Assembly: GCF_014204915.1 (NCBI RefSeq)
Contig: NZ_JACHMH010000001.1
Coordinates: 3,183,001-3,247,000 of the forward strand
Direction: 5' to 3'
DNA: 64,000 nt
Source of the DNA: Crossiella cryophila
GTDB taxonomy: Bacteria; Actinomycetota; Actinomycetes; Mycobacteriales; Pseudonocardiaceae
Below, in pieces: positions 1 through 64,000 of the stretch (its first letter is position 1; each line of letters starts with the position of its first letter). Position numbers and translations under genes: made by a program. The notes below the pieces were generated by a model. The model was not told the DNA's origin. It saw only the letters and a program-made list of their open reading frames with translations, and made no database searches.

Positions 1-2
1 TG

Positions 3-782
3 TCCCCGGCCCAGCACGTCGACGACCGGCTGGCCGAGGGCTCGGACTACATCAAGTTCGTGGTCGAGCCGATGGTCTCCAGCGACCCTTGGCCGACGAT
101 CAGCCCGGAGCAGGGCAGCGCGATCATCCGGCGGGCCCGCGAGCGCGGTGTGCTCAGCCTGGCGCACGTGTCCATGGCCGCGGACGCCCGCTGGCTGCTG
201 CGCGCCGGGGTGAACGGGCTGATCCACACCCCGCAGGACCGCGGGCTGAACCGGGAGGAGCTGTGGCTGGCCGCCCGCTCCGGCGCGTTCGTCACCAGCA
301 CCCTGGCCATCTTCCACTCGCTGCTCAACCAGCCCGCCTACCACCGGCGCTACACCGATCCGCGGGTGACGCCGTACCTCTCCGCGGCCCAGCGCAAGTT
401 CGCCGATGCCCGGTTCCCGCAGGAGTTCCCCGGCGACAGACCGGACCTGGACGCCGTGCACCACAACATCCGCGCCCTGGCCAAGGCGGGCGTGCCGATC
501 CTGGCAGGCACCGACGGCGCCAACCCCGGTCTGCCCAACGCGATCGGCCTGCTCTTCGAGCTGGAGCTGCTGGTCCAGGCGGGGCTCACGCCGATCGCCG
601 CGCTCACCGCGGCCACCTCGGCGCCCGCCCGGCACTTCGGGCTGCGTGACCGCGGCCGGATCAGGCCCGGCCTGCGCGCGGACCTGGTGCTCGTCGACGG
701 CGATCCGACCCAGGACATCAGCGCGTTGCCCGGCATCACCGCGGTCTGGCGCAACGGCACCCGGATCGACCGCAGGCCCTGA
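3..782 (+). CDS. Amidohydrolase family protein, C-terminal part (5' end outside window)
   Basis: This is the last 259 codons of a metal-dependent amidohydrolase; the reading frame is open from the window edge to the TGA at 780-782. The visible motifs are AEGSDYIK, a conserved turn of imidazolonepropionase/Xaa-Pro dipeptidase-like members, a histidine in LSLAHVSM, the metal-ligand aspartate in ILAGTDGANPG, and the closing small beta domain with GLRADLVLVDGDP. The N-terminal HxH metal site must lie upstream and cannot be checked. The substrate cannot be told from this part. The gene ends three bases before the stop of a convergent gene. Confidence 0.85.
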   Translation, partial: SPAQHVDDRLAEGSDYIKFVVEPMVSSDPWPTISPEQGSAIIRRARERGVLSLAHVSMAADARWLLRAGVNGLIHTPQDRGLNREELWLAARSGAFVTSTLAIFHSLLNQPAYHRRYTDPRVTPYLSAAQRKFADARFPQEFPGDRPDLDAVHHNIRALAKAGVPILAGTDGANPGLPNAIGLLFELELLVQAGLTPIAALTAATSAPARHFGLRDRGRIRPGLRADLVLVDGDPTQDISALPGITAVWRNGTRIDRRP

Positions 783-785
783 ACC

Positions 786-1862
786 TCAGTCCTCGATCGC
801 CCAGGTCAGGCTGTGCGCCTCGTCGCCAGGGTGCGGGCTCCACCGGATGTGGGTCAGCCGCAACGCCTCCGGCAGCACGTACACCGTGTGCCCGCCCGCG
901 GTCTCGCCCGGCGCCACGCCGATCCGGTGCGGCGGCCGGGAGGACAGCGCCACCGGGGCCTTGGAGATGTGCTGCCCGTCGTCGGTGACCAGCACCAGGT
1001 ACAGGTCCGGCAGCGAGGCGAAGGGCACCGGGCCGCGGTTGTGCAGCTCGGTGTGCACCACCACCGAACGTTCGCCCTCCTGCAGCCGGTACCCGGCCGC
1101 GGTGAACAGGAAGTCCGCCGGATCGACCACCTCGACCAGCTGGATGACCAGGCGTTCGCCTTCCTGGCCCTCGGTTTCCAGCGCGCCGCCGACCACACCG
1201 GCCCGGCTGTTCGCCACCGGGGCGGCGCTCACCGTCGGCTGGTCGCCACGGGCCCAGGCCGCCGACTGCGGCGGGCCCCAGGTGCTCATCGGATCCGCGC
1301 CAGCGGCCGGGAACTGCGGGGCGACGGGTGGCTGGGCCGGGAAACCGCCGCTGGGCGGGTAGGCCGGGGGCGGCGGCGGGTAGGCGCCGGTGCGATTGCC
1401 CGGCTGCTGCGCCGGATACGGGCCGCTCGGGGTGCCGTACGGACCGCTGGGTGTCCCGTGTGGACCGGGATACGGGCCGCTCGGCGTGCCATAGGGGCCG
1501 CTGGGGGTGCCGTGCGCCGGGTAGGGACCACTGGGGGTGCCGTAGGCCGGACCGGGTCCGTTCGGCACGCCGTACCCGGCCGGGCCGTACATCGGTGCGG
1601 GTGGTGGCACGGCGGGCGGTGGTGCGGCTGGCGGGAAACCGGTCCACGCCCCGGCCGCGGCGAGTGCGCCACGCAGGCCGTTCGGATCGAACTCCACGCC
1701 GACGATCAGCGGCAACCCGCTGGCCGACAACGCCACCAGCCGGGAGGCGGCCTCCCGGGGGTCCAGACCGGCCCTGGCCGCGATCTCGTGCACGGGAGCC
1801 GCACGCCCGGACTCGGCCAGCAGGGCGAGCAGGCGCATGTCAACGGGATCGGGCGACACCAC
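786..1862 (-). CDS. Hypothetical protein: winged-helix-like N-terminus, Gly-Pro-Tyr repeat linker, beta-rich C-terminus
   Basis: I do not recognise a named family. The N-terminal 60 or so residues read like a small winged-helix domain (RLLALLAESGRAAPVHEIAA then AGLDPREAASRLVAL). A linker of roughly 120 residues rich in Pro, Gly and Tyr follows, with repeated GTPSGPYP-type units. The C-terminal 170 residues look like an immunoglobulin-type beta domain (SVVVHTELHNRGPVPF and VALSSRPPHRIGVAPGETA), comparable with DUF4352-like domains. The GTG at 1862 is chosen because GGGGTAGG lies 7-8 bases upstream; a TTG at 1868 and an ATG at 1838 are alternatives. DNA binding is only suggested by the N-terminal fold. 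Confidence 0.7.
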   Translation of the reverse strand: MVSPDPVDMRLLALLAESGRAAPVHEIAARAGLDPREAASRLVALSASGLPLIVGVEFDPNGLRGALAAAGAWTGFPPAAPPPAVPPPAPMYGPAGYGVPNGPGPAYGTPSGPYPAHGTPSGPYGTPSGPYPGPHGTPSGPYGTPSGPYPAQQPGNRTGAYPPPPPAYPPSGGFPAQPPVAPQFPAAGADPMSTWGPPQSAAWARGDQPTVSAAPVANSRAGVVGGALETEGQEGERLVIQLVEVVDPADFLFTAAGYRLQEGERSVVVHTELHNRGPVPFASLPDLYLVLVTDDGQHISKAPVALSSRPPHRIGVAPGETAGGHTVYVLPEALRLTHIRWSPHPGDEAHSLTWAIED

Positions 1863-1930
1863 GGGCAAAAACCTACCCCGTCCCCGCGATCACCGTCGGG
1901 GCGCACCCACCGACGGAAAAACCAGAGATG

Positions 1931-1972
1931 TGACCCTTGTCATCCTCCACCCGGTCTGGTGACTATTTCACC
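1931..1972. promoter_or_regulatory. Two small inverted repeats upstream of the sugar ABC operon
   Basis: The leader between the divergent gene at 1862 and the binding-protein start at 2019 contains TGAC-CCTT-GTCA (1931-1942) and GGTGA-CTATT-TCACC (1958-1972). They lie 47-88 bases before the operon start, where a repressor or activator would act. No regulator gene adjoins them, and short arms like these are weak evidence in GC-rich DNA. Confidence 0.3.
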
Positions 1973-2018
1973 CCACGTAGATCAGCCAGGTGAACCACCG
2001 GCTCCGAGGAGGTGGCGG

Positions 2019-3407
2019 ATGCGCAAGCTCGCGACTCCGCTCGTTGTGGTCGCGTCACTGGGATTGCTCGCCGGATGTCTCGGCAGCCCCCAGCAGACCG
2101 ACACCGCCCGCAACGCCGACGCGAAGGAGCTGACGCTCACCATCACCGGCAACTCCGTGGTCGGCGGCAAGAACGCCGCCCGCGCGGCCTGGGTCACCGA
2201 CTGGGTGATCCCGAAGTTCGTCGAGGCGCAGAAGGCCAAGGGCGTCACCGCCACGGTGAAGTTCGAGGGCAGCGGCGCCGGTGATGAGGACTACAAGACC
2301 AAGGTCGCGCTGGACCTCAAGACCGGCGGCGGCGCCGACGTGCTCACCATCGACGGCATCTGGGTCGGCGAGTTCGCCGAGGCCGGACAGCTCAAACCCC
2401 TGGACGAGCTGCTGGGCAAGTCCCAGGTGGACGCCTGGGAGGGCTGGGCGCAGATCCCCAAGTCCGTGCAGGGCCTCGGCAGCTTCGGCGACCGGCGCTA
2501 CGGCATCCCGGACGGCACCGACGGCCGGGTGCTCTTCTTCAACAAGAAGCTGTTCGCCCAGGCCGGACTGCCCTCGGACTGGCAGCCGAAGAGCTGGACG
2601 GACATCCTGGACGCGGCCGCGGGGCTGAAAAAGCTGCCCGGAGTGACCCCGTTGCAGGTCAACGCGGGCACCGCGATGGGTGAGGCGACCACCATGCAGG
2701 GCGTGTTGCCGATGCTGGCCAGTGCCGGGAAACCGCTTTACCGCGACGGGAAGTGGCAGGCCGGGCCCGCGCTGGGCGAGGTGCTGGAGTTCTACGCCAA
2801 GGTCTACCGGGAGGGTCTCGGCGATCCGCTGACCCAGCAGGAGGCCAAGGGCCGGGACAAGTCCTTCGCCCAGTTCGCCGAGGGCAGGCTCGGCATCATG
2901 ATCGAGAGCGACTACCTGTGGCGCGGGGTGGTCGAACCGACCCGTGGCGTGGCCAAGATGGCCGACCGGGACCAGGTCGTGGGCTGGGCCAAGATCCCGG
3001 CGCGGCAGCCCGGGGTCGGCGGGCGGGACTTCGTGAGCATGTCCGGCGGCGCGGTGAACGTGGTCAACCCGGCCACCAAGTACCCGCGGCAGGCCTGGGA
3101 GCTGCTGCAGTTCATGAACTCCGCCGAGTCGATCAAGGCGCGGATGGGCGGCGGCGCGCAGGTCACCGCCCGCGCCGACGTCAACGACCAGGTCCTCGCC
3201 GGCGACCCGATGCTGTCCTACGTGGCCCGCGAGGTGCTGCCGGTGACCCAGTACCGGCCGCCGGTGGCCGGGTACCCGCGGGTGTCCGCCGCCCTGCAAC
3301 AGGCCACCGCTGACGTCATCGCCGGTCGCAGCGTGCCCGAGGCGCTGTCGAACTACCGGGCCGCGCTGTCCAAGATCGTCGGCGAGTCCAATGTCGACGC
3401 CGGTTGA
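2019..3407 (+). CDS. Sugar ABC transporter substrate-binding lipoprotein
   Basis: First gene of a five-gene operon. The 462-residue product starts with a lipoprotein signal peptide (MRKLATPLVVVASLGLLAGC, lipobox cysteine at residue 20), so it should be anchored outside the membrane and deliver a solute to the permeases. Family features of bacterial extracellular solute-binding protein 1 are visible: DVLTIDGIWVGEFAEAGQL early, RYGIPDGTDGRVLFFNKKLF in the hinge region, and SGGAVNVVNPATKYPRQAWE near the C-terminus. GAGGAGG sits 7 bases before the ATG, which fixes the start although the frame stays open far upstream. It overlaps the next gene by 17 bases. The ligand is probably an oligosaccharide or glycoside, inferred from the mannosidase downstream. 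Confidence 0.93.
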   Translation: MRKLATPLVVVASLGLLAGCLGSPQQTDTARNADAKELTLTITGNSVVGGKNAARAAWVTDWVIPKFVEAQKAKGVTATVKFEGSGAGDEDYKTKVALDLKTGGGADVLTIDGIWVGEFAEAGQLKPLDELLGKSQVDAWEGWAQIPKSVQGLGSFGDRRYGIPDGTDGRVLFFNKKLFAQAGLPSDWQPKSWTDILDAAAGLKKLPGVTPLQVNAGTAMGEATTMQGVLPMLASAGKPLYRDGKWQAGPALGEVLEFYAKVYREGLGDPLTQQEAKGRDKSFAQFAEGRLGIMIESDYLWRGVVEPTRGVAKMADRDQVVGWAKIPARQPGVGGRDFVSMSGGAVNVVNPATKYPRQAWELLQFMNSAESIKARMGGGAQVTARADVNDQVLAGDPMLSYVAREVLPVTQYRPPVAGYPRVSAALQQATADVIAGRSVPEALSNYRAALSKIVGESNVDAG

Positions 3408-4329
3408 CCTCACCCCCGCGGCGGAGTCCACAGTGGACACTCCGTCGCGGCGGGGCCGGATCGCCGACGTGGCCGGGCTCGGCGTGGGCCGCGCGGTCGC
3501 CTTCGTGCTGCCCGCACTGGCCCTGATCGCGTTGTTCCTGGTCTTCCCCGCGCTGTGGACGCTCTACATCGGCATCACCGACTACCAGCTCACCGGCCCG
3601 GCCGCGGCCAACCCGCAGGTCATCGGCATCGGCAACTTCCTCACCGCGCTGGGCGACACGCTGTTCCGCAACTCGCTGTGGCTGACCGTGCTGTTCGTGC
3701 TCGGCTCCGCGGTGATCGGGCAGAACCTGCTCGGCTTCGGCCTGGCCTGGCTGCTGCGCGGGGCCCGGCCCTGGCTGCGGCGGCTCACCGAGAGCCTGGT
3801 GCTGCTGGCCTGGATCCTGCCCAGCACGGTGGTCGCCTTCCTCTGGTTCGCCGTGCTGGACCGGGACGGCGGCACGCTGAACCTGTTGCTGGGCACCGAG
3901 GGCACCGCCTGGCTGGTGCGGTACCCGCTGATCTCGATCATCCTGTTCAACATCTGGCGCGGCACCGCCTTCTCCATGCTGCTGTACTCCTCGGCGCTGG
4001 CCGCGGTGCCGCCCTCACAGCTGGAGACCGCGAAACTGGTCGGCGCCAGCGGCTGGCAGACCGTGCGGGACGTGGTGTTCCCGCACATCCGCGGGCACGT
4101 GCTGACCAACACGCTGCTGATCAGCCTGTGGACGGCCAACGACTTCACCCCGTTCCTGCTCACCGCCGGCGGCCCCAACCACGCCTCGGAGACCCTGCCG
4201 GTGTTCATCTACCGCCAGGCCCTGGAGGGCGGGCAGCTCGGCTACGCCTCGGCGATCTCGTTGCTGCTGCTGGTGGCCAACCTGGTGGTGGCCGGGCTGT
4301 ACCTGCGACTGCTGCGGAGGCGCTCATGA
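3391..4329 (+). CDS. Sugar ABC transporter permease, MalF/UgpA type
   Basis: A 312-residue inner-membrane permease with six or so predicted helices. The cytoplasmic EAA loop that docks on the ATPase is visible as ETAKLVGASGWQTVRDVVFP near residue 215. About 30 hydrophilic residues precede the first helix, normal for this family. The ATG at 3391 lies inside the end of the binding-protein gene, and the stop overlaps the next start as ATGA, so the operon is probably translationally coupled. A perfect GTCCACAGTGGAC motif lies in codons 12-16. It should pair with the next gene product to form the channel. Confidence 0.94.
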   Translation: MSTPVDLTPAAESTVDTPSRRGRIADVAGLGVGRAVAFVLPALALIALFLVFPALWTLYIGITDYQLTGPAAANPQVIGIGNFLTALGDTLFRNSLWLTVLFVLGSAVIGQNLLGFGLAWLLRGARPWLRRLTESLVLLAWILPSTVVAFLWFAVLDRDGGTLNLLLGTEGTAWLVRYPLISIILFNIWRGTAFSMLLYSSALAAVPPSQLETAKLVGASGWQTVRDVVFPHIRGHVLTNTLLISLWTANDFTPFLLTAGGPNHASETLPVFIYRQALEGGQLGYASAISLLLLVANLVVAGLYLRLLRRRS

Positions 4330-5147
4330 GCGTGCAGTACCTGCTGCGCCGGATCGGGTTCTACACGCTGATCGCGGCGGTGCTGTTCTTCTTCGCGGTG
4401 CCGATGCTGTGGCTGGCCAGCGCGCCCTTCGACGCCAAACCCGGCCTCGGCCTGCGCTGGCCGGAGTGGACCCTGGACAACGTCGGCAAGACCCTGGAGC
4501 ACCCGTACGCGCTCACCTCGCTGCTGAACTCGTTGCTGCTGTGCGGGATCGCCACCATCGTGACCACGGTGTGCGCCGCACTGGCCGCCTACGCGCTCTC
4601 CAGGGTGCGCATCCCCGGCCGGGATCTGTTGCTGTACCTGCTGTTGCTGCTCTCCAGCGTGGTCACCGGCACCGCGGCGATGGTGCCGATCTTCGTGATG
4701 ATGTTCCAGCTCGGACTGATCAACTCCCAGTACGGCACCGCGCTGGTGATCGCCGGCGGCATGCTGCCCGCGGCCATCTTCATCCTCAAGGACTTCATGG
4801 ACTCGGTGCCGCGCTCCTACGAGGAGTCGGCCAGGGTCTTCGGCGCCTCACCGGGCCAGGTGCTGCGGCACGTGGTGCTGCCGGTGGCCCGGCCCGGCAT
4901 CGCGACCATCCTGGTGTGGGCCTTCGTCAACGCCTGGGGCAACTTCCTGCTGCCGTTCCTGCTGCTGCGCGAGGTCGAGACGCAACCGGCCGCGGTGCTG
5001 CTGCGCACCCTGCAGGACGAGGGCGGCAGCGCCAACCTCACCGTGATCCCGGTGTTCTCACTGCTGTACTCGATACCGGTGGTGCTGCTGTACCTGATCG
5101 TCAGCAAACGCTACGGGTTCCGCTTCCACGGAGGGATCAAGAGCTGA
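4326..5147 (+). CDS. Sugar ABC transporter permease, MalG/UgpE type
   Basis: A 273-residue second permease of the importer, with six hydrophobic segments and the EAA loop EESARVFGASPGQVLRHVVL near residue 160. It ends with the short cytoplasmic tail usual for MalG-type subunits (SKRYGFRFHGGIKS). The ATG at 4326 overlaps the preceding TGA, and its own TGA shares one base with the next ATG (TGATG at 5145-5149). I prefer this start to any upstream one because of the coupling and because the first helix follows directly. Confidence 0.94.
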   Translation: MSVQYLLRRIGFYTLIAAVLFFFAVPMLWLASAPFDAKPGLGLRWPEWTLDNVGKTLEHPYALTSLLNSLLLCGIATIVTTVCAALAAYALSRVRIPGRDLLLYLLLLLSSVVTGTAAMVPIFVMMFQLGLINSQYGTALVIAGGMLPAAIFILKDFMDSVPRSYEESARVFGASPGQVLRHVVLPVARPGIATILVWAFVNAWGNFLLPFLLLREVETQPAAVLLRTLQDEGGSANLTVIPVFSLLYSIPVVLLYLIVSKRYGFRFHGGIKS

Positions 5148-6232
5148 TGGCCGGTATCGACATCACCGCACTCTCCACGGTGTACCCCAACGGGGTGCGC
5201 GCGGTGGACGACCTCGACCTGCACATCGCCGACGGCGAGTTCTTCGCCCTGCTCGGGCCCTCCGGCTGCGGCAAGACCACGCTGCTGCGCACCATCGCCG
5301 GGCTGGAGCAGTCCAACGCCGGCACGATCACCATCGGCGCCAACGAGGTCACCGCGGTCGACCCCGGCAAACGCGGGGTGGCCATGGTGTTCCAGGACTA
5401 CGCGCTGCTCCCGCACATGACCGTGGCGGAGAACATCGGCTATCCGCTGCGGGTGCGCGGGCAGAGCAAGGCCGCGCAACGCGAGATCGCCGAGTCCACC
5501 TCGGCCGGACTGAGCCTGGCCGGGCTCCTGGAGCGCCGTCCCGCCCAGCTCTCCGGCGGCCAGCAGCAGCGGGTCGCGCTGGCCCGCGCCATCGCGATGG
5601 GTGCGGAGGTGCTGCTGCTGGACGAGCCACTGTCCAATCTGGACGCCCGGTTGCGACTGGAAGCCCGCACCTTCCTCAAGCGGCTGCAACGGGAACTGGG
5701 CATCACCACGGTCTTCGTCACCCACGACCAGGCCGAGGCGCTCGCACTGGCCGACCGGATCGCGGTGATGGAGTCCGGCCGGATCCGGCAACTCGGCAGT
5801 CCGCGTGAGGTGTTCCAGCGGCCGGCGAGTGTGTTCGTGGCGAACTTCATCGGGTCCACCCCGATGAACCTGCTCGACGCGGTGGTCGTCGAGGACGAGG
5901 TGGAGGTGGCAGATGCGAGGCTGGGTCGGCCCCTGGGTCTGGCCGTGTCCGACGGCGACAAGGTCACGGCGGGAATCCGCCCCGAATACCTCCGGCTCGC
6001 CCCGCGGGGCACGGCAGGTGGGATCTCCGGCGTGGTGTCGACGGTGGAGAACCTCGGGGTGAGTTCCCTGGTGTCGCTGGAATGCGCGGGCGGTGTGCTG
6101 GTCGGCGTCACCGTGCCGGAACAGGACGAGCCACCCATCGGCAGCACCGTCACCGCGGTCCCCGAACCCGGCAGGCTGCTGCTCTTCGACGCCGAAGGTT
6201 CGCTGCTCAGCCCGGAACCGGTGCCCGCATGA
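5147..6232 (+). CDS. ABC transporter ATP-binding protein with TOBE domain
   Basis: A 361-residue ATPase that energises the importer. Walker A GPSGCGKTT is at residues 37-45, the Q-loop in AMVFQDYALLPHM near 87, the signature LSGGQQQR near 135, Walker B VLLLDEPLSNLD near 155, and the switch histidine in VFVTHDQAEAL. The C-terminal 110 residues form a TOBE-type regulatory domain, as in MalK, UgpC and PotA. Many actinomycetes use one shared ATPase (MsiK) for several sugar importers; this operon carries its own. The stop overlaps the next ATG as ATGA. Confidence 0.94.
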   Translation: MAGIDITALSTVYPNGVRAVDDLDLHIADGEFFALLGPSGCGKTTLLRTIAGLEQSNAGTITIGANEVTAVDPGKRGVAMVFQDYALLPHMTVAENIGYPLRVRGQSKAAQREIAESTSAGLSLAGLLERRPAQLSGGQQQRVALARAIAMGAEVLLLDEPLSNLDARLRLEARTFLKRLQRELGITTVFVTHDQAEALALADRIAVMESGRIRQLGSPREVFQRPASVFVANFIGSTPMNLLDAVVVEDEVEVADARLGRPLGLAVSDGDKVTAGIRPEYLRLAPRGTAGGISGVVSTVENLGVSSLVSLECAGGVLVGVTVPEQDEPPIGSTVTAVPEPGRLLLFDAEGSLLSPEPVPA

Positions 6233-7446
6233 TCATCCACAGTGGACTGATCACCCGCGAGCACCGGTCGGCGAGCCGCTGGCTGGACCTGTCCTTCGAG
6301 GTCCCGCCGGGCTGTGCCGGCATCACCGTCGAGCTGACCTACGCCGACCCGGCCATCCTGGACATCGGCTGCGCCGGTCCGGCGGGCTGGCGTGGCTGGT
6401 CCGGTTCGGCCCGCCGCCGCTTCGCCATCACCGCCGAGACCGCCACCCCCGGCTACCTGCCCGGCGAACCGGAACCGGGGGAGTGGCGGGTGGTGCTTGG
6501 CCTGCACCGGATCCCGCCCGAGGGCGCGCACGCCCAGGTCGAGGTGACCCTCGGCCCGGCCTTCGTCGAGGTCGCGCCACCCGCCCCGCTGGCACCCGCG
6601 CCCCGGCCGGTCCGGCAGTTACCGGCCACCGCGGGCCTGCGCTGGATCCCGGCCGACCTGCACTCGCACACCCTGCACTCCGACGGCAAACTCACCGTGC
6701 CGGAACTGGCCGCGCTGGCGGTGTCCAACGGCCTGTCCGCACTCGCGGTCACCGACCACAACACCGTCGCGCACCACGCCGAACTGGCCGAGGTCGGCGA
6801 CCGGTACGGCATCGCGCTGATCCCCGGCCAGGAGGTCACCACCGATTCGGGGCACGCCAACGCCTTCGGCGACATCGGCTGGATCGACTTCCGCAGGCCC
6901 CCTGCCGAATGGCTGTCCACAGTGGAGGAACGCGGCGGGCTGCTGTCCATCAACCACCCGCTCTCCGGCGACTGCTCCTGGCGGGACCCGATGCCCCTCC
7001 GTCCACCGCTGGCCGAGATCTGGCACTCCAGCTGGTGGAGCCGGACCTGGGGTGGCCCGCTCGCGTTCTGGCGGTCCTGGGGCATGCACGTCACCCCGGT
7101 CGGCGGCAGCGACTTCCACGGCCGCGGCACCGACGCCGAACCCGGCAACCCGACCACCTGGCTGGCCGTGGACGAGAACGCCTACGGTCCAGGCGAACTG
7201 GCCAAGGCCGCCCTGGATGCGTTGCGCGCGGGCCGCACCGCGATCAGCGCCAACCCGGACGCCCCGGTGCTGCTGCCGGTGGACGGCGATCTGATGCTCC
7301 TCGGCGCGTCGGGGGCGCTGCTCTACGGCCCGGACGGCAGCCGGTACGAGGCCCGGACCGAGGGCAGGCTGCCCGCCGCCGGTCCGGGCGGTCACGTGCT
7401 CACCGATCACGAGGGCGGCATGATCACCCTCTGCGGCAACCCCTGA
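6229..7446 (+). CDS. PHP-domain metal-dependent hydrolase, CehA/McbA-like
   Basis: A 405-residue protein translationally coupled to the transporter ATPase (ATGA at 6229-6232). After a beta-rich N-terminal region of about 140 residues comes a PHP domain: ADLHSHTLHSDGK near residue 142, VTDHNTV, PGQEVTT, a histidine in SINHPLSGDC and GGSDFHGRG near residue 297. These are the usual metal ligands of PHP phosphoesterases and the related CehA/McbA hydrolases. No signal peptide is seen, so it is likely cytoplasmic. Its place in the operon suggests it cleaves an ester or phosphodiester in the imported compound; this is inference. Its last 40 bases overlap the end of the convergent mannosidase gene. 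Confidence 0.85.
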   Translation: MIIHSGLITREHRSASRWLDLSFEVPPGCAGITVELTYADPAILDIGCAGPAGWRGWSGSARRRFAITAETATPGYLPGEPEPGEWRVVLGLHRIPPEGAHAQVEVTLGPAFVEVAPPAPLAPAPRPVRQLPATAGLRWIPADLHSHTLHSDGKLTVPELAALAVSNGLSALAVTDHNTVAHHAELAEVGDRYGIALIPGQEVTTDSGHANAFGDIGWIDFRRPPAEWLSTVEERGGLLSINHPLSGDCSWRDPMPLRPPLAEIWHSSWWSRTWGGPLAFWRSWGMHVTPVGGSDFHGRGTDAEPGNPTTWLAVDENAYGPGELAKAALDALRAGRTAISANPDAPVLLPVDGDLMLLGASGALLYGPDGSRYEARTEGRLPAAGPGGHVLTDHEGGMITLCGNP

Positions 7447-10148
7447 GCGAGCCGGACCGTCGCGATCTCCCAGCCCCGCAACACCAACTCCACCGCATCG
7501 TCCACCACGTCCAGCTTGCCGACCACGTTCCCGGCCAGGTCGGTCACCCGCGCGGTGGCCAGCCCCGGCCAGCGCAACACGGTGGGCACCGGCTCCTCGG
7601 CGTAGGCGACCAGGCGCACCTCCAGCTCGCCCTCCCGCTCCCGCACGCCGCTGACCACCGCACCTTCGACCGCCAGGCCCGTCGCGGCACCCAGGAGTCC
7701 GGGCTCCCCGGTGCCCGGCGCGCTGACCAGGGGCAGGGTGAACCGTTCGACCAGTTCCATCCGCTCGGCATCGGAGCGGGCGCCGACCGCGATGCCGAAC
7801 CGGGCCGTGCGCCAGCCGAGTTCCTGTGCGCCGGGGATGGGCGTGGTCGGCCCGGCCGGTTCGGCCCGCAGCGGGTGCAGGTTCCGGCTGATCGCGCCCA
7901 CCGAACGCAGCAGGGTCAGCGCCAGGTCGCCGCCGGTGATCTCGTACTCGGTGGCCTGCTCCAGCAACACGGTGGCCTGCCCGGCCGTGACGAACCCCGA
8001 GGCCGGGAAGGTGGGCAGCGGCGCCTCGCCGTTGCCGCCCTCATTGCTCAGCCCGCGGTCCACCACGCCGAACTGTCCCTCGGCCCGCGATCCGGCCACC
8101 TCGCCGACCGGCACATGCCAGCGCACCCGGTGGTCCCGGCTGCGGTTCTCGAACCGGATCTCCACCCGCACGAACGGCTCCCCGGCGCGCAGTCGCACCG
8201 CCATGGACACCTCGGTGGCGGCCGCTTTCCCTGCCCGAGCGGACCCGGCCGCGTCGTGTAGCCCGATCGGCCATTCATAAGTGCGGTAAACGGTGTACCC
8301 GCCGAGCAGAGGTCCCGGCGCGTCCGGGCAGACCAGGATCGCCACCGGCTCGTGCACGAGCGAATCCGCCACCGGCGGGCCGTAGTTGTAGCTGTCCCCG
8401 GCGTCGCCGCCGTCGCAGATCCGGCCGACCCCGTCGAGCACGCCGCCGTCCGCGCCGGTGATCCGCAGCGTGCCGTCATCGAGCACGGAGACCGAGACCA
8501 GTCCGTTGCTCAGCACACCGTCCACAAGGGACACCGGAGCGTCGACCGTGCCGCTGCCCTCGACCGCCCGGATCCCGGTCCAGCCCAGTGGTGGAACCGG
8601 TACCACGGCGAGGAGTTCCCGTCGCGGCTCGTCCACCACCCGCAGTTCCCACACCGGATGCTCCCCGGCCCGGCCCGCCAGTTCGGTGGCGAACCGTTCC
8701 ACGTCGTAGGCCGGATTTCCCAGTCTTCCCACCGAGAACTCCACCACGCCGTCGCCGATCACGGCCTGGCGCACCGCCCGGTCGTACATCACCTGGCCGA
8801 AGGTCCGCCGCCGCACCGCCTCCGCGATCGCCGCGGCCGGGAACTCCGCGGACACCAGCACCCGCGCGGGCCGGTCCACCTCCTGGGTGGGCACCCGCCG
8901 TCCGTCCGGCAGCTCGAACTCCACCGCAGCCCAGGATTCCGCGGCCACCGGCGTGCAACGCACCAGGTCCTGGCGGGGCCACGGACTCGGGTTCACCACC
9001 AGCACCGCGTCCCCCGGCACCCGGGCGGCGAGGGCGTCCACCACCCGGTCCCGCACCGCCGAACCCAGCTGCTCGGCCTCCGCGATCCGGCCCGCCACCT
9101 GCGCCGCGGTGCTGTCCGCACCGCAGCCGGTGACCGAATCGTGGCAGGAGGCGTCCACCAGCCGCTGCCAGGCCATCGCGGTGAACGGGTGGGCCGCGGC
9201 CGGGAACCACAGTGCGGCAAGGGGTTCGGCGTAACGCTGCACCATGCGTTCGGCCGCGGCCATGGCCTGCTTCACCGGCGCGCGCACCGAGAGCACCCCC
9301 GGCAGCAGGTTCGCCCTGGCATGACTGCGCAGTTCGCCTTGCACCTCAAGGAGTTCCGCGGACAGGTCCCGGTCGGCCAGTGCCTCGGTCAGGGTGGCCA
9401 GCCGCAGCGTGACCGGGGAGTCGGCGGCGCTGACCGCGCGCACCTGCTCGGTCAGCGAGGGCAGTGGCCCGCCGTGGTCCGCGCCGTACATGGCCAGCAC
9501 CTCATCCGCGCCGAACCACGAGGTCATCCGCTCGGCGAAGTCCTCGGCCCGGCCCTGGGTGGCCGCCCGATCGCTGAACAGCACCGCCGCGTTGCCGTAA
9601 CCGCCGGGCAGGTACTCGGTGCGCACTGCGGACCCGTCCGGGGCCACCCAGGCGAACCCATTGCGCTCCACAGTGGACGGAACCCCGCGCCACAGGCAGG
9701 CCTGGCGGAAACCGAAGCCGCGCAACACCTGTGGCAACTGGGCGGCGTGCCCGAACTGGTCCGGCAGGTAGGCCACCGGCATCGCGCCACCAAGCTCCGC
9801 CGACCGGGCCAGGCCGATCTCCAGGTTGCGCACCAGGTTCTCCCCGGAACACAGGAAGGAGTCCGCGAGCACCCGCCACGGCCCGACCGCGAGCTGACCG
9901 CGTGCCACCAGGTCCCGGACCTTCTCGAACGCCTCGGGCCGGATCTCCAGGTAGTCGTCCACCGCGGCGGTCTGGCCGTCCAGGGTGAAGCGCAGCTCCG
10001 GATCGGCCGCCAGCCTGGGCAGAACCTCATCGAGTAAGTCCACCAGCCGCAACCGGAATCGCTGGAACGGTTCGTACCACTCGCGATCCCAGTGCGTGTG
10101 CGGGACGACATGGACGAGGCGGCGGTGTGGCGTCGTAGGCACGGTCAC
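7407..10148 (-). CDS. Glycoside hydrolase family 38 alpha-mannosidase / mannosylglycerate hydrolase-like
   Basis: A 913-residue GH38 enzyme. The zinc-binding N-terminal signature HTHWDREW is at residues 17-24; the likely nucleophile is Asp130 in LPDQFGH, preceded by GPWRVLADSFLCSGENLVRNL-type sequence; MYGADHGGP and SCHDSVTG complete the active site. The rest is the usual beta-sandwich half. Length and motifs fit the bacterial MngB group and long actinobacterial alpha-mannosidases. No signal peptide is present, so it should act on mannosides after uptake, perhaps by the convergent ABC importer, whose last gene it overlaps by 40 bases. The start is a GTG preceded only by weak ribosome-binding sequence. 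Confidence 0.92.
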   Translation of the reverse strand: MTVPTTPHRRLVHVVPHTHWDREWYEPFQRFRLRLVDLLDEVLPRLAADPELRFTLDGQTAAVDDYLEIRPEAFEKVRDLVARGQLAVGPWRVLADSFLCSGENLVRNLEIGLARSAELGGAMPVAYLPDQFGHAAQLPQVLRGFGFRQACLWRGVPSTVERNGFAWVAPDGSAVRTEYLPGGYGNAAVLFSDRAATQGRAEDFAERMTSWFGADEVLAMYGADHGGPLPSLTEQVRAVSAADSPVTLRLATLTEALADRDLSAELLEVQGELRSHARANLLPGVLSVRAPVKQAMAAAERMVQRYAEPLAALWFPAAAHPFTAMAWQRLVDASCHDSVTGCGADSTAAQVAGRIAEAEQLGSAVRDRVVDALAARVPGDAVLVVNPSPWPRQDLVRCTPVAAESWAAVEFELPDGRRVPTQEVDRPARVLVSAEFPAAAIAEAVRRRTFGQVMYDRAVRQAVIGDGVVEFSVGRLGNPAYDVERFATELAGRAGEHPVWELRVVDEPRRELLAVVPVPPLGWTGIRAVEGSGTVDAPVSLVDGVLSNGLVSVSVLDDGTLRITGADGGVLDGVGRICDGGDAGDSYNYGPPVADSLVHEPVAILVCPDAPGPLLGGYTVYRTYEWPIGLHDAAGSARAGKAAATEVSMAVRLRAGEPFVRVEIRFENRSRDHRVRWHVPVGEVAGSRAEGQFGVVDRGLSNEGGNGEAPLPTFPASGFVTAGQATVLLEQATEYEITGGDLALTLLRSVGAISRNLHPLRAEPAGPTTPIPGAQELGWRTARFGIAVGARSDAERMELVERFTLPLVSAPGTGEPGLLGAATGLAVEGAVVSGVREREGELEVRLVAYAEEPVPTVLRWPGLATARVTDLAGNVVGKLDVVDDAVELVLRGWEIATVRLAQGLPQRVIMPPS

Positions 10149-10261
10149 ACGTTAGTGAGCCACGATGGTCATGTGTATACCGTTGGGAACTTTCCCGACC
10201 TTCGGCACGTTGCTCTGAACGGGTGACATTGTGCGGGCCCGGGAGCGGAGTAGGGTCGGAA

Positions 10262-10304
10262 ATCGTTGAGTTAACGATGTTCACAATACGGTGACGTATG
10301 TGAA
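10262..10304. promoter_or_regulatory. Inverted repeats in the P450 upstream region
   Basis: Two inverted repeats lie 30-70 bases before the P450 start. One is ATCGTT-GAGTT-AACGAT (10262-10278, perfect). The other pairs TTCACAATACG with CGTATGTGAA around a GTGA centre (10280-10304, one bulged base). A TAGGGT hexamer at 10249-10254 could be a -10 element just before them. Their position suggests operators for the P450 or for the divergent mannosidase gene; no cognate regulator is obvious. Confidence 0.4.
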
Positions 10305-10333
10305 TCCGGGACGGATTTGGGGAGAGCACCGGA

Positions 10334-11575
10334 ATGGTCAACGACACCGCCGCGGCGGCCGAGCCGCTGCCTGATCTGGCTATGTTCGATCAGAAGTACA
10401 TGCAGGATCCGTACCCGATCTACGCGAAGCTGCGGCAGCAGCTGCCCGTGCACAAGACCGCGCTGCCCAACCGCTCCTTCGACATGTGGGTGGTCACCCG
10501 CTACGAGGACGTGAAGGTGGCGCTGACCTCGCCCGCGGTCAGCAAGGACTCCACCCGGCTGCGCGAGCTGATCAGCCGGACCGCGCCGGAGGGTGCTCCG
10601 CAGTTCTCCGAGGCGCTGGCCGGGCACATGCTCAACAGCGACCCGCCACAGCACACCCGGCTGCGCAAGCTGGTCGCCAAGGCCTTCACCCCGCGCCGGG
10701 TGGAGCAGCTGCGGCCGCGGATCGAGCAGATCACCACCGAGCTGCTGGACCAGGTGGCCGCCGGGGGTGAGGTGGTCGATCTGATGGAGACGATGGCCTT
10801 CCCGCTGCCGGTCACCGTGATCTGCGAGCTGCTCGGCGTACCCGAGCAGGACCAGGCCGACTTCCGCCGCTGGTCCAACTCGTTGCTGGGCAACTCCAAC
10901 GACCCGCAGCAGCAGGCCAAGGACAGCCAGGACCTGGCCGCCTACCTGGTCCAGCTGATCGAGACCAAGCGGATCACGCCCACCGACGACCTGCTCTCCG
11001 ACCTGATCCAGGCCAGCGACGACAACGATTCGCTGAGCCAGGGCGAGCTGGTCGCGATGGCCTTCCTGTTGCTGGTGGCCGGGCACGAGACCACCGCGAA
11101 CCTGATCGGCAACGGGGTGCGCGCACTGCTCACCCACCCCGAGCAGCTCGCCGAGCTGAAGGCCAAGCCCGAGCGCATCCACAACGCGATCGAGGAAATG
11201 CTGCGCTACGACGGCCCGGTGATCACCGGCACCATCCGGATGACCACCGAACCGCTGACCCTTGGCGAGGTGACCGTGCCCGCCGACCAGTTGCTGCTGG
11301 TGGGTCTGGGCTCGGCCAACCGGGACAGCAACAAGTTCGAGAACGCCGACGAGCTGGACATCGACCGGGTGCTGGGCGGGCACTTCGGCTTCGGGCACGG
11401 CATCCACTACTGCGTGGGTGCGCCGCTGGCCCGGCTGGAGGCGGTCACCGCGATCGGCGGTCTGCTGGCCCGCTTCCCGGAGTTGTCGCTGGCGGTGCCG
11501 TCGGCGGAACTGAACTACCGCAGCAGTGTGCTGATCCGCTCGCTGGTCGAGCTGCCGGTGCGACCGAACGGCTGA
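10334..11575 (+). CDS. Cytochrome P450, CYP107-like
   Basis: A 413-residue soluble bacterial P450. The oxygen-binding I-helix is seen as AGHETTAN near residue 249, the K-helix ExxR as EMLR near 287, and the heme loop as FGHGIHYCVGAPLARLE with the thiolate cysteine at residue 360. The N-terminal MQDPYPIYAKLRQQLPVH block is typical of CYP107 and related class I enzymes, which take electrons from separate ferredoxins. No ferredoxin gene is adjacent. GGGGAGAG lies about 8 bases before the ATG. The substrate cannot be predicted; the gene stands alone between divergent and convergent sugar hydrolases, so this is not a recognisable biosynthetic cluster. Confidence 0.93.
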   Translation: MVNDTAAAAEPLPDLAMFDQKYMQDPYPIYAKLRQQLPVHKTALPNRSFDMWVVTRYEDVKVALTSPAVSKDSTRLRELISRTAPEGAPQFSEALAGHMLNSDPPQHTRLRKLVAKAFTPRRVEQLRPRIEQITTELLDQVAAGGEVVDLMETMAFPLPVTVICELLGVPEQDQADFRRWSNSLLGNSNDPQQQAKDSQDLAAYLVQLIETKRITPTDDLLSDLIQASDDNDSLSQGELVAMAFLLLVAGHETTANLIGNGVRALLTHPEQLAELKAKPERIHNAIEEMLRYDGPVITGTIRMTTEPLTLGEVTVPADQLLLVGLGSANRDSNKFENADELDIDRVLGGHFGFGHGIHYCVGAPLARLEAVTAIGGLLARFPELSLAVPSAELNYRSSVLIRSLVELPVRPNG

Positions 11576-11595
11576 ACCGCCAACCCACCACGGAA

Positions 11596-11627
11596 GACGG
11601 TGGCGTGTCCCAGGACGCGCCACCGTC
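11596..11627. terminator. Bidirectional hairpin between convergent P450 and GH97 genes
   Basis: Arms GACGGTGGCG (11596-11605) and CGCCACCGTC (11618-11627) pair perfectly, and the inner GTCC/GGAC extends the stem to about 14 base pairs. It sits in the 64-base gap between two converging stop codons. There is no long T-run, as is common in actinomycetes. Confidence 0.75.
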
Positions 11628-11639
11628 CCATGTAGACAC

Positions 11640-14282
11640 TCAGCAGGTCAGCCTGGCCTCGGCCCAGTCGGCGTGGTCGAAGTTCCGGCCGTCACCACCG
11701 TCGCTGACCCGCAGCGTCAACGTGCGTGCCCCGGTCAGGTCCACTGACAGCGGGGTCGCGGCCTGCCCGGTCCGCAGCACCCCGGTCTCCTGTCGCAGCA
11801 GGCCATCGGTGAGCACGTGGAAGGCAGCGCTGCCCGGTGACGTGGTCTCGTCGTCCAGTCCGGCCAGGGCGGTGAACCGGGTGCACCGGCCGCCCAGGTG
11901 CACCGAGACCTCGCTCGGCGCGTGCGCGCCAAGCCCCTTGGCATAGCTGATCCCGTTGATCCGCAACGGGTTCCCGTCGCCACCGGCGGAGTCGTTGTTG
12001 GAGCGGTCCCGCTCCACCGGGCCCCAGCCGTTGCTCTCCGCGGTGAACGGCAGTTCACTCACCCACGGTTGCCCGGTCAGTGCCACCGCGGCCTTGACCG
12101 CCTGTCCGACGTGCATCCGCTGCCGTCCCGGCGGCAACGCCGGATCGGTGAACTCGGCGAACACCGGCAGCTCCACCGGCCCGAACTTCGCTTCCGCGCC
12201 AACGGTCACCCGCCACCGGCCACGCAACTGCCCGCCCTGGCCCAGCCGGGCCGCGGTCACCGCCGGTCCGCTCACCGTGAAGCCCGCGGGTGCACTGGCC
12301 CGCAGCTCGACCTCGCGCAGTGTCCTCGCACTGTCCACAGTGAACTCGGCGGTGACCTCGAAACTGTTGCCCGCCAACACATCACCGGCGTCAGTCGGCG
12401 TGATCGTCAGCCGGGTCAGCGGTGGCTGCGGCACCGGCTGGTGGCAGGTGGTGCGACCGGCGGTGGCCGGACAGGCGATGGCGGCGAACCCGCCGTTGCG
12501 CGGCACGTCCACCGACAACCGGTCCCGGGACGAGCGCACCGCGCTGTCCACCAGCACATCGCCGCGGCCGCCCGGCGCGTCCCGGACCACCTCGACCAGC
12601 CAGCGGCCCGGCCCCAGCACGTCCAGGCCCGCGGTCAGCGTGGCCGGGTCGCCGGTGGCGATGCCGCCGAAGAACCAGCGATCGCCACTGCGCCGGGCCA
12701 GCACCGCGTCCTGACCCGGGTAGCCACTGCGGAACCTGGTCTCCTCCCACACCGTCGGCACCTGGTCCAGGAACCGCAGTGCGCGCGGGAAACGCTGGTA
12801 CGCCTCGGGTTTGTCCGCGAAGTGCTGCCAGCCCGACTCGAACACCACCGGCAGCGCGATCTCGTGCGCGATGGTCGAGGTCCGCGGGCCCACCTCCAGG
12901 GACACCGGGGTGAAGTCCATCGAGCCGACCACGTTGCGCGCGAACGGGTGCACCGGGTTGTCGGTGGGCTGGGGCAGCTGTTCCGCGCCGTGCACGGCCT
13001 CCATGGTCATCACATGCGGCCAAGTGCGGGCCAGGCCGTGCGGGATGGTCGAACCGTGGAAGTTGACCATCAGCCGGTGCCGGGCGGTGTCCGCCAGGGC
13101 CTGGTCGTACCACTGGTAGCGGGACTGCGAGTCCGACTCCATGAAGTCGATCTTGACGCCCTTGACGCCCCAGCCGGTCACCTTGGCGAACTCGGTGTCC
13201 CGTTCCTGCTGGGTGTCCAGGCGCTGCCAGTGGTACCAGAGCAGGATGTCCACGTTGCGGGCGCGGGCGTAGCGGGTCAGCTCCGGCACCCACTGCGGGC
13301 TCCAGCCCTCGTCGACCAGCACGTACGGCCAGCCGTTGCGCGCGGCGAAGTCCACGTACTCCTTCTGCCGGGCGAAGTTCGACGGACTGGAGTGCTCACT
13401 CAGCCAGGACCAGGCCACCTTGCCCGGTTTGATCCAGGAGGTGTCACTGAACCGCGCCGGGTCCGCCAGGTCGTCCACCAGCGTGGACTCGGTCACCTTG
13501 CCCAGGTCACCGATGATCGCGGTCCGCCACGGGGTCGGCGTGCCCGCGCCCAGCCGCACCCGCTGATCGGCCAGCTCCACCGCGTAGGTGCCGGATCCGG
13601 CCGCGTGCGCCAACCGGCTGCCCGCGTACCGCCCGTCCACCCCGGCCTCGGTCAGCAGCACGTAGTCCGCGCCCACCTGGAACAGCGAGGGGTTGCCGAA
13701 GATCCCGGCAGGCGCGCCGCCCGCCGTGGTGCGCTGCCGGCGGTTCTCGTGCTGCGGGTTGTAGGGCATCAGCCAGGCAGGGGAGTCCGCGGGCAGGGTG
13801 AACGCGGATGCCTCGCCGAGCACGATCTCCTCGCCCGGCAACACATACCGGTAGGCCACGCCGTCCTCGGCCACCCGCAACACCAGGTCGACCGCCGCAT
13901 CCCCGTTGCCACGCAAGGAGAACCGGGTCTCGGTCAGCCGCGCCACCCGGTCCAGCCGCTTGCCGGTGGTCATCCGATACCGTTCGGTCACCGCTCGCTG
14001 GGACTGGCTGACCAGCCGCAACCCGCGGGTCAGGTCCACCCGTTCGGTGCGCAGTCCCAGCGGCGAGGGCAGGATCAGCTCCCGGCCATCCCGCTGCACC
14101 GACAGCGACACCGAGCCGTCCGCCGCGCCGAAGTCCACCTTCGCGGTGATCCCCGCGTCCGGCCCGCGCACCGCGACACTGCCGCCCCGCCCGTCCGCGA
14201 GGGCCGGGACCCCCGCTCCGGCGGCGACCCCCGCCACCACCGTGACTACCGCGACCAACCGACCGGACCATCGTCTCTTCAA
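11640..14282 (-). CDS. Secreted glycoside hydrolase family 97 with NEW3 and NPCBM domains
   Basis: An 880-residue exported enzyme. The signal peptide covers the first 30 or so residues (VAVVTVVAGVAAGAGVPALA). A GH97 N-terminal beta-sandwich leads into the catalytic barrel, with KVAWSWLSEHSSP, YVLVDEGWS, VKGVKIDFMESDSQ, LMVNFHGSTIP and MTMEAVHGAEQ. GH97 contains inverting alpha-glucosidases and retaining alpha-galactosidases; the aspartate in KIDFMESD favours the retaining type, but this needs alignment. A NEW3-type Ig domain follows (LTRLTITPTDAGDVLAG), then a C-terminal NPCBM carbohydrate-binding domain (KGLGAHAPSEVSVHLGGRC). The TTG start has GGGAG six bases upstream. A variant of the GTCCACAGTGGAC motif lies at 12333. 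Confidence 0.92.
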   Translation of the reverse strand: MKRRWSGRLVAVVTVVAGVAAGAGVPALADGRGGSVAVRGPDAGITAKVDFGAADGSVSLSVQRDGRELILPSPLGLRTERVDLTRGLRLVSQSQRAVTERYRMTTGKRLDRVARLTETRFSLRGNGDAAVDLVLRVAEDGVAYRYVLPGEEIVLGEASAFTLPADSPAWLMPYNPQHENRRQRTTAGGAPAGIFGNPSLFQVGADYVLLTEAGVDGRYAGSRLAHAAGSGTYAVELADQRVRLGAGTPTPWRTAIIGDLGKVTESTLVDDLADPARFSDTSWIKPGKVAWSWLSEHSSPSNFARQKEYVDFAARNGWPYVLVDEGWSPQWVPELTRYARARNVDILLWYHWQRLDTQQERDTEFAKVTGWGVKGVKIDFMESDSQSRYQWYDQALADTARHRLMVNFHGSTIPHGLARTWPHVMTMEAVHGAEQLPQPTDNPVHPFARNVVGSMDFTPVSLEVGPRTSTIAHEIALPVVFESGWQHFADKPEAYQRFPRALRFLDQVPTVWEETRFRSGYPGQDAVLARRSGDRWFFGGIATGDPATLTAGLDVLGPGRWLVEVVRDAPGGRGDVLVDSAVRSSRDRLSVDVPRNGGFAAIACPATAGRTTCHQPVPQPPLTRLTITPTDAGDVLAGNSFEVTAEFTVDSARTLREVELRASAPAGFTVSGPAVTAARLGQGGQLRGRWRVTVGAEAKFGPVELPVFAEFTDPALPPGRQRMHVGQAVKAAVALTGQPWVSELPFTAESNGWGPVERDRSNNDSAGGDGNPLRINGISYAKGLGAHAPSEVSVHLGGRCTRFTALAGLDDETTSPGSAAFHVLTDGLLRQETGVLRTGQAATPLSVDLTGARTLTLRVSDGGDGRNFDHADWAEARLTC

Positions 14283-14338
14283 CGGTTCTCCCAGCTAGAC
14301 GGCTCCGATCCACCCTGCCAGCTATCCAGATCGCCGTG

Positions 14339-14370
14339 TTGGCCGTTGTTGGACACCGGTTTGGCCGTTC
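14339..14370 (+). promoter_or_regulatory. Paired direct repeats upstream of the first membrane paralogue
   Basis: TTGGCCGTTG (14339-14348) and TTGGCCGTTC (14361-14370) are direct repeats 22 bases apart, about two helical turns, ending 38 bases before the GTG start. The same pair with the same spacing recurs before the second paralogue at 15260-15291. This fits a tandem activator or repressor site, or retained duplicated promoter DNA. Confidence 0.55.
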
Positions 14371-14408
14371 CGGGCGCGGGATTTGACCGGATTTGGTAAA
14401 CCCATGCC

Positions 14409-15224
14409 GTGATCCCCGCGACGCCGCCCGGCCCGTCCCTGCCGGCCGCCGAGGCCGAGCTGCGCCTGCGCTGGCTGCGCGCCCAGCCCCTGCTCCAGCT
14501 CGCCTTCGTGATCATCCCGGGCTTCGCCGCGGCCCTGGTGCTGACACTGATGATCTTCGGACTGACCGTGTCCGCGCACGGCCTGGTGCCGCTGCTGTTC
14601 CTGTGCGGCGGCCCGCTGCTCATCCTCGGCGCCTCGCTGACCCGCAAACCGGAGTGGTGGCTGAACCCGGGCGCCTGGGCCCGCCGCGCCGTCGGGATCA
14701 CCGCGCTGGTCTGCTTCGCGCTGCTGCCCGCGACCGGCTACTGGTCGCCGATCCAGCGATGGGTGTGGCCGCTGGTGGCGACCCTGTGCCTGCTGCTGCC
14801 CACCCTGGCCGGCCTGCTCGCGGGCCGGGCCCGCCGCGCCTTCGGCACGCCGCCGTCCCCCGACCTCGGCGAGACCGGGTTCGTGCTGCACTTCGACCTG
14901 GACGGGATGTCCGGCCGGATCTGGCTGGAGCTGACCGAACTGCGCTGGCACCTGGCAGGCACCGGCGTCCAGGTCTCGCTGCCCCTCCAGCAGATCCAGC
15001 AGGTCTCGGTGGCCGACCCCAACCACGAGACCAGGTCCGTGCGCGGCGCGCTGAGCAGGCCGGACGGCAGCGACGGCGCGGACCTGCCGCCCGTCCCGCT
15101 GCTGGCGGTGACCAGCCGCCAGGGCCTGGTCCTGTTCCCGGTCAACCACCCGGAAGTGGTGGCCGAGACCCTGCGCCGCCGAATGTCCGCCCGCGTCCAG
15201 CTCACCCACACCCCCGGCACCTGA
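14409..15224 (+). CDS. Membrane protein with C-terminal PH-like domain, tandem paralogue 1
   Basis: A 271-residue protein of unknown function. Four hydrophobic segments lie in the first 145 residues (LAFVIIPGFAAALVLTLMIF; LVPLLFLCGGPLLILGA; ITALVCFALLPATGYW; PLVATLCLLLPTLAGLLAG), followed by a soluble domain of about 120 residues resembling bacterial PH/GRAM-like domains (VWLELTEL-type strands, QQIQQVSV, then a C-terminal helix VVAETLRRRM). It is closely related over its whole length to the next gene, so they arose by tandem duplication. No clear ribosome-binding site precedes the GTG, so a leaderless or very short leader is possible. Confidence 0.8.
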   Translation: MIPATPPGPSLPAAEAELRLRWLRAQPLLQLAFVIIPGFAAALVLTLMIFGLTVSAHGLVPLLFLCGGPLLILGASLTRKPEWWLNPGAWARRAVGITALVCFALLPATGYWSPIQRWVWPLVATLCLLLPTLAGLLAGRARRAFGTPPSPDLGETGFVLHFDLDGMSGRIWLELTELRWHLAGTGVQVSLPLQQIQQVSVADPNHETRSVRGALSRPDGSDGADLPPVPLLAVTSRQGLVLFPVNHPEVVAETLRRRMSARVQLTHTPGT

Positions 15225-15259
15225 ACGTCCACAGTAGACACCCAAGATCATCCCGAGTG

Positions 15260-15291
15260 TTGGCCGTTGTCGTACCCCAAGTTGGCCGTTC
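15260..15291 (+). promoter_or_regulatory. Paired direct repeats upstream of the second membrane paralogue
   Basis: TTGGCCGTTG (15260-15269) and TTGGCCGTTC (15282-15291), 22 bases apart, copy the arrangement before the first paralogue. The bases between and around them have diverged more than the repeats. Downstream, GGGTTT-GAT-AAACCC (about 15312-15326) is a small palindrome that is only partly kept in the first copy. Confidence 0.55.
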
Positions 15292-15329
15292 CGGACGCGT
15301 CGATCGGCCGGGTTTGATAAACCCTTGCC

Positions 15330-16151
15330 GTGATCTCCACCAAGCCGCCCGGCCCGTCCATCGAGGCCAGCGAGGCCGAGCTGCGCCTGCGCTGGCTGCG
15401 CGCCCACCCCCTGCTGGTCCTCGGCTACGTGATCATCCCGGGTTTCGCCGCCGCCCTGGTGGTGACGCTGGTGATCTTCGGGTTCAGCGTCCGGATCGAC
15501 TCCGCGGTCGGCCTGGTGATCATCACCGGCGGTCCGCTGTGCGGTTACGTCTGGGGCCTGACCCGCAAACCGGAGTGGTGGCTCACCCCGACCGCCTGGG
15601 CCCGCCGCGCGTTCTGGCTGACCGCGCTGGTCTGCTTCGCCATGCTGCCCGCCACCGTTTACTGGTCGCCGATCCAGTGGTGGGTGTGGCCGCTGGTGCT
15701 GACCCTGTGCGTGCTGCTGCCCACCCTGTCCGGGGTGCTCGCCGGTCGCGCCCGCCGGAGTTTCCTGCGCCCGTTCTCCCCGGATCTCGGTGAATGCGGA
15801 TTCGTGCTTTTCGCCGAACTCAACGGGATCGCGGGCGAGGTCCGCCTCGAACTGACCGAACTGCGCTGGAAGCAGGGCGGTTCCGGTGAGGAGGTGTCCT
15901 TGCTGCTCAAGCAGATCGAGCAGGTCACCGTCGGCGCGGTCACCCAGGACACCAAGCCCTCCCGGCGCGCGCTGGGCAAGCCGGACGGCAACGGGGGAGC
16001 CGCGCTGCCACCGGGCCGGGTGATGGCGGTGCAAGGGCGCAAGGGCACGATCCTGTTCCCGCTCAAGGATCCCGAGGCGTTCGCGGCGATCCTGGAACGG
16101 CGGATGGCGGCCCGGCCGCAACTGATCAAGAACGCTCGCGTCACCACGTGA
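15330..16151 (+). CDS. Membrane protein with C-terminal PH-like domain, tandem paralogue 2
   Basis: A 273-residue paralogue of the preceding gene, with the same opening (the PPGPS and EASEAELRLRWLRAHPLL block), the same TRKPEWWL and YWSPIQWWVWPL segments between helices, and the same soluble C-terminal domain (LRWKQGGSGEEVSLLLKQIE). Four membrane segments are predicted. Divergence is greatest in the C-terminal domain. The GTG start matches that of paralogue 1. Function is unknown; the pair does not obviously belong with the biotin genes that follow. Confidence 0.8.
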   Translation: MISTKPPGPSIEASEAELRLRWLRAHPLLVLGYVIIPGFAAALVVTLVIFGFSVRIDSAVGLVIITGGPLCGYVWGLTRKPEWWLTPTAWARRAFWLTALVCFAMLPATVYWSPIQWWVWPLVLTLCVLLPTLSGVLAGRARRSFLRPFSPDLGECGFVLFAELNGIAGEVRLELTELRWKQGGSGEEVSLLLKQIEQVTVGAVTQDTKPSRRALGKPDGNGGAALPPGRVMAVQGRKGTILFPLKDPEAFAAILERRMAARPQLIKNARVTT

Positions 16152-16165
16152 GCGGACACCGCGGT

Positions 16166-16171
16166 TAGGGT
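16166..16171 (+). promoter_or_regulatory. Candidate -10 element of bioA, leaderless geometry
   Basis: TAGGGT is followed by six bases and then the GTG of bioA. This is the spacing at which transcription would start on the first base of the start codon. No Shine-Dalgarno sequence precedes the GTG, which supports a leaderless message. The -35 element is not clear. Confidence 0.5.
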
Positions 16172-16177
16172 GCGCTG

Positions 16178-17455
16178 GTGAGCCAGGAACTCCTCGACCT
16201 CGACCGCAGGCACGTGTGGCACCCGTACGGGCCGATGCCCGGCACCCAGGAGCCGCTGCTGGTCGAGTCCGCGCGCGGGGTGCGCCTGACCCTGGCCGAC
16301 GGGCGCGAGCTGATCGACGGCATGTCCTCCTGGTGGGCGGTCATCCACGGCCACCGGCACCCCGCGCTGGACGCCGCCCTGCACGCCCAGGCCGACAAGC
16401 TCAGCCACGTCATGTTCGGCGGCCTCACCCACGAACCCGCGATCCGGCTGGCACAGAAGCTGGTCGAGATCACCCCGGCCCCGCTGCAGCACGTCTTCCT
16501 CTGCGACTCCGGCTCGGTCTCGGTCGAGGTCGCGATCAAGATGTGCCTGCAGTACTGGCGCTCCCTCGGCCGCCCGGACAAGCGCCGCATGCTCACCTGG
16601 CGCGGCGGCTACCACGGCGACACCTTCCAGCCGATGAGCGTCTGCGACCCCGACGGCGGCATGCACACGCTCTGGCGCGGCATCCTGCCCGAACAGGTCT
16701 TCGTCGACGCCCCACCGCGCGGCTTCGACGCCGACATCGACCCGGTCTACGTGCAGCACCTGGCCGATGCCATCGAGGACAACGCGGACACCCTGGCCGC
16801 GGTCATCGTCGAACCCGTGGTGCAGGGCGCGGGCGGGATGGCCTTCCACAACCCGCGCTACCTGCACGTGCTGCGCGAACTCTGCCTGGCCAACGACGTC
16901 CTGCTGATCTTCGACGAGATCGCCACCGGCTTCGGCCGCACCGGCGCGCTCTTCGCCGCCGACCACCCCGGCATCAGCCCGGACGTGCTCTGCCTCGGCA
17001 AGGCGCTCACCGGCGGCTACCTCAGCCTGGCCGCCACGCTGTGCACCGAGCGGATCGCCGACGGGATCTCCCAGGGCGAGCTGCCGGTGCTCGCGCACGG
17101 CCCCACCTTCATGGGCAACCCACTGGCCACCGCGGTCGCCAACGCCTCCCTCGACCTGCTGCTCAGTCAGGACTGGGCGGGCGAGGTCCGGCGGATCGAA
17201 ACCGGTCTCGGCAAGGGCCTGGCCGCGGCCAGGGCACTACCCGGGGTACGCGATGTGCGGGTGCTCGGCGCCATCGGAGTGATCCAGCTCGACCATCCGG
17301 TGGACATGCGGGCGGCCACCGACGCCGCGGTCGGCGAGGGCGTGTGGCTGCGCCCGTTCCGCGACCTGGTCTACGCGATGCCGCCGTATGTCAGCACCGA
17401 CGACGACGTCCAGCGGATCACCGCCGCCATGTGCGCCGCGGCCGCCGCCGGGTAG
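16178..17455 (+). CDS. bioA: Adenosylmethionine-8-amino-7-oxononanoate aminotransferase
   Basis: A 425-residue PLP enzyme that makes 7,8-diaminopelargonic acid from KAPA, the third step of biotin ring assembly. Signature features are the N-terminal [12 protein letters not shown] that contacts the ligands, [13 protein letters not shown], the PLP-binding [14 protein letters not shown] and the Schiff-base lysine in CLGKALTGG at residue 275. Length is normal for BioA. It heads a same-strand biotin cluster with bioD, bioB and bsaP; bioF, which supplies KAPA, is not in the window. Confidence 0.96.
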
Positions 17456-17503
17456 CCCTCCCCCGATCGGGCCCGCCCGAACGCTTGAGTAGCGTGCACA
17501 GAC

Positions 17504-18223
17504 GTGACCGTGCTGGTGATCACTGGAACCGGTACCGAGGTCGGCAAGACGGTCGTCACCGCGGCCGTCGCGGCGCTGGCCAGGGCCGAGGGCAAACGGG
17601 TCGCCGTGCTCAAACCGGCGCAGACCGGGGTCGGGCCGAACGAACCCGGTGACATCGACGAGGTGGTCCGCCTCGCCGGTGACATCACCGCGCGCGAACT
17701 CGCCCGGTATCCGCAACCGTTGGCCCCGGCCACCGCCGCCCGCGCGGCCGGGATGCCGCCGGTCCGACCGGCCCAGATCGCGGCCGCCGCGACCGGGCTG
17801 GCCGCCGACCACGACCTGGTGCTGCTGGAAGGCGCCGGTGGGCTGCTGGTCCGCTTCGACACCGCGGGCAGCACCCTGGCCGACGCCGCCTGGGCACTCG
17901 GTGCGCCGGTGCTGCTGGTCGCCTCGGCCGGACTGGGCGTGCTCAACACCGCCACGCTCACCGTGGAGGCGCTGCGCCGTCGCGGGCTGACCTGCCAGGG
18001 CGTGGTCGTGGGCAGCTGGCCGCACCAGCCCGACCTGGCCTGTCGGCACAACCTGGCCGACCTGCCAGAGGTCACCGGGGCGCCGCTGCTGGGCGTGCTG
18101 CCCGAGGGCGCGGGCAAGTACCACGAGGAGGACTTCCTGCTGCTGGCCCGGCGCTGCCTCGCGCCCGAGCTGGGCGGGGAGTTCGACGCGGCCGAGTTCA
18201 CGGTCCGGCACGGGCTCACCTGA
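17504..18223 (+). CDS. bioD: ATP-dependent dethiobiotin synthetase
   Basis: A 239-residue enzyme that carboxylates diaminopelargonic acid to dethiobiotin. The P-loop GTGTEVGKTVV is at residues 8-18, the substrate region VLKPAQTG follows, and LLEGAGGLLVRF lies near residue 110. The GTG start lies 48 bases after bioA; TAGCGT at 17490-17495 may be a -10 element giving bioD its own near-leaderless promoter. The TGA shares a base with the ATG of the next gene (TGATG), so the two are coupled. Confidence 0.95.
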   Translation: MTVLVITGTGTEVGKTVVTAAVAALARAEGKRVAVLKPAQTGVGPNEPGDIDEVVRLAGDITARELARYPQPLAPATAARAAGMPPVRPAQIAAAATGLAADHDLVLLEGAGGLLVRFDTAGSTLADAAWALGAPVLLVASAGLGVLNTATLTVEALRRRGLTCQGVVVGSWPHQPDLACRHNLADLPEVTGAPLLGVLPEGAGKYHEEDFLLLARRCLAPELGGEFDAAEFTVRHGLT

Positions 18224-19074
18224 TGCCCCGGCCCCCGGCCCGGAAATCACCCGGCTGCGCGGTCGTCCTGCTGCTCCTGCTCGCCGGGCCCGCCGCCTAC
18301 CTGATCTGGGCCGCGGTCTTCCACACCACCGATCCGGCCACCCGGATCTGGCAGACCATCGGGGCCGCGGTGCTGCTGGTGGCCACGGTGGCCGGGCTGC
18401 TGGTCACCCTGGACGTCGGCGACGGCAAACGCCCCGGCTACGACCTGGGCTGCGTCGGCCTCGGCCTGCCCCTGCTCACCGCCCCCGGCCTGCTGCTCGC
18501 CCTGCTCGGCGCGGACACCGGGATCACCGTGGTCGGCTGGATCCTGGTGGTGGCCGGGGTGCTGGTCATGTTCGGCGCGATCCTCAACCGCGGCCAGACC
18601 GAGCCAGCAGAGCCGGTCGAGCCGGGCAACGGCCAGGTCAACGGCGTCGCACCGAGTCCGGCCAAGGCCGAGGAGCCGGTGCCCGCGGCCAACCGGATCG
18701 GCTGCTCGCTCGCCGCGATCGGCCTGCTCGCGCTGCCCGGCCTGTCCCTGCTCTGGCTGGCCGCCTTCGACCCCGACCGCAGCCACACCGGCCGGGTCTG
18801 GTGCGCGGTCGCCGGGGCCGCGCTGCTGGCCATGGCCGCCGCCGCGACCGCCGCCTCGCTCGGCCTCGGCGACTCCGCCCGCCGCCTGGACCTGGGCTGC
18901 CTCGGCCTGGTCCTGCTGCTGCTCATCGCGCCGGGCGTGCTGCTGCTGATCGCGGCCGACCCGCCGGGCGGGGTGCGCATCGTCGGCTGGTGCCTGCTCG
19001 GACTGGCCGGATGCGCGCTGCTGGGCACGGTGACCCGCGGCAGACAAGCCCGGATCCGCGGCTCCGGGAAGTGA
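18223..19074 (+). CDS. Hypothetical membrane protein with internal duplication, coupled to bioD
   Basis: A 283-residue, strongly hydrophobic protein of unknown function. It consists of two similar halves of about 120 residues joined by a charged linker near residues 125-155: GCVGLGLPLLTAPGLLLALL followed by VVGWILVVAG in the first half matches GCLGLVLLLLIAPGVLLLIA followed by IVGWCLLGLAG in the second. About eight membrane segments are likely. The start overlaps the bioD stop. Position between bioD and bioB suggests co-transcription, but no family link to biotin is known to me. Confidence 0.75.
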   Translation: MPRPPARKSPGCAVVLLLLLAGPAAYLIWAAVFHTTDPATRIWQTIGAAVLLVATVAGLLVTLDVGDGKRPGYDLGCVGLGLPLLTAPGLLLALLGADTGITVVGWILVVAGVLVMFGAILNRGQTEPAEPVEPGNGQVNGVAPSPAKAEEPVPAANRIGCSLAAIGLLALPGLSLLWLAAFDPDRSHTGRVWCAVAGAALLAMAAAATAASLGLGDSARRLDLGCLGLVLLLLIAPGVLLLIAADPPGGVRIVGWCLLGLAGCALLGTVTRGRQARIRGSGK

Positions 19075-19148
19075 GGTACGCCGCACCACACCGCCGCTCC
19101 GGTAAGGCAGGATGAGCCGACCGAGCGTCCATCGGGAAGGAACACACG

Positions 19149-20189
19149 GTGACCACAGCCGCCAAACAGGCCACCGCGCGTGACGCGGGCGAGCGGGACA
19201 TCCTCGACATCGCCCGCGAGCAGGTGCTCGAACGCGGCGAGGGACTGACCGAACCGCAGATCCTGGCCGCGCTGCGACTGCCTGACGAGCGCCTGGCCGA
19301 CCTGCTCCAGGTCGCGCACGAGGTGCGGATGGCCTGGTGCGGACCGGAGGTCGAGGTCGAGGGCATCGTCAGCCTCAAGACCGGCGGCTGTCCGGAGGAC
19401 TGCCACTTCTGCTCCCAGTCCGGCCGCTTCCCCTCGCCGGTGCGCTCGGCCTGGCTGGACATCCCCGGCCTGGTCAAGGCGGCCGAGCAGACCGCGGCCA
19501 CCGGCGCCACCGAGTTCTGCATCGTGGCCGCCGTGCGCGGACCCGACAAGCGGCTGCTCACCCAGGTCAAGGCCGGGATCGAGGCCATCCGCGCGGCAGG
19601 CATCGAGATCCAGATCGCCTGCTCGCTGGGCATGCTCACCCAGGAGCAGGTGGACGAGCTGGTCGCGATGGGGGTGCACCGGTACAACCACAACCTGGAG
19701 ACGGCCAAGTCGCACTTCACCAACGTGGTCACCACGCACACCTGGGAGGAGCGCTGGGAGACCCTGCGGATGGTGCGCGAGGCGGGCATGGAGGTCTGCT
19801 GCGGCGGCATCATCGGCATGGGCGAGAGCGTCGAGCAGCGCGCCGAGTTCGCCGCCCAGCTCGCCGAGGTCAACCCGGACGAGTGCACGATGAACTTCCT
19901 CATCCCGCAGCCGGGCACCCCGTATGAGAACTTCTCCATCGTGGAGGGCTCGGACGCGCTGCGCACCGTGGCCGCCTTCCGGCTCGCCCTGCCCCGCGCC
20001 ATCCTGCGCTTCTCCGGCGGCCGGGAGCTGACCTTCGGCGACCTGGGCACCCGGCAGGGCATGCTCGGCGGCATCAACGCGATCATCGTCGGCAACTACC
20101 TGACCAACCTGGGTAGGCCGGCCAGCAGCGACCTGGACATGCTGGAAGAGCTGAACATGCCGATCAAGGCGCTCAATGACACGTTCTGA
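19149..20189 (+). CDS. bioB: Biotin synthase
   Basis: A 346-residue radical SAM enzyme that inserts sulfur into dethiobiotin. The radical SAM cluster motif CPEDCHFC has its cysteines at residues 81, 85 and 88; SLKTGGC precedes it and YNHNLETA follows in the barrel. The short N-terminal region with [19 protein letters not shown]-like sequence is usual for actinobacterial BioB. GGGAAGG lies 7-8 bases before the GTG. The 3' end overlaps bsaP by 14 bases, which ties its expression to that accessory protein. Confidence 0.97.
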
Positions 20190-20436
20190 CACGCCCCCGA
20201 CTGACACGCCTCCCACCACGACGGCGATGACCTCGACATCCTTGTTCTGCGACATCTGCGGCAAACCCGAGGCCGAGGCCGCGCACCGGGTCTGCCAGGC
20301 CCGGCGGGCCATCGACCCGCCGCGGTTCTGCCCGCAGTGCGCGCGCCGGATGATCGTGCAGGTCAGTCCGGCGGGCTGGTCGGCGAAGTGCAGCGTGCAC
20401 GGTTCCACCGAGGGCGGCCAGGGAGGTCGGCTGTGA
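20176..20436 (+). CDS. bsaP: Biotin synthase auxiliary protein
   Basis: An 86-residue cysteine-rich protein overlapping the end of bioB. It matches the actinobacterial family represented by Rv1590 of Mycobacterium tuberculosis, which also follows bioB: FCDICGKP, then [20 protein letters not shown] and CSVHG. The five cysteines suggest a metal or Fe-S site; the family is reported to be needed for biotin synthase activity in mycobacteria. The first 17 residues are low complexity, and an in-frame ATG at 20227 could be the true start. Its stop overlaps the next start codon. Confidence 0.88.
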
Positions 20437-21059
20437 TGAACGAGCCCCCACTGCCCGGCCGGGCGGACCCGCTGCGGATCCAGCCCGGCGGCGCGGTCGG
20501 CCAGCTGCCGGAAGAGGCGTACCTGCCCTTCCCGATGCCCCGGCCGATCCCGAGGGTGGTGGTCAAGCCCGATCTGCTGCCCGCGATCAGCATGGCCTCG
20601 CTGATCTCGCTGATCGGCATCCCGGTGGCGTTGCTGTGGTCGCTGCTGGCCCCGCCGATCCAGCGGCAGGTCGCCACCAACGGCCGCACCCCAGCGCTGC
20701 CCGGCGACTCCAACCACCAGTTCGACTCGCTCGCGGTGTTCGTGCTGCTCACCCTGGCCGCTGGCGCCATCACCGGCGCGGTGGTCTGGCTGCTGCGCCG
20801 CCGCCGCGGACCGGTGGTCATGATCGCGGCCACCGCCGGGTCGGCGCTGGCGGCCTACCTGGCCACGCTGATGGGCGGCCTGTTCACCGGATTCTGGTAC
20901 GACCTGCCCACCTCGGTGCAGCTCGGCGATGTCTACACGGTGGCCCCCGGCGCGGTGCACCTGACCGCGATACTGGCCCAGCCCTTGGCCTTCATCGTGG
21001 TCTACGGCGCGTGCGCGGCCTGGAACGGCATGGACGACCTGGGCCGACGGCTCGGCTGA
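20436..21059 (+). CDS. DUF2567-like membrane protein following bsaP
   Basis: A 207-residue protein with a proline-rich cytoplasmic N-terminus of about 45 residues and four hydrophobic segments (ISMASLISLIGIPVALLWSL; AVFVLLTLAAGAITGAVVWL; VVMIAATAGSALAAYLATLM; LTAILAQPLAFIVVYGACAA). Gene order bioB-bsaP-membrane protein matches Rv1589-Rv1590-Rv1591 of M. tuberculosis, and it resembles the DUF2567 family of Rv1591. GGGAGG precedes a GTG-ATG double start; I chose the ATG, which overlaps the bsaP TGA by one base. Function unknown. Confidence 0.8.
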   Translation: MNEPPLPGRADPLRIQPGGAVGQLPEEAYLPFPMPRPIPRVVVKPDLLPAISMASLISLIGIPVALLWSLLAPPIQRQVATNGRTPALPGDSNHQFDSLAVFVLLTLAAGAITGAVVWLLRRRRGPVVMIAATAGSALAAYLATLMGGLFTGFWYDLPTSVQLGDVYTVAPGAVHLTAILAQPLAFIVVYGACAAWNGMDDLGRRLG

Positions 21060-21066
21060 GTCCGTC

Positions 21067-21987
21067 TCAGCCCGCCGGTCGCAGTTCGGCCGCGCTGGCC
21101 CGCAGTTCGGCGTGGAAGGCCAGCACCGCGGGGGAGCGGCGGGCGTGCCGCGGCACCGCCAGGCACACCGCACGCCGCGGCGGATCCGGCGTGATCGGCC
21201 GCAGCACCACCTCCGCCGGGGTCCGCCCGGCCGCGATGCCCGGCACGATGGTCACCCCGAGCCCCTCGGCGACCAGGCCCAGCTTCGCGGTCCACTCGGC
21301 CACCCGCAGCGGGGTGTCCGGGGTGAACCCGGCACTCGCGCAGGTCGCGTTGAGCGCGCCGAGGGCCTCCGGGGTGTCCGCCACGATCCAGCTCTCCCCG
21401 GCCAGCTCGGCCAGTGGCACCCGCCGCCGGTTCGCCAGCCGGTGCGTCACCGGCAACGCGACCAGCAGCGGATCCTCCAGCACCGGCAGCAGCTCCGCGC
21501 CGGGCACGTCCAGGCTCGGCCGCTTGTGCGTGCTGACCACGGCCAGGTCGAGGTCACCGGCCTCCACCAGCGGCAGCAGCCGTTCCGTGGTGCCCTCGCG
21601 CAGGGTCAGCGTGATCTTGGGATAGGCGGTCCGGAACCGGGCCAGCGCACCGGGCAGCAGGGCCGCGTTGGCGCTGGCGAACGCGCCGACCCGCAGGCAG
21701 CCCGCGTCCAGGGTGCGCATCGCGTCCAGCGCCCGCGCGGTGTCGGTGAGCCGGTCCAGCAGGGATCTGGCATGGGGGAGCAGGTACTCCCCGGCGGGGG
21801 TCAGGCGAACGCCGCGGGGGATCCGGGCGAACAGCTCCACGCCGCAGAGGTCTTCCAGAGCCGCCATCTGGCGGGACACTGCTGACTGGGTGTAGCCACC
21901 GGCCGCGGCAGCCCCGGTGAACGACCCGTGCTCGACCACCGACACGAAGGTCCGCAGCGCGATCGGGTCCAACAACTCCGCACGCAC
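21067..21987 (-). CDS. LysR-family transcriptional regulator
   Basis: A 306-residue regulator. The N-terminal winged helix is clear (RTFVSVVEHGSFTGAAAA, then TQSAVSRQMAALED and LTPAGEYLLPHARSLLDRL), followed by the two-lobed effector-binding domain (LRVGAFASANAALLPGAL; LDLAVVSTH; LLVALPVTHRLANRRRV). The GTG start is 9 bases downstream of the tetR stop, so it is probably the second gene of a TetR-LysR unit. No metabolic gene lies beside it in the usual divergent position, so its target is unknown. Its stop is 7 bases from the end of the biotin cluster, which converges on it. Confidence 0.9.
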   Translation of the reverse strand: MRAELLDPIALRTFVSVVEHGSFTGAAAAGGYTQSAVSRQMAALEDLCGVELFARIPRGVRLTPAGEYLLPHARSLLDRLTDTARALDAMRTLDAGCLRVGAFASANAALLPGALARFRTAYPKITLTLREGTTERLLPLVEAGDLDLAVVSTHKRPSLDVPGAELLPVLEDPLLVALPVTHRLANRRRVPLAELAGESWIVADTPEALGALNATCASAGFTPDTPLRVAEWTAKLGLVAEGLGVTIVPGIAAGRTPAEVVLRPITPDPPRRAVCLAVPRHARRSPAVLAFHAELRASAAELRPAG

Positions 21988-21996
21988 CCTCCGAGG

Positions 21997-22620
21997 TTAC
22001 GCACCTCCGGCGCTGGTGAACACGCCCGCCCTGGCCGCGGCCACGGCGGCGGCCACCGCCTGGGCGGTCAGCGGCTCGTCCAGGGGTTCCCTGGTCACGA
22101 ACAACCGGAAGTACAGCGGCGCGGTCACCGCCCGCACCAGTGCCTCGCCATCGGTGTCCGGCGGAAGTTCACCCCGTCGGATGGCCCGGGTGACGACCTC
22201 GGCGGAGCGGGTGTGCCGGTCGGCGTAGAAGCGCCGCAACGCGGCCGCGGCCCGCTCGGAGTCGAAGGCGGCCGCGACGAAGGCCGAGGGCGCGGCGGCC
22301 TGTGCCGGGTCGGTGAAGGTGCCGTAGACCTGCGAGGCCAGTTCGGCCAGGTCACCGGCGAGCGTTCCGGTGTCCGGCGGACGCCAGCCGTCCTCGCCCG
22401 CCAGGTCCAGCGCGTCCACCACCAGCCCGTCCGGCCCGCCCCAGCGGCGGTAGAGGGTGGTCTTGTGCACGCCGGAGCGCTCGGCCACGTTCTCCACGGT
22501 CAGGCCCTGGTAGCCGTGCCGGGCCAGCTCGGCGAGGGTGGCATCGCGCACGGCGGCCCTGGTCCGGGCGGTGCGCCCGCCGGGCCGGACGGTGCCGGGG
22601 GTGGTCTCGTCCACAGTCAA
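21997..22620 (-). CDS. TetR-family repressor divergent from the ABC-F gene
   Basis: A 207-residue TetR regulator: helix-turn-helix at residues 20-65 (IRDATLAELARHGYQG-like start, TVENVAERSGVHKTTLYRRW), then an alpha-helical ligand domain with FVAAAFDSERAAAALRRFY. The frame stays open upstream, but GGAG lies six bases before the TTG at 22620, which I take as start; a GTG at 22614 is the alternative. It faces the ABC-F gene across 85 bases that contain a large inverted repeat overlapping its own first codon, so it probably represses both directions. Confidence 0.88.
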   Translation of the reverse strand: MTVDETTPGTVRPGGRTARTRAAVRDATLAELARHGYQGLTVENVAERSGVHKTTLYRRWGGPDGLVVDALDLAGEDGWRPPDTGTLAGDLAELASQVYGTFTDPAQAAAPSAFVAAAFDSERAAAALRRFYADRHTRSAEVVTRAIRRGELPPDTDGEALVRAVTAPLYFRLFVTREPLDEPLTAQAVAAAVAAARAGVFTSAGGA

Positions 22621-22690
22621 ATGAAACTCCAGTTGCGTTAGTGCTCGGAAGTATGCCACTCTCCAGCTAACGCGACAACAGTTGCATTTG
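22618..22690. promoter_or_regulatory. Large imperfect inverted repeat, probable TetR operator pair
   Basis: Two 24-base arms (22618-22641 and 22667-22690) are inverted copies with about five mismatches, separated by 25 bases. Matching blocks are CAAATG, AACT and GCGTTAG. Each arm also has its own small dyad (AACTCCAGTT on the left, CAACAGTTG on the right), so the region may hold two operators for TetR dimers. It covers the start codon of tetR and ends just before the ABC-F Shine-Dalgarno sequence. Confidence 0.7.
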
Positions 22691-22705
22691 ACTCGGAGGT
22701 ACTGC

Positions 22706-24325
22706 TTGACCAACACGACTCAGCTCACCGCCCGCCGCCTGCGCAAGTCCTACGGCGAGCGCCTGCTGCTGGACGACGTGTCCTTCTCGATCCGGCCCGG
22801 CGAGCGGGCAGGCATCGTCGGCGAGAACGGCGCGGGCAAGTCCACCCTGCTCCGCCTGCTGGCCGGCCTGGAAACCCCCGACGACGGCGAGGTGATCGCG
22901 CAGGCCAACGGCATCGGCCACCTCGCCCAGGTCACCGCCCTGCCACCGGAGGCGACGGTCACCGCGGCCATCGACGCGGCCCTGGCGGAGTTGCGCGCCA
23001 TGGAGTCCCGCCTGCGCGAACTGGAGACGGACCTGGGCGCGTCCGCCGCGCTGGCCGAGTACGGCGACCTGCTCACCGCCTTCGAGCTGCGCGGCGGCTA
23101 CGAGTCCGACGCCAGGGTGGACAAGGCCATCCACCACCTGGGCCTGGCCCACCTGGACCGGCACCGCACCCTGGGCAGCCTCTCCGGCGGCGAACTCGCC
23201 CGCCTCGGCCTGGCCTGCCTACTCGCCGCCGCCCCGGAGTTGATGCTCCTGGACGAGCCGACCAACCACCTCGACGACCAGGCCCTGGACTGGCTGGAGG
23301 ACCAACTCCGCACCCACCCCGGCACGATCGTCCTGGTCTCCCACGACCGGGTGTTCCTGGACCGGGTGGCCACGGTGATCCTGGAGGTCGACGCCGACCA
23401 GGCCAAGGTCACCCGCTACGGCCAGGACTACTCCGGCTACCTGGCCGAACGCGCCGCCGCCCGCCGCCGCTGGGAACAGGACTTCGCGACCTGGTGCGAG
23501 GACATCCGGCAACTCACCGTGTCCGCCACGGTCACCGCACACCGGGTCGCCCCCGGCCGGGCGATCAAGGACGGCAACAAGATGGCCTACGACCGCGACG
23601 CCGGCCGAGTCCAAAGCTCCATCTCCAGCCGGGTCCGCAACGCCCAGGAACGCCTACGCCGCCTGCAAGAGACCCCCGTCCCAAGGCCCCCGGACCCACT
23701 CACCTTCACCACTGCCCTCACCGGCGGCACCACCGGCGATCTCCTGACCCTGCAAGGAATCCGGGTAGCCAACCGCCTGCACATCGACACCCTCACCATC
23801 GCTGCCCAAGACCGCCTCCTGATCCACGGCCCCAACGGTGCGGGCAAATCCACCCTGCTCCGAATCCTGGCCGCAGACCTGACCCCCGACGCGGGCCAAG
23901 TCCACCGCAAAGGCCGAATCGGTTACCTCCCCCAGGAAATCCCCACCCCCCACCCCCACGCCACCCTGCTCGCCGCCTACGCCCAAGGCCGCCCAGGCTT
24001 GCCCGAAGACCACACAAACCCCCTGCTCACCCTCGGCCTGTTCCGCCCCCAAGACCTGCACGTCCCAGTAGGAGCCCTCTCCACAGGCCAACGCCGCCGC
24101 CTGGCCCTGTCCCGCCTACTGACCCAACCCTGGGACCTGCTCCTACTCGACGAACCCACCAACCACCTGGCCCTGTCCCTGGTGGAAGACCTCGAACAGG
24201 CCCTGTCCCAGTTCCCCGGCGCGGTAGTCATCGTCTCCCACGACCGCCGCCTGCGCGCCAACTTCACTGGCACCCAACGAGAACTGATCGCCGGCCGCCT
24301 CACCGCCGGTGGTAGTGCCGACTGA
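22706..24325 (+). CDS. ABC-F family ribosome-protection ATPase (antibiotic-resistance type)
   Basis: A 539-residue protein with two ABC domains and no membrane segment. Domain 1 has GENGAGKST near residue 45, LSGGELARLGLA near 160 and LMLLDEPTNHLDD; domain 2 has GPNGAGKST near 380, LSTGQRRRLALSR and LLLLDEPTNHL. The interdomain linker is charged and helical (AQERLRRLQETPVPRPP). ABC-F proteins of this kind displace macrolides, lincosamides or similar drugs from the ribosome, or act as translation factors. TTG start with GGAGG six bases upstream. Control by the divergent TetR gene suggests drug-induced expression. Codon use changes within the gene: after about 23640 codons end in C or A rather than G. 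Confidence 0.92.
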   Translation: MTNTTQLTARRLRKSYGERLLLDDVSFSIRPGERAGIVGENGAGKSTLLRLLAGLETPDDGEVIAQANGIGHLAQVTALPPEATVTAAIDAALAELRAMESRLRELETDLGASAALAEYGDLLTAFELRGGYESDARVDKAIHHLGLAHLDRHRTLGSLSGGELARLGLACLLAAAPELMLLDEPTNHLDDQALDWLEDQLRTHPGTIVLVSHDRVFLDRVATVILEVDADQAKVTRYGQDYSGYLAERAAARRRWEQDFATWCEDIRQLTVSATVTAHRVAPGRAIKDGNKMAYDRDAGRVQSSISSRVRNAQERLRRLQETPVPRPPDPLTFTTALTGGTTGDLLTLQGIRVANRLHIDTLTIAAQDRLLIHGPNGAGKSTLLRILAADLTPDAGQVHRKGRIGYLPQEIPTPHPHATLLAAYAQGRPGLPEDHTNPLLTLGLFRPQDLHVPVGALSTGQRRRLALSRLLTQPWDLLLLDEPTNHLALSLVEDLEQALSQFPGAVVIVSHDRRLRANFTGTQRELIAGRLTAGGSAD

Positions 24326-25028
24326 CCCGAGCCCGATTCCCACAGGCAGGCGAACACCACCCCTGCCGAGGATGTGCCAGCAGGTAGTACTTCACACACC
24401 GAGGCCCCCGACAAACCCGAAGCCCAAACCGCTCCCCGGACCCCAGGAACTCAATCGCCGCCCGCGCAAACCCATCCACCACAACAGCCCCCCGCACAGC
24501 CGCATCCCCCGCAACGCCCACCCTCCCAACGCCCTCCCCCGCAACGCCCTCCCCCGCAACGCCCTCTCCCGCAACGCCCTCTCCCGCAACACTCACCCCC
24601 GCAACGCTGGTCCCCACAACGCCCATCCCCGCAGTGCCTGCCCCCGCGGCGCCCGCCCCCGCCATGTCCACTCGCGCAGCGTCCATCCCCGCGATCTCCA
24701 CCCGCGCAACGGGTTCGTCCCCCCACTCCAGCACAGCCCGAGTCGGCAACACCGCCGCGTTGATCCGCCCCACCGCCTCCGCCACCGGCAACAACCGGCT
24801 CGCATCCGGCGCACTCGGCGGCTCCGGCGCGACCAGCACCGCGAACAGCGACCGCACCGCCCGCCGCAACCCCACCAACGCGAGCCGGGTCAGCTCATCG
24901 GCGTCCGGATCCCGCAACCAACGCCGATACCGGTCCAGATCCCCGAGGTCGTCGGCGACCCCACCCCGCCCGTCATGCCGGATCGTGCTCGCCAACGCCA
25001 CGACCACCACACCACTGCCCACAGTCAC
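24300..25028 (-). CDS. CGNR zinc-finger regulator with a pentapeptide-repeat insert
   Basis: A 242-residue protein. The C-terminal CGNR zinc finger is clear: CRGPRCVKYYL, then WCSPACGNRARVSRHY. The N-terminal half (RRWLRDPDADELTRLALVGL) fits the stress-induced ABATE-type domain usually joined to it. Between them, about residues 120-170 consist of repeats of VAGEG and relatives, encoded by a 15-base tandem repeat; this insert is not part of the family and probably varies in length. The gene overlaps the convergent ABC-F stop by 26 bases and is divergent from a mycothiol-dependent isomerase-like gene across a symmetrical site. Confidence 0.85.
   Translation of the reverse strand: MTVGSGVVVVALASTIRHDGRGGVADDLGDLDRYRRWLRDPDADELTRLALVGLRRAVRSLFAVLVAPEPPSAPDASRLLPVAEAVGRINAAVLPTRAVLEWGDEPVARVEIAGMDAARVDMAGAGAAGAGTAGMGVVGTSVAGVSVAGEGVAGEGVAGEGVAGEGVGRVGVAGDAAVRGAVVVDGFARAAIEFLGSGERFGLRVCRGPRCVKYYLLAHPRQGWCSPACGNRARVSRHYHRR
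24511..24660. repeat. 15-bp tandem repeat inside the CGNR gene
   Basis: About ten units of 15 bases with consensus GCAACGCCCTCCCCC on the + strand, best preserved from 24526 to 24585 and decaying on both sides. Since 15 is a multiple of three, copy changes keep the frame and alter only the number of VAGEG pentapeptides. Confidence 0.85.
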
Positions 25029-25030
25029 AC

Positions 25031-25061
25031 CCTAATGGTTAACTACCCAAAACCCATTAGG
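25031..25061. promoter_or_regulatory. Inverted repeat between CGNR and isomerase-like genes
   Basis: CCTAATGG (25031-25038) and CCATTAGG (25054-25061) are perfect inverted arms with centres 23 bases apart, about two helical turns. The site fills the short gap between divergent starts at 25028 and 25068, and the right arm runs into AGGAG, the ribosome-binding sequence of the + strand gene. It is a good candidate operator, perhaps for the CGNR protein itself. Confidence 0.65.
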
Positions 25062-25067
25062 AGACCC

Positions 25068-25691
25068 ATGACCCCCGACCTGACCAAGGCCCTGCACACC
25101 GCGAACAACCGCCTCCGCGCCCTGGCCCGCACCGGTTTCGACACCGCGGCCCCCTCTGCCCTGCCCGGCTGGACCCGAGGCCACGTGGTCGCCCACCTGA
25201 CCAACCTGGCCGCCGCCTTCACCCGCCAGGCCGAGTACGCCTACCAGGGCGCCCAGATCGAGGTCTACGACGGCGGCCGCCCAGCCCGGGACGCCGCCAT
25301 CGAGGCGGCCGCCCACCACCCACCCGAACTCCTGCTCCCAACCCTGCACCAGTCCCTGGACACCCTGGAAGCAACCTGGAACAGGTCCACCCCACCGGAC
25401 TGGCAACGCCCAGTCACCTACCGCGCCGGCACCCTGGAGGACACCGCCCTGGCCTGGTGGCGAGAAACAGAAATCCACACCACAGACCTACGGCTCACCT
25501 ACACCCCCACCGACTGGCCCGAAGCCTTCACCACCTACCTGACCACCTACCTACAACCCCGCCTGCCCCACCCCGTGTCCCTGCAAGGCACCCCCACCGC
25601 CATCGCAGCCTGGTTGGCCGGCCGAGTCCCACCCACCCCGGTAACCACCACCCCCGGCACCCCCTTACCAACCCTCAACCCCTGGCCCTAA
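25068..25691 (+). CDS. Maleylpyruvate isomerase family mycothiol-dependent enzyme
   Basis: A 207-residue DinB-like protein of the mycothiol-dependent maleylpyruvate isomerase group. Diagnostic blocks are LPGWTRGHVVAHLTNLAAAF near residue 35, which carries one metal-ligand histidine, and WWRETEIHTTDLRL near residue 130 with another. The family uses mycothiol, the actinobacterial thiol, for isomerisations or thiol transfers. AGGAG lies 6 bases before the ATG, which decides the start despite a long open frame upstream. Divergent from the CGNR regulator; the actual substrate is unknown. The last 20 residues are proline-threonine rich. Confidence 0.88.
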   Translation: MTPDLTKALHTANNRLRALARTGFDTAAPSALPGWTRGHVVAHLTNLAAAFTRQAEYAYQGAQIEVYDGGRPARDAAIEAAAHHPPELLLPTLHQSLDTLEATWNRSTPPDWQRPVTYRAGTLEDTALAWWRETEIHTTDLRLTYTPTDWPEAFTTYLTTYLQPRLPHPVSLQGTPTAIAAWLAGRVPPTPVTTTPGTPLPTLNPWP

Positions 25692-25806
25692 CTTCACCCG
25701 CCACCCCCGCCTGCAACCCAGGTACCACCCCACACCTGGCACCCCAGGTTGACGCCCCCACCCCCACGGCGTGAATACCTTCCAGCCACACCAAGGGAAG
25801 GTCTCC

Positions 25807-27957
25807 ATGCACCCCAACACAATCCGCACAATCCTGCCCGCCACCCTGCTGGCCTTCACCCTGCCCGCGTTCGCCTCCGCCACACCTCAACCTGCCTCCG
25901 CCGTCACCACCTCCGCCACGACCGCAGCCACCGCCCTCACTGCCTCCGTCTCCACCACGACCGCCGCTGCCTCCGCCTCCACCTCCACCTCCACCGTCGC
26001 TGCCTCCGCCACGACCGTCGCCGCCATCGCCACAGCCGCCTCCCCTCAACCCGCCATCGTCACCATTCCCACCGTCCCCAGCCCCGCCGCCGTCTCCGCC
26101 ATCCCGGCCGCCGCCGCACCTCGCCCTACCCCCATCACCGTCGCGAACCCCACCGCACCCGTCCCCACAACCGCAGCCCTCGCCCTGTCCTCACCCACCG
26201 CTCCGCCCACCCACTCCTGCGCCACCGCCACCCAGCAGTGCGAAGGCACCCTCGAAGTCCCCCTCAACTGGTCAGACCCCACCGGCGAACACATCCCCAT
26301 CCCGTTCACCCACTACCCCCGCACCGACCAGTCCCGCCCCGCCGCGGGCACCGTCCTCGCCCTGGGCGGCGGCCCGGCCTCCTCCCTCGGCGGCGCCGTA
26401 CAAGGCCACCGCCGGGCCCTGGGGGCCGAATCGGCCAACTTCGACGTCCTCGCCGTGGAACGCCGAGGCTTCGGCCAGGCCGCCCCCTTCGCCTGCCCCG
26501 ACCTCGACCTGACCACACCCCAGACGTTCACCGACTGCACCACCCGCATCGGCCCCCGGATCCAGTTCTTCACCACCGACCAGCGCGTCACCGACATCGA
26601 AGCCGTCCGCGCCGCCCTGGGCATCCCGGCCCTGACCCTCTACGGCACGTCCTACGGCACCCGCGACGCCACCGCCTACGCCGTCCGCTTTCCCCAGCGC
26701 ACCAAGGCGATCATCTCCGACAGCAGCACCCAGGTGGGCCCCGACGGCTACGCGACCGGCGAAACCTTCAACGACCGCCTCAAGGTCACCGCGACCCAGC
26801 TCACCGCGATCTGCACCCCGTCACCGGCCTGCCGAGCCCTGCCCGGCACCCCCGCGAACCGCTGGTCCGCCCTGATGACCCGCCTCCGCGCCACCCCCGA
26901 CCCCAAGGTCCCGCTCTTCGCCCTCACCGACCTCATCGCCAAACCCGGCGAACCCTCGGTAGGCCGAGAAATCAACGCCGCCATCCACGCCTACCTCACC
27001 AACGACCCAGCCCCCCTGCATCGCCTGGCCGCCACCGGCCCCACCCTCCCACCCCGCGGATCCCCTTACACCGCCCCGTTCTTCGCCTACTGGTGCGCCG
27101 ACGGCGCCCACCCCTTCTCCCGCGAAGCCACCCCGGAAGTCCGCCGCGAGGAGTTGGCCCGCTACCGCCAGGCCAACCCGGAACGCCCGGTGACCGCCGC
27201 CGAGGTCATGGGCGCCTTCGGCTGGACCGAGGACTGGTGCGCCAACTGGCCAACCCCACGCCCCACCCCACTGATCCCACCCGGCGCCACCCTCCCCAAC
27301 GTCCCCCTGCTCGCTATCGGCGGCCAGTTGGACCTGGGCGGAGACCAGGCAGCCCGCACCCTGGCCGCCGCAGTCCCGCAGGGCCGGGCCCTGATCGTCC
27401 CCTTCGGCCAGCACGTCTCCAGCATCGCCAACTACTCCTACACCCCCTGCGTCACCCAGGCAGTCCGCACCTTCCTCACCACCCCAGCCAAACCCACCCC
27501 CACCTGCACCGCCGAGACCTACCAGGCCCAAGCCCACTTCCCCCAAACCACCAAAACCCTCCCCACCCCCCAAGCCCCCACCCTCACCCGCCCCCAACGC
27601 ACAGCCCTCGCAGTCGCCCTGACCACCGCCAACGACGCCCTGTCCCGCCGAAACCCCAACACCGCCCTGCAAGCCGGCCGCAAACAACTCCCCGGAGTCC
27701 GCGGCGGCACCATCCACTACGAGAACCCCCAGATCCGCCTGGACAACGTCCAGCACGTCACCGACGCCGCAGTCACCGGCACGATCACCATCCCCGCCCA
27801 GACCGAAGAAGCAACCGCCACCCTCACCATCACCCAGGGCGCCACCACCACCCAACTCACCCTGCGCTGGAACCCCTTCCACCCCAGACCCACGCTCAAG
27901 ATCCGCGGCGAGATCAACGGAACCCGCTTCACCGCGACCTTCCCGAACGCCGTCTAA
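25807..27957 (+). CDS. Secreted S33-type alpha/beta hydrolase (tripeptidyl aminopeptidase-like)
   Basis: A 716-residue exported hydrolase. The signal peptide spans about residues 1-25 (ILPATLLAFTLPAFASA). Residues 26-135 are a low-complexity Ala/Thr/Ser/Pro stretch, unusually long for a linker at this position. The catalytic part has NFDVLAVERRGFG for the oxyanion region, the nucleophile in GTSYGTRDA, LLAIGGQLDLGGD for the acid and VPFGQHVSS for the histidine. Similar proteins release N-terminal tripeptides or act as proteases outside the cell. AAGGGAAGG precedes the ATG at 25807; a GTG at 25771 in the same frame is less likely. Codons are almost all C- or A-ending. Confidence 0.86.
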   Translation: MHPNTIRTILPATLLAFTLPAFASATPQPASAVTTSATTAATALTASVSTTTAAASASTSTSTVAASATTVAAIATAASPQPAIVTIPTVPSPAAVSAIPAAAAPRPTPITVANPTAPVPTTAALALSSPTAPPTHSCATATQQCEGTLEVPLNWSDPTGEHIPIPFTHYPRTDQSRPAAGTVLALGGGPASSLGGAVQGHRRALGAESANFDVLAVERRGFGQAAPFACPDLDLTTPQTFTDCTTRIGPRIQFFTTDQRVTDIEAVRAALGIPALTLYGTSYGTRDATAYAVRFPQRTKAIISDSSTQVGPDGYATGETFNDRLKVTATQLTAICTPSPACRALPGTPANRWSALMTRLRATPDPKVPLFALTDLIAKPGEPSVGREINAAIHAYLTNDPAPLHRLAATGPTLPPRGSPYTAPFFAYWCADGAHPFSREATPEVRREELARYRQANPERPVTAAEVMGAFGWTEDWCANWPTPRPTPLIPPGATLPNVPLLAIGGQLDLGGDQAARTLAAAVPQGRALIVPFGQHVSSIANYSYTPCVTQAVRTFLTTPAKPTPTCTAETYQAQAHFPQTTKTLPTPQAPTLTRPQRTALAVALTTANDALSRRNPNTALQAGRKQLPGVRGGTIHYENPQIRLDNVQHVTDAAVTGTITIPAQTEEATATLTITQGATTTQLTLRWNPFHPRPTLKIRGEINGTRFTATFPNAV

Positions 27958-28399
27958 CCCGCGCGAGCCCCACCACATCCCGCCGGGCCGGGCGTCCCTC
28001 GTCCCGGCTCGGCGGGCGGAGTCAGTTCCGGCCCAGCCCTCGGCCCCCTCATCTCGCCCCAAGAACACCCCGCCCCGTCCTCGCACCGCCCCGCTCACCC
28101 TTGCCCCAATCTCGCCTTCGCCCCGTCCTCGACTTGATTCGCTCCTAGCTCTGTCTCGCGCCCAACCTGCCTCAGTCCGGCACAGCCTTGCTCCGCTCCG
28201 GCTCATCCCGCCCGCCCGCTCATCCCACCCCGCCCCGCTCATCCCGTTCCGTCCGCCCGCCCCGTTCCGCCCGCCCGGCCCGTTCGTCCAGCCCGGACTG
28301 CCCGGCCCGCTCCGCCCGCTCGCGCTTCTGCCCCGGCGCACCCCGGCTCCCGCCCCGTCCGTCGGCGTCTCTGCTCCGCCCTCCACTCCCTCCGACGCC
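27958..28399. other. C-rich gene-free stretch
   Basis: About 440 bases of very C-rich sequence with short CCCGCCC/CCCGTTC/CTCATCCC patches, especially 28195-28300. No convincing gene, terminator or repeat unit of constant length was found. It ends where a normally composed gene begins with GGAGG. Confidence 0.6.
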
Positions 28400-28410
28400 G
28401 GAGGTTAGGG

Positions 28411-29331
28411 TTGGCGGGTTGGCCAAATGGCAATCGAGGACGGGGCTGGATGCGGCGCGGGCGGGAATCCAAGGGGCAGCGGAGTGTGGTGCGTGGCCCG
28501 GTGCCCGGTCAGTACCCGGTGCGGTTCGGCATGGCCGAGTTGCTCGCCGATCTCGACTGGCCCAACGGCTGGCTGCTCAGTGTCGACGGTGTCGCCCAGT
28601 CCTATGTGGACCTTGACGACCCCACCCACCTGGAATTCGACTACATCCGCCGCATCGGTGACGTCATCGACTGCCTCGGCCAGCCCGAAGCCGCCCTGGA
28701 CGCCCTGCACATCGGCGGCGGCGCCTGCACCGTTCCCCGCTACATCGCGGCCACCCGGCCCGGTTCGCGGCAACTGGTCTTCGACGCCGACGGCGAACTG
28801 ATCGACCTGGTCCGCGAACACCTCCAGTTGCGCACCGTCCCCGCCCTGCGGGTACGGGTGTGCGACGGCAGGGAGGGGGTCACCACCCGGCGCGACGACT
28901 CGGCGGATCTTGTTGTCCTGGACGCCTTCCAAAGCGCCTCCATGCCCGGCGGCCTGGCCACCCAGGAGTTCGTCGGCGATATCGCCCGGGTACTGCGGCC
29001 GGAGGGCACCGTGATCGTCAACGTCACCGACGGCCCCGGCCTGAAGTTCGCCCGGCGCGTCGTGGCCACCCTGCGGCTGGTCTTCCCGCAGGTCCTGCTG
29101 GTCGCCGAACCAGCGGTGCTGCGCGGCCGCCGCTTCGGCAACCTGGTCCTGGTCGGCTCCACCGCGGACCTCCCGGTGGCGGAGATCACCACCCGGGTGC
29201 ACTCGGCGGCTTTCCCGGCGCGCTGTGTGTCCGATGCCGACCTGACCAAGCTGTGCGCGGGCGCCGAACCCATCAGTGACACCGCGCCCATGGTCGCCCC
29301 GGTGCCACCCAAGCGCGCATTCGGGGGTTGA
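28411..29331 (+). CDS. Spermidine synthase-like SAM-dependent protein
   Basis: A 306-residue soluble protein with the spermidine synthase/methyltransferase fold: HLEFDYIRRIGDVIDCL, ALHIGGGACTVPRYIAATRP (nucleotide loop near residue 113), FDADGELIDLV and ADLVVLDAFQSASMPGGLAT. The DAFQ block replaces the D-S-[ST]-D of true aminopropyltransferases, so a different methyl- or aminopropyl-transfer, or a non-enzymatic role, is possible. GGAGG ends six bases before the TTG at 28411, supporting it as start; an in-frame ATG at 28450 is an alternative. The stop codon overlaps the -35 of the next promoter. Confidence 0.85.
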   Translation: MAGWPNGNRGRGWMRRGRESKGQRSVVRGPVPGQYPVRFGMAELLADLDWPNGWLLSVDGVAQSYVDLDDPTHLEFDYIRRIGDVIDCLGQPEAALDALHIGGGACTVPRYIAATRPGSRQLVFDADGELIDLVREHLQLRTVPALRVRVCDGREGVTTRRDDSADLVVLDAFQSASMPGGLATQEFVGDIARVLRPEGTVIVNVTDGPGLKFARRVVATLRLVFPQVLLVAEPAVLRGRRFGNLVLVGSTADLPVAEITTRVHSAAFPARCVSDADLTKLCAGAEPISDTAPMVAPVPPKRAFGG

Positions 29332-29365
29332 CCTCCAGCAAGCTGGAGGTTTCATGCTGCTTGCA
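29328..29365 (+). promoter_or_regulatory. MerR-type promoter of the Gfo/Idh gene, leaderless
   Basis: TTGACC (29328-29333) and CATGCT (29353-29358) are separated by 19 bases, the over-long spacing typical of promoters that MerR-family activators untwist. The spacer is almost filled by the perfect dyad ACCTCCAGCAAGCTGGAGGT (29331-29350). Six bases after the -10 comes the ATG at 29365, so transcription would begin on the start codon. No merR gene is in the window. Confidence 0.78.
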
Positions 29366-30633
29366 TGAGTAGGGCAATGCGAGTCGGGGTGATCGGCGCT
29401 GAGCTGGCGCGGGGCTGGGCTACCCGCGCGCATTTCCCCGCGCTGCAAGGACTTCCCGGCGTTGAGCTGTTCGCGGTGGCAGACCCGGAACAGTCCGCCA
29501 CCGCAGTCGCCGACCAGTGGGGCGCCCAGTTCGCCTGTGCCAACCCCACCGAACTGGTCACCCACCGCCAGGTGGACATCGTCACCATCGCGGGCCCGGT
29601 CCCCGGTCACGACGACCTGGTGCGCACCGCGCTGGCCGCGGGCAAACACGTCTTCTGCGAGTGGCCGCTGACCACCAACGTCCAATCCGCCATCGAACTC
29701 CGCACCCTGGCCGCCCAATCCGGCGTCCACCATGTCGTCGGCCTGCGCGGCCGAGCCGACCCCGGCGTACGTTTCGTCCGAGACCTCCTGGCGCGCGGCG
29801 AAATCGGCGAGGTACTCGGCGTGACCCTCAGCGCCGCGCCCGCCACCCCACCGGAATCCTCGGCCGGCGAGTCCCTGCTCACCGGCGACGGTGGCCAGGC
29901 CCTGGACATCCTCCGCTTCTGCCTGGGCGAACTCGCCGAACTCTCCGCGACCTTCGCCACCCGCTGCCCCGGCGTGAACTCCCCGGACCAGGTCCTCGTC
30001 CAGGGACTCCTGGAATCCGGCGTCGCCATCTCCGCGCACCTGCAAGCCGGCGCCCCCGGTGGCACTGGCTTCCGCATGGAGGTGCAGGGCCGCCGTGGTG
30101 CGCTGATCCTGGCCTGCCCGGGACGGATCGGCGAACAGGAGTCCACCGTGCTGTTGGCCCGGGGCTCGCGAGGTGGAGCAAGCACGATCGCCAGCCGGAT
30201 GCCAATGGGTTCACCAGCGGCAAGGATCGTGTCGACCACTGCGGCGATGGCCGAGCCGGAGACAGTCGCTTCGCCAGTCGAGGGCGACGGGTTCGAGGCG
30301 GTCGCCTCGCGGGTGATCGGGGCACGAGCCGACGGCAGGGCGGCGACTGCGCCTGCCGGGCCGGGCCTGCACCCATCGTGGGGAACCGCCTCGGTGCTGG
30401 AGTTGATGTCGGCGCTGGAGGTTCTTCCGGTGCCGGAGAGCTATCGGAGTGGGGTGGCCACGGTGTCGGCGGGGCCGGCGCAGGGCGTGGCCCGCCTGTA
30501 CGCGGAACTTGTGCGGGCGGTACGGACCGGGACACCGCAGGACCCGGACTTCACCACGGCGGTCGGATTGCACTGCCTGCTGGATACGGTGGCCGAAGCG
30601 GCGAGCAGCCGACGGTGTCGCAGCTTCGGCTGA
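29365..30633 (+). CDS. Gfo/Idh/MocA-family oxidoreductase with EWP motif
   Basis: A 422-residue NAD(P)-dependent oxidoreductase family member. The Rossmann fold begins at VGVIGAELARGWATRAHFPA, with ELFAVADPE ending strand 2 and VDIVTIAGPVPGHDDLVRTA following. The usual EKP triplet, whose lysine is catalytic, is EWP here (KHVFCEWPL near residue 98), as in Gal80-like relatives that bind NAD but do not reduce sugars; catalysis is therefore uncertain. The C-terminal domain carries LTGDGGQALDILRFCLGELAELSA. The ATG at 29365 rather than 29377 is chosen because the promoter places +1 there. Confidence 0.88.
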   Translation: MSRAMRVGVIGAELARGWATRAHFPALQGLPGVELFAVADPEQSATAVADQWGAQFACANPTELVTHRQVDIVTIAGPVPGHDDLVRTALAAGKHVFCEWPLTTNVQSAIELRTLAAQSGVHHVVGLRGRADPGVRFVRDLLARGEIGEVLGVTLSAAPATPPESSAGESLLTGDGGQALDILRFCLGELAELSATFATRCPGVNSPDQVLVQGLLESGVAISAHLQAGAPGGTGFRMEVQGRRGALILACPGRIGEQESTVLLARGSRGGASTIASRMPMGSPAARIVSTTAAMAEPETVASPVEGDGFEAVASRVIGARADGRAATAPAGPGLHPSWGTASVLELMSALEVLPVPESYRSGVATVSAGPAQGVARLYAELVRAVRTGTPQDPDFTTAVGLHCLLDTVAEAASSRRCRSFG

Positions 30634-30730
30634 CGGCAAGGCTCACTCCCGAGGGGGAACAGGCTCACCTCGCAGCGGGAGGGATCCCGCCGTGCCGGTG
30701 CGAGAGTGTTGGTGGCAGGGGAGCCTGGGG

Positions 30731-30762
30731 GTGGGCACGGCGACTCCGGTCGCCGTGCCCAC
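30731..30762. terminator. Strong hairpin between Gfo/Idh gene and tetR remnant
   Basis: GTGGGCACGGCGAC (30731-30744) pairs perfectly with GTCGCCGTGCCCAC (30749-30762) around a four-base TCCG loop. It lies three bases beyond the proposed stop of the tetR remnant on the minus strand and about 100 bases beyond the stop of the + strand oxidoreductase, so it can serve both. Confidence 0.82.
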
Positions 30763-30765
30763 GGC

Positions 30766-31259
30766 TCAACCGCGACGGCCTGGGCCGTGGGAAAGCGTGG
30801 TGACAACACGTTCGGCCAGGCCCGGCAGACCTCGGCAGCCAGCAGCCCGGCCGCGGTAATCCGCTCGGACAGTGCCTGCGACTTGCCCCGGGCCCGGTCT
30901 TCCGACGACAGCGTCTCGGAATCGGTCAGCGCCTGCCGCTTCGGTGTGCACCGCCGGACGCTCTTCACCGTCACCAGATTCGCGGCCAGTTGGTGCAAGG
31001 CGACCAGCGGCGGCGCGGTTTCGGTGCAGGCGGCATTGATCGCGTGCTCGACCTGGGCCATGATGGCGTCAATCATCGCCGCCACCAGGGCCTCTCGGGT
31101 GGCGAACCGGCGGTGCACGGTCGTGCGGGCCACTCCGGCGGCGTTGGCGATCTGCCGCACTGTGGTCGTTGGATCCGCGCTCAGCAAACGGTCGGCCACG
31201 CGCAGGAACGCGTGGTGGGTGCGTTCCGCATCCGCGCGTAGCGGCGGTTCCAAGGACAT
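30766..31259 (-). pseudogene. TetR-family regulator with a probable one-base frameshift
   Basis: Begins as a normal TetR repressor: TTVRQIANAAGVARTTVHRRFATREALVAAMID near residues 30-62. The same frame holds to ITAAGLLAAEVCRAW, then turns into sequence unlike any TetR protein and would run through a terminator and antisense into the neighbouring oxidoreductase gene. If one G is restored in CCTGGCC near 30822, the reading becomes CRAWAERVVTTLSHGPGRRG and stops at 30766, three bases before a perfect terminator, giving 164 residues. A true mutation or a sequencing error would both explain this. It is divergent from an aldo/keto reductase with a symmetrical site between them. Confidence 0.65.
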
Positions 31260-31291
31260 GGGCAGGCGATACCCAGCCGTTGCATCTCTCC

Positions 31292-31323
31292 GTGAATACG
31301 CAACATGGGTGTTGTGTATTCAC
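31292..31323. promoter_or_regulatory. TetR-type operator upstream of the aldo/keto reductase
   Basis: GTGAATACGCAACA (31292-31305) and TGTTGTGTATTCAC (31310-31323) are inverted arms with one mismatch around TGGG. The right arm overlaps TTGTGT (31312), a possible -35 that pairs with TACGGT (31334-31339) at 16 bases. The site lies between the divergent tetR remnant and the reductase gene, so it is the likely binding site of that TetR protein. Confidence 0.75.
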
Positions 31324-31394
31324 ATTAAGCCGATACGGTGATGTCTCGGGTCGAGCAGATCCGTTATCCCACCACAAACTGAGGGACACGAGAC

Positions 31395-32438
31395 ATGCGG
31401 CTGCGCACCCTCGGCGGCACCGGAATCAAGGTCAGCCCCTACTGCCTCGGCGCGATGATGTTCGGCGCCATGGGCAACGCCGACCACGGCGAAGCGGTAC
31501 GAATGATCCACACCGCGTTCGACGCGGGAATCAACCTCGTGGACACCGCCGACGTCTACTCCAACGGCGAGTCCGAGGAAATCCTCGGCAAGGCACTCAA
31601 AGGCCGCCGCGACGACATCGTCGTGGCCAGCAAGGCGCACCTACCGATGGGCGAGGACGCCAACCGGCGCGGCGGCTCCCGCCGGTGGCTGGTGCGCGCC
31701 GTGGAGGACAGCCTCCGCCGGCTCGACGTCGACCACCTGGACCTGTACCAGCTACACCGGCCCGACGAGGACACCGCCCTGGACGAAACCCTTGGGGCAC
31801 TGTCAGATCTGGTGCGCTCGGGCAAGGTTCGCGCGGCGGGCACCTCGACCTTCCCGGCCGAACTCATCGTGGAAATGCAGTGGGAGTCGGAACGGCGCGG
31901 CCATGTTCGGATGCGCACCGAGCAGCCGCCCTATTCGATTTTCAACCGTGCAGCCGAAACCTCCGTTCTGCCGACCTGCGCTCGATATGGAATGGGCGTG
32001 CTGACCTGGGGCCCGCTCAACCGGGGCTGGCTCACCGGCCGCTACCGGCCCGGCTACCAGCTGCCCGAGGGCGCGCACCCGGTGCAGCAGCAGATGTTCC
32101 ACCCGGCGATCCCCGCCAACGCGCGGAAGTACGCCGTGATCGAACAGCTGCTCAAGCTCGCCGCGGACTCGGGCCACTCGCTGGCCCACCTCGCCGTGGC
32201 GTTCGTGCTGTCCCACCCCGCGGTGACCTCGGCCATCATCGGCCCACGCACCCCGGAGCAGCTCGCGGACCTGTTGGCGGGCAAGGACACCGTGCTCGAG
32301 GACGAGGTGCTGAACCGCATCGACGAACTGGTGCCGCCCGGCACGGTCCTGAATCCCGACGACAGCTTCTACCAGCCGCCGGGCATCACCGACCTGAGCC
32401 AGCGTCGCCGTCCACGGGAGACCAGGGCCGCGGTCTGA
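31395..32438 (+). CDS. Aldo/keto reductase
   Basis: A 347-residue NADPH-dependent carbonyl reductase family member with the whole catalytic tetrad visible: Asp and Tyr in NLVDTADVYSNGESE, Lys in VVASKAHLP and His in LDLYQLHRPD. C-terminal SAIIGPRTPEQLADLL is the cofactor-binding loop common in the YajO/YccK-like branch (AKR11/12). GAGGG lies upstream of the ATG. Adjacent TetR remnant and operator suggest it was once a repressor-controlled response to a small molecule; if the regulator is broken it may now be constitutive. Confidence 0.93.
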   Translation: MRLRTLGGTGIKVSPYCLGAMMFGAMGNADHGEAVRMIHTAFDAGINLVDTADVYSNGESEEILGKALKGRRDDIVVASKAHLPMGEDANRRGGSRRWLVRAVEDSLRRLDVDHLDLYQLHRPDEDTALDETLGALSDLVRSGKVRAAGTSTFPAELIVEMQWESERRGHVRMRTEQPPYSIFNRAAETSVLPTCARYGMGVLTWGPLNRGWLTGRYRPGYQLPEGAHPVQQQMFHPAIPANARKYAVIEQLLKLAADSGHSLAHLAVAFVLSHPAVTSAIIGPRTPEQLADLLAGKDTVLEDEVLNRIDELVPPGTVLNPDDSFYQPPGITDLSQRRRPRETRAAV

Positions 32439-33673
32439 CCCCGGCGCGCAGCGAGGACCACACGCCGGGGACAGATCCGCACCGGCCAGGTTCGGGCGGT
32501 GCCGGGCCAGCCTTGGCCCAACCCCATCCGGTCGGCCTCCACTGGGGCCGCACGGGCAACACGGGATGGATCCACTCCCGTGCGGGCTCGTGCGGTCCAG
32601 CGGAAGCCGCCGGCCGAGTTGAGGCAGTCGCGACCATGCCTCAACTCGCAGGGGCTTGCTGGGCAGTCCTCGCGGTTCGCACCCCGGACGATCTGGCGGC
32701 TGAGCCGTCCTAGGCCGGCTCAGTGCCTGGATCGATGGGGTGCCGGCCGCGGGGACCGGCTTGGCTGGCCCGGCACGGACAGGTAGTCCTGCCTGGCCTG
32801 GCCGGAGCCCTTGTCGCCTCATCTCGGACCCGAGCCCTGACCGCGGTCGCACTGTGTGCCTGGCAGGACTGCGTGCCTGCCGGGCAACGTGCCTGGCTGG
32901 TAGCCGGGGCCGGCGGACAACTGGACCTGCTCGGACGGTCCAGTGCGCCGATGCCCCGGCGGGGCCTGCCGAACCAGCGGGATGGGTTCTCCGGCTTGGC
33001 TTGCCGCCGGACTGGCTCGAAGAAGTCCGGGAGCAGTGCCGCGCCTGGCCGCTGTGGGCTGGTTCAGCGAGGGCCGGGCCTGCCGCGCCGAGGTTGGCCT
33101 GAAAGGAATCGACTCGACTGCGGGTGCGTGCCGCGGTGGGGGTGACCGGGATGAGGCGGTTCGGGCTGGGGATGGTGGCCTGGTGGGGATATGGGTGTGG
33201 GGACCTCCTGATTCTGGTTGACATGGCGGAACCTGGGCGTGGATCGCACACACGCGGGGCAATATCGGGCTGAGTACTCGGCCCGCCTCCGGTTCGGCGG
33301 CACGGCGGGGGAGTTGCACAACGCGAACCAGACCCGGAGCTCTCGGGTCACCTGAAGCTGGTCGGCATCAGGAGCCACGCGATGCAGCAGAGGACGGAAG
33401 ATACCTGGCCACCAGGGAACGTCCTCGCCATGCACAGTAGCGCCTCCGAGGGGAGGTTCCGACCATGTCCTGGCCAAACGTAGCCAGTTCCCACGACCGT
33501 GGGATACCGCCGCCAGGGTCTTGCCGAAACGGCGGCACAATCAGTGATGTCTGGTGGTTTCGAGTACGTGAACTCGGGCCTGACTCATACTTTGGGGGGT
33601 ACCGGACAGGAGGCTGCAACCGATTGTGTTCGTCGCATTGACGGAACGACGACGCGCAAACGGGGCAACGACG
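32439..33673. other. Gene-poor stretch between aldo/keto reductase and glycosyltransferase
   Basis: About 1.2 kb in which no open frame on either strand shows a recognisable domain or a ribosome-binding site with sensible composition. The only structured element is the inverted repeat at 32615-32648. GTGCCTGGC-like words recur around 32850-32900. The stretch resembles decayed accessory DNA, but no transposase or known gene fragment could be named. Confidence 0.55.
32615..32648. terminator. Perfect 12-bp inverted repeat downstream of the aldo/keto reductase
   Basis: CGAGTTGAGGCA (32615-32626) pairs perfectly with TGCCTCAACTCG (32637-32648), loop of ten bases. It lies about 180 bases after the reductase stop. 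It is less GC-rich than its surroundings and lacks a T-run, so a protein-binding site is the alternative. Confidence 0.45.
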
Positions 33674-34948
33674 ATGAACGTGCTGCTGCTCGCCTATGGC
33701 TCGCTGGGGGACATCCAGCCTTTCGTCGCGCTCGGCCGCGCGCTCGATCGCGCTGGTCACAAGGTGGTGCTGGCCGCGCCCGCCCGCTTCGAGTCCTACG
33801 TCGCCGAGCACGATTTGCCTTTTGCGCCGATCAGTGATGCCCTTGTTGAGCTGGCCGACAGCGCGGAGCTTCGAGCTTCGCGAGAAGGCGGCGCGCTGCA
33901 ATCCGGAGTGGCCTGGCTCGAAGCCCTCCGGCGCGGCGAGGACGCGGCGACCGCTGTGCTCGAGGACAGCTGGGCGGCCGCGGCGTTCGGGCCCGACCTG
34001 GTGGTACATCACCCAATCACGGCTGGGCAGCACATCGCGGAGAAGCTACGAGTTCCGTCGGTGCTGGCCTCGCCGCAACCTTCCTACGTGCCGACGGATG
34101 CGTTCCCCTGTTCGCTGATCTCGGTGCCGGACTGGCTGCCGCCGGCGTTCAACCGGTTCACCTACACACTGCTCGCCTGGTCCGGACGACTGCTGTCCGG
34201 ACCGACCGACCGGTGGCGGGAGCAGGTGCTCGGCCTGCCTCGGCGCCGGGGATCGCACGACCCGCTGCGCCAGCCGGACGGCAGGCACACGACGGTGCTG
34301 CACGCGTTCAGCCCGCACGTGTTCCCGCCCGCGCCGGACTGGCCGGATGCCGTGCACAGCATGGGTTACTGGTTCCTGCCCGCGGCCACGGACTGGGCAC
34401 CGCCGGGTGAGCTGGTGGAGTTCCTGGACGCCGGTTCACCACCGGTGTGCGTGACCTTCGGCAGCACTGTCGGCGGCGATCCGCGGCGCTCGGCGCGCAC
34501 CGTCCTGGACGCGGTGCGGCTGGCGGGTGTGCGGGCGGTGCTGGTGTCCGGCTGGGGCGGATTGCAGGCGGACGAACTGCCCGCGGAGGTCTTCCAGGCC
34601 GAGCACGTGCCGTTCGACTGGCTGTTCCCCAGGGTGTCCGCGGTGGTGCATCACGGTGGCGGCGGCACCAGCGCCGCGGCCGTCGCTGCCGGACGGCCGC
34701 AGGTGACCTGCCCGTTCGGGGTGGACCAACCGCAGTGGGCACGGCGGATGCACCAGCTCGGAGTGGCGCCGCCGCCGATTCCGCAGCGCACGCTGACCAC
34801 GGCCGCGCTGGCCGAGGCGATCCACCTCGCCGCAACCGACGCGGCCATGGCACAGCGCGCGGAACGGCTCGGCAAGCTGGTGAACGCCGAGCCTGGCGCC
34901 GAGGCCGCGGTGACGGTGCTGGAAAAACTCGTGTCGCGTAAGGCTTGA
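33674..34948 (+). CDS. UDP-glycosyltransferase-like glycosyltransferase (GT1 type)
   Basis: A 424-residue GT-B enzyme. The N-terminal acceptor domain opens with VLLLAYGSLGDIQPFVALG and VVLAAPARFESYV; the C-terminal donor domain has VCVTFGSTVGG and the nucleotide-sugar signature VHHGGGGTSAAAVAAGRPQV, then FGVDQPQWARRMHQLGV. It resembles actinomycete enzymes that glycosylate polyketides, sterols or flavonoids, such as macrolide or glycopeptide glycosyltransferases. The ATG is chosen because the family starts here; an in-frame extension to 33626 has no support. No sugar biosynthesis genes are near. Its stop overlaps the promoter of the next gene. Confidence 0.88.
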   Translation: MNVLLLAYGSLGDIQPFVALGRALDRAGHKVVLAAPARFESYVAEHDLPFAPISDALVELADSAELRASREGGALQSGVAWLEALRRGEDAATAVLEDSWAAAAFGPDLVVHHPITAGQHIAEKLRVPSVLASPQPSYVPTDAFPCSLISVPDWLPPAFNRFTYTLLAWSGRLLSGPTDRWREQVLGLPRRRGSHDPLRQPDGRHTTVLHAFSPHVFPPAPDWPDAVHSMGYWFLPAATDWAPPGELVEFLDAGSPPVCVTFGSTVGGDPRRSARTVLDAVRLAGVRAVLVSGWGGLQADELPAEVFQAEHVPFDWLFPRVSAVVHHGGGGTSAAAVAAGRPQVTCPFGVDQPQWARRMHQLGVAPPPIPQRTLTTAALAEAIHLAATDAAMAQRAERLGKLVNAEPGAEAAVTVLEKLVSRKA

Positions 34949-34982
34949 CCTGGAGCGCGCTCCAGCCGACAGGCTCGGCGCA
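34945..34982 (+). promoter_or_regulatory. MerR-type promoter of the second aldo/keto reductase, leaderless
   Basis: TTGACC (34945-34950) and CAGGCT (34970-34975) lie 19 bases apart. The perfect palindrome CTGGAGCGCGCTCCAG (34950-34965) occupies the spacer. The ATG begins six bases after the -10, the same geometry as at 29328. The dyad sequence differs from that one, so the same or a related MerR protein may act; none is encoded here. Confidence 0.78.
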
Positions 34983-35956
34983 TGCGAAAGATCACCCTTG
35001 GCGGGCCGGACGGACCGCGGGCCAGCGTGTTGTGCCTTGGCGCGTTGCCGTTCGGGTCCTCAGTGGACCGGGACACCTCCTTCGCCATCCTCGCCCGGTT
35101 CGTCGAGGCCGGCGGGAACTTCATCGACTCCGCGAACAACTACGTGTTCTGGACCGAGAGCGGAAAGGGCGACGAGAGCGAGAACCTGCTCGGAGATTGG
35201 TTGCGCACCAGGGGAAACCGGTCCGAGGTGGTGCTGGCGTCCAAGGTGGGCGCGCTGCCGGACCCGGCCAAGCCCGGGGCGTTCCCGGACAACGCGGAAG
35301 GCCTGTCCGCCGAGGTGATCAGCACCCAGCTCGACAACAGTCTGCGTCGGCTGGGCACTGACCACCTGGACGTGTACTACGCGCACATGGAGGACCGCTC
35401 CGTGCCGCTGGCCGAGACGGTCGGCGCGTTCGGCAAGGCCGTCGTACAGGGCAAGGTGCGGGTGCCCGGCTGCAGCAACCACCCGACCTGGCGGATCGAC
35501 CGCGCGCGGGAACTGGCGAAGCAGGACGGGCTCGCACCGTACGGCGTTCTGCAGTTCCGGCACAGCTACCTCCGGCCGCGGCCGGACGTCAAGCTGCGCC
35601 AGGCCGGGCACGTCCAGGCCAGCGATGAGCTGCTGGACTACGTGCGCACCGAGGACAACCTGGTGCTGACCGCGTACACGACGTTGCTGTTCGGGGCCTA
35701 CACCCGGCCGGACCGGCCGTTGCACGAGCACTACGACCACCCGGGGACTCAGCGCAAGATCGCCGTGCTCCAGGCGGTGGCCACCGAACTGGGCGCCACG
35801 GTGAACCAGGTGGTGCTGGCGTGGCTGTTGCACGGCAACCCGTTGGTGGTGCCGGTGCTGGGGGTCAGCTCGGTGGCGCAGCTGGAGGAGTCACTGGCCG
35901 CGGCGGAGTTGGAACTGAGCGCGGACCAGCTGGCCCGGTTGGCCGCGGCCTGCTGA
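34982..35956 (+). CDS. Aldo/keto reductase, distinct subfamily
   Basis: A 324-residue protein. Catalytic residues are visible: Asp and Tyr in NFIDSANNYVFW, Lys in VVLASKVGAL and His in DVYYAHMEDRSV. It differs strongly from the reductase at 31395, for example YAHMED in place of YQLHRPD, and is of the group often found under MerR control in actinomycetes. The start is fixed by the promoter geometry; the message would be leaderless. Product and substrate unknown. Confidence 0.9.
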   Translation: MRKITLGGPDGPRASVLCLGALPFGSSVDRDTSFAILARFVEAGGNFIDSANNYVFWTESGKGDESENLLGDWLRTRGNRSEVVLASKVGALPDPAKPGAFPDNAEGLSAEVISTQLDNSLRRLGTDHLDVYYAHMEDRSVPLAETVGAFGKAVVQGKVRVPGCSNHPTWRIDRARELAKQDGLAPYGVLQFRHSYLRPRPDVKLRQAGHVQASDELLDYVRTEDNLVLTAYTTLLFGAYTRPDRPLHEHYDHPGTQRKIAVLQAVATELGATVNQVVLAWLLHGNPLVVPVLGVSSVAQLEESLAAAELELSADQLARLAAAC

Positions 35957-36432
35957 CTCCGGTGACTTCGGCCGGGTGAGGCGGGGCTGTGCGGGTCAGG
36001 CTGGGCGATGCGCCACTGGGGTGCGCGGGCCCGTCACGGCGATCGGTTTGTCCGGCATCGGTTGCGCCGCAACGGATAGCGCGCGCCGGTGGGTTCCGCA
36101 CCTGGTGGTGCGTGCCGGCTATTTCGACGGGGTGGTGCGTGCCAGTTGATTCGACCGGGTGGTGCGCACTGGATGGAGCTTGCCGGGCGGTGGGCGCCCA
36201 AATGGTGGGCGCGGAATGGAATAGGCCGGGTGGTGTGAGCCGGGTGGTGCGCGGCGATGGCTGGACGCTCTTGGTACGCGGGTGGCGCGGAAGCCGTTGT
36301 GAGCCAAGAGGTCCGTGGGCATCGGTCGCGCTGGGATAACGGCTGCGCCGGGCCGCGGCGGGGTTGTTGAGCCGTGCGGGTGGCGGCGGCGTGGGGCGTG
36401 ACCGGTGTTCGGTCACGCCCCGGCCGGGCCGG
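35957..36432. repeat. Gene-free G-rich stretch with degenerate GGTGGTGCG repeats
   Basis: No convincing gene in 476 bases. Words of the type GGTGGTGCG start at 36104, 36131 and 36158 (27-base period) and related copies occur near 36228 and 36243. Open frames on both strands only translate this repeat. Confidence 0.5.
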
Positions 36433-37236
36433 TCACTGCTGCTCGTCCTCTTCGGCCAGGATCCGGTACAGGTTTCGGCGGACCTCGGCGAGGAGTTGGC
36501 GGGCTCGGGCGGTCTGCTCCGGGGTGCCCGCGGCGGCGACCTGGAGGGCGGCCTGGTGGACCTGGCCGAGTAGCTCCTGGAGTTCGACCACGGTGGTGTC
36601 GACTCCGCCGCTGACGGTGTCCCAGACCACGGCCAGTTCGGCCTCGTTCTCGGCGACGTAGGCGCGGCCGGCCTCGGTCAGTTCGACCATCTGGCGGCCA
36701 CCCTCCTTCTCCGAGACGACCAGACCTTCCTCGGTGAGCTGCTTGAGCACCGGGTAGATCGAGCCGGGGCTGGGGCGCCAGAAGCCGTCACTGCGTTCGG
36801 TGATGTCGGCGATGAGCTGGTAGCCGTGGGTGGGGCCGTCGACCAGTACGAGCAGCACCGCTGCCCGGACGTCGCCGCGGCCGACCTTGGGGCGCTGCCA
36901 GCCGCTGCCGGGGCCGCCGAATCCGGGGGGCATGGGCGGGAACGGTACGCCGTGGCGCGGGCCGCCAGGACCCCGGTCCGGGGTCCAGCCCCAGAAGTGG
37001 CGGTGGCCGCCTCGGCCTCGGCCGCCGTGGCCGCGCTCGCGGGGGCCGCCACGTCGGTGGCCGCGCTCCTCGCGGTCGCCTCGGCGGTCGCGGTCGCGGT
37101 CGCCGCGATCCTCACGGTCACCGCGCTCGCCGCGGCCTTCGCCGGTGTCGTTGTGCATGCCCAACATGGTCCAGGGCGTCCGCCGAGTGCGGGGGCCGCC
37201 GAACCAGGGGCCGAAAGCTGCTGCATGGGCAGTCAT
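36433..37236 (-). CDS. PadR-family regulator with long Arg/Gly/Asp-rich N-terminus
   Basis: A 267-residue protein. Residues about 125-265 form a PadR regulator: RGDVRAAVLLVLVDGPTHGY, then SPGSIYPVLKQLTEEGLV and the C-terminal helix for dimerisation. Residues 30-85 are an extreme charged repeat of RGD, GDR and RGG type, and 85-125 are Gly/Pro rich; similar leaders occur in some actinobacterial PadR proteins but their role is unknown. AAGGAGAG lies 8 bases before the ATG. A palindrome of PadR type sits 49-70 bases upstream, so autoregulation is likely. No transporter or other target is adjacent. Confidence 0.85.
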   Translation of the reverse strand: MTAHAAAFGPWFGGPRTRRTPWTMLGMHNDTGEGRGERGDREDRGDRDRDRRGDREERGHRRGGPRERGHGGRGRGGHRHFWGWTPDRGPGGPRHGVPFPPMPPGFGGPGSGWQRPKVGRGDVRAAVLLVLVDGPTHGYQLIADITERSDGFWRPSPGSIYPVLKQLTEEGLVVSEKEGGRQMVELTEAGRAYVAENEAELAVVWDTVSGGVDTTVVELQELLGQVHQAALQVAAAGTPEQTARARQLLAEVRRNLYRILAEEDEQQ

Positions 37237-37284
37237 AGCGATCTCTCCTTGAACAGTCGCGACACGCTGATCGTGTCGTCGATG

Positions 37285-37306
37285 TGTTCACGATATATCG
37301 CGAACA
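37285..37306. promoter_or_regulatory. Palindrome upstream of padR, probable PadR operator
   Basis: TGTTC-A-CGATATATCG-C-GAACA (37285-37306) is a 22-base palindrome with one mismatched pair and an AT core rare in this DNA. A second dyad, GACACG-CTGAT-CGTGTC, lies at 37261-37277 between it and the gene. PadR proteins commonly bind such AT-centred dyads over their own promoter. Confidence 0.7.
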
Positions 37307-37344
37307 GTCAGAGACGCAACCATGACTTGGGTTCGAACAGGGAA

Positions 37345-37375
37345 ACGGCGGGTCCCCTGGATCGGGACCCGCCGT
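37345..37375 (-). terminator. Hairpin terminator of the symporter-agmatinase-aminotransferase operon
   Basis: ACGGCGGGTCCC (37345-37356) and GGGACCCGCCGT (37364-37375) pair perfectly with a seven-base loop, 19 bases beyond the aminotransferase stop. On the minus strand it is followed by TTTCCC. Confidence 0.75.
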
Positions 37376-37393
37376 GTTTGTGCAGCTCAGAGG

Positions 37394-38578
37394 CTAGGTG
37401 TTGGCTGGGACACGGTGCAGTGCGCGCAGGCGGTCGATGGCGCTGCGCAGGGTGTCGGGACGCTTGGGGAAGGCGAAGCGGATGAGCTTCCGGCCCTCCT
37501 CGGGGTTGGCGTAGAAGGACGAACCCGGGACCACGGCCACGCCCAGCTCGGTGACCAGACGGCGGGCGAACTCGATGTCGTGGCCCGCTGGGTCGAGGTC
37601 CTCGGTGCCGCACAGCACGTAGTAGGCGCCGTCCGGCACGTGCAGCCGGAAGCCGATCTCGGTCAGCGCCGGGCAGAGCAGGTCCCGCAGTTCGCGGTAG
37701 TGCGCGGCCAGGCCCGTGTAGTACTCCGGCGGCAGACGCAGCGCGGTCACCGAGGCCGCCTGCAACGGGGTGGGCGCGCCGACAGTGAGGAAGTCGTGCA
37801 CGGTGCGGATCGCCTTGGTCGCCCAGGCCGGGGCGATGGTCCAGCCGACCCGCCAGCCGGTGACCGCGTAGGTCTTGGACACGCTGTTGATGGTGATCGT
37901 GCGGTCGGCCAGCCCTGGCACGGTGGCAGGCGGGATGTGGCCGCCGTCGCCGAGGAAGTGGATGTGCTCGTAGATCTCGTCGGTGATGCACAGGACGTCG
38001 TGGCGCTGGCACAGCTCGGCGATGAGTTCCAGCTCGGCGCGGCTGAACACCTTGCCGGTCGGGTTGTGCGGGGTGTTCACCACGATGGCCCTGGTGCGCT
38101 CGGTGAACGCCGCGCGCAGCTCGGCCTCGTCGATGGACCAGTCCGGGCGGTGCAGCGAGACGAACCGCGGGGTGGCCCCGGCGAGCACCGCGTCCGGGCC
38201 GTAGTTCTCGTAGTGCGGCTCGAACATGATCACCTCATCGCCCGGTTCGACCAGGGCGAGCATGGTGGCGACCATGGCTTCGGTGGCGCCGCAGGTCACG
38301 CAGATCTCGGTCTCCGGGTCGACCTGCCAGCCCGGGTAGGCCCAGGCGGTCTTGGTGGCGATCGCCTCGCGCAGCCCGGCCTCGCCGAAGGTGATCGGGT
38401 ACTGGTTCAGGTCGGCGTCCACCGCGTCCTTGACCGCCTGCTTCAGCTCCGGCGGGCAGGCGAAGTCGGGCAGGCCCTGAGACAGGTTCACCGCGTCGTG
38501 CGCGGTGGCCAACCGGGTCATCTCCCGGATCACCGACTCGGTGAACGAAGCGACCTTGCTGCTGACCCGAGTGATCAC
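37394..38578 (-). CDS. Class I/II pyridoxal-phosphate aminotransferase
   Basis: A 394-residue fold-type I aminotransferase. [58 protein letters not shown] and the PLP lysine in [14 protein letters not shown] are all visible. The closest styles are kynurenine/methionine aminotransferases. The GTG start overlaps the agmatinase stop as GTGA, making it the last gene of a coupled three-gene operon. In that setting it may remove an amino group from a product of guanidino-compound breakdown; this is inference. Confidence 0.92.
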
Positions 38579-39798
38579 GGGTTCTTCTCCTTGTGCATCG
38601 CGATGAGACTGATCAGTTCGTAGGCGGTGTGCGCGGCGGCGATCGCGGTCAGTTCGGCGTGGTCGTAGGCCGGGCTGACCTCAACCACGTCCGCGCCGAC
38701 CAGGTGGCAGCCCGCCAGGCCGCGCAGGATGCCGAGCAGCTCCCGGCTGGTCAGCCCGCCTGCCTCCGGGGTGCCGGTGCCGGGGGCGTGCGCGGGGTCG
38801 AGCACGTCGATGTCCACCGAGATGTAGAGCGGGGCGTCGCCGATCCGGGCGGCGATGCCGGCCGCGATCTCGCGGGCGCTGGTCTCTTCCAGGTCCATCG
38901 AGGTGACCACCTGGAAGCCGAGTGCCGCGTCGGCTGCCAGGTCGCCGGGGCCGTAGAGCGGGCCGCGGATGCCGACGTGGGTGAGCCGGGAGGTGTCGAG
39001 CAGGCCCTCGTCGGCGGCGCGGCGGAACACCGTGCCGTGGGTGTGCGCGACGCCGAAGTAACTGTCCCAGGTGTCCAGGTGGGCGTCGAAGTGCAACAGC
39101 GCCGCTGGTCCGTGCCTGTCGGCGACCGCGCGCAGCATGGGCAGCGCGACGGTGTGGTCGCCGCCGAGGGCGACCGGGGTGGCGCCGGTGGCCACCAGGG
39201 CGGTGGTCGCGGCGGTCATCTGGGCCAGGGCCTCGGCGATGTCGAACGGGTTGGCGACCACGTCCCCGCAGTCGGCGACCTGGACGCCGGCGAAGGGGGA
39301 GATCTCCAGGCCGGGGTGGTAGGGGCGGAGCAGGCGGCTGCCCTCGCGGATCGCGGCCGGGCCGAAGCGGGCGCCGGGGCGGTAGGAGGCGCCCGCGTCG
39401 AAGGGGAAGCCGAGGACGCCGATGTCGCAGTGGTCGACCTCGTCGCGGCGGGGTAGCCGGGCGAAGGTGGACCAGCCCGCGAAGCGGGGGACCCGGGCCG
39501 CGTCGACCGGGCCGCGGGTGGCGGAGGTGCCGGGCGAGCGGGGGCTCCCCGGCGGACTGGGGATGGCGGACTGGCCGCGGGTGGCGGAGGGAGTGAGAAC
39601 GGCGGGTGGGCTGGGGACCGCGGGGGGATTGGGAATGGCGGGCTGGCCGGGGATCGCGGGGGGAGTGGGCGCGGTCGGCATGCCGGGATCTGTGGAGGGC
39701 GCGGGCACGGTGGGTTGGCCGGGAACCGTGGAGGGCACGGTCGGCATGCCGGAAGTGGCCGGGGTGCTGGTGGGTCCGCTCTGGGCGGGGGCGGTCAT
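38575..39798 (-). CDS. Agmatinase-family ureohydrolase with proline-rich N-terminal extension
   Basis: A 407-residue protein. The ureohydrolase domain starts near residue 100 and carries all manganese-ligand motifs: [26 protein letters not shown] and [16 protein letters not shown]. Such enzymes release urea from agmatine, guanidinobutyrate or related compounds. The family is normally about 310-320 residues; the first 90 here are an unrelated Pro/Ala/Thr repeat (units such as [19 protein letters not shown]). The ATG overlaps the symporter stop as ATGA, which argues that the extension is really translated. Between symporter and aminotransferase genes, divergent from PucR. Confidence 0.9.
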
Positions 39799-41234
39799 GG
39801 GGTTGGCACTGGTTCGGTGGGGGCGTCCTTGCCGGCGAGTCTGCGGGTCCACGCCGCCAGGCGGGCTGGGTCGTCGGGTGGGGTGAGCAGGCTGACCGTG
39901 ATGAAGCTGATCAGGCCGACGAGCAGGCCCAGGTAGATCGGTTCCTGGGCGGAGAGGCCGAAGTAGGCCATGCAGCCGATGACGGTGAGGCCGCCCAGGG
40001 TCATCGCGGTCAGAGCGCCGGTGCGGGTGGCTCTGCGCCAGACCAGGCCGCCGAGGATGGGTACCAACAGGCCGCCCACCAGGAGGTTGTAGGCGACATC
40101 CAACGCCGTGACCACGTCGGAGACCAGGCAGGCGATGGCCACCCCGAGCAGGCCCAGCACCAGGGTGAACAGGCGGGTGGTGCGCAGGTCGTCGCCTGCT
40201 GCGGGGTTGCGGCGCAGCCGGGGCCACAGGTCGTTGCCCGCCACGGTGGCGCAGGCGATGAGGGCGCCGCTGGCGGTGGACATGACCGCGGCCAGTGCGG
40301 CGGCCAGGACCAGGCCCTTGAGGCCGACCGGCAATGCCTCGGTGACGATGGTGGCGAAGGCGCGGTCCCTGGACTCCAGTGCCGGGTACAGGGCCTTGGT
40401 CGCGGTGCCGATGAGGGCGCCGGCGAAGGCGTAGACCAGGCAGTAGATGCCGGAGAAGGTGCCGCCGACGCGGGCGACCTTGTCATTTCGGGCGGTGAAG
40501 ACCCGTTGCCAGATGTCCTGGCCGATGAGCAGGCCGAAGAAGTACAGCAGCACGTACTTGAAGATGTTCTCGCCGCCGATGGTCCACAGCGAGAAGAACT
40601 GCGGCTCCAGCTTCGCCGCCATCGCGCTGAAACCGCCTGCCTTGATGATCGCGGCCGGCAGCAGCACCAGCAGGATGCCGACGCTCTTGACCACGAACTG
40701 CACGATGTCGGTCGCGGTGATCGACCACATCCCGCCGAGCACCGAGTACGCCACCACGATCCCGCCGCCCAGCAGCACCGACGGGATGTGTGGCATCCCG
40801 AACAGCACGCCGAAGATGGTGGCGCAGGCGATGGTTGAGGTGGCCATCAGCATCAGCGAGTAGGCCCACATCACCACGCCCGAGACCGGCGCGGCCTTGC
40901 CGCCGTAACGCAGGTCCAGCATCTCGCTGACCGTGTAGACCTTGAGCCGGGTGATCCGGGCGGCGAAGACCAGGCTCAGGCCGAGCACGCCGAGACCGAT
41001 GGTCAGCACCATCCACGCCCCGGACAGCCCGAACTGGTAGCCGAGCCCGATGCCGCCGACCGTGGACGCGCCGCCGAGCACCACCGCGGACATGGTCCCG
41101 GAGTACATGACGTAGCCGAGTCGTCGGCCCGCGACCAGGAACCCGCTCTTGTCCTTGGCCCGTCGGGCCGCCCACCAGCCGATGACCACCATGGCCACCA
41201 GGTAGGTGATCATCACCGCCGAGTCGATCGTCAC
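39795..41234 (-). CDS. Sodium:solute symporter family permease
   Basis: A 479-residue membrane protein of the SSS family with about 13 helices. Typical blocks are [39 protein letters not shown] (sodium and substrate site), [13 protein letters not shown] and [28 protein letters not shown] stands four bases before the GTG, which sets the start; the frame is open further upstream without support. First gene of the operon with agmatinase and aminotransferase, so it probably imports their substrate, perhaps a guanidino acid. Divergent from the PucR gene. Confidence 0.92.
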
Positions 41235-41303
41235 CGGTCCTCCTTCGCCGCGAGTGGAACCAGGTTGGTAGGACCGTAGGGATCCGCCGACCTGCTGCGA
41301 AGT

Positions 41304-41344
41304 GGATGATTCGCACAATGGATGCGACAGTCCAGGATGATTCG
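41304..41344. promoter_or_regulatory. Direct repeats between symporter operon and pucR
   Basis: GGATGATTCG occurs at 41304-41313 and again at 41335-41344, 31 bases apart, about three helical turns, in the 133-base gap between divergent genes. They could be sites for the PucR protein, controlling the operon, its own gene or both. Confidence 0.5.
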
Positions 41345-41367
41345 TCCAGTAGTGGGGAGGTCGCGGC

Positions 41368-42840
41368 ATGGCCACGGTGACCATTGGTCTGCACGAGCTG
41401 CTCGGCCGGACCGATCTGGGGCTGACCCAGCTCAGCGGGCCGAGGGCGGACCGGACCATCCGCTGGGTGCACATCTGCGAGCTGCCCGACCCCGGGCTCT
41501 ACCTCACCGGCGGCGAACTGCTGCTGACCGCTGGCGTTGACTTCCCGGACTCGCGAGCGGAGATCCACCGCTACGTGCGGCGGCTGGTCGCGGCGGGCGC
41601 GGCGGGGCTCGGGTTCGGGGTGACCCCGGTGCACGACGAGGTACCACCGGACCTGGTCACCGCCTGCCAGCGGCACGGGCTGCCGTTGCTGCTGGTGCCC
41701 AGCCGGACCTCGTTCCTGGTGATCAGCCAGGTCGTCTCGTTGATGCTGGCCGCGCAGGAACGGGCCGGGCAGCACCGGATCTCACTCGCGCAGGCCGCGC
41801 TGACCAGGGCGGCGGCCCGGCCGGACGGGGTGGCCGCGGTGGTCCGGCAACTCGGCGCGGCACTCGGCGGGTGGGCGGTCCTGGTGGACGCCCGGCATCG
41901 GCTGAGCAGCGGGGGAGCGGTACCCGCGGGTACCGGGGAGGTGGAGGAACTCGCCGCGCGGCTGCTGGCGCCGGGCGGGCCGTCCTCGGCGACCGCGCAC
42001 CGGGACGGCGGCCAGGTGGTGGCCCAGGCGCTGGGCCGGACCGACCGGGTGCTGGTCGCGGGCCGGGAACCGGCCTTCTTCACCGCGGACCGGGCGATCC
42101 TGGAGGTCGGCGTGGCCCTGCTAACCGTGCTGAGCGGCGCGGACCGGCTGCCCACGCCGGTGGCGGAGTCGGTGACCGCGCTGCTCGCGCTGGTACTCGA
42201 CGGCGCGGCGGCCGAGGTGGAGCCGCACGTCGCGGCCGCCGCCGGGGTGCCTGCGGGGGGCGAGTGGCAGGTGGTGCGGGCGCGCCGGGCCGGGGCCGCA
42301 GGGGAGATCGACCGCGCCGAGGTGGCCACCCGGCTGGGCACCCCCCTGGCCGGACTGCTCGCCGACGGCGGGGTGCGTGCGCTGGTCCCGGCGACCGGGC
42401 CGTGCCAGCTGGCGGCGGATCCGCGCTGGCTGGTCGCGGTGAGCGCGCCGGTGCGCTGGGCCGGACTGCCGGGGGCGGCGCGGCGGGTGGAGCGGCTGCT
42501 GAAGCAGGCGGTGGCGCAGGGCCGGTCGATCATCGAATCGCCGCGCACCGGCGTGGACGGGCTGGTGCCCCCGGCCGAGGCCGCGGAATTCGCCCTGACC
42601 CGGCTGGCGCCACTGGCCGGAGCGCCCGCGCCGCTGATCGAGACGCTGCGTGCCTGGCTGGCCGGGGGTGGCAACTGGGAGACCGCGGCGGCGATGCTGG
42701 GCGTGCACCGCAACACCGTGCGGCACCGGGTGGCCACCGCGGCCAAGCTGCTCGGCTGCGACCCGCAGGACCCGGACACCCGCGCTGAACTGTGGCTGGC
42801 CCTGCGCTGGCTGCCCGAGCCGCATCCCGCGCAAACCTGA
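41368..42840 (+). CDS. PucR-family transcriptional regulator
   Basis: A 490-residue regulator. The N-terminal PucR domain is seen as RWVHICELPDPGLYLTGGELLLTAG and AAGLGFGVTP; the C-terminal helix-turn-helix is LAGGGNWETAAAMLGVHRNTVRHRVATA. Family members respond to nitrogen compounds such as ureides, polyamines or GABA and usually control adjacent catabolic genes. GGGAGG lies about 10 bases before the ATG. Divergent from the symporter-agmatinase-aminotransferase operon, it is the obvious regulator of that operon. Confidence 0.92.
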   Translation: MATVTIGLHELLGRTDLGLTQLSGPRADRTIRWVHICELPDPGLYLTGGELLLTAGVDFPDSRAEIHRYVRRLVAAGAAGLGFGVTPVHDEVPPDLVTACQRHGLPLLLVPSRTSFLVISQVVSLMLAAQERAGQHRISLAQAALTRAAARPDGVAAVVRQLGAALGGWAVLVDARHRLSSGGAVPAGTGEVEELAARLLAPGGPSSATAHRDGGQVVAQALGRTDRVLVAGREPAFFTADRAILEVGVALLTVLSGADRLPTPVAESVTALLALVLDGAAAEVEPHVAAAAGVPAGGEWQVVRARRAGAAGEIDRAEVATRLGTPLAGLLADGGVRALVPATGPCQLAADPRWLVAVSAPVRWAGLPGAARRVERLLKQAVAQGRSIIESPRTGVDGLVPPAEAAEFALTRLAPLAGAPAPLIETLRAWLAGGGNWETAAAMLGVHRNTVRHRVATAAKLLGCDPQDPDTRAELWLALRWLPEPHPAQT

Positions 42841-42858
42841 GGTCAGGGCCGAGTCACC

Positions 42859-44211
42859 TCAGGCGAAGGCGGCGGGATCCGCGCCCGGCCGGTGCGGCGG
42901 GCTCGCCCAGTACGGCGCCTGGCCGGCGATCGTGCCCGCTGGGCGCACATGCCGGACCCGGCCGAACGGGGTGTCCGTCTCGGTCAGCAGGTCCGCGACC
43001 TCGACCGGCGGCAGGCCGAGCCCGTCGATCCGGCCCAGCCCGTCCAGCCAGGCTCCGGTGCGAGCCAGGGAGACCTCGGCGTGCCAGGAGCCACCGTGCT
43101 GGGCGCGACGGCGCAGCCCCTCGATCGCGGCCAGCGCGGCCAGGTGGCCGGTGGCGTGGTCGAGCAGTTGCGCGGGCAGTGGCACCGGGACGGCGGAGTC
43201 GGCGGCGGTGGCCGTCTCGTGGGTGAACCCGGTGGCCATCTGCACCAGGCTGTCGAACCCGCGCCGCCCCGACCACGGACCGGTCTGGCCGTAGGCGCTG
43301 ACGGACACCGTCACCAGTCCGGGGTTGAGCGCGGCGCAGTCCGCAGGCCCCAGCCCCAGCTGGGCCAGCGCGCCGGGCCGGAACGCCTGGAGCAGCACGT
43401 CGGCCTGCCGGACCAGCGTCCGCAGGGCGTCCCGGCCCTCGGGGGTGCGCAGGTCCAGGTGGCAGAAGCGTTTGCCGAACCCGGTGTCCACCACCAGCGC
43501 GTCCACCAGCTCCAGATGGTCCGCGCCCACCCGCAGCACGTCCGCGCCGTGCGCGGCGAGCGTGCGCCCGGCCACCGGTCCGGCGATCACCCTGGTCAGA
43601 TCGAGCACCCGCACCCCGGACAGCGGCCGCTCCGCCGGACCCAGCGGACGGCGCGGAGTGTCATAACGGCTGGTCAACTCCACCAACGGCACCCTGGCCA
43701 ACGCCCTGGCCTGCGGACTGGCCAGCCACTGGCTGCGGCTGCGCTGGGCGGCGGCCACGCCACCGGCGGCCAGCACCGCCTCCTCCACCGCCACCGCCGA
43801 TGAGGTGCGCAGCGTGCGGGCCACCGCGGACTCGGGCACCGCCAGCGCACGCAGCACCGCCCGGTAGTGCGCCGGGTAGTTGCAGTGCAGCCGCACCCAG
43901 CCGTCCTCGGTCGGGTAATCCCCGGACAACGGCCCCCACACCGGCGGCGCCACCCCGTCCACCCGCAGGTACCGCTCGCTGCGGAACGCGGTCACCGCCG
44001 CCCGGCCGTCCACCACCACCTCGGGGGCGGGCCCACTACGGGTGTGCCACAACCTGGCCGCCGCCAGCGTGCTCGCGGCCACGGCCGCGGTGGCGGCCTC
44101 GGTCACCTTGAAGATCGACGGGAGGATCTCGTCCGGGCTGGTCACGGTGACCGAGGTCAGGTCGGCGGGCCTGCCGCCGATCGCGCCCCACACCTGTTGG
44201 AGAGCGTTCAT
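42859..44211 (-). CDS. CaiB/BaiF family III CoA-transferase
   Basis: A 450-residue enzyme of the family that moves CoA between acids or racemises alpha-methylacyl-CoA. The conserved core RPLSGVRVLDLTRVIAGPVA, then GRTLAAHGADVLRV, begins only near residue 190; before it is a region (EDGWVRLHCNYPAHYRAVLRAL) that resembles the family's C-terminal part. The core ends with the RRGFDSLVQMATGF block. This N-terminal rearranged or duplicated half is known from long actinobacterial members. The ATG at 44211 has only weak ribosome-binding sequence. It stands alone, convergent with pucR and divergent from a methyltransferase gene; the CoA substrate is unknown. Confidence 0.88.
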   Translation of the reverse strand: MNALQQVWGAIGGRPADLTSVTVTSPDEILPSIFKVTEAATAAVAASTLAAARLWHTRSGPAPEVVVDGRAAVTAFRSERYLRVDGVAPPVWGPLSGDYPTEDGWVRLHCNYPAHYRAVLRALAVPESAVARTLRTSSAVAVEEAVLAAGGVAAAQRSRSQWLASPQARALARVPLVELTSRYDTPRRPLGPAERPLSGVRVLDLTRVIAGPVAGRTLAAHGADVLRVGADHLELVDALVVDTGFGKRFCHLDLRTPEGRDALRTLVRQADVLLQAFRPGALAQLGLGPADCAALNPGLVTVSVSAYGQTGPWSGRRGFDSLVQMATGFTHETATAADSAVPVPLPAQLLDHATGHLAALAAIEGLRRRAQHGGSWHAEVSLARTGAWLDGLGRIDGLGLPPVEVADLLTETDTPFGRVRHVRPAGTIAGQAPYWASPPHRPGADPAAFA

Positions 44212-44293
44212 GAACCGACGCTAGCCCTGAAAAAGCCCTGAGATTGGACATCCCCGTGCACATCACACCCGGCTGATAAGGCAGTCTGGTCGG

Positions 44294-44911
44294 GTGACAT
44301 CCGCACCCCCACCACGCAACTCGCTGGCCGTGTTCGTCTCCGCGGTCCTGCGCCAGCCGAGCCTCATCGGCGCGGTCGTGCCCAGTTCCCCGGCACTGGC
44401 GGCCCGGCTCGCCTCGGTCGTGCCCGGCCAGGGCGAGCCGCTGGTGGTCGAGCTGGGCGCGGGCACCGGTGCGGTCAGCGGCGCGATCGAGGCGCGGCTG
44501 GGTGGCCGGGGCCGCTACCTGGCCATCGAGCTGGAACAGGACCTGGCCCAGCACGTGCAGTCGGCCTACCCGGCGATCGAGGTGGTCAACGCCAACGCCG
44601 CCGACCTGGACAAGGTGCTCGCCGACCGCGGTCACGGCGAACCCGGCTCGGTGGACGCGGTCGTCTCCGGCCTGCCCTGGGTGCTGATCCCGGAGCAGGT
44701 GCAGCGGCAGATCATCGGCCACGTCGCCGACGGCATCGGCCAGACCGGGGTGTTCACCACCTTCGCCTACGTGCACGCGCTCGGCATGGTCGGCGCGCGC
44801 AAGTTCCGCTACCTGCTCGAATCAGTCTTCGACGAGGTGCTGCTCACCCGGGTGGTCTGGCGCAACGTGCCGCCTGCCATCACCTACGTGTGCCGGCGCC
44901 CGAAGACGTGA
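44294..44911 (+). CDS. SAM-dependent methyltransferase, phospholipid N-methyltransferase-like
   Basis: A 205-residue class I methyltransferase. IGAVVPSSPALAARLASVV at the N-terminus and the SAM loop VVELGAGTGAVSGAI near residue 52 match PmtA-type phospholipid methyltransferases, which in turn resemble rRNA adenine dimethylases. VVSGLPWVLIP is the motif IV region. The GTG start is 82 bases from the divergent CoA-transferase; its TGA overlaps the next start as GTGA. Coupling to a DedA membrane protein makes a membrane-lipid role plausible. Confidence 0.85.
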   Translation: MTSAPPPRNSLAVFVSAVLRQPSLIGAVVPSSPALAARLASVVPGQGEPLVVELGAGTGAVSGAIEARLGGRGRYLAIELEQDLAQHVQSAYPAIEVVNANAADLDKVLADRGHGEPGSVDAVVSGLPWVLIPEQVQRQIIGHVADGIGQTGVFTTFAYVHALGMVGARKFRYLLESVFDEVLLTRVVWRNVPPAITYVCRRPKT

Positions 44912-45636
44912 TCGAGCTGCTGCGGGAGTACCTGAGCGGACTCCCGCCGCTGTTGATCTTCCTCGCGGTCGGGCTGCTGCTCGTCGCCGAGGCCGCGCTG
45001 GTCATCGGCGTGATCCTGCCAGGGGCCAGCGCGCTGCTCGTCTTCGGTTTCCTCACCCAGCTCGGCGCGGTGCCGCTGGTCCCCGCGATGATCACCGCGG
45101 GCGCGGCGGCGCTGATCGGCTCGCAGCTGGCCTACTGTCGCGGCCGCAGCCTCGGCGGCACCGGTGACCTGCCGCGGAGCTGGACGGTCCGCCGGATCGG
45201 CCCGCGTCGCTGGCAGTGGATCAGCGGTCTGGTCGGCGATTTCGGCGAACGGGCCGTGTTGCTGGGCCAGTGGGTGGTCGGCGCGCGCACCCTGGTGCCG
45301 CGACTGGCCGGCATGGCCGGGCTGCCGTATCACCGCTTCGCCAGGTGGAACGTGCCGGTCGCGCCGGTCTGGGGCGCGCTGTGGGTGCTCGTCGGCTGGG
45401 CCGCCGGGCGTTCCTACGAGCTGGTGGCCACCGTGTCCAGCTGGGTCAGCCTCGGTCTGCTCGGAGTGTTGCTGCTGGTAGCGGTGGTGGTGGCCTGGCG
45501 GCGGCGTCAGCCGAGCAGTTCCAGCACCCTGGACCGGCCGTGTTCGGCGACCGCGCGGGCGGTGTCCGGGGAGAACCGGACGAACCCGGAGATGCTGAAG
45601 TCCGCGCTGGGCTCCACCAGCACCAGCTCCACCTGA
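44908..45636 (+). CDS. DedA-family membrane protein
   Basis: A 242-residue member of the DedA/SNARE-associated family, which includes lipid scramblases for membrane carriers. EAALVIGVILPGASALLVFG and GAAALIGSQLAYCRGRSLG are the conserved first helices, and FGERAVLLGQWVVGARTLVPRLAGMAGLPY is the family core around residues 115-145. The GTG at 44908 overlaps the methyltransferase stop; a GTG at 44890 in frame is less likely. The hydrophobic part ends near 45505; the last 42 residues are read from DNA that codes for the convergent patatin gene, so the tail is probably functionless. Confidence 0.85.
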   Translation: MIELLREYLSGLPPLLIFLAVGLLLVAEAALVIGVILPGASALLVFGFLTQLGAVPLVPAMITAGAAALIGSQLAYCRGRSLGGTGDLPRSWTVRRIGPRRWQWISGLVGDFGERAVLLGQWVVGARTLVPRLAGMAGLPYHRFARWNVPVAPVWGALWVLVGWAAGRSYELVATVSSWVSLGLLGVLLLVAVVVAWRRRQPSSSSTLDRPCSATARAVSGENRTNPEMLKSALGSTSTSST

Positions 45637-46445
45637 CGTTTCTCCGTCGCCCCGGTCTTGGCGAGTTCGTTGACCGTCTGCGCGTGCCGGAAGTCCTGCT
45701 CCACCGCGAACCGCGCCACGTTGGCGAAGAGCAGCCCGAGCGCCTCGTCCAGCGAGTCCGGCCGGTCGGTGGCCTGCCGCCGGGAGGAGGCGGCCACCAC
45801 CACGGTGTCCGGCTCGTAGGCCAGCGCGGGGGACAGCGGCGTGTTGGCGACCAGTCCGGCGTCGGTGTACTCCACCCCGTCGATCTCCACCGGCGGGAAC
45901 AGCACCGGCGCGGCCGCACTGGCCAGCAGGTGGTCCACGGTCAGCTCGACCTGGCGGTACCGGTCGGTGCGGCGGTGCTCCGGCGGCAGCGTGTTGGTGA
46001 ACCGGGTGACCCGGCCGGTGGCGTGCTCCACCGCGGAGACCACCGCCACCACGCCCTCCCTGATCGAGAGCCGGTCGCCGTCGAGCACCTTGGCCAGGGT
46101 CTTGCGCGCGGGCGAGGTGTCCAGCAGCCAGGTCCAGCCGATCACGCCCAGCGCGTTGCCCACCAGGTCGTCGGCCAGCCGCAGCAGCTGCCAGGGCCGC
46201 AGCAGCCGGTACAGGTCGGCGCGGAAGCGGTAGACGTCGGCGGAACCCAGCTCGGCCCACAGGTGGGTCAGCGCGTCCGGGCTCATCCCGCCGGCCAGCA
46301 GCCCGATGTTGAGCGCACCGGCCGAGGTCCCGGAGTAGATCCGCGGCGTCCGCCCCAGCTCGGCCAGCCCCTGCGCCACCCCCGCGCCGAAGTAGGCCGC
46401 CTGCGCCCCGCCCCCGGAGAGCACCAGCGCCAGTCCACCGCTCAT
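45507..46445 (-). CDS. Patatin-like phospholipase
   Basis: A 312-residue lipid acyl hydrolase. LALVLSGGGAQAAYFGAGVAQGL forms the oxyanion hole near residue 8, the nucleophile is in YSGTSAGALN (GxSxG near residue 43) and the catalytic aspartate is in YTDAGLVANTPL, with DGG replaced by DAG. The ATG overlaps the stop of the GMC oxidoreductase as ATGA, so it is the third gene of a lipid-type operon. It overlaps the end of the convergent DedA gene by 130 bases. Confidence 0.9.
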   Translation of the reverse strand: MSGGLALVLSGGGAQAAYFGAGVAQGLAELGRTPRIYSGTSAGALNIGLLAGGMSPDALTHLWAELGSADVYRFRADLYRLLRPWQLLRLADDLVGNALGVIGWTWLLDTSPARKTLAKVLDGDRLSIREGVVAVVSAVEHATGRVTRFTNTLPPEHRRTDRYRQVELTVDHLLASAAAPVLFPPVEIDGVEYTDAGLVANTPLSPALAYEPDTVVVAASSRRQATDRPDSLDEALGLLFANVARFAVEQDFRHAQTVNELAKTGATEKRQVELVLVEPSADFSISGFVRFSPDTARAVAEHGRSRVLELLG

Positions 46446-48814
46446 TCCTCGTCCTCCGGTCCGCGCGGGCCGTAGACCTCCCACAACCTGCCAAGGAACA
46501 TCCGGCCGAACCGCTCCACCGAGCCCAGCGGATCTGGTCCGGTGGCCCGGATGGTGGTGAGCTGCTGCAGGAAGTCCCGTTTCCGGATGTGCAACACGCC
46601 AGCGCCGATCGGCTCGCCAGGCTCGTCGTCCTCGTAGACGTGCCCGGAGTACATCCGCACGTACAGCGTGGTGGTGTCCGACCACAGGTCAGGACCGGCG
46701 TCGTCGTGCAGGTCCTTGTGCCCGGTCAGGGTCAGCGGGTTGCCTGCCAGGTCGTCCAGGTGCAGCCGGTAGTACATGTGCCGGGTGTCCGTGGCCGAGC
46801 CCGGCACCAGCAGGTTGAACCGGCCGAAGGGCACCGCGAGCCGACCGCCCAGGTCGTCGCAGTGCAGCCAGCCGGTGGCCTTGGCCAGGTGACTCGGGTC
46901 GTCCAGGAACCGGTCCAGGTCCTCGATGGCGATGGTGAGGCGGAAGGAGAGCCCCCGCTCGTCCCGCCGCCCGACCAGCTCGCCCTGCCGGGGTTCGGTC
47001 TCGCCGAGGGCGAAGGAACCGGTCATCTCCTCGGTGAAGGACAACCCGGCGGAGCCGGCCGGCCCCCCTCGGCCGGCCGGCTCCTCGGGGACCCGCACTG
47101 CTCCCTCCGAACAGTGCTGGTCCATGGGCTCGACCGTGGATCCGTACTCGGACTCCCCTCCCCCGAGGAGCCGATCACAGAGGCGGTCCGCCCAGGCCGC
47201 GATGGTCAGGGAGGGGTTCGGGCCGACCGGTCCCGGCATGGCCGAGCCGTCGGCGACGTAGAGCCCCGGATACCCGTACACCTCGCCGTAGGGATCGCAC
47301 AGGCCCTCGCCGGAGTGCCGCCCCATCGGCGCCCCGCCCAGCGGGTGCACGGTGATGATCCGTTTGGTCAGCCACATCGGGTTGTCCCGGTACTCCCCGC
47401 CCAGCACCTCCGACACCCCGCGCATGGTGGCGCGCACCCCGCTGAAGTACTCCTCGCTGGTCTCGGTGGTCCAGTCGACGTCCAGCCAGCCCTCGCGCAT
47501 CCGGACCACCCCGTCCGGGATGTCCCGTCCCATGCCCAGCAGCGGCACCGAACTCTCGGTGAACACGCCGTCGTCGAGCAGTTCGGACAGGTCGTGCGAG
47601 AGCGAGGTGCTCGGCGACCGGTCGATCGCGTTGAGCAGTCGTTTGGCCGCGAACCCGAAGATCCGGTTGAGCTGACTGGGCGCGTTGGCCGCTTCCACCA
47701 GCCAGGCCACGAAGCTCGGGTAGCCCGCGTCCTGGATGTAGTGCCCGCGCCCGGTGATGCCCTCCCCGTCCACCGCGTCCGGCACCCGGATCGCGCTGGT
47801 GATCACCGGTCCGCGGTTGGCCTCCAGATCGCGCACCCCGTCGCGGTCCTTGGCCTTGAGCAGGAAGGTGAGCAGGTCGCCGTTGCCGGTGAACCGGGTG
47901 CCCAGCGCCCGGCTCAGCCGCGGCAGCCGCGGCCGGTTGCGCAACAGCAGGTGCAGCGTGCCGAAGGTGCCCGCGCCCAGCACCAGCCGGTCGCAGCTGA
48001 TGGTGCGCGCCCTGGTGACCCCGTTGGGCTGGTGCTCCCGGTAGCCCACCTCGTAGCCGCCGCCGGAGAGCGGGCGGATCAACCGCACCTCGCACATGTC
48101 CCTGATGTCGGCGTCGTAGTGCTGCGCCGCGGACAGGTAGGTGTGGTCCAGGCTGTTCTTGGCGCCGTCGTTGCAGCCGATGTTGCACTCACCGCACAAC
48201 CGGCAGGTACGGCGCTGCTCCCCGTGCAGGTTGCCGTAGCCCGCCTCCTCGATCGGCAGCCCGGTTCCCGGCTCGCCCCCTGGCCGAGCCGCGAACCGGA
48301 CTGCCAGCGGCGGTCGTTCGAACTCCAGGCCGAGCGCGGTCGCCGCCTCGCGCATGGCCTTCGTCCTCGGCATATCCGAGAAATCCGGGTGGTCCAGCGG
48401 GTACGGCGCCGGGGTCAGCATCCGTTCCACCGCGTCGTAGTGCGGGTCAAGGTCGGCCCTGGTGATCGGCCAGGTCTCGTAGCCGCCGCCGTGCAACGGC
48501 TCGTCGTGCACGAACCAGTTCTCGTCCTTGCGCTTGAGCACGTTGGCGTAGATCAGCGAACCGCCGCCGACCCCGGCGGAGACCACCGAGGCGAAACCGC
48601 GGAAGCTCCACACGTCGAAGAGCCCGTACTGGCGCCGCGTCGGGTCCCAGAAGTTGTTGCGCATCTCCGCGGGGGAGCGGGCGAAGGAGCCGGGCGGGTA
48701 CTTCCGGCCCCGTTCCAGCACCACCACCGACTTGCCTGCCTCGGCTAGTCGGTAGGCGCTGACGGAACCGCCGAAGCCGGTTCCGACCACCACGACGTCG
48801 ACGTGTTCGGCCAT
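46442..48814 (-). CDS. GMC-type FAD oxidoreductase, cholesterol oxidase-like, with C-terminal extension
   Basis: A 790-residue flavoprotein. The FAD-binding VVVVGTGFGGSVSAYRLAEAG is at residues 6-26, followed by SAGVGGGSLIYANVL. A four-cysteine segment, CRLCGECNIGCNDGAKNS near residue 205, is conserved in the cholesterol oxidase/ChoD-like branch. HPLGGAPMG near residue 490 is the active-site block and VADGSAMPGPVGPNPSLTIAAWADR closes the catalytic part near residue 540. About 220 further residues form a beta-rich extension (VPFGRFNLLVPGSA; MYYRLHLDDLAGNPLTLTG). The start lies one base after the hydrolase stop. Sterol or other hydroxyl-lipid oxidation is inferred from family and neighbours. 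Confidence 0.88.
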   Translation of the reverse strand: MAEHVDVVVVGTGFGGSVSAYRLAEAGKSVVVLERGRKYPPGSFARSPAEMRNNFWDPTRRQYGLFDVWSFRGFASVVSAGVGGGSLIYANVLKRKDENWFVHDEPLHGGGYETWPITRADLDPHYDAVERMLTPAPYPLDHPDFSDMPRTKAMREAATALGLEFERPPLAVRFAARPGGEPGTGLPIEEAGYGNLHGEQRRTCRLCGECNIGCNDGAKNSLDHTYLSAAQHYDADIRDMCEVRLIRPLSGGGYEVGYREHQPNGVTRARTISCDRLVLGAGTFGTLHLLLRNRPRLPRLSRALGTRFTGNGDLLTFLLKAKDRDGVRDLEANRGPVITSAIRVPDAVDGEGITGRGHYIQDAGYPSFVAWLVEAANAPSQLNRIFGFAAKRLLNAIDRSPSTSLSHDLSELLDDGVFTESSVPLLGMGRDIPDGVVRMREGWLDVDWTTETSEEYFSGVRATMRGVSEVLGGEYRDNPMWLTKRIITVHPLGGAPMGRHSGEGLCDPYGEVYGYPGLYVADGSAMPGPVGPNPSLTIAAWADRLCDRLLGGGESEYGSTVEPMDQHCSEGAVRVPEEPAGRGGPAGSAGLSFTEEMTGSFALGETEPRQGELVGRRDERGLSFRLTIAIEDLDRFLDDPSHLAKATGWLHCDDLGGRLAVPFGRFNLLVPGSATDTRHMYYRLHLDDLAGNPLTLTGHKDLHDDAGPDLWSDTTTLYVRMYSGHVYEDDEPGEPIGAGVLHIRKRDFLQQLTTIRATGPDPLGSVERFGRMFLGRLWEVYGPRGPEDEE

Positions 48815-48815
48815 C

Positions 48816-49913
48816 TCAGCCGGCCTGTCGCTTGATGAAGTCGAGCAGGTGCGGGAAGACGTCCATGTCGGCGTGCTCGCCGATGAACGGGTCCAGGTGT
48901 CCGTAGCCGGGCAGGATGCGGAACTCGTGCCGCCCCGGCGCCATCTTCTCCAGCTTGCGGTAGCAGATCTCGTTGGAGTCGCCGAAGACCTTGTTGGCAT
49001 CGCCGGTGGTCAGCAGGATCGGGGTGGTCACACTGGCCGCGTTGCCGAGGTAGTCGTTGGGCAGCTCCTCGTGCCGTTCGTCCTTCGGGTCGTACTTCAC
49101 CGCGCGCCCGGCCAGGTACATCTTGCGGACGTGCCGGTAGTAGTTCATCCCGCTGCCGCCGCACAGGTCGCCCAGCCTGCGGTGGGTGACCTCCAGCAGG
49201 TTCTCGTGCCGGTACATCGCCGGCCAGCCCGCTCCCCACAGGTGGCTCAGGATGTGGCAGGCGGAGACATCGCATTCGCGGTGCATCGCCGAGATGACCT
49301 TCGCGGCCAGCCACGGCCGGGTGAACCGCGGCGCGTCCCCCCAGCGCGGGTCCATGTACTCGAAGCCCAGCACGTACTCGAACAGCTCCGGCTCGAAGGA
49401 GATCTTCGCCGCGGAGTAGGTGGGCAGGTTCGGGGTGAGCGCGACGCTGTTGGCGACCACGCTGGTGATGCCGTTGACCGCCCCGCCGAACACGCTCATC
49501 AGGAAGGAGACCGCGCCAAGGCAGTGCGCGATCACGTGCAGCCTGCGGTCGGGGCCGATCGAGCGCCGGATGGTCTCGACCGCCGCGGCGTTGTCCCAGT
49601 GCGCCACGTCGTCGAGGGAGTAGCGGTGCATGCCCTGGTTGTAGGGGTGCCGGTTGCTGAGCCTGCTGTCCAGCGTCCACACGTCGCCGAAGCCGTTGTC
49701 CAGCAGGTAGCTGACCAGGTTGCGGTGCTCCGGCATGATGTACATGTCGCTGGACTGGGTCAGTCCGGGGATGAGCAGCACGACGTCCTGGCTCTCCGCG
49801 CGCCGGAACCGCAGCATGCTGAGGCCGAGGCCGTCCTCGGTGGTGAACGGGTGCGTGGACACGTCCGCGTCGCGCACGCCGTCGAGCGTGTACAGCGGGA
49901 TCTCGCGTTTCAT
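48816..49913 (-). CDS. Alpha/beta hydrolase with a cysteine in the nucleophile elbow
   Basis: A 365-residue protein, first gene of the hydrolase-GMC-patatin operon. The fold is clear: DVVLLIPGLTQSSDMYIM, FGDVWTLDSRLSNRHPY, the elbow VIAHCLGAVSFLMSVFGG near residue 150, the acid in ILLTTGDANKVFGDS and the histidine in LPGYGHLDPF. The elbow reads AHCLGA, so the usual serine is a cysteine, as in polyhydroxyalkanoate synthase-type active sites. No signal peptide. AAGGA precedes the ATG by five bases. An esterase or acyltransferase on lipids is likely. Confidence 0.86.
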   Translation of the reverse strand: MKREIPLYTLDGVRDADVSTHPFTTEDGLGLSMLRFRRAESQDVVLLIPGLTQSSDMYIMPEHRNLVSYLLDNGFGDVWTLDSRLSNRHPYNQGMHRYSLDDVAHWDNAAAVETIRRSIGPDRRLHVIAHCLGAVSFLMSVFGGAVNGITSVVANSVALTPNLPTYSAAKISFEPELFEYVLGFEYMDPRWGDAPRFTRPWLAAKVISAMHRECDVSACHILSHLWGAGWPAMYRHENLLEVTHRRLGDLCGGSGMNYYRHVRKMYLAGRAVKYDPKDERHEELPNDYLGNAASVTTPILLTTGDANKVFGDSNEICYRKLEKMAPGRHEFRILPGYGHLDPFIGEHADMDVFPHLLDFIKRQAG

Positions 49914-50001
49914 GGGTCCTTCACCTGACCATCGTGTGTGTGTCCACCTTGGCCAGGACGCGTGGTCCGTGCCATCGTGGGAATCACTGACATCTTCATC
50001 C

Positions 50002-50029
50002 GGGTCGGGCCGCTGAGCTGCCCCGACCC
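50002..50029 (-). terminator. Hairpin after the LuxR-family gene
   Basis: GGGTCGGG (50002-50009) and CCCGACCC (50022-50029) form an eight-pair stem with a 12-base loop, 18 bases beyond the regulator's stop codon. No T-run follows. Confidence 0.5.
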
Positions 50030-50046
50030 CGGTGTCGACGGTCGGT

Positions 50047-53013
50047 TCAGCCCTTGTCGTGGGCGTCCAGGGCGGGCCCGAGCACCCGGCCGACGCTGGC
50101 CCGCGAGGTCACGCCGAGCTTGGTGAACACGTGTGACACGTGGGTCTCCACCGTGCGGATGCCGATGAACAGCTTCTCAGCAATCTGCTGATTGGTGTGC
50201 CCGTCGAGCACAAGTCGGGCGATTTCGAGTTCTCGCGGTGACAATCCGAACGGCCCGCTCTGCTTCGGTCCACCTGGGACGGCCACCCGGACACCCAGGC
50301 GGCGGGTGGCCCGCAGCGCCTCGGCCCGCAGTGATTTCGCCCTGCAGGCGGCGAAGGCATCGGCCGCGGTCGCCAGCTCGGGCAGGGCCCTGACCCGGTC
50401 TTTCGCCGCGGTGAAGGCGAGTCCGGCGCGCAGCCGGGCGCGGGCGGCGTCCAGTTTGAGCCCGGCCTGTTCGAGCACGGCGGCGCAGCGCAGCGCCAGT
50501 TCGGCGGCGGCGGCCGGATCGGTGCCGGTCAGCGCGTGCGCCCGGACCGTGCCTGCCAGCGCCCGGTTGATCTCCAGCGCCGGGTCGGCGATCCGCTCGG
50601 CGCGGTCGGCCCAGGCGGCGGCCTCGGCCCAGCGGCCCGCGCCTGCCAGCAGGTGCGCCATGGCCTCGCAGCAGAACAGCAGCATCGGCTGGTCCCGCTG
50701 CACCGACTCCAGCAGGTCGCACACCTCGTCCGCGGCGGCCCCGTCCAGGTCGCCGGAGTGGGCCACCGCGATGGCCTGGGCGACCCTGGCCCGCAGCCCC
50801 CACCACTCGGGCACCAGGCCACCGGCCTCGGTCGCCTCGGCGGCCACCCGCAGTGCCTCGGTGTGTTCGCCGGACCAGGTCAGCAGCAGCGAACGGGAGC
50901 CGAGTGCCATCGCCATGGACTGCTGCGAGCCGCCGACCCTGGCCATGTCGATGGCCTCCTCAGTCAGCGTGAACGCCTCGTCCATGTCGCCGAGCACCGC
51001 CGCCGCCTGGGCCTGACCGACCAGCAGCGGGGGGAGGATGTAGTTCTGGCCGGTGTTGCGGGCGATCTCCACCACCCGCTCGAACCGGGGCAGCGCGTTG
51101 CGGTAGCGGCCGGTGAGCAGGTCGCTGAAGCAGAGCCAGGTGAAGGCGTCCAGCCAGGGCGCGAGGTCGGTGGCGGTGGCGGTGACCAGCACCCGGTCGG
51201 CCTCGTCGAGCAGGGCCAGGCCGCGCGCGCCGTCCCCGCCGGCGATGGCGGGCATCGGCCGGAGCGCGGCCACGGCGTAGGCGATCGGCTGCGGCACCAG
51301 CTCGGTGGGCACCTGGTCGAGCAGCCGGGTGGACTCGGCGTACTCCGCCGACCAGATGGCCTCCACGGCCAGCCGCAGGTGCAGTGGTCCGGCGTGCTGG
51401 ATGGCCTCGGCCGGGACCGCGCGCAGTTCCCGCTGCAGCAGGGCACGCGCCTCGACCGCCCGGCCGAGCAGCCGGGTCACCCTGGCGTAGATGTTGCCCG
51501 CGACCATCGCCCGCTGCTGGTATGCCTGCGCGGGCAGCCGTTCCAGCACGTCCAGCGCGGTGCCGCTGGCCTCGGTGAACTGGCTGGTCACGCCCTGGGC
51601 GGCGGCCAGTTCGATGAGCAGCTGGATCCGGTCGCCGGTGTTGGCCGGGATGTCCGGCAGCAGCCGCAGCGCCTGGGTGAGCCAGTAGGAGGCGGTCATC
51701 GGCGCGCGCGGCGCGACCGAGCGGGCGGCCTGGGTGAGCACGCCGACCGCGTCGACGTCGCCGAACCCGGCCGAGCGGACCACGTGCCTGGCCAGCTGCG
51801 GCGCGGGCGCGTTGAGCTTCTGCAGGTAGGCCGCGACCCGGCCGTGGGTGGCCATCCGCCAGCCCGCGGAGGCCGAGGTGTAGGCGGTGTGCCGGACCAG
51901 CGGGTGCCGGAAGCGGAAGCGGCCAGGGGTCGGCGCGATCCGCACCACGTCCCGGCCGACCAGCTCGTCCAGCACGGTCAGCGCCTCGCCGTCGGACAGC
52001 TCAGCGGCGGCGGCCGCGGCGGCGGGCTCGAACTCATCGCCCACCACGGCGGCGGCGTGCGCGATCAGCAGCGCCTTGGAGGAGAGCTGACCCAGTTCCA
52101 CCTGCAGTGCCGAGCGCACCGCGTCCGGCACATCGCGCAGCGCGTCCTCGGCCAGGTCGCCGGTGATCTGGGCCAGCGGGTTGCCGTTGCCGTTCTCCGC
52201 CCTGGACAGCGCTTCCAGGTAGAACGGGTTGCCGCCGCTGGACTCGTACAGCCTGCGCCGCTTCGCCTGGCTCATCCCTGGACCGAGGAACTCCTCGGTC
52301 TCCTTCTGCGACAGCGGACTCACCGTCACCCGGGTGCCCTGACCGGCCGGCACCTGGGACAGCGCGGTGCGCAGCCGGGCGGAGACCTGCGCCGGCCGGT
52401 AGGCCACCGCGATCACGACCTGCCCGCGCGGGGGATGCCGCACCAGGTAGTCGAGCAGTTCGATGGTGGCCTCATCGGCCCAGTGCACGTCGTCGAGCAG
52501 CAGGGTCAGCCCGGAGGACTCGGCGAGCACCTCCAGCAGCGTGCGCACGGCGCGGTGCAGCCGGTAGCGCGCGCCACCGGCCCCGGCCGGGATCGGCACC
52601 TGCGGCAGGTCGATGGTCAGCCCGGGGAAGACCGAGGACAGCAACCGCGCCTCGGGCAGCGGCAGCCGCCGGGTCAGCAGGCCGATCTGGGATTCGAGGT
52701 GGTCGTCCAGGGCGTCGACCACCGCGGCGAAGGGCGCGTCCTGCTCGAACTCGGCCGCCCGGCCGGCCAGGGTGGCCATGCCCAGTTCACGGGCCTGGTT
52801 CGCCACTTCGGTGACCAGCCGGGACTTGCCGACGCCGGGCTCGCCGACCAGCTCGACCAGGAAGAAGGTCTTGCGGGTGGAGCGCTTCAGCGTGTTGCCG
52901 AGGACCTTGAGCAACGGCTGCCGTCCGACCAGCGGACGCAGCGTCGGGTCTGCCGTCGGGGTGATCTGCTGATCCCGCCGACCGGACATCGTTTCCGAAC
53001 CCCCCACCCACAT
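50047..53013 (-). CDS. Large ATP-binding LuxR-family (LAL-type) transcriptional regulator
   Basis: A 988-residue regulator. The N-terminal AAA-type ATPase has LVGRQPLLKVLGNTL, Walker A VGEPGVGKSRL near residue 56 and Walker B LTLLLDDVHWADE near residue 165. The middle 600 residues are helical, tetratricopeptide-like. The C-terminus carries a LuxR helix-turn-helix (FGLSPRELEIARLVLDGHTN, then IGIRTVETHVSHVFTKLGV). LAL regulators act as ATP-dependent activators of catabolic or secondary-metabolite genes. I keep the first ATG; an in-frame ATG at 52989 preceded by a G-run is equally possible. It lies directly upstream of the hydrolase-GMC-patatin operon on the same strand and may control it. Confidence 0.92.
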   Translation of the reverse strand: MWVGGSETMSGRRDQQITPTADPTLRPLVGRQPLLKVLGNTLKRSTRKTFFLVELVGEPGVGKSRLVTEVANQARELGMATLAGRAAEFEQDAPFAAVVDALDDHLESQIGLLTRRLPLPEARLLSSVFPGLTIDLPQVPIPAGAGGARYRLHRAVRTLLEVLAESSGLTLLLDDVHWADEATIELLDYLVRHPPRGQVVIAVAYRPAQVSARLRTALSQVPAGQGTRVTVSPLSQKETEEFLGPGMSQAKRRRLYESSGGNPFYLEALSRAENGNGNPLAQITGDLAEDALRDVPDAVRSALQVELGQLSSKALLIAHAAAVVGDEFEPAAAAAAAELSDGEALTVLDELVGRDVVRIAPTPGRFRFRHPLVRHTAYTSASAGWRMATHGRVAAYLQKLNAPAPQLARHVVRSAGFGDVDAVGVLTQAARSVAPRAPMTASYWLTQALRLLPDIPANTGDRIQLLIELAAAQGVTSQFTEASGTALDVLERLPAQAYQQRAMVAGNIYARVTRLLGRAVEARALLQRELRAVPAEAIQHAGPLHLRLAVEAIWSAEYAESTRLLDQVPTELVPQPIAYAVAALRPMPAIAGGDGARGLALLDEADRVLVTATATDLAPWLDAFTWLCFSDLLTGRYRNALPRFERVVEIARNTGQNYILPPLLVGQAQAAAVLGDMDEAFTLTEEAIDMARVGGSQQSMAMALGSRSLLLTWSGEHTEALRVAAEATEAGGLVPEWWGLRARVAQAIAVAHSGDLDGAAADEVCDLLESVQRDQPMLLFCCEAMAHLLAGAGRWAEAAAWADRAERIADPALEINRALAGTVRAHALTGTDPAAAAELALRCAAVLEQAGLKLDAARARLRAGLAFTAAKDRVRALPELATAADAFAACRAKSLRAEALRATRRLGVRVAVPGGPKQSGPFGLSPRELEIARLVLDGHTNQQIAEKLFIGIRTVETHVSHVFTKLGVTSRASVGRVLGPALDAHDKG

Positions 53014-53091
53014 CGCCGCCGCGGAGTGATTATGCCAGTCCCGCGGCGGCGACGCGGAGCCGTCCGATGGGGGGTTCTCCAGAGAAGGTCC

Positions 53092-54105
53092 TCAGCCGGG
53101 CAGCGTGACCGAGTCCAGCTCGGCCAGCAGCCGGGCCTTGGTCGCCTCACCCGCGAAGGACACCTCGACCCCGGTGCGCGCGATCTCGACCAGTTGTTTC
53201 GCGGTCAGGCCCATCTTCTCGTGCGCGGCCAGGTACTCGCGGTTGAGGTCGGTGTCGAACATGCCGGGGTCGTCGGTGTTGAGCACCACCGGCACGCCCG
53301 CGGCCAACAGTTTTGGCAGCGGGTGATCTGCCAGGTCGAGCACCTCGCGGGTGCGCAGGTTGGAGTGCGGGGAGATCTCCAGCGGGATGCGGTGCTCGGC
53401 CAGGTAGGCGAGCAGCTTGGGATCCTGCACCGAGTGGATGCCGTGCCCGATCCGCACCGCGCCCAGATCGTGGATCGCCGACCACACCGACTCCGGGCCG
53501 GTGGTCTCCCCGGCGTGCGGCACGCTGGGCAGTCCGGCCTCGCGGGCCAGGTCGAACATGGGCTTGAACTGGCCCCGGGGCACGCCGATCTCCGGCCCGC
53601 CCAGCCCGAAGCCGACGGTGTGCGCGGGCTTGTGGTCCAGGTACCAGTTGACGGTCCGCCAGCCGGCCTCGACGCCCTGCTCGCCGGGGATGTCGTAGAT
53701 CCAGTTCAGCTCGACGCCGTGTTCGGCCGCGGCCCGCTCCCGGCCGGTGGCCAGCGCCCGGACCAGGTCCTCATCGCCGATGCCCGCGTTGAAGTGGTTG
53801 ACCGGGGTGACGGTGACCTCGGCGTAGCGGACCTGGTTGGCGGCCAGGTCGCGGGCCAGGCCGACCAGCAGGGTGACCACGTCGTCCTCGGTGGTGACCA
53901 GCCTGCCCAGTGCGCCGATGACCTGGATGAAGTGCGCGAAGTCGGTGAACTCGTAGTAGCGGGCCAGTTCGGCCCGGTCGGTGGGGACGCCGCGGTGCGG
54001 GTGCCTGCGGGCCAGTTCCAGCACGGTGTCCACCGAGGCGGCGCCGACCAGGTGTACGTGCAGCTCGGCCTTTGGCAGGGCGGCGACGAAGGAACGCATG
54101 TCCAT
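53092..54105 (-). CDS. Adenosine deaminase-family amidohydrolase
   Basis: A 337-residue enzyme. Zinc and catalytic motifs are KAELHVHLVGAAS at residues 10-22, SVPHAGETTG near residue 190, GHGIHSVQDP, SPHSNLRT and LNTDDPGMFDT. The family deaminates adenosine, adenine or aminodeoxyfutalosine; the HVHLVG start, with valine where classical enzymes have aspartate (HxHLDG), is seen in an actinobacterial branch whose substrate I cannot state. The ATG at 54105 with AAAGG about eight bases upstream is chosen; an ATG six bases on is the alternative. Its neighbours give no pathway. Confidence 0.88.
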   Translation of the reverse strand: MDMRSFVAALPKAELHVHLVGAASVDTVLELARRHPHRGVPTDRAELARYYEFTDFAHFIQVIGALGRLVTTEDDVVTLLVGLARDLAANQVRYAEVTVTPVNHFNAGIGDEDLVRALATGRERAAAEHGVELNWIYDIPGEQGVEAGWRTVNWYLDHKPAHTVGFGLGGPEIGVPRGQFKPMFDLAREAGLPSVPHAGETTGPESVWSAIHDLGAVRIGHGIHSVQDPKLLAYLAEHRIPLEISPHSNLRTREVLDLADHPLPKLLAAGVPVVLNTDDPGMFDTDLNREYLAAHEKMGLTAKQLVEIARTGVEVSFAGEATKARLLAELDSVTLPG

Positions 54106-54269
54106 GGGGATGACCTTTCGGTGAGGTGCGGTGGGCTGAGGGCGGAAGCCGCCGCTACCAGGCCAGGTCGCCCCGGGAGTGGTCGCTGCCGTACAGCGGC
54201 AGCAGCGCACCGGTCAACAAGGTCACCCGGTCAGTCTTGACCATCCGTTGGGAGCCGGTCAACGGGCTA

Positions 54270-54298
54270 TTGACACGCGCCACACCTCGGGAAAGGGT
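54270..54298 (+). promoter_or_regulatory. Candidate sigma-A-like promoter of the S15 peptidase gene
   Basis: TTGACA (54270-54275) is followed by 17 bases and AAGGGT (54293-54298). It lies 39 bases before the ATG. GGTCAAC and related words repeat just upstream (around 54210-54265), where an operator could be. Confidence 0.5.
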
Positions 54299-54337
54299 GC
54301 CGGTGCCAACCAGCACACAAGATCACCAGGAGTGCCC

Positions 54338-56182
54338 ATGAGGCGTGCTCGCAGTGTTCCGTTGACCGTGGCGCTCGCACTGACCGCGTTGCCGCTGACC
54401 GCGGCCCCCGCCGTGGCCGCCCCGCCGAGCGGTCCGGTGTTCGCCGACGGCGCGGCCCAACCGGTGTTCGACCCGAAGGACGTGTTGCGGGAGAACGTCT
54501 GGGTGCGCGCGCCGGTCGACTCCGACCGGGACGGCAAGGACGACGAGGCACACGCGCTGGTGGTGCGGCCCAAGGTGACCACCACGGGCCTGAAGGTGCC
54601 GGTGGTCTACCTGCCCAGCCCGTACTACGCGCCGACCAACGACGTGCCCAACCACAACGTCGACGTCGAGCTGCACGTGCCCAAGCGCCCCGGCCGCGAC
54701 GGCGCGGTCACCAGCGCCCGCACCGACGAGCGGGTCGAGGCCGCCGTGGGCGGACCGCGGGAGAAGCCGATCCCGGTGTCCCGCTACGAGGAGTACTTCA
54801 CCTCCCGCGGCTTCGCGGTGGTCTACGGCGAGTCCCTTGGCACCGGCGAGTCCACCGGCTGCCCCACCACCGGCGGCCGCAACGAGACCATCGGCGCGAA
54901 GTCCATTGTGGACTGGCTCAACGGCCGCGCCCCGGCCCGCGACGAGAAGGGCGCCGCCGCGACGGCGACCTGGAGCACCGGCAAGACCGGCATGATGGGC
55001 GTGTCCTACAACGGAACCCTGCCCAACGCGGTGGCCAGCACCGGGGTCAAGGGCCTGGAGGCCATCGTCCCGATCGCCGCGATCAGCAGCTGGTACGACT
55101 ACTACCGGGCTGATGGCGCGGTAGTCGCCCCCGGCACCTACCAGGGTGAGGACGCCGACGTGCTCGCCGAGTACGTCTACACCCGCACCGACCGCGAGGT
55201 CTGCAAGCCGATCATCGCCGAGGTCGCCACCGCCCAGGACCGGATCACCGGCGACTACAGCGAGTTCTGGGACGAGCGCAACTACCTCAACGACGTCCGC
55301 AAGGTGAAGGCCGCGACCCTGGTCGTGCACGGCCTCAACGACTGGAACGTCAAGACCAAGCACGCCGCGCAGTGGTACGAGCAGCTGCGCAAGCAGGGCA
55401 CCCCGCACAAGATCTGGTGGCACCAGTCCGGCCACTCCGACCCGTTCAGCCTGCGCAAGGACGAGTGGCTCAAGACCCTGAACCGCTGGTTCACCCGGTA
55501 CCTGTACAGCCAGCAGAACGGGGTGGAGCAGGAACCCCGCGCCACCGTGCAGCGTGAGGACAAGAGCTGGGTGCAGGAGGCCGAATGGCCAGCCCCCGGC
55601 ACCCGCGAGGTCGGCTTCCACCCGTTGCCCGGCGGCAACACCACCGGCGCCCTGAGCCACGTAGACGGAGTCCACGGCCGCCCGGTCCTGGAGAACATCG
55701 TCGACGACGCGAGCAAGAAGGCGGAGGACCTGACCGCGGCCGCCGAGTCCCCACACCGGCTGTCCTACTTCAGCGGCCCGGCCGCGGCCCCACTGCGCGT
55801 GTCCGGCACCGTCGGCGTGGACCTCAAGGTCTCCTTCACCCGCCCCGCCGCCAACCTCACGGCGTTGTTGGTCGACCGAGCCCCCGACGGCAAGAACCAC
55901 ATCATCACCCGAGGCTGGACCGACCCCCAGAACCGCACCAGCGAAGACCGCACCCAGCCCCTGCGCCCGGGAGTGCAGTACCGGGTGAACCTCGAGATGC
56001 AGCCGGACGACTACGTCCTGCCCGCAGGCCACAAACTCGGCCTGGTCCTGCTCTCCAGCGACTACGACTACACCCTGCGCCCCAAGCCCGGCGCCGGCCT
56101 GTCGGTCAACCTGAACCAGTCCGAGTTCACCCTCCCGATCGTGGGCGGCACCGCCGCGGCCCGAGCCGCCTTCGGCTCGTAG
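54338..56182 (+). CDS. Secreted Xaa-Pro dipeptidyl-peptidase (S15/CocE family)
   Basis: A 614-residue exported hydrolase. The signal peptide covers about residues 1-28 (VALALTALPLTAAPAVAA). The catalytic serine is in KTGMMGVSYNGTLPN near residue 227, the aspartate in HGLNDWNVKTKH near 335 and the histidine in HQSGHSDPF near 368; GESLGTGESTG is the oxyanion region. The C-terminal 200 residues are the usual jelly-roll domain (RVSGTVGVDLKVSFTRP; LVLLSSDYDYTLRPKPG). It would cut X-Pro dipeptides from peptides outside the cell. CAGGAG lies six bases before the ATG. A GTCCATTGTGGAC motif lies within it at 54901. Confidence 0.93.
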   Translation: MRRARSVPLTVALALTALPLTAAPAVAAPPSGPVFADGAAQPVFDPKDVLRENVWVRAPVDSDRDGKDDEAHALVVRPKVTTTGLKVPVVYLPSPYYAPTNDVPNHNVDVELHVPKRPGRDGAVTSARTDERVEAAVGGPREKPIPVSRYEEYFTSRGFAVVYGESLGTGESTGCPTTGGRNETIGAKSIVDWLNGRAPARDEKGAAATATWSTGKTGMMGVSYNGTLPNAVASTGVKGLEAIVPIAAISSWYDYYRADGAVVAPGTYQGEDADVLAEYVYTRTDREVCKPIIAEVATAQDRITGDYSEFWDERNYLNDVRKVKAATLVVHGLNDWNVKTKHAAQWYEQLRKQGTPHKIWWHQSGHSDPFSLRKDEWLKTLNRWFTRYLYSQQNGVEQEPRATVQREDKSWVQEAEWPAPGTREVGFHPLPGGNTTGALSHVDGVHGRPVLENIVDDASKKAEDLTAAAESPHRLSYFSGPAAAPLRVSGTVGVDLKVSFTRPAANLTALLVDRAPDGKNHIITRGWTDPQNRTSEDRTQPLRPGVQYRVNLEMQPDDYVLPAGHKLGLVLLSSDYDYTLRPKPGAGLSVNLNQSEFTLPIVGGTAAARAAFGS

Positions 56183-56194
56183 CCCACAACCCAA

Positions 56195-56424
56195 CCAACG
56201 GCGGCCCGGGGCCCATCCCCACCAACGGAGACCCACTGGTTCGCCCCAGCCAACGGCGACCCGCCGGTTCGCCCTAACCACCAGCGACCCCGACGGTTCA
56301 GTCCCAGCCAACGGAGACCCGCCGGTTCAGTCTCAACCACCAGCGACGCAGTCGGTTCAGGCCCAACCAACGGCGACCCGCCGCTCAGCCCGAACCGCCG
56401 GCGACCTCGCTGATCAACCCCAAC
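56195..56424. repeat. Imperfect tandem repeat of about 29 bp after the S15 gene
   Basis: Units opening with CCAACGGCGACCCGCCGGTT or a variant start at 56195, 56222, 56250, 56278, 56308, 56337, 56367 and 56395, a period of 27-30 bases. Alternate units are more alike (CCAACGG versus CCACCAG openings). Just beyond is a terminator. The 270 bases from there to the next promoter hold nothing recognisable. Confidence 0.75.
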
Positions 56425-56426
56425 CA

Positions 56427-56462
56427 CCGAGGCCCCCGAGCACCCAAGCTCGGGGGCCTCGG
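56427..56462. terminator. Strong hairpin downstream of the S15 gene
   Basis: CCGAGGCCCCCGAG (56427-56440) and CTCGGGGGCCTCGG (56449-56462) pair perfectly over 14 bases with an eight-base loop. It lies 245 bases after the peptidase stop, behind the tandem repeat. Confidence 0.8.
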
Positions 56463-56720
56463 CCTGTCCCCACCAGTGCCCCTGGGCCCGGCCGCCAGCA
56501 ACCCCGGCCAGCGTCGCCGGGCCTCTGCTCCTCGCTCCCGGCCTAGTCCCCGCCTGCCCTCCCTCCCTTCCCTGGGCCTTTCCGCCCCGCCCGAGTCGTC
56601 CAAACGTCGCGACCAGTCGTGATCAAGTCACCTGAACCGATTTCGAGAATTCTTAACCAAGTGCCGCCGCAGTTTGTATATGGTTTGTAGGCGGGTTGTA
56701 CAAGCCGCTGCTGTCCTGTC

Positions 56721-56742
56721 ACCTCCTCATCCCTGCGGAGGT
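56721..56742 (+). promoter_or_regulatory. Leader hairpin that hides the M23 gene ribosome-binding site
   Basis: ACCTCC (56721-56726) can pair with GGAGGT (56737-56742), the Shine-Dalgarno sequence ending three bases before the ATG at 56746. A loop of ten bases separates them. A plausible promoter lies about 60-90 bases upstream (TTAACC then TATATG after 18 bases), in unusually AT-rich DNA. Confidence 0.5.
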
Positions 56743-56745
56743 CAC

Positions 56746-57264
56746 ATGCCCAGCAAGCGTCTTGTCGCGGTGCTCGCCGGAGTCGTCGTCGCCCCCGTGC
56801 TGACCGTCGTGGTCGGCACGGGTTCGGCGAGCGCCGCACCCGCGTTCCAACTGCCGTTCCCCTGCGGACAGGTCTGGTCCGGACAGACCCGCACCAACCA
56901 CAACCCGCAACTGTCCATCGACTTCAACCGCGCCAACGACGAGGGGGACATCGTGGACGCCTCGGCCGCCGGCACGGTGACCGTCGTCGGCAACCTCGGC
57001 TCCACCAGCTACGGCCGGTGGATCGAGATCGACCACGGCGCGGGCTGGCGCACCCGGTACGCCCACCTGTCGGCGCAACGGGTCAGCGTCGGCCAGCGGG
57101 TCACCCGCGGTCAGCAGATCGGCAACGTCGGCAACACCGGTGGCTCCACCGGCGCACACCTGCACTTCGAGCAGCGCCTCAACGGCGCCGCCGTCCGCAT
57201 CGCCTTCAACGGCGCGGCCGCCCTGTATTACGGCACCCGGAACTACACCAGTCAGAACTGCTGA
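56746..57264 (+). CDS. Secreted M23-family metallopeptidase
   Basis: A 172-residue exported peptidase, essentially only a signal peptide (about residues 1-30, ending TGSASAAP) and a lysostaphin-type domain. The metal ligands are in NHNPQLSIDF and HLHFEQ near residue 142, with the second-shell histidine in RYAHLSAQRV. Such enzymes cut peptidoglycan cross-links or peptide bonds in the wall. GGAGG lies before the ATG but inside a possible hairpin. A frame extension to 56674 is rejected because the signal peptide begins here. Two hairpins follow the stop. Confidence 0.9.
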   Translation: MPSKRLVAVLAGVVVAPVLTVVVGTGSASAAPAFQLPFPCGQVWSGQTRTNHNPQLSIDFNRANDEGDIVDASAAGTVTVVGNLGSTSYGRWIEIDHGAGWRTRYAHLSAQRVSVGQRVTRGQQIGNVGNTGGSTGAHLHFEQRLNGAAVRIAFNGAAALYYGTRNYTSQNC

Positions 57265-57272
57265 CCCCTGAC

Positions 57273-57309
57273 GTGGCGCGTCAGATCGCCCCCCCCAGTG
57301 ACGCGCCAC
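57273..57309. terminator. First hairpin after the M23 gene
   Basis: GTGGCGCGTCA (57273-57283) pairs with TGACGCGCCAC (57299-57309), loop of 15 bases containing a run of eight C. It begins nine bases after the stop codon. Confidence 0.6.
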
Positions 57310-57312
57310 CCA

Positions 57313-57357
57313 CGGACCTCCCGGTCTCACCCCCCTGGGCCGGGAGGTCCGCTTTTT
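57313..57357 (+). terminator. Intrinsic terminator after the M23 gene
   Basis: CGGACCTCCCGG (57313-57324) and CCGGGAGGTCCG (57340-57351) form a perfect 12-pair stem, followed directly by C and five T. It is the most classical Rho-independent terminator in the window. Confidence 0.88.
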
Positions 57358-57471
57358 CCTGGGCGTGTCATCCGGCGTCCATCTGGCGGCTAGTCAAACT
57401 TCCCCCAGGTGCGTTGTGCTTTCTGTTGGCAATTCACCAAGCTGGATGTCCGTCCTGATCCGGAGGTCGCC

Positions 57472-60400
57472 GTGCGAGCCCTGCGCGCCACCGTCGCCCT
57501 GCTGTCGGTCCTCGCCCTCACCACCGCCGTCCCCGCCCCGGCCCTGGCCGAGCGGCACGGCGTCACCGCACCGCTGGGCCCGCGTCCGATCGAGGACGCC
57601 CCGGCCGCCTCCGCCGCCGACGGCGCCATTGCCACGCTCACCACGGCGGCGCCCCGCGCGGACGCCCTGCCGGTGAGCGAGGTGACCTCGCCGGTCGCCC
57701 CCGGCCTGGACCTGACCGAGTTCGACCGCCTGGACGCCCGTGGCTGGATCCGCGGCGATGTCCTCACCGCCGACCTGGGCCGTGGCACCCTGCGCCCCGC
57801 CTACCTGAGCCCCGGCGTGGTCGCGGCCCGCAGCCCGCTGTCCGAACAGGCCGCCGCCCGCGGTGTGGTCGCCGGGGTCAACGGCGACTTCTTCGACATC
57901 AACGCCACCGGCGCCCCGCTCGGCGTCGGCATGGACGCGGGCGCGTTGCGGCACGCCCCCGCCACCGGCCACAACCTCACCGCGGCCGTCGGTCCCGCTG
58001 ATCTGGGACGTCTGGCCGAGGTGTTCCTCGATGCCACCATCACCCTGCCCGGCGGCATCCGCCTGACTGGCACCAACCTGAACTCACCGGTCATCGCGGC
58101 CAACGGCGTCGGCGTGTTCACCGCGCTGTGGGGCCACGCGTCCCGCCGCACCGCCATCGGCACCGCGTCCAAGGCGACCGAGGTAGAGCTGCGTGACGGC
58201 GTGGTGACCGCGGTCCGTCCCACCCCGGGTGAGGGGCCGATCCCGGCCAACACCGCCTACCTGCTCGGCGTCGACGCGGGCGCCGATCGCCTCGCCGGTC
58301 TCGTCCCGGGTCAACGGGTCGAGGTGGCTTACAAGCCGCGTACCGACGGCCCGGTCCCGCTCGCCGCGGTCGGCGGCAATCGGGTCCTGGTCAAGGACGG
58401 CGTCGTGCAGAACCTCGACGACACCACCATGCACCCGCGTACCGCCGTCGGCTTCTCCGCTGACGGCCGTCGCCTGTGGATGGTGACGGTCGACGGCAGG
58501 CAGGCCGACAGCCGAGGCATGACCGAACGCGAACTCGCCGAACTGTTGCGCTCCTTCGGTGCCGACGACGCCCTGAACCTGGACGGCGGCGGCTCGTCCA
58601 CGCTGCTGGCCCGCCGCCCCGGCGACAGTGCCGCCGGCGTGCACAACCAGCCCTCCGACGGTGGCGAACGCTTGGTGCCCAACGGAATCGGCTTGACCGC
58701 GAATCGCGGCAGCGGCCGTCTGACCGCCTTCCGCGTGGAACCGGCTGTCCGGGCCGGTGCGGCCGACCGAGTGCTTGCCGGTCAGACCCGAGTCGTGACT
58801 GCCCATGGTCACGACGAGACTGGTGCCCCTGTCCCCGGTGAACCCACCTGGCGTGTTGCCCCAACACAAGCCGGGAAGGTGTCCCGAGGTGTGTTCCACG
58901 CTAGCACTTCCGGGAAGGCGACTGTGACCGCTTCCCGGGGTTCTGCCAAGGGATCGGCGAGTTTCACCGTATTGGGTAAGGCCGCCCGGATCGACTCCGA
59001 CACTGAGCGCGTCTCGCTGTCCGGACTGGGCGCCCGCGGCCGGTTCCAGATCCTCGGGCAGGACGCCGAGGGCTTCAGCAGCTGGCTCGAACCCGCCGAC
59101 GTGACCCTCGAATACGACCAGCGCGTGGTGCAGATCAGCAAGGACCGCAACGGTTTCGTCGCCGCGGCCGTCACCGGCTCCGGTGCCACCGTGGTCAAGG
59201 CCAAGGTCGGCGACCTGACCACCCACCTGGGCGTCACTGTCGGCGTCAGCCCTCGCGTTGTGTCCACAATGGACGATCTGACCGGCTGGCAGACCAGTGT
59301 CTTCCCTGCCGTGGTCGGTGCCACGATTTCCCTGGTGCCAGGCCGAAACGGTGGCAAGGCGATCGGTCTCGACTACCGCCTCACCGGCACCACCGCGACC
59401 CGCGCCGCCTATCTGAACGCCGACCCGCCCGCCGCGCTGCCCCCTGGCACCCAACGGCTTGGCGTGTGGGCACACGGTGACAACAGCAAGGCGTGGCTGC
59501 GCATGACCCTGCTGGACGCCGCGGGCACGCCCACCGTCGTGGACCTCGCCCGCCAGGTCGACTGGACCGGCTGGCGCTACGTCGAGGCCCCGATTCCGGC
59601 CGCGCTGACCGGACAGCTCCGCCTGCAACGGCTCTACGTGGTGGAGACCGACCGCGAACGCCAGTACGAAGGCAAGATCGCCTTCGCCGAACTGACCGCG
59701 CAGGCCGCCGTCCCGATCACCGTTCCCGCCGATCCCATGGCCCAGGACCCGGCGATCATCCGCACCGGCACGCTGGAACCCCGTCCAGGCGCGGTGCGGG
59801 TGGCGGTGGTCAGCGACGCCCAGTTCACCGCGGACGCCCCCGAGGGCCCGCTGGTCGCACAGGCCCGGCGCACCCTCCGCGAAGCGCTGGCCGCCCGGCC
59901 CGAGGTCGTGCTGATCAACGGCGATCTCGTCGACCGCGCCCTGCCCGCCGACATGGCCCTGGCCCGGCAGATCCTGGACAGCGAGCTGGGCGACCGCGTT
60001 CCCTGGTTCTACCTGCCCGGCAACCACGAGACCTACGGACCGGGGGACACCTCCGAGTTCCGCAAGCACTTCGGCGCTACCCACCGGGTGGTCGACAAGA
60101 ACGGCCTGCGCCTGATCCTGCTCGACTCCTCGCTGGGCTCGCTCCGCGCGGGCGGATTCGACCAGGTACGCGCGCTGCGCACCGCGCTGGACACCGCGGC
60201 CACCGATCCGAACGTCAGGTCGGTGCTGGTCGCGATGCACCACCCGGTGGACGATCCGACCCCCGCGGCCGCCTCGGAGCTGTCCGACGCCAAGGAAGCC
60301 AGCCTGCTGACCACCTGGCTGGCCGAATTCCGGGCCAGGAGCGGGAAACCGGCGGTGTCGGTGGCCGCGCACGCCGGCCTGTTCCACGCGACCAGGCGCG

Positions 60401-60831
60401 ACGGCGTCCCCTACCTGATCAACGGAAACTCCGGGAAGGCGCCGGCCGCGGCCCCGGCCGACGGCGGATTCACCGGCTGGACGCTGCTCCGGGTCGACCC
60501 CGCCGCCGCGAATCCCGTACAGGCCGAGCAGCGCCCGCATGTGGACGGCCTGACGCTGGACGTCCCGGCCACGCTGGCCCCTGGCGTCGGCCACCGGCTG
60601 ACGCCGACCGTGCGGCAGGGTGCCCGGACGTTCCCGATCACCTATCCCATCGCGGCCACCTACACCGCGACCGACGCACTGCATGTGGGGCCACCGGCCA
60701 CCGCGGGCCCGGCGCACATCGCCGCCTTCGACCCGGCGACCGGCGTGCTCACCGCCCTGCGACCCGGCACGGCCACCCTCACGCTGACCGTCAACAACAC
60801 GGCTGTCAGCGCACCCGTCACAGTCCGCTGA
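57472..60831 (+). CDS. Secreted phosphodiester glycosidase-metallophosphoesterase fusion
   Basis: A 1119-residue exported multidomain protein. After a signal peptide (about 1-25) comes a phosphodiester glycosidase (NAGPA-type) domain: GVNGDFFDINATGAP near residue 140, RTAVGFSADGRRLWMVTVDG and LNLDGGGSSTLLARRP near 367. Beta-rich domains with Ig-like and carbohydrate-binding-like strands span about 430-770. A calcineurin-type metallophosphoesterase follows: VVSDAQF near 778, INGDLVDRALP, LPGNHETYG near 849 and MHHPVDDP near 922. A Big2-like domain ends the protein. Removing sugar-phosphate from extracellular polymers is likely. The GTG has GGAGG five bases upstream; a variant 13-bp motif lies at 59262. 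Confidence 0.9.
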   Translation: MRALRATVALLSVLALTTAVPAPALAERHGVTAPLGPRPIEDAPAASAADGAIATLTTAAPRADALPVSEVTSPVAPGLDLTEFDRLDARGWIRGDVLTADLGRGTLRPAYLSPGVVAARSPLSEQAAARGVVAGVNGDFFDINATGAPLGVGMDAGALRHAPATGHNLTAAVGPADLGRLAEVFLDATITLPGGIRLTGTNLNSPVIAANGVGVFTALWGHASRRTAIGTASKATEVELRDGVVTAVRPTPGEGPIPANTAYLLGVDAGADRLAGLVPGQRVEVAYKPRTDGPVPLAAVGGNRVLVKDGVVQNLDDTTMHPRTAVGFSADGRRLWMVTVDGRQADSRGMTERELAELLRSFGADDALNLDGGGSSTLLARRPGDSAAGVHNQPSDGGERLVPNGIGLTANRGSGRLTAFRVEPAVRAGAADRVLAGQTRVVTAHGHDETGAPVPGEPTWRVAPTQAGKVSRGVFHASTSGKATVTASRGSAKGSASFTVLGKAARIDSDTERVSLSGLGARGRFQILGQDAEGFSSWLEPADVTLEYDQRVVQISKDRNGFVAAAVTGSGATVVKAKVGDLTTHLGVTVGVSPRVVSTMDDLTGWQTSVFPAVVGATISLVPGRNGGKAIGLDYRLTGTTATRAAYLNADPPAALPPGTQRLGVWAHGDNSKAWLRMTLLDAAGTPTVVDLARQVDWTGWRYVEAPIPAALTGQLRLQRLYVVETDRERQYEGKIAFAELTAQAAVPITVPADPMAQDPAIIRTGTLEPRPGAVRVAVVSDAQFTADAPEGPLVAQARRTLREALAARPEVVLINGDLVDRALPADMALARQILDSELGDRVPWFYLPGNHETYGPGDTSEFRKHFGATHRVVDKNGLRLILLDSSLGSLRAGGFDQVRALRTALDTAATDPNVRSVLVAMHHPVDDPTPAAASELSDAKEASLLTTWLAEFRARSGKPAVSVAAHAGLFHATRRDGVPYLINGNSGKAPAAAPADGGFTGWTLLRVDPAAANPVQAEQRPHVDGLTLDVPATLAPGVGHRLTPTVRQGARTFPITYPIAATYTATDALHVGPPATAGPAHIAAFDPATGVLTALRPGTATLTLTVNNTAVSAPVTVR

Positions 60832-60857
60832 CTTGCGGCGGAATCCGAAATCCCAGC

Positions 60858-60890
60858 GGCGGTCCCGGCACCAACCACGCCGGGACCGCC
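60858..60890 (+). terminator. Hairpin after the fusion gene
   Basis: GGCGGTCCCGGC (60858-60869) pairs perfectly with GCCGGGACCGCC (60879-60890), loop of nine bases, then TTATA. It starts 27 bases after the stop codon. Confidence 0.82.
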
Positions 60891-60943
60891 TTATACACCA
60901 CCCCGCCGCCACTCCCGCCTGAAACCGCTCTCAAGATCGCGAC

Positions 60944-60970
60944 CTATCCACAACAAGGCACCTGTCCACA
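60944..60970 (+). other. Pair of DnaA-box-like nonamers
   Basis: CTATCCACA (60944-60952) and CTGTCCACA (60962-60970) each differ by one base from the actinomycete DnaA box TTRTCCACA and lie 18 bases apart in the leader of the DUF4192 gene. Two boxes are far too few for an origin; they may be a local DnaA site or chance. Confidence 0.35.
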
Positions 60971-61022
60971 GCCTCCCGCCGAGCCGATTCCCTCCCCGCC
61001 CCCTCCCCGCCAAGCTCGATCC

Positions 61023-62135
61023 ATGACCACAGCCACGGCCACCGCCGCCCCACCGTGCCCACCCCGGCAGACCGTCCACCTCTGGGAACCCGGCGACGTC
61101 ATCGCCGCCCTGCCACCGCTCATCGGCTTCCACCCGACCGATTCGGTGGTGATCCTCTACCTGGCCGACCGCGCCAGGCTGGAGATCCAACGCGTTCTCC
61201 GCGCCGATCTGCCCTCGCCCAAGGGTGAGGAGGAGTTCGTCGCGTTCGCCCGCGACAACATCCTCGAGAGCGGAGCCACCTCGGTGCAGCTCTGCGTCAT
61301 CGGCGGTGGCACGCGCAAACCCACCGAGCCGGACGAATCCGGGACCGTCGTCGCCCTGCCCACCCGGCCGCCGCGGCGTGCGCTGGTCCTCGCCCTCACC
61401 CAGGTACTCCGCAAACAAGGCATCGAGGTCATGGAATCGCTGTGGGCCGACAGCACCCGGCACAACGCCTCCTGGCAGGACTACGAACACCCGGAGAACA
61501 CCGGAGCGGTGCCGGATCCGGATGCCTCGCTGCTGACCGTGGCCACCGTCGCCGCGGGCGGCATCACCTACGACTCCCGAGCGGAGCTGGCCAAGAACCT
61601 GGAGGGTGAGGAACAGGCGCTGAGCAGGCGCAGTTGCCGGCTCGACTGGCACACGGACCACACGATCCCCGGCGGCGGCCCGACGCCCGCGGCAGGCATC
61701 CGTGCCATCCAGGCCGAACTGAAGAACATCGCGGACGGCTCCTTCAAGGTGACCGACAACCTCATCGTCCGTCTCGCGCTGTCCCTCAACGACCACCGGG
61801 TCCGGGACGTGGCCTTGACCATGACCCTGCGTGAGGAAGCAGGCGATGCCGCCGAGCGGCTGTGGCTGGAGCTGACCCGCGAGACCCCGGCGCCGGAATG
61901 CGCCGAACCGGCCACCCTGCTCGCCTTCGCCGCGTACCGCCGGGGTGACGGCGTGCTGGCCAACATCGCCCTGGAACACGCCACCAAGGCCCAGCCGGGC
62001 CACATGCTGGCCTCGCTGCTCGGCCGGGCCATCGACGCCGGACTGCCGCCGAAGGACGTGCTGACCGCGGTCAACAACTCCCACCGGCTCGGCATGGACA
62101 TCGTCATCCCCCAGCAGTCGACCAAGGTGGACTGA
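61023..62135 (+). CDS. DUF4192 family protein
   Basis: A 370-residue protein of the actinobacterial DUF4192 family. Typical blocks are DVIAALPPLIGFHPTDSVVIL near residue 27, a poorly conserved middle with SLWADSTRHNASWQDYEHPE near residue 143, and a C-terminal region of short helices (EPATLLAFAAYRRGDGVLAN, then HMLASLLGRAIDAGLPPKD) resembling tetratricopeptide repeats. No catalytic motif is evident and no function is established to my knowledge. The ATG follows the family start; ribosome-binding sequence is weak. It stands alone, 20 bases before a convergent gene. Confidence 0.88.
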   Translation: MTTATATAAPPCPPRQTVHLWEPGDVIAALPPLIGFHPTDSVVILYLADRARLEIQRVLRADLPSPKGEEEFVAFARDNILESGATSVQLCVIGGGTRKPTEPDESGTVVALPTRPPRRALVLALTQVLRKQGIEVMESLWADSTRHNASWQDYEHPENTGAVPDPDASLLTVATVAAGGITYDSRAELAKNLEGEEQALSRRSCRLDWHTDHTIPGGGPTPAAGIRAIQAELKNIADGSFKVTDNLIVRLALSLNDHRVRDVALTMTLREEAGDAAERLWLELTRETPAPECAEPATLLAFAAYRRGDGVLANIALEHATKAQPGHMLASLLGRAIDAGLPPKDVLTAVNNSHRLGMDIVIPQQSTKVD

Positions 62136-62154
62136 ACCGCGAGACCCCCGCCGG

Positions 62155-62898
62155 TCAGTCCGAGCGGTACCTCAGCAGCTCGCCCGGCTGACAGCGCAGC
62201 GCGTCGCTCAGCAGGGTCAGCGTGGAGAACCGCATGGCCTTTGCCTTGCCGGACTTGAGAATGGAGAGATTCGCGATGCTGATCTGAACCCGATGGGACA
62301 GCTCGGTGAGCGTCATGCCCCGGCGCTCCAGGAGTTCGTCCCGCACCACCACACCGCGCCGGACGATCTCCGACCCGGCCGGCGCGGCCAACCCGACCAA
62401 CGTCCAGACCAACGCACGACCGTCCGGCCACTGGAGCATCGCGGGGACGGTCAGCACCACCTCGGTGAGCCCGGACCGCGCCACGGAGTCGAGCACCCCG
62501 GCGGCCAGGTTGCCGAACAACAGCAGGAACCCGATGTGCCGCAACGCTCGCGCCGTCGTCGCGGCGAACATCGGCCGCTCACCCACATTGACCCGACGCA
62601 TCACCCGAGCCGCCAGGAGGAGCGCAACCACACCGATCAGCGCGTAAGGCAGCCAGGCCAGCAGCGCCATCCAGAAGAACTCCACCGAACCGTCCCGAGC
62701 GAGAAAGGTGACGATCCCACCCCCGACCCGAAACCTCGGCGCCAGCCCGTGCGGCGCGGTCGCCGACCTCGCCAGTCCGACCGACTGTTCCCCCACAGTC
62801 AGCCGGATTCCCACCTCGACCAGCCGGACGATCCCCACAAACGCGGCGACCACCGCCACCCACCGCGACCACCGAGTGGGCGCCCCGGCCCCCAACAC
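62155..62898 (-). CDS. DUF2975 membrane domain fused to a YozG-like helix-turn-helix
   Basis: A 247-residue protein. The first 165 residues have four hydrophobic segments in the pattern of DUF2975 (VAVVAAFVGIVRLVEVGIRL; FFWMALLAWLPYALIGVVAL; HIGFLLLFGNLAAGVLDSVA; ALVWTLVGLAAPAG). The last 65 are a Cro/CI-type helix-turn-helix (RDELLERRGMTLTELSHRVQ, then ANLSILKSGKAKAMRFSTL) ending in PGELLRYRSD, very like Bacillus YozG. In Bacillus, the DUF2975 protein and YozG are separate adjacent genes; here one frame joins them. A GTG inside could also give the helix-turn-helix alone. Start GTG with a G-rich stretch 14 bases upstream, so not certain. Confidence 0.82.
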   Translation of the reverse strand: MLGAGAPTRWSRWVAVVAAFVGIVRLVEVGIRLTVGEQSVGLARSATAPHGLAPRFRVGGGIVTFLARDGSVEFFWMALLAWLPYALIGVVALLLAARVMRRVNVGERPMFAATTARALRHIGFLLLFGNLAAGVLDSVARSGLTEVVLTVPAMLQWPDGRALVWTLVGLAAPAGSEIVRRGVVVRDELLERRGMTLTELSHRVQISIANLSILKSGKAKAMRFSTLTLLSDALRCQPGELLRYRSD

Positions 62899-63740
62899 AG
62901 CACGTTCAATGGTTCCCCCGAACCTCGGCCTTATCGAATAACGACAAAGCGTCCGACCGCTGATCGGTTACCCGCGGTCCTGCCGGTCAGCCACTGAACT
63001 CCCGGAGGTGATCCCCAGCCCACGACCCGAACCCCGTCGCGCCCCGCCCGGCACCAGCGACATGTCCCGGTCACCACGGCGCTATGCCCCCGCCGTGCCC
63101 AGGACGCCCCAGCGGCGATCGCGTCCACGATCGCCGTTCCCATCCCCGCCCGAGCAACCGAGCCCATGCCTCCGCCAGGCGCGCCGCTTGATGCGGCACG
63201 CTGAGCGGCTCGGGTCAGATCAACTACCAGTCTGTCCATTGTGGACGGAAGAGAGGAGGATATCCGCCGTCGCCATGTCCATGTCCATGTCCCGCAGATC
63301 GAACACACCCTGGGCGGCCGTGCCGGTCATGTCCGGGCCGGTGCACCGGCCCGGACAGATCGGCCCAGCCCAGTGTGTTCGGGGCGAAGCTCGACAGTCG
63401 CAGGATCGTCCAGTCCAGCGCGCTGGCCCGCACTGCCTCGGTGTGCCAGCGACTGATCACGGCGCCACCGTCACATTCGCCCGTCTCGCCCAGGACCGGG
63501 CGGCGTTGTCGGTGGCGGACACCAGCCTGCGTTGGCCGTTGGCCGTTGGCGCGGCGGGACACTGCGGGATGACCGTGGCGCGGCACTTGGCCGCTGCGCT
63601 TCGGACGAGAGCGGGCTTCGCCGCCTAGCGGGACGCTGTTGATGAGCCTGGTGCCGTCGCGGGTGCTGTGGCGTGTCCGCGGTGACGCCGACGGGCGCCT
63701 TGCGACGGGCTCGGCGTGGTTGCTTGGTGGGCTCGGCGCG
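62899..63740. other. Stretch without intact genes, probably decayed
   Basis: 840 bases in which the open frames have no recognisable full domain. The minus strand from 63224 to 63586 contains an NmrA-like fragment; the rest, including 63600-63740, shows nothing I can identify. One GTCCATTGTGGAC motif lies at 63234-63246. Confidence 0.5.
63224..63586 (-). pseudogene. Remnant of an NmrA-like NAD(P)-binding protein
   Basis: One minus-strand frame reads VISRWHTEAVRASALDWTIL followed by RLSSFAPNTLGWADL, which matches the middle of NmrA/atypical short-chain dehydrogenases (normally WH-x-x-x-E-x-x-x-RASGLDWTILRPGGF and then N-x-L-x-WA). Upstream and downstream the frame loses family character, and neither the N-terminal nucleotide-binding loop nor a start is present. 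The piece after WADL continues better in another frame. It is best seen as a decayed fragment. Confidence 0.45.
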
Positions 63741-64000
63741 TCAGCTGAGTTCGTCCGCCACCGCTGCCAGGACCTGTTCCCAGGGGATGGTGGGGCCGCT
63801 GGTGGTGGGCAGGATGCGGACGCCTGCGTCGCGGAGGCGTTCCAGGTGGCCGGGCCAGGCTGGGTGGCGGGTGGAGTCCGGGGAGACCCTCGGGAGCAGG
63901 ATGACCGGGGTGTTGGGCATGCCCAGGGCTTCGCACAGGTGGGTGAGGGCTTGGTTGTCGGACAGGCCCAGGGCCAGTTTGGCGATGGTGTTGGCCGTGG
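63741..64000 (-). CDS. Flavoprotein (Dfp/CoaC-like), C-terminal part, cut by the window end
   Basis: The minus strand is open from the window edge to the TGA at 63741-63743, giving 85 residues that begin TANTIAKLALGLSDNQALT and continue MPNTPVILLPRV and HPAWPGHLERLRDAGVRIL. This is the second half of a flavoprotein of the phosphopantothenoylcysteine decarboxylase-like family; PATANTIAKLALGLSDNQ is the conserved loop beside the flavin. The N-terminal half lies beyond the window. Actinomycetes carry such lone flavoproteins besides the fused CoaBC; its substrate is unknown. Confidence 0.8.
   Translation of the reverse strand, partial: TANTIAKLALGLSDNQALTHLCEALGMPNTPVILLPRVSPDSTRHPAWPGHLERLRDAGVRILPTTSGPTIPWEQVLAAVADELS

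Follow-up and report, generated by a model that had tools for sequence, protein, structure and literature searches.

In the MerR family, the effector-bound protein activates transcription by untwisting the promoter spacer. SoxR members carry the cluster motif CX2CXCX5C, and in HI_0186 (structure 5e01), which we take to be NmlR, the cysteine at QCLKNTGM has a sensor role. Actinobacterial leaderless promoters have TANNNT 6–7 bases 5' of the start. The targets described for the Streptomyces coelicolor SoxR regulon in the relevant part of PMC4146615 include a flavoprotein reductase and a quinone oxidoreductase, and a SoxR site is reported there for the S. avermitilis transketolase SAV_1623 (PMC4146615). 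A PMC literature search of titles and abstract openings returned no paper describing actinobacterial leaderless promoters of the MerR or SoxR type.

We analyzed a 64,000-nucleotide stretch of Crossiella cryophila DNA (the window) that holds two promoters of MerR-type geometry, referred to as sites 1 and 2. Judging from sequence comparison, SoxR and an uncharacterised NmlR-like protein, two separate MerR-family activators, probably use the same leaderless promoter geometry.

Architecture and conservation of the two promoters

Site 1, on the forward strand, consists of TTGACC (-35, 29328..29333), TCCAGCAAGCTGGAGGTTT, CATGCT (-10, 29353..29358, 19 bases 3' of the -35), GCTTGC and the ATG at 29365 of a Gfo/Idh/MocA oxidoreductase gene (29365..30633). 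Site 2, on the same strand, has TTGACC (34945..34950), TGGAGCGCGCTCCAGCCGA, CAGGCT (34970..34975, again 19 bases 3' of the -35), CGGCGC and the ATG at 34982 of an aldo/keto reductase (AKR) gene (34982..35956). The initial annotation had described this arrangement, with a 19-base spacer, a perfect dyad, NANNNT and six bases before the ATG of two unrelated oxidoreductases, and all of it was present. It had also placed the dyads wholly inside the spacers, but both start within the -35 and therefore overlap it. The site 1 dyad, ACCTCCAGC-AA-GCTGGAGGT (29331..29350, 2-base gap), was classed as a SoxR-type box by matrix score; we refer to boxes of this kind, with ACCTCCAG arms, as class A. The site 2 dyad, CTGGAGCGCGCTCCAG (34950..34965), has arms CTGGAGCG and CGCTCCAG with a 0-base gap and is assigned as an NmlR-like MerR box (class B, CCTGGAGC arms), identical in 5/5 genus genomes. 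Both sites have the 19–20 base spacer and the inverted repeat centred in it by which MerR-type promoters are recognized. A scan of both strands of the window (TTGAC[CTA], correctly spaced -10 A and T, and a dyad with 5/7 or more pairs) found only these two sites, and 300 first-order simulated windows contained none with a 7/7 dyad.

The TGA within each TTGACC ends the preceding reading frame, as initially annotated. At site 1 this is a spermidine-synthase/methyltransferase-like gene (28411..29331, forward strand, stop codon 29329–29331), and at site 2 a glycosyltransferase gene with GT28 and EryCIII-like domains (33674..34948, forward strand, or starting at 33626). Since both dyads overlap the TGA and the site 1 hairpin is stable, they could be read as intrinsic terminators of the upstream genes, each beginning at the stop codon. 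We find this scarcely credible, and rejected it on three grounds: there were no terminator-like sites in 28900–35400, an ORF of at least 100 codons was closed by only 7/28 class A and 9/30 class B family sites, and the dyad fold z-scores were -1.32 and +0.62. Furthermore, only 1 to 4 of the 8 bases 3' of the dyad are T, and the -10 and start codon are fixed downstream of the dyads.

Both promoters, including their -35 elements, are retained in 5/5 genus genomes, with conserved start distance and start codon; the predicted leaderless start is at +37 for both genes (+38 for the reductase in G001, where the -10 is GAGGGT). Within the genus, the central 4 bases of the site 1 dyad vary while its arms are constant except for one right-arm base (G003, G004), and the second in-frame ATG of the Gfo/Idh/MocA gene, at +49, is TTG in 2/5 genomes. 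At both sites the -10 ends six bases 5' of the ATG, which would place the transcription start at the start codon; we infer that both mRNAs lack a leader. In -10-to-start distance the sites resemble actinobacterial leaderless promoters, from which they differ in adding the 19-base MerR spacer and dyad.

Across the family, A at +26 and T at +30 were each found in 28/28 readable class A loci (L141 was unreadable and left out; the 42-codon product of L013 is unclassified), and in 27/30 and 30/30 class B loci, respectively. First starts lay at +37 to +39 in 17/28 class A and 25/30 class B loci. Exceptions to the leaderless layout include a superoxide dismutase (SOD) at +71, an FMN reductase at +66 and one AKR at +67.

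Matrix scores and the number of regulators

The initial annotation remarked that no MerR gene lies nearby; indeed, the 10.06 Mb genome has 38 MerR_1 matches, with 0 inside the window. It went on to propose a common redox- or electrophile-type regulon with a distant sensor. The MerR-type geometry, predicted leaderless start, redox/electrophile-type targets and distant sensors hold up, but the common regulon does not. A single MerR regulator shared by both promoters would fit the -35, spacer length, dyad axis and start distance, which are identical at the two sites. However, the half-sites differ, and two matrices, one built from soxR-linked promoters and one from the NmlR-like gene's own promoters, split the sites. 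Site 1 scored +22.3 on the SoxR matrix, slightly under the leave-one-out minimum for the soxR-linked promoters (23.1), and -3.9 on the NmlR-like matrix, whereas site 2 scored -4.9 and +18.2, the latter against 24.4 for the lowest of the NmlR-like regulator's own promoters and 14–22 for its other predicted targets. The selectivity of the SoxR matrix was incomplete: a class C box scored 13.4, a class B box at 4035001 scored 10.9, and some class A boxes scored only 7–16. The half-site difference and the matrix split led us to reject a single common regulon. In addition, class B tracks the NmlR-like gene across genomes, and all 80 own-gene boxes of NmlR-like loci are of the class B kind, with 0 of class A; we therefore consider a shared regulator highly improbable.

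The layout also recurs around several different MerR genes, so a match in promoter geometry alone is not evidence for a common regulator. A geometry scan near 92 soxR loci (369,797 bases) found 43 leaderless MerR-type promoters, and one near the NmlR-like gene (495,827 bases) found 79, 74 of them positioned at the start of that gene and 5 more likewise belonging to its own promoter; the control stretches were not matched for gene content. The evidence points to two predicted stress regulons instead of a single one, both of them small and built on a conserved, searchable module, and two orphan stress promoters can thereby be provisionally assigned to named sensor genes.

Class A sites and SoxR

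Site 1 is similar to soxR-linked promoters. With a looser cut, 32/44 of these precede a transketolase-like product (recognized by a short sequence motif, with Pfam on one), and the exact class A palindrome occurs at two soxR-linked transketolase-like genes (in G178 and G048). In the C. cryophila genome, class A matched 8 distinct places at up to 2 mismatches, one of them (6322041) without a gene at the right distance, while reversed-pattern controls gave 0 even at 3 mismatches; for both classes, reverse-strand matches of the same palindrome were counted as one place. By Pfam, the predicted targets comprise an FMN reductase, a SOD, a zinc-type reductase, two arylamine N-acetyltransferases, a questin-oxidase-like protein and a transketolase, although several of these rest on 3-mismatch sites and one acetyltransferase on a TGGACC -35; matches at 6322041, 7246396 and 8757811, with no gene start at the usual place, were left out. 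As in the S. coelicolor regulon, a SoxR box would lie 5' of redox enzymes, but the SOD and arylamine acetyltransferases set the predicted targets apart from those given in the relevant part of PMC4146615, and the Gfo/Idh gene is absent from the regulon table in its Discussion.

The ACCTCCAG arms differ from the E. coli-type SoxR box, TTGACCTCAAG..CTTGAGGT. We rejected the latter as the family's main form, since it is nearly absent (5/200 family genomes). Exact class A sites were found in 48/200 family genomes (controls, 0), and SoxR in 194/200, so testing class A for co-occurrence with SoxR was uninformative. This disparity would suit an unlinked, non-SoxR MerR protein reading a box that is merely SoxR-like. 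So would the scarcity of linked regulators: when 31 of the 38 MerR domains were used to search 48 class A loci, weak and duplicate sites among them, a MerR gene lay within ~1.5 kb only at L026, L116 and L119. All three of these, however, are SoxR (L026 has a second MerR too), and we think a non-SoxR reader unlikely given also the exact class A boxes that two genomes carry in transketolase promoters linked to soxR, the redox character of the target set, and the hybrid boxes at 6208357 and 8630458 that have one E. coli-like CTCAAG/CTTGAG arm.

SoxR is the favoured reader of site 1. The genome encodes two SoxR proteins, at 9184716 and 5639681, with TIGR01950 scores of 201.8 and 215.9 bits (curated cut-off 116.9) and cluster motifs CIGCGCLSLRSC and CIGCGCLSLQNC. 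The site 1 sensor is presumably one of the two, and G000:C1:9184716 is perhaps the more likely; the transketolase promoter divergent from its gene has a ACCTCCAG arm too. On exposure to redox-cycling quinones, for example, SoxR would become oxidised and untwist the overlong spacer of 19 bases, allowing RNA polymerase to fire.

Class B sites and the NmlR-like regulator

An NmlR-like MerR gene located 1.26 Mb from site 2 (G000:C1:1961117–1961515) has a promoter that resembles this site. Class B boxes lie 5' of that gene itself and of an SDR, a luciferase-type and another aldo/keto reductase gene; matches at 1789727, 3599616, 1814642 and 7310709, with no gene start at the usual place, were left out. 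At 3 mismatches there were 11 matches against 36 reversed controls, so weak class B sites were not taken as evidence.

Exact class B sites were found in 101/200 family genomes (with one reversed control match) and an orthologue of this uncharacterised regulator in 104/200. The two occurred together in 95 genomes, site only in 6, gene only in 9 and neither in 90; by genus, the counts were 25, 2, 4 and 15. At the best 80 orthologue loci the box was 5' of the gene in 80/80 (65 exact, 15 variant), and the aligned start was 37–39 from the TTG in 78/80. We propose that the NmlR-like protein acts on site 2 to turn on the aldo/keto reductase, in a response presumably directed at a reactive carbonyl or similar electrophile.

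The 1961117 protein resembles NmlR-type regulators in its family match and reductase targets, and 5e01 is its second-best solved-structure match. Nevertheless, it did not qualify as NmlR: its best NCBIfam family, NF041849, scored 98.3 bits, below the curated cut-off of 175, and the HI_0186 cysteine of LLQCLKNTGM is K or R in 25/25 aligned orthologues. C103, by contrast, is invariant across the same 25. It is possible, although we lean slightly against it, that several MerR sensors of Pseudonocardiaceae, SoxR and the NmlR-like protein among them, switch leaderless genes through a rigid ~40-base module (-35, 19-base dyad, -10, start) that makes MerR regulons readable from sequence, and that the NmlR-like protein is a new, C103-based sensor type replacing the NmlR cysteine.

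Outside the genus, a class B site preceded 7 of the 25 AKR relatives fetched, and the -10 was CAGGCT in 6 of these 7 promoters.

Layout and conservation of the two promoters

Sequence inspection confirmed the positions and shared geometry that the initial annotation had given for two predicted leaderless MerR-type promoters, one at 29328 (site 1, class A) ahead of a Gfo/Idh/MocA oxidoreductase gene and one at 34945 (site 2, class B) ahead of an aldo/keto reductase (AKR) gene. With the first T of TTGACC numbered 0, the -10 occupies positions 25-30 at both sites, the dyad axis falls at 12.5 and the ATG is at 37; each dyad overlaps the -35. A scan of the window matched only these two sites, compared with 0 matches in 300 simulated windows. 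The proposed overlap of the -35 with the stop codon of the preceding gene also held, TTGA supplying the TGA at both sites. Overlap with the stop of a long ORF is common in the family, but not general (7/28 class A and 9/30 class B sites).

Both enzyme genes have a relative in all five genus genomes (including the window's own). All five retain the two promoters as well as the stop overlap, with the start at +37 or +38 from the first T of the -35. At site 1 the arms are constant, bar one right-arm base in comparison genomes G003 and G004, while the central four bases differ (CAAG, TTCA, CTTA, CTTA, TCGA) and the -10 reads CATGCT in four genomes and CATCCT in one. The site 2 dyad is identical in 5/5, with CAGGCT as the -10 in four and GAGGGT in one. 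The start of the Gfo/Idh gene at +37 is favoured because an alternative downstream ATG reads TTG in two of the five genomes. The C-terminal third of its protein (29365-30633) is unmatched in three of four genus relatives, with matches stopping at residues 267-287, which suggests a diverged or rearranged tail. The glycosyltransferase preceding site 2 (33674-34948) weakly matches the Rgt (rifamycin-inactivating) model, at 111.5 bits against a cut-off of 800.

Boxes linked to soxR and to the NmlR-like gene

Two SoxR proteins encoded in this genome (at 9184716 and 5639681) exceed the curated cut-off. Scanning 92 soxR loci (369,797 bases) for geometry only gave 43 predicted leaderless MerR-type promoters; under a looser dyad cut, a transketolase-like product lay downstream of 32 of 44. 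These transketolase promoters typically carry ACCTCCAG, ACCTCGAG or ACCTCGAC as left arm and GTCGAGGT as right arm, and the exact class A palindrome occurs at two soxR-linked transketolase-like genes (genomes G178 and G048), 0.6-0.7 kb from soxR. The box between the soxR at 9184716 and its divergent transketolase is TTGACCTCCAGTTTGGTCGAGGT, one arm of which is class A. A SoxR site ahead of a transketolase has been reported in S. avermitilis (PMC4146615). Exact class A was found in 48 of 200 family genomes, compared with 194 for SoxR; the form of the box therefore depends on lineage.

The same geometry scan around the NmlR-like MerR gene (495,827 bases) returned 79 promoters, 74 of them at that gene's start position and the other five likewise its own promoter. 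In the window's genome a class B box begins 38 bases ahead of the GTG of this gene, at 1961117. The own-gene box is present at 30/30 family orthologue loci, in three of them with variant letters, and at every one of the best 80 of at least 535 named-genome loci (65 exact, 15 variant). Among the same best 80, the -10 is TANNGT throughout, and 78 have their aligned start at a distance of 37-39 bases from the TTG; the remaining two also offer a GTG, at +39 and +38.

Across the 200 family genomes the exact class B site and the NmlR-like gene co-occur: counting close orthologues only, 95 genomes have both, 6 the site only, 9 the gene only and 90 neither (98, 3, 12 and 87 with a looser orthologue cut; 25, 2, 4 and 15 per genus). 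Fisher values for this co-occurrence are indicative only, since the genomes share descent. The family nearest to the protein is NmlR, with a score under that family's cut-off, and the protein is 98% identical to that of Crossiella sp. S99.2, on which basis the genus was assigned as Crossiella (Pseudonocardiaceae). C103 is invariant in 25 aligned orthologues, which have K or R where HI_0186, in contrast, has a cysteine.

In four Lentzea loci (L225, L227, L233, L234) both arms of the gene's own box have shifted together, to TAGAG..CTCTAG, and in six further Lentzea loci one arm only is altered. Locus L271, whose record bears the title Candidatus Melainabacteria, has the gene at 69% identity plus its box, and is possibly a mis-binned actinobacterial contig.

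Predicted assignment of the sites to sensors

For a SoxR matrix we used 24 distinct soxR-linked transketolase promoters, excluding exact class A, and for an NmlR-like matrix 39 distinct promoters of that gene. Site 1 scored +22.3 with the SoxR matrix and -3.9 with the NmlR-like one, and site 2 -4.9 and +18.2; the higher scores fall slightly under the training ranges (minima 23.1 and 24.4). The single common regulon proposed initially is rejected, chiefly because the matrices assign the two sites differently. The SoxR matrix separates the window sites clearly, yet is no strict classifier: a class C box (13.4) and one class B box (10.9) obtained intermediate scores with it, and some class A sites scored low (7.3 at 8397162).

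Sites and predicted targets across the genome

At up to three mismatches, class A had 19 strand-wise matches in the 10.06-Mb, single-contig genome versus 0 reversed controls. Class B had 11 versus 36, and was therefore limited to two mismatches, which left eight matches, six of them retained for a gene at a fitting distance. For class A, five three-mismatch sites whose gene lies at +37 or +38 were retained in addition. Ten predicted class A target proteins were run against Pfam and seven matched at 1e-6: an FMN reductase, a questin-oxidase-like protein, an Fe/Mn SOD, two arylamine N-acetyltransferases, a zinc-type reductase and a transketolase N-domain. The Gfo/Idh protein of the window was placed by a separate search. 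Predicted class B targets are two SDRs, a second AKR besides that of the window, a luciferase-type enzyme and the NmlR-like gene itself. Offsets, assigned by eye, put the start at +37 to +39 in 15 of the 18 tabulated targets and at +66, +71 and +67 in the others. Of 25 AKR relatives fetched from outside the genus, 7 have a class B box, six of these with CAGGCT as the -10.

A gene pair in the window, at 30799-31259 (minus strand) and 31395-32438 (plus strand), comprises a second AKR and a divergent TetR-type gene. This AKR has a start similar to that of the 5933294 AKR, which bears a class B site, and similar enzymes may thus stand under different regulators.

A third box, CTAGAG..CTCTAG, lies at about 8360039 (L051:1234), ahead of an SDR at +37 and close to another MerR gene whose best family is NmlR, under the cut-off. 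Three more MerR genes of this genome (loci L001, L045 and L054) also have MerR-type dyads nearby, followed by a start codon at +37.
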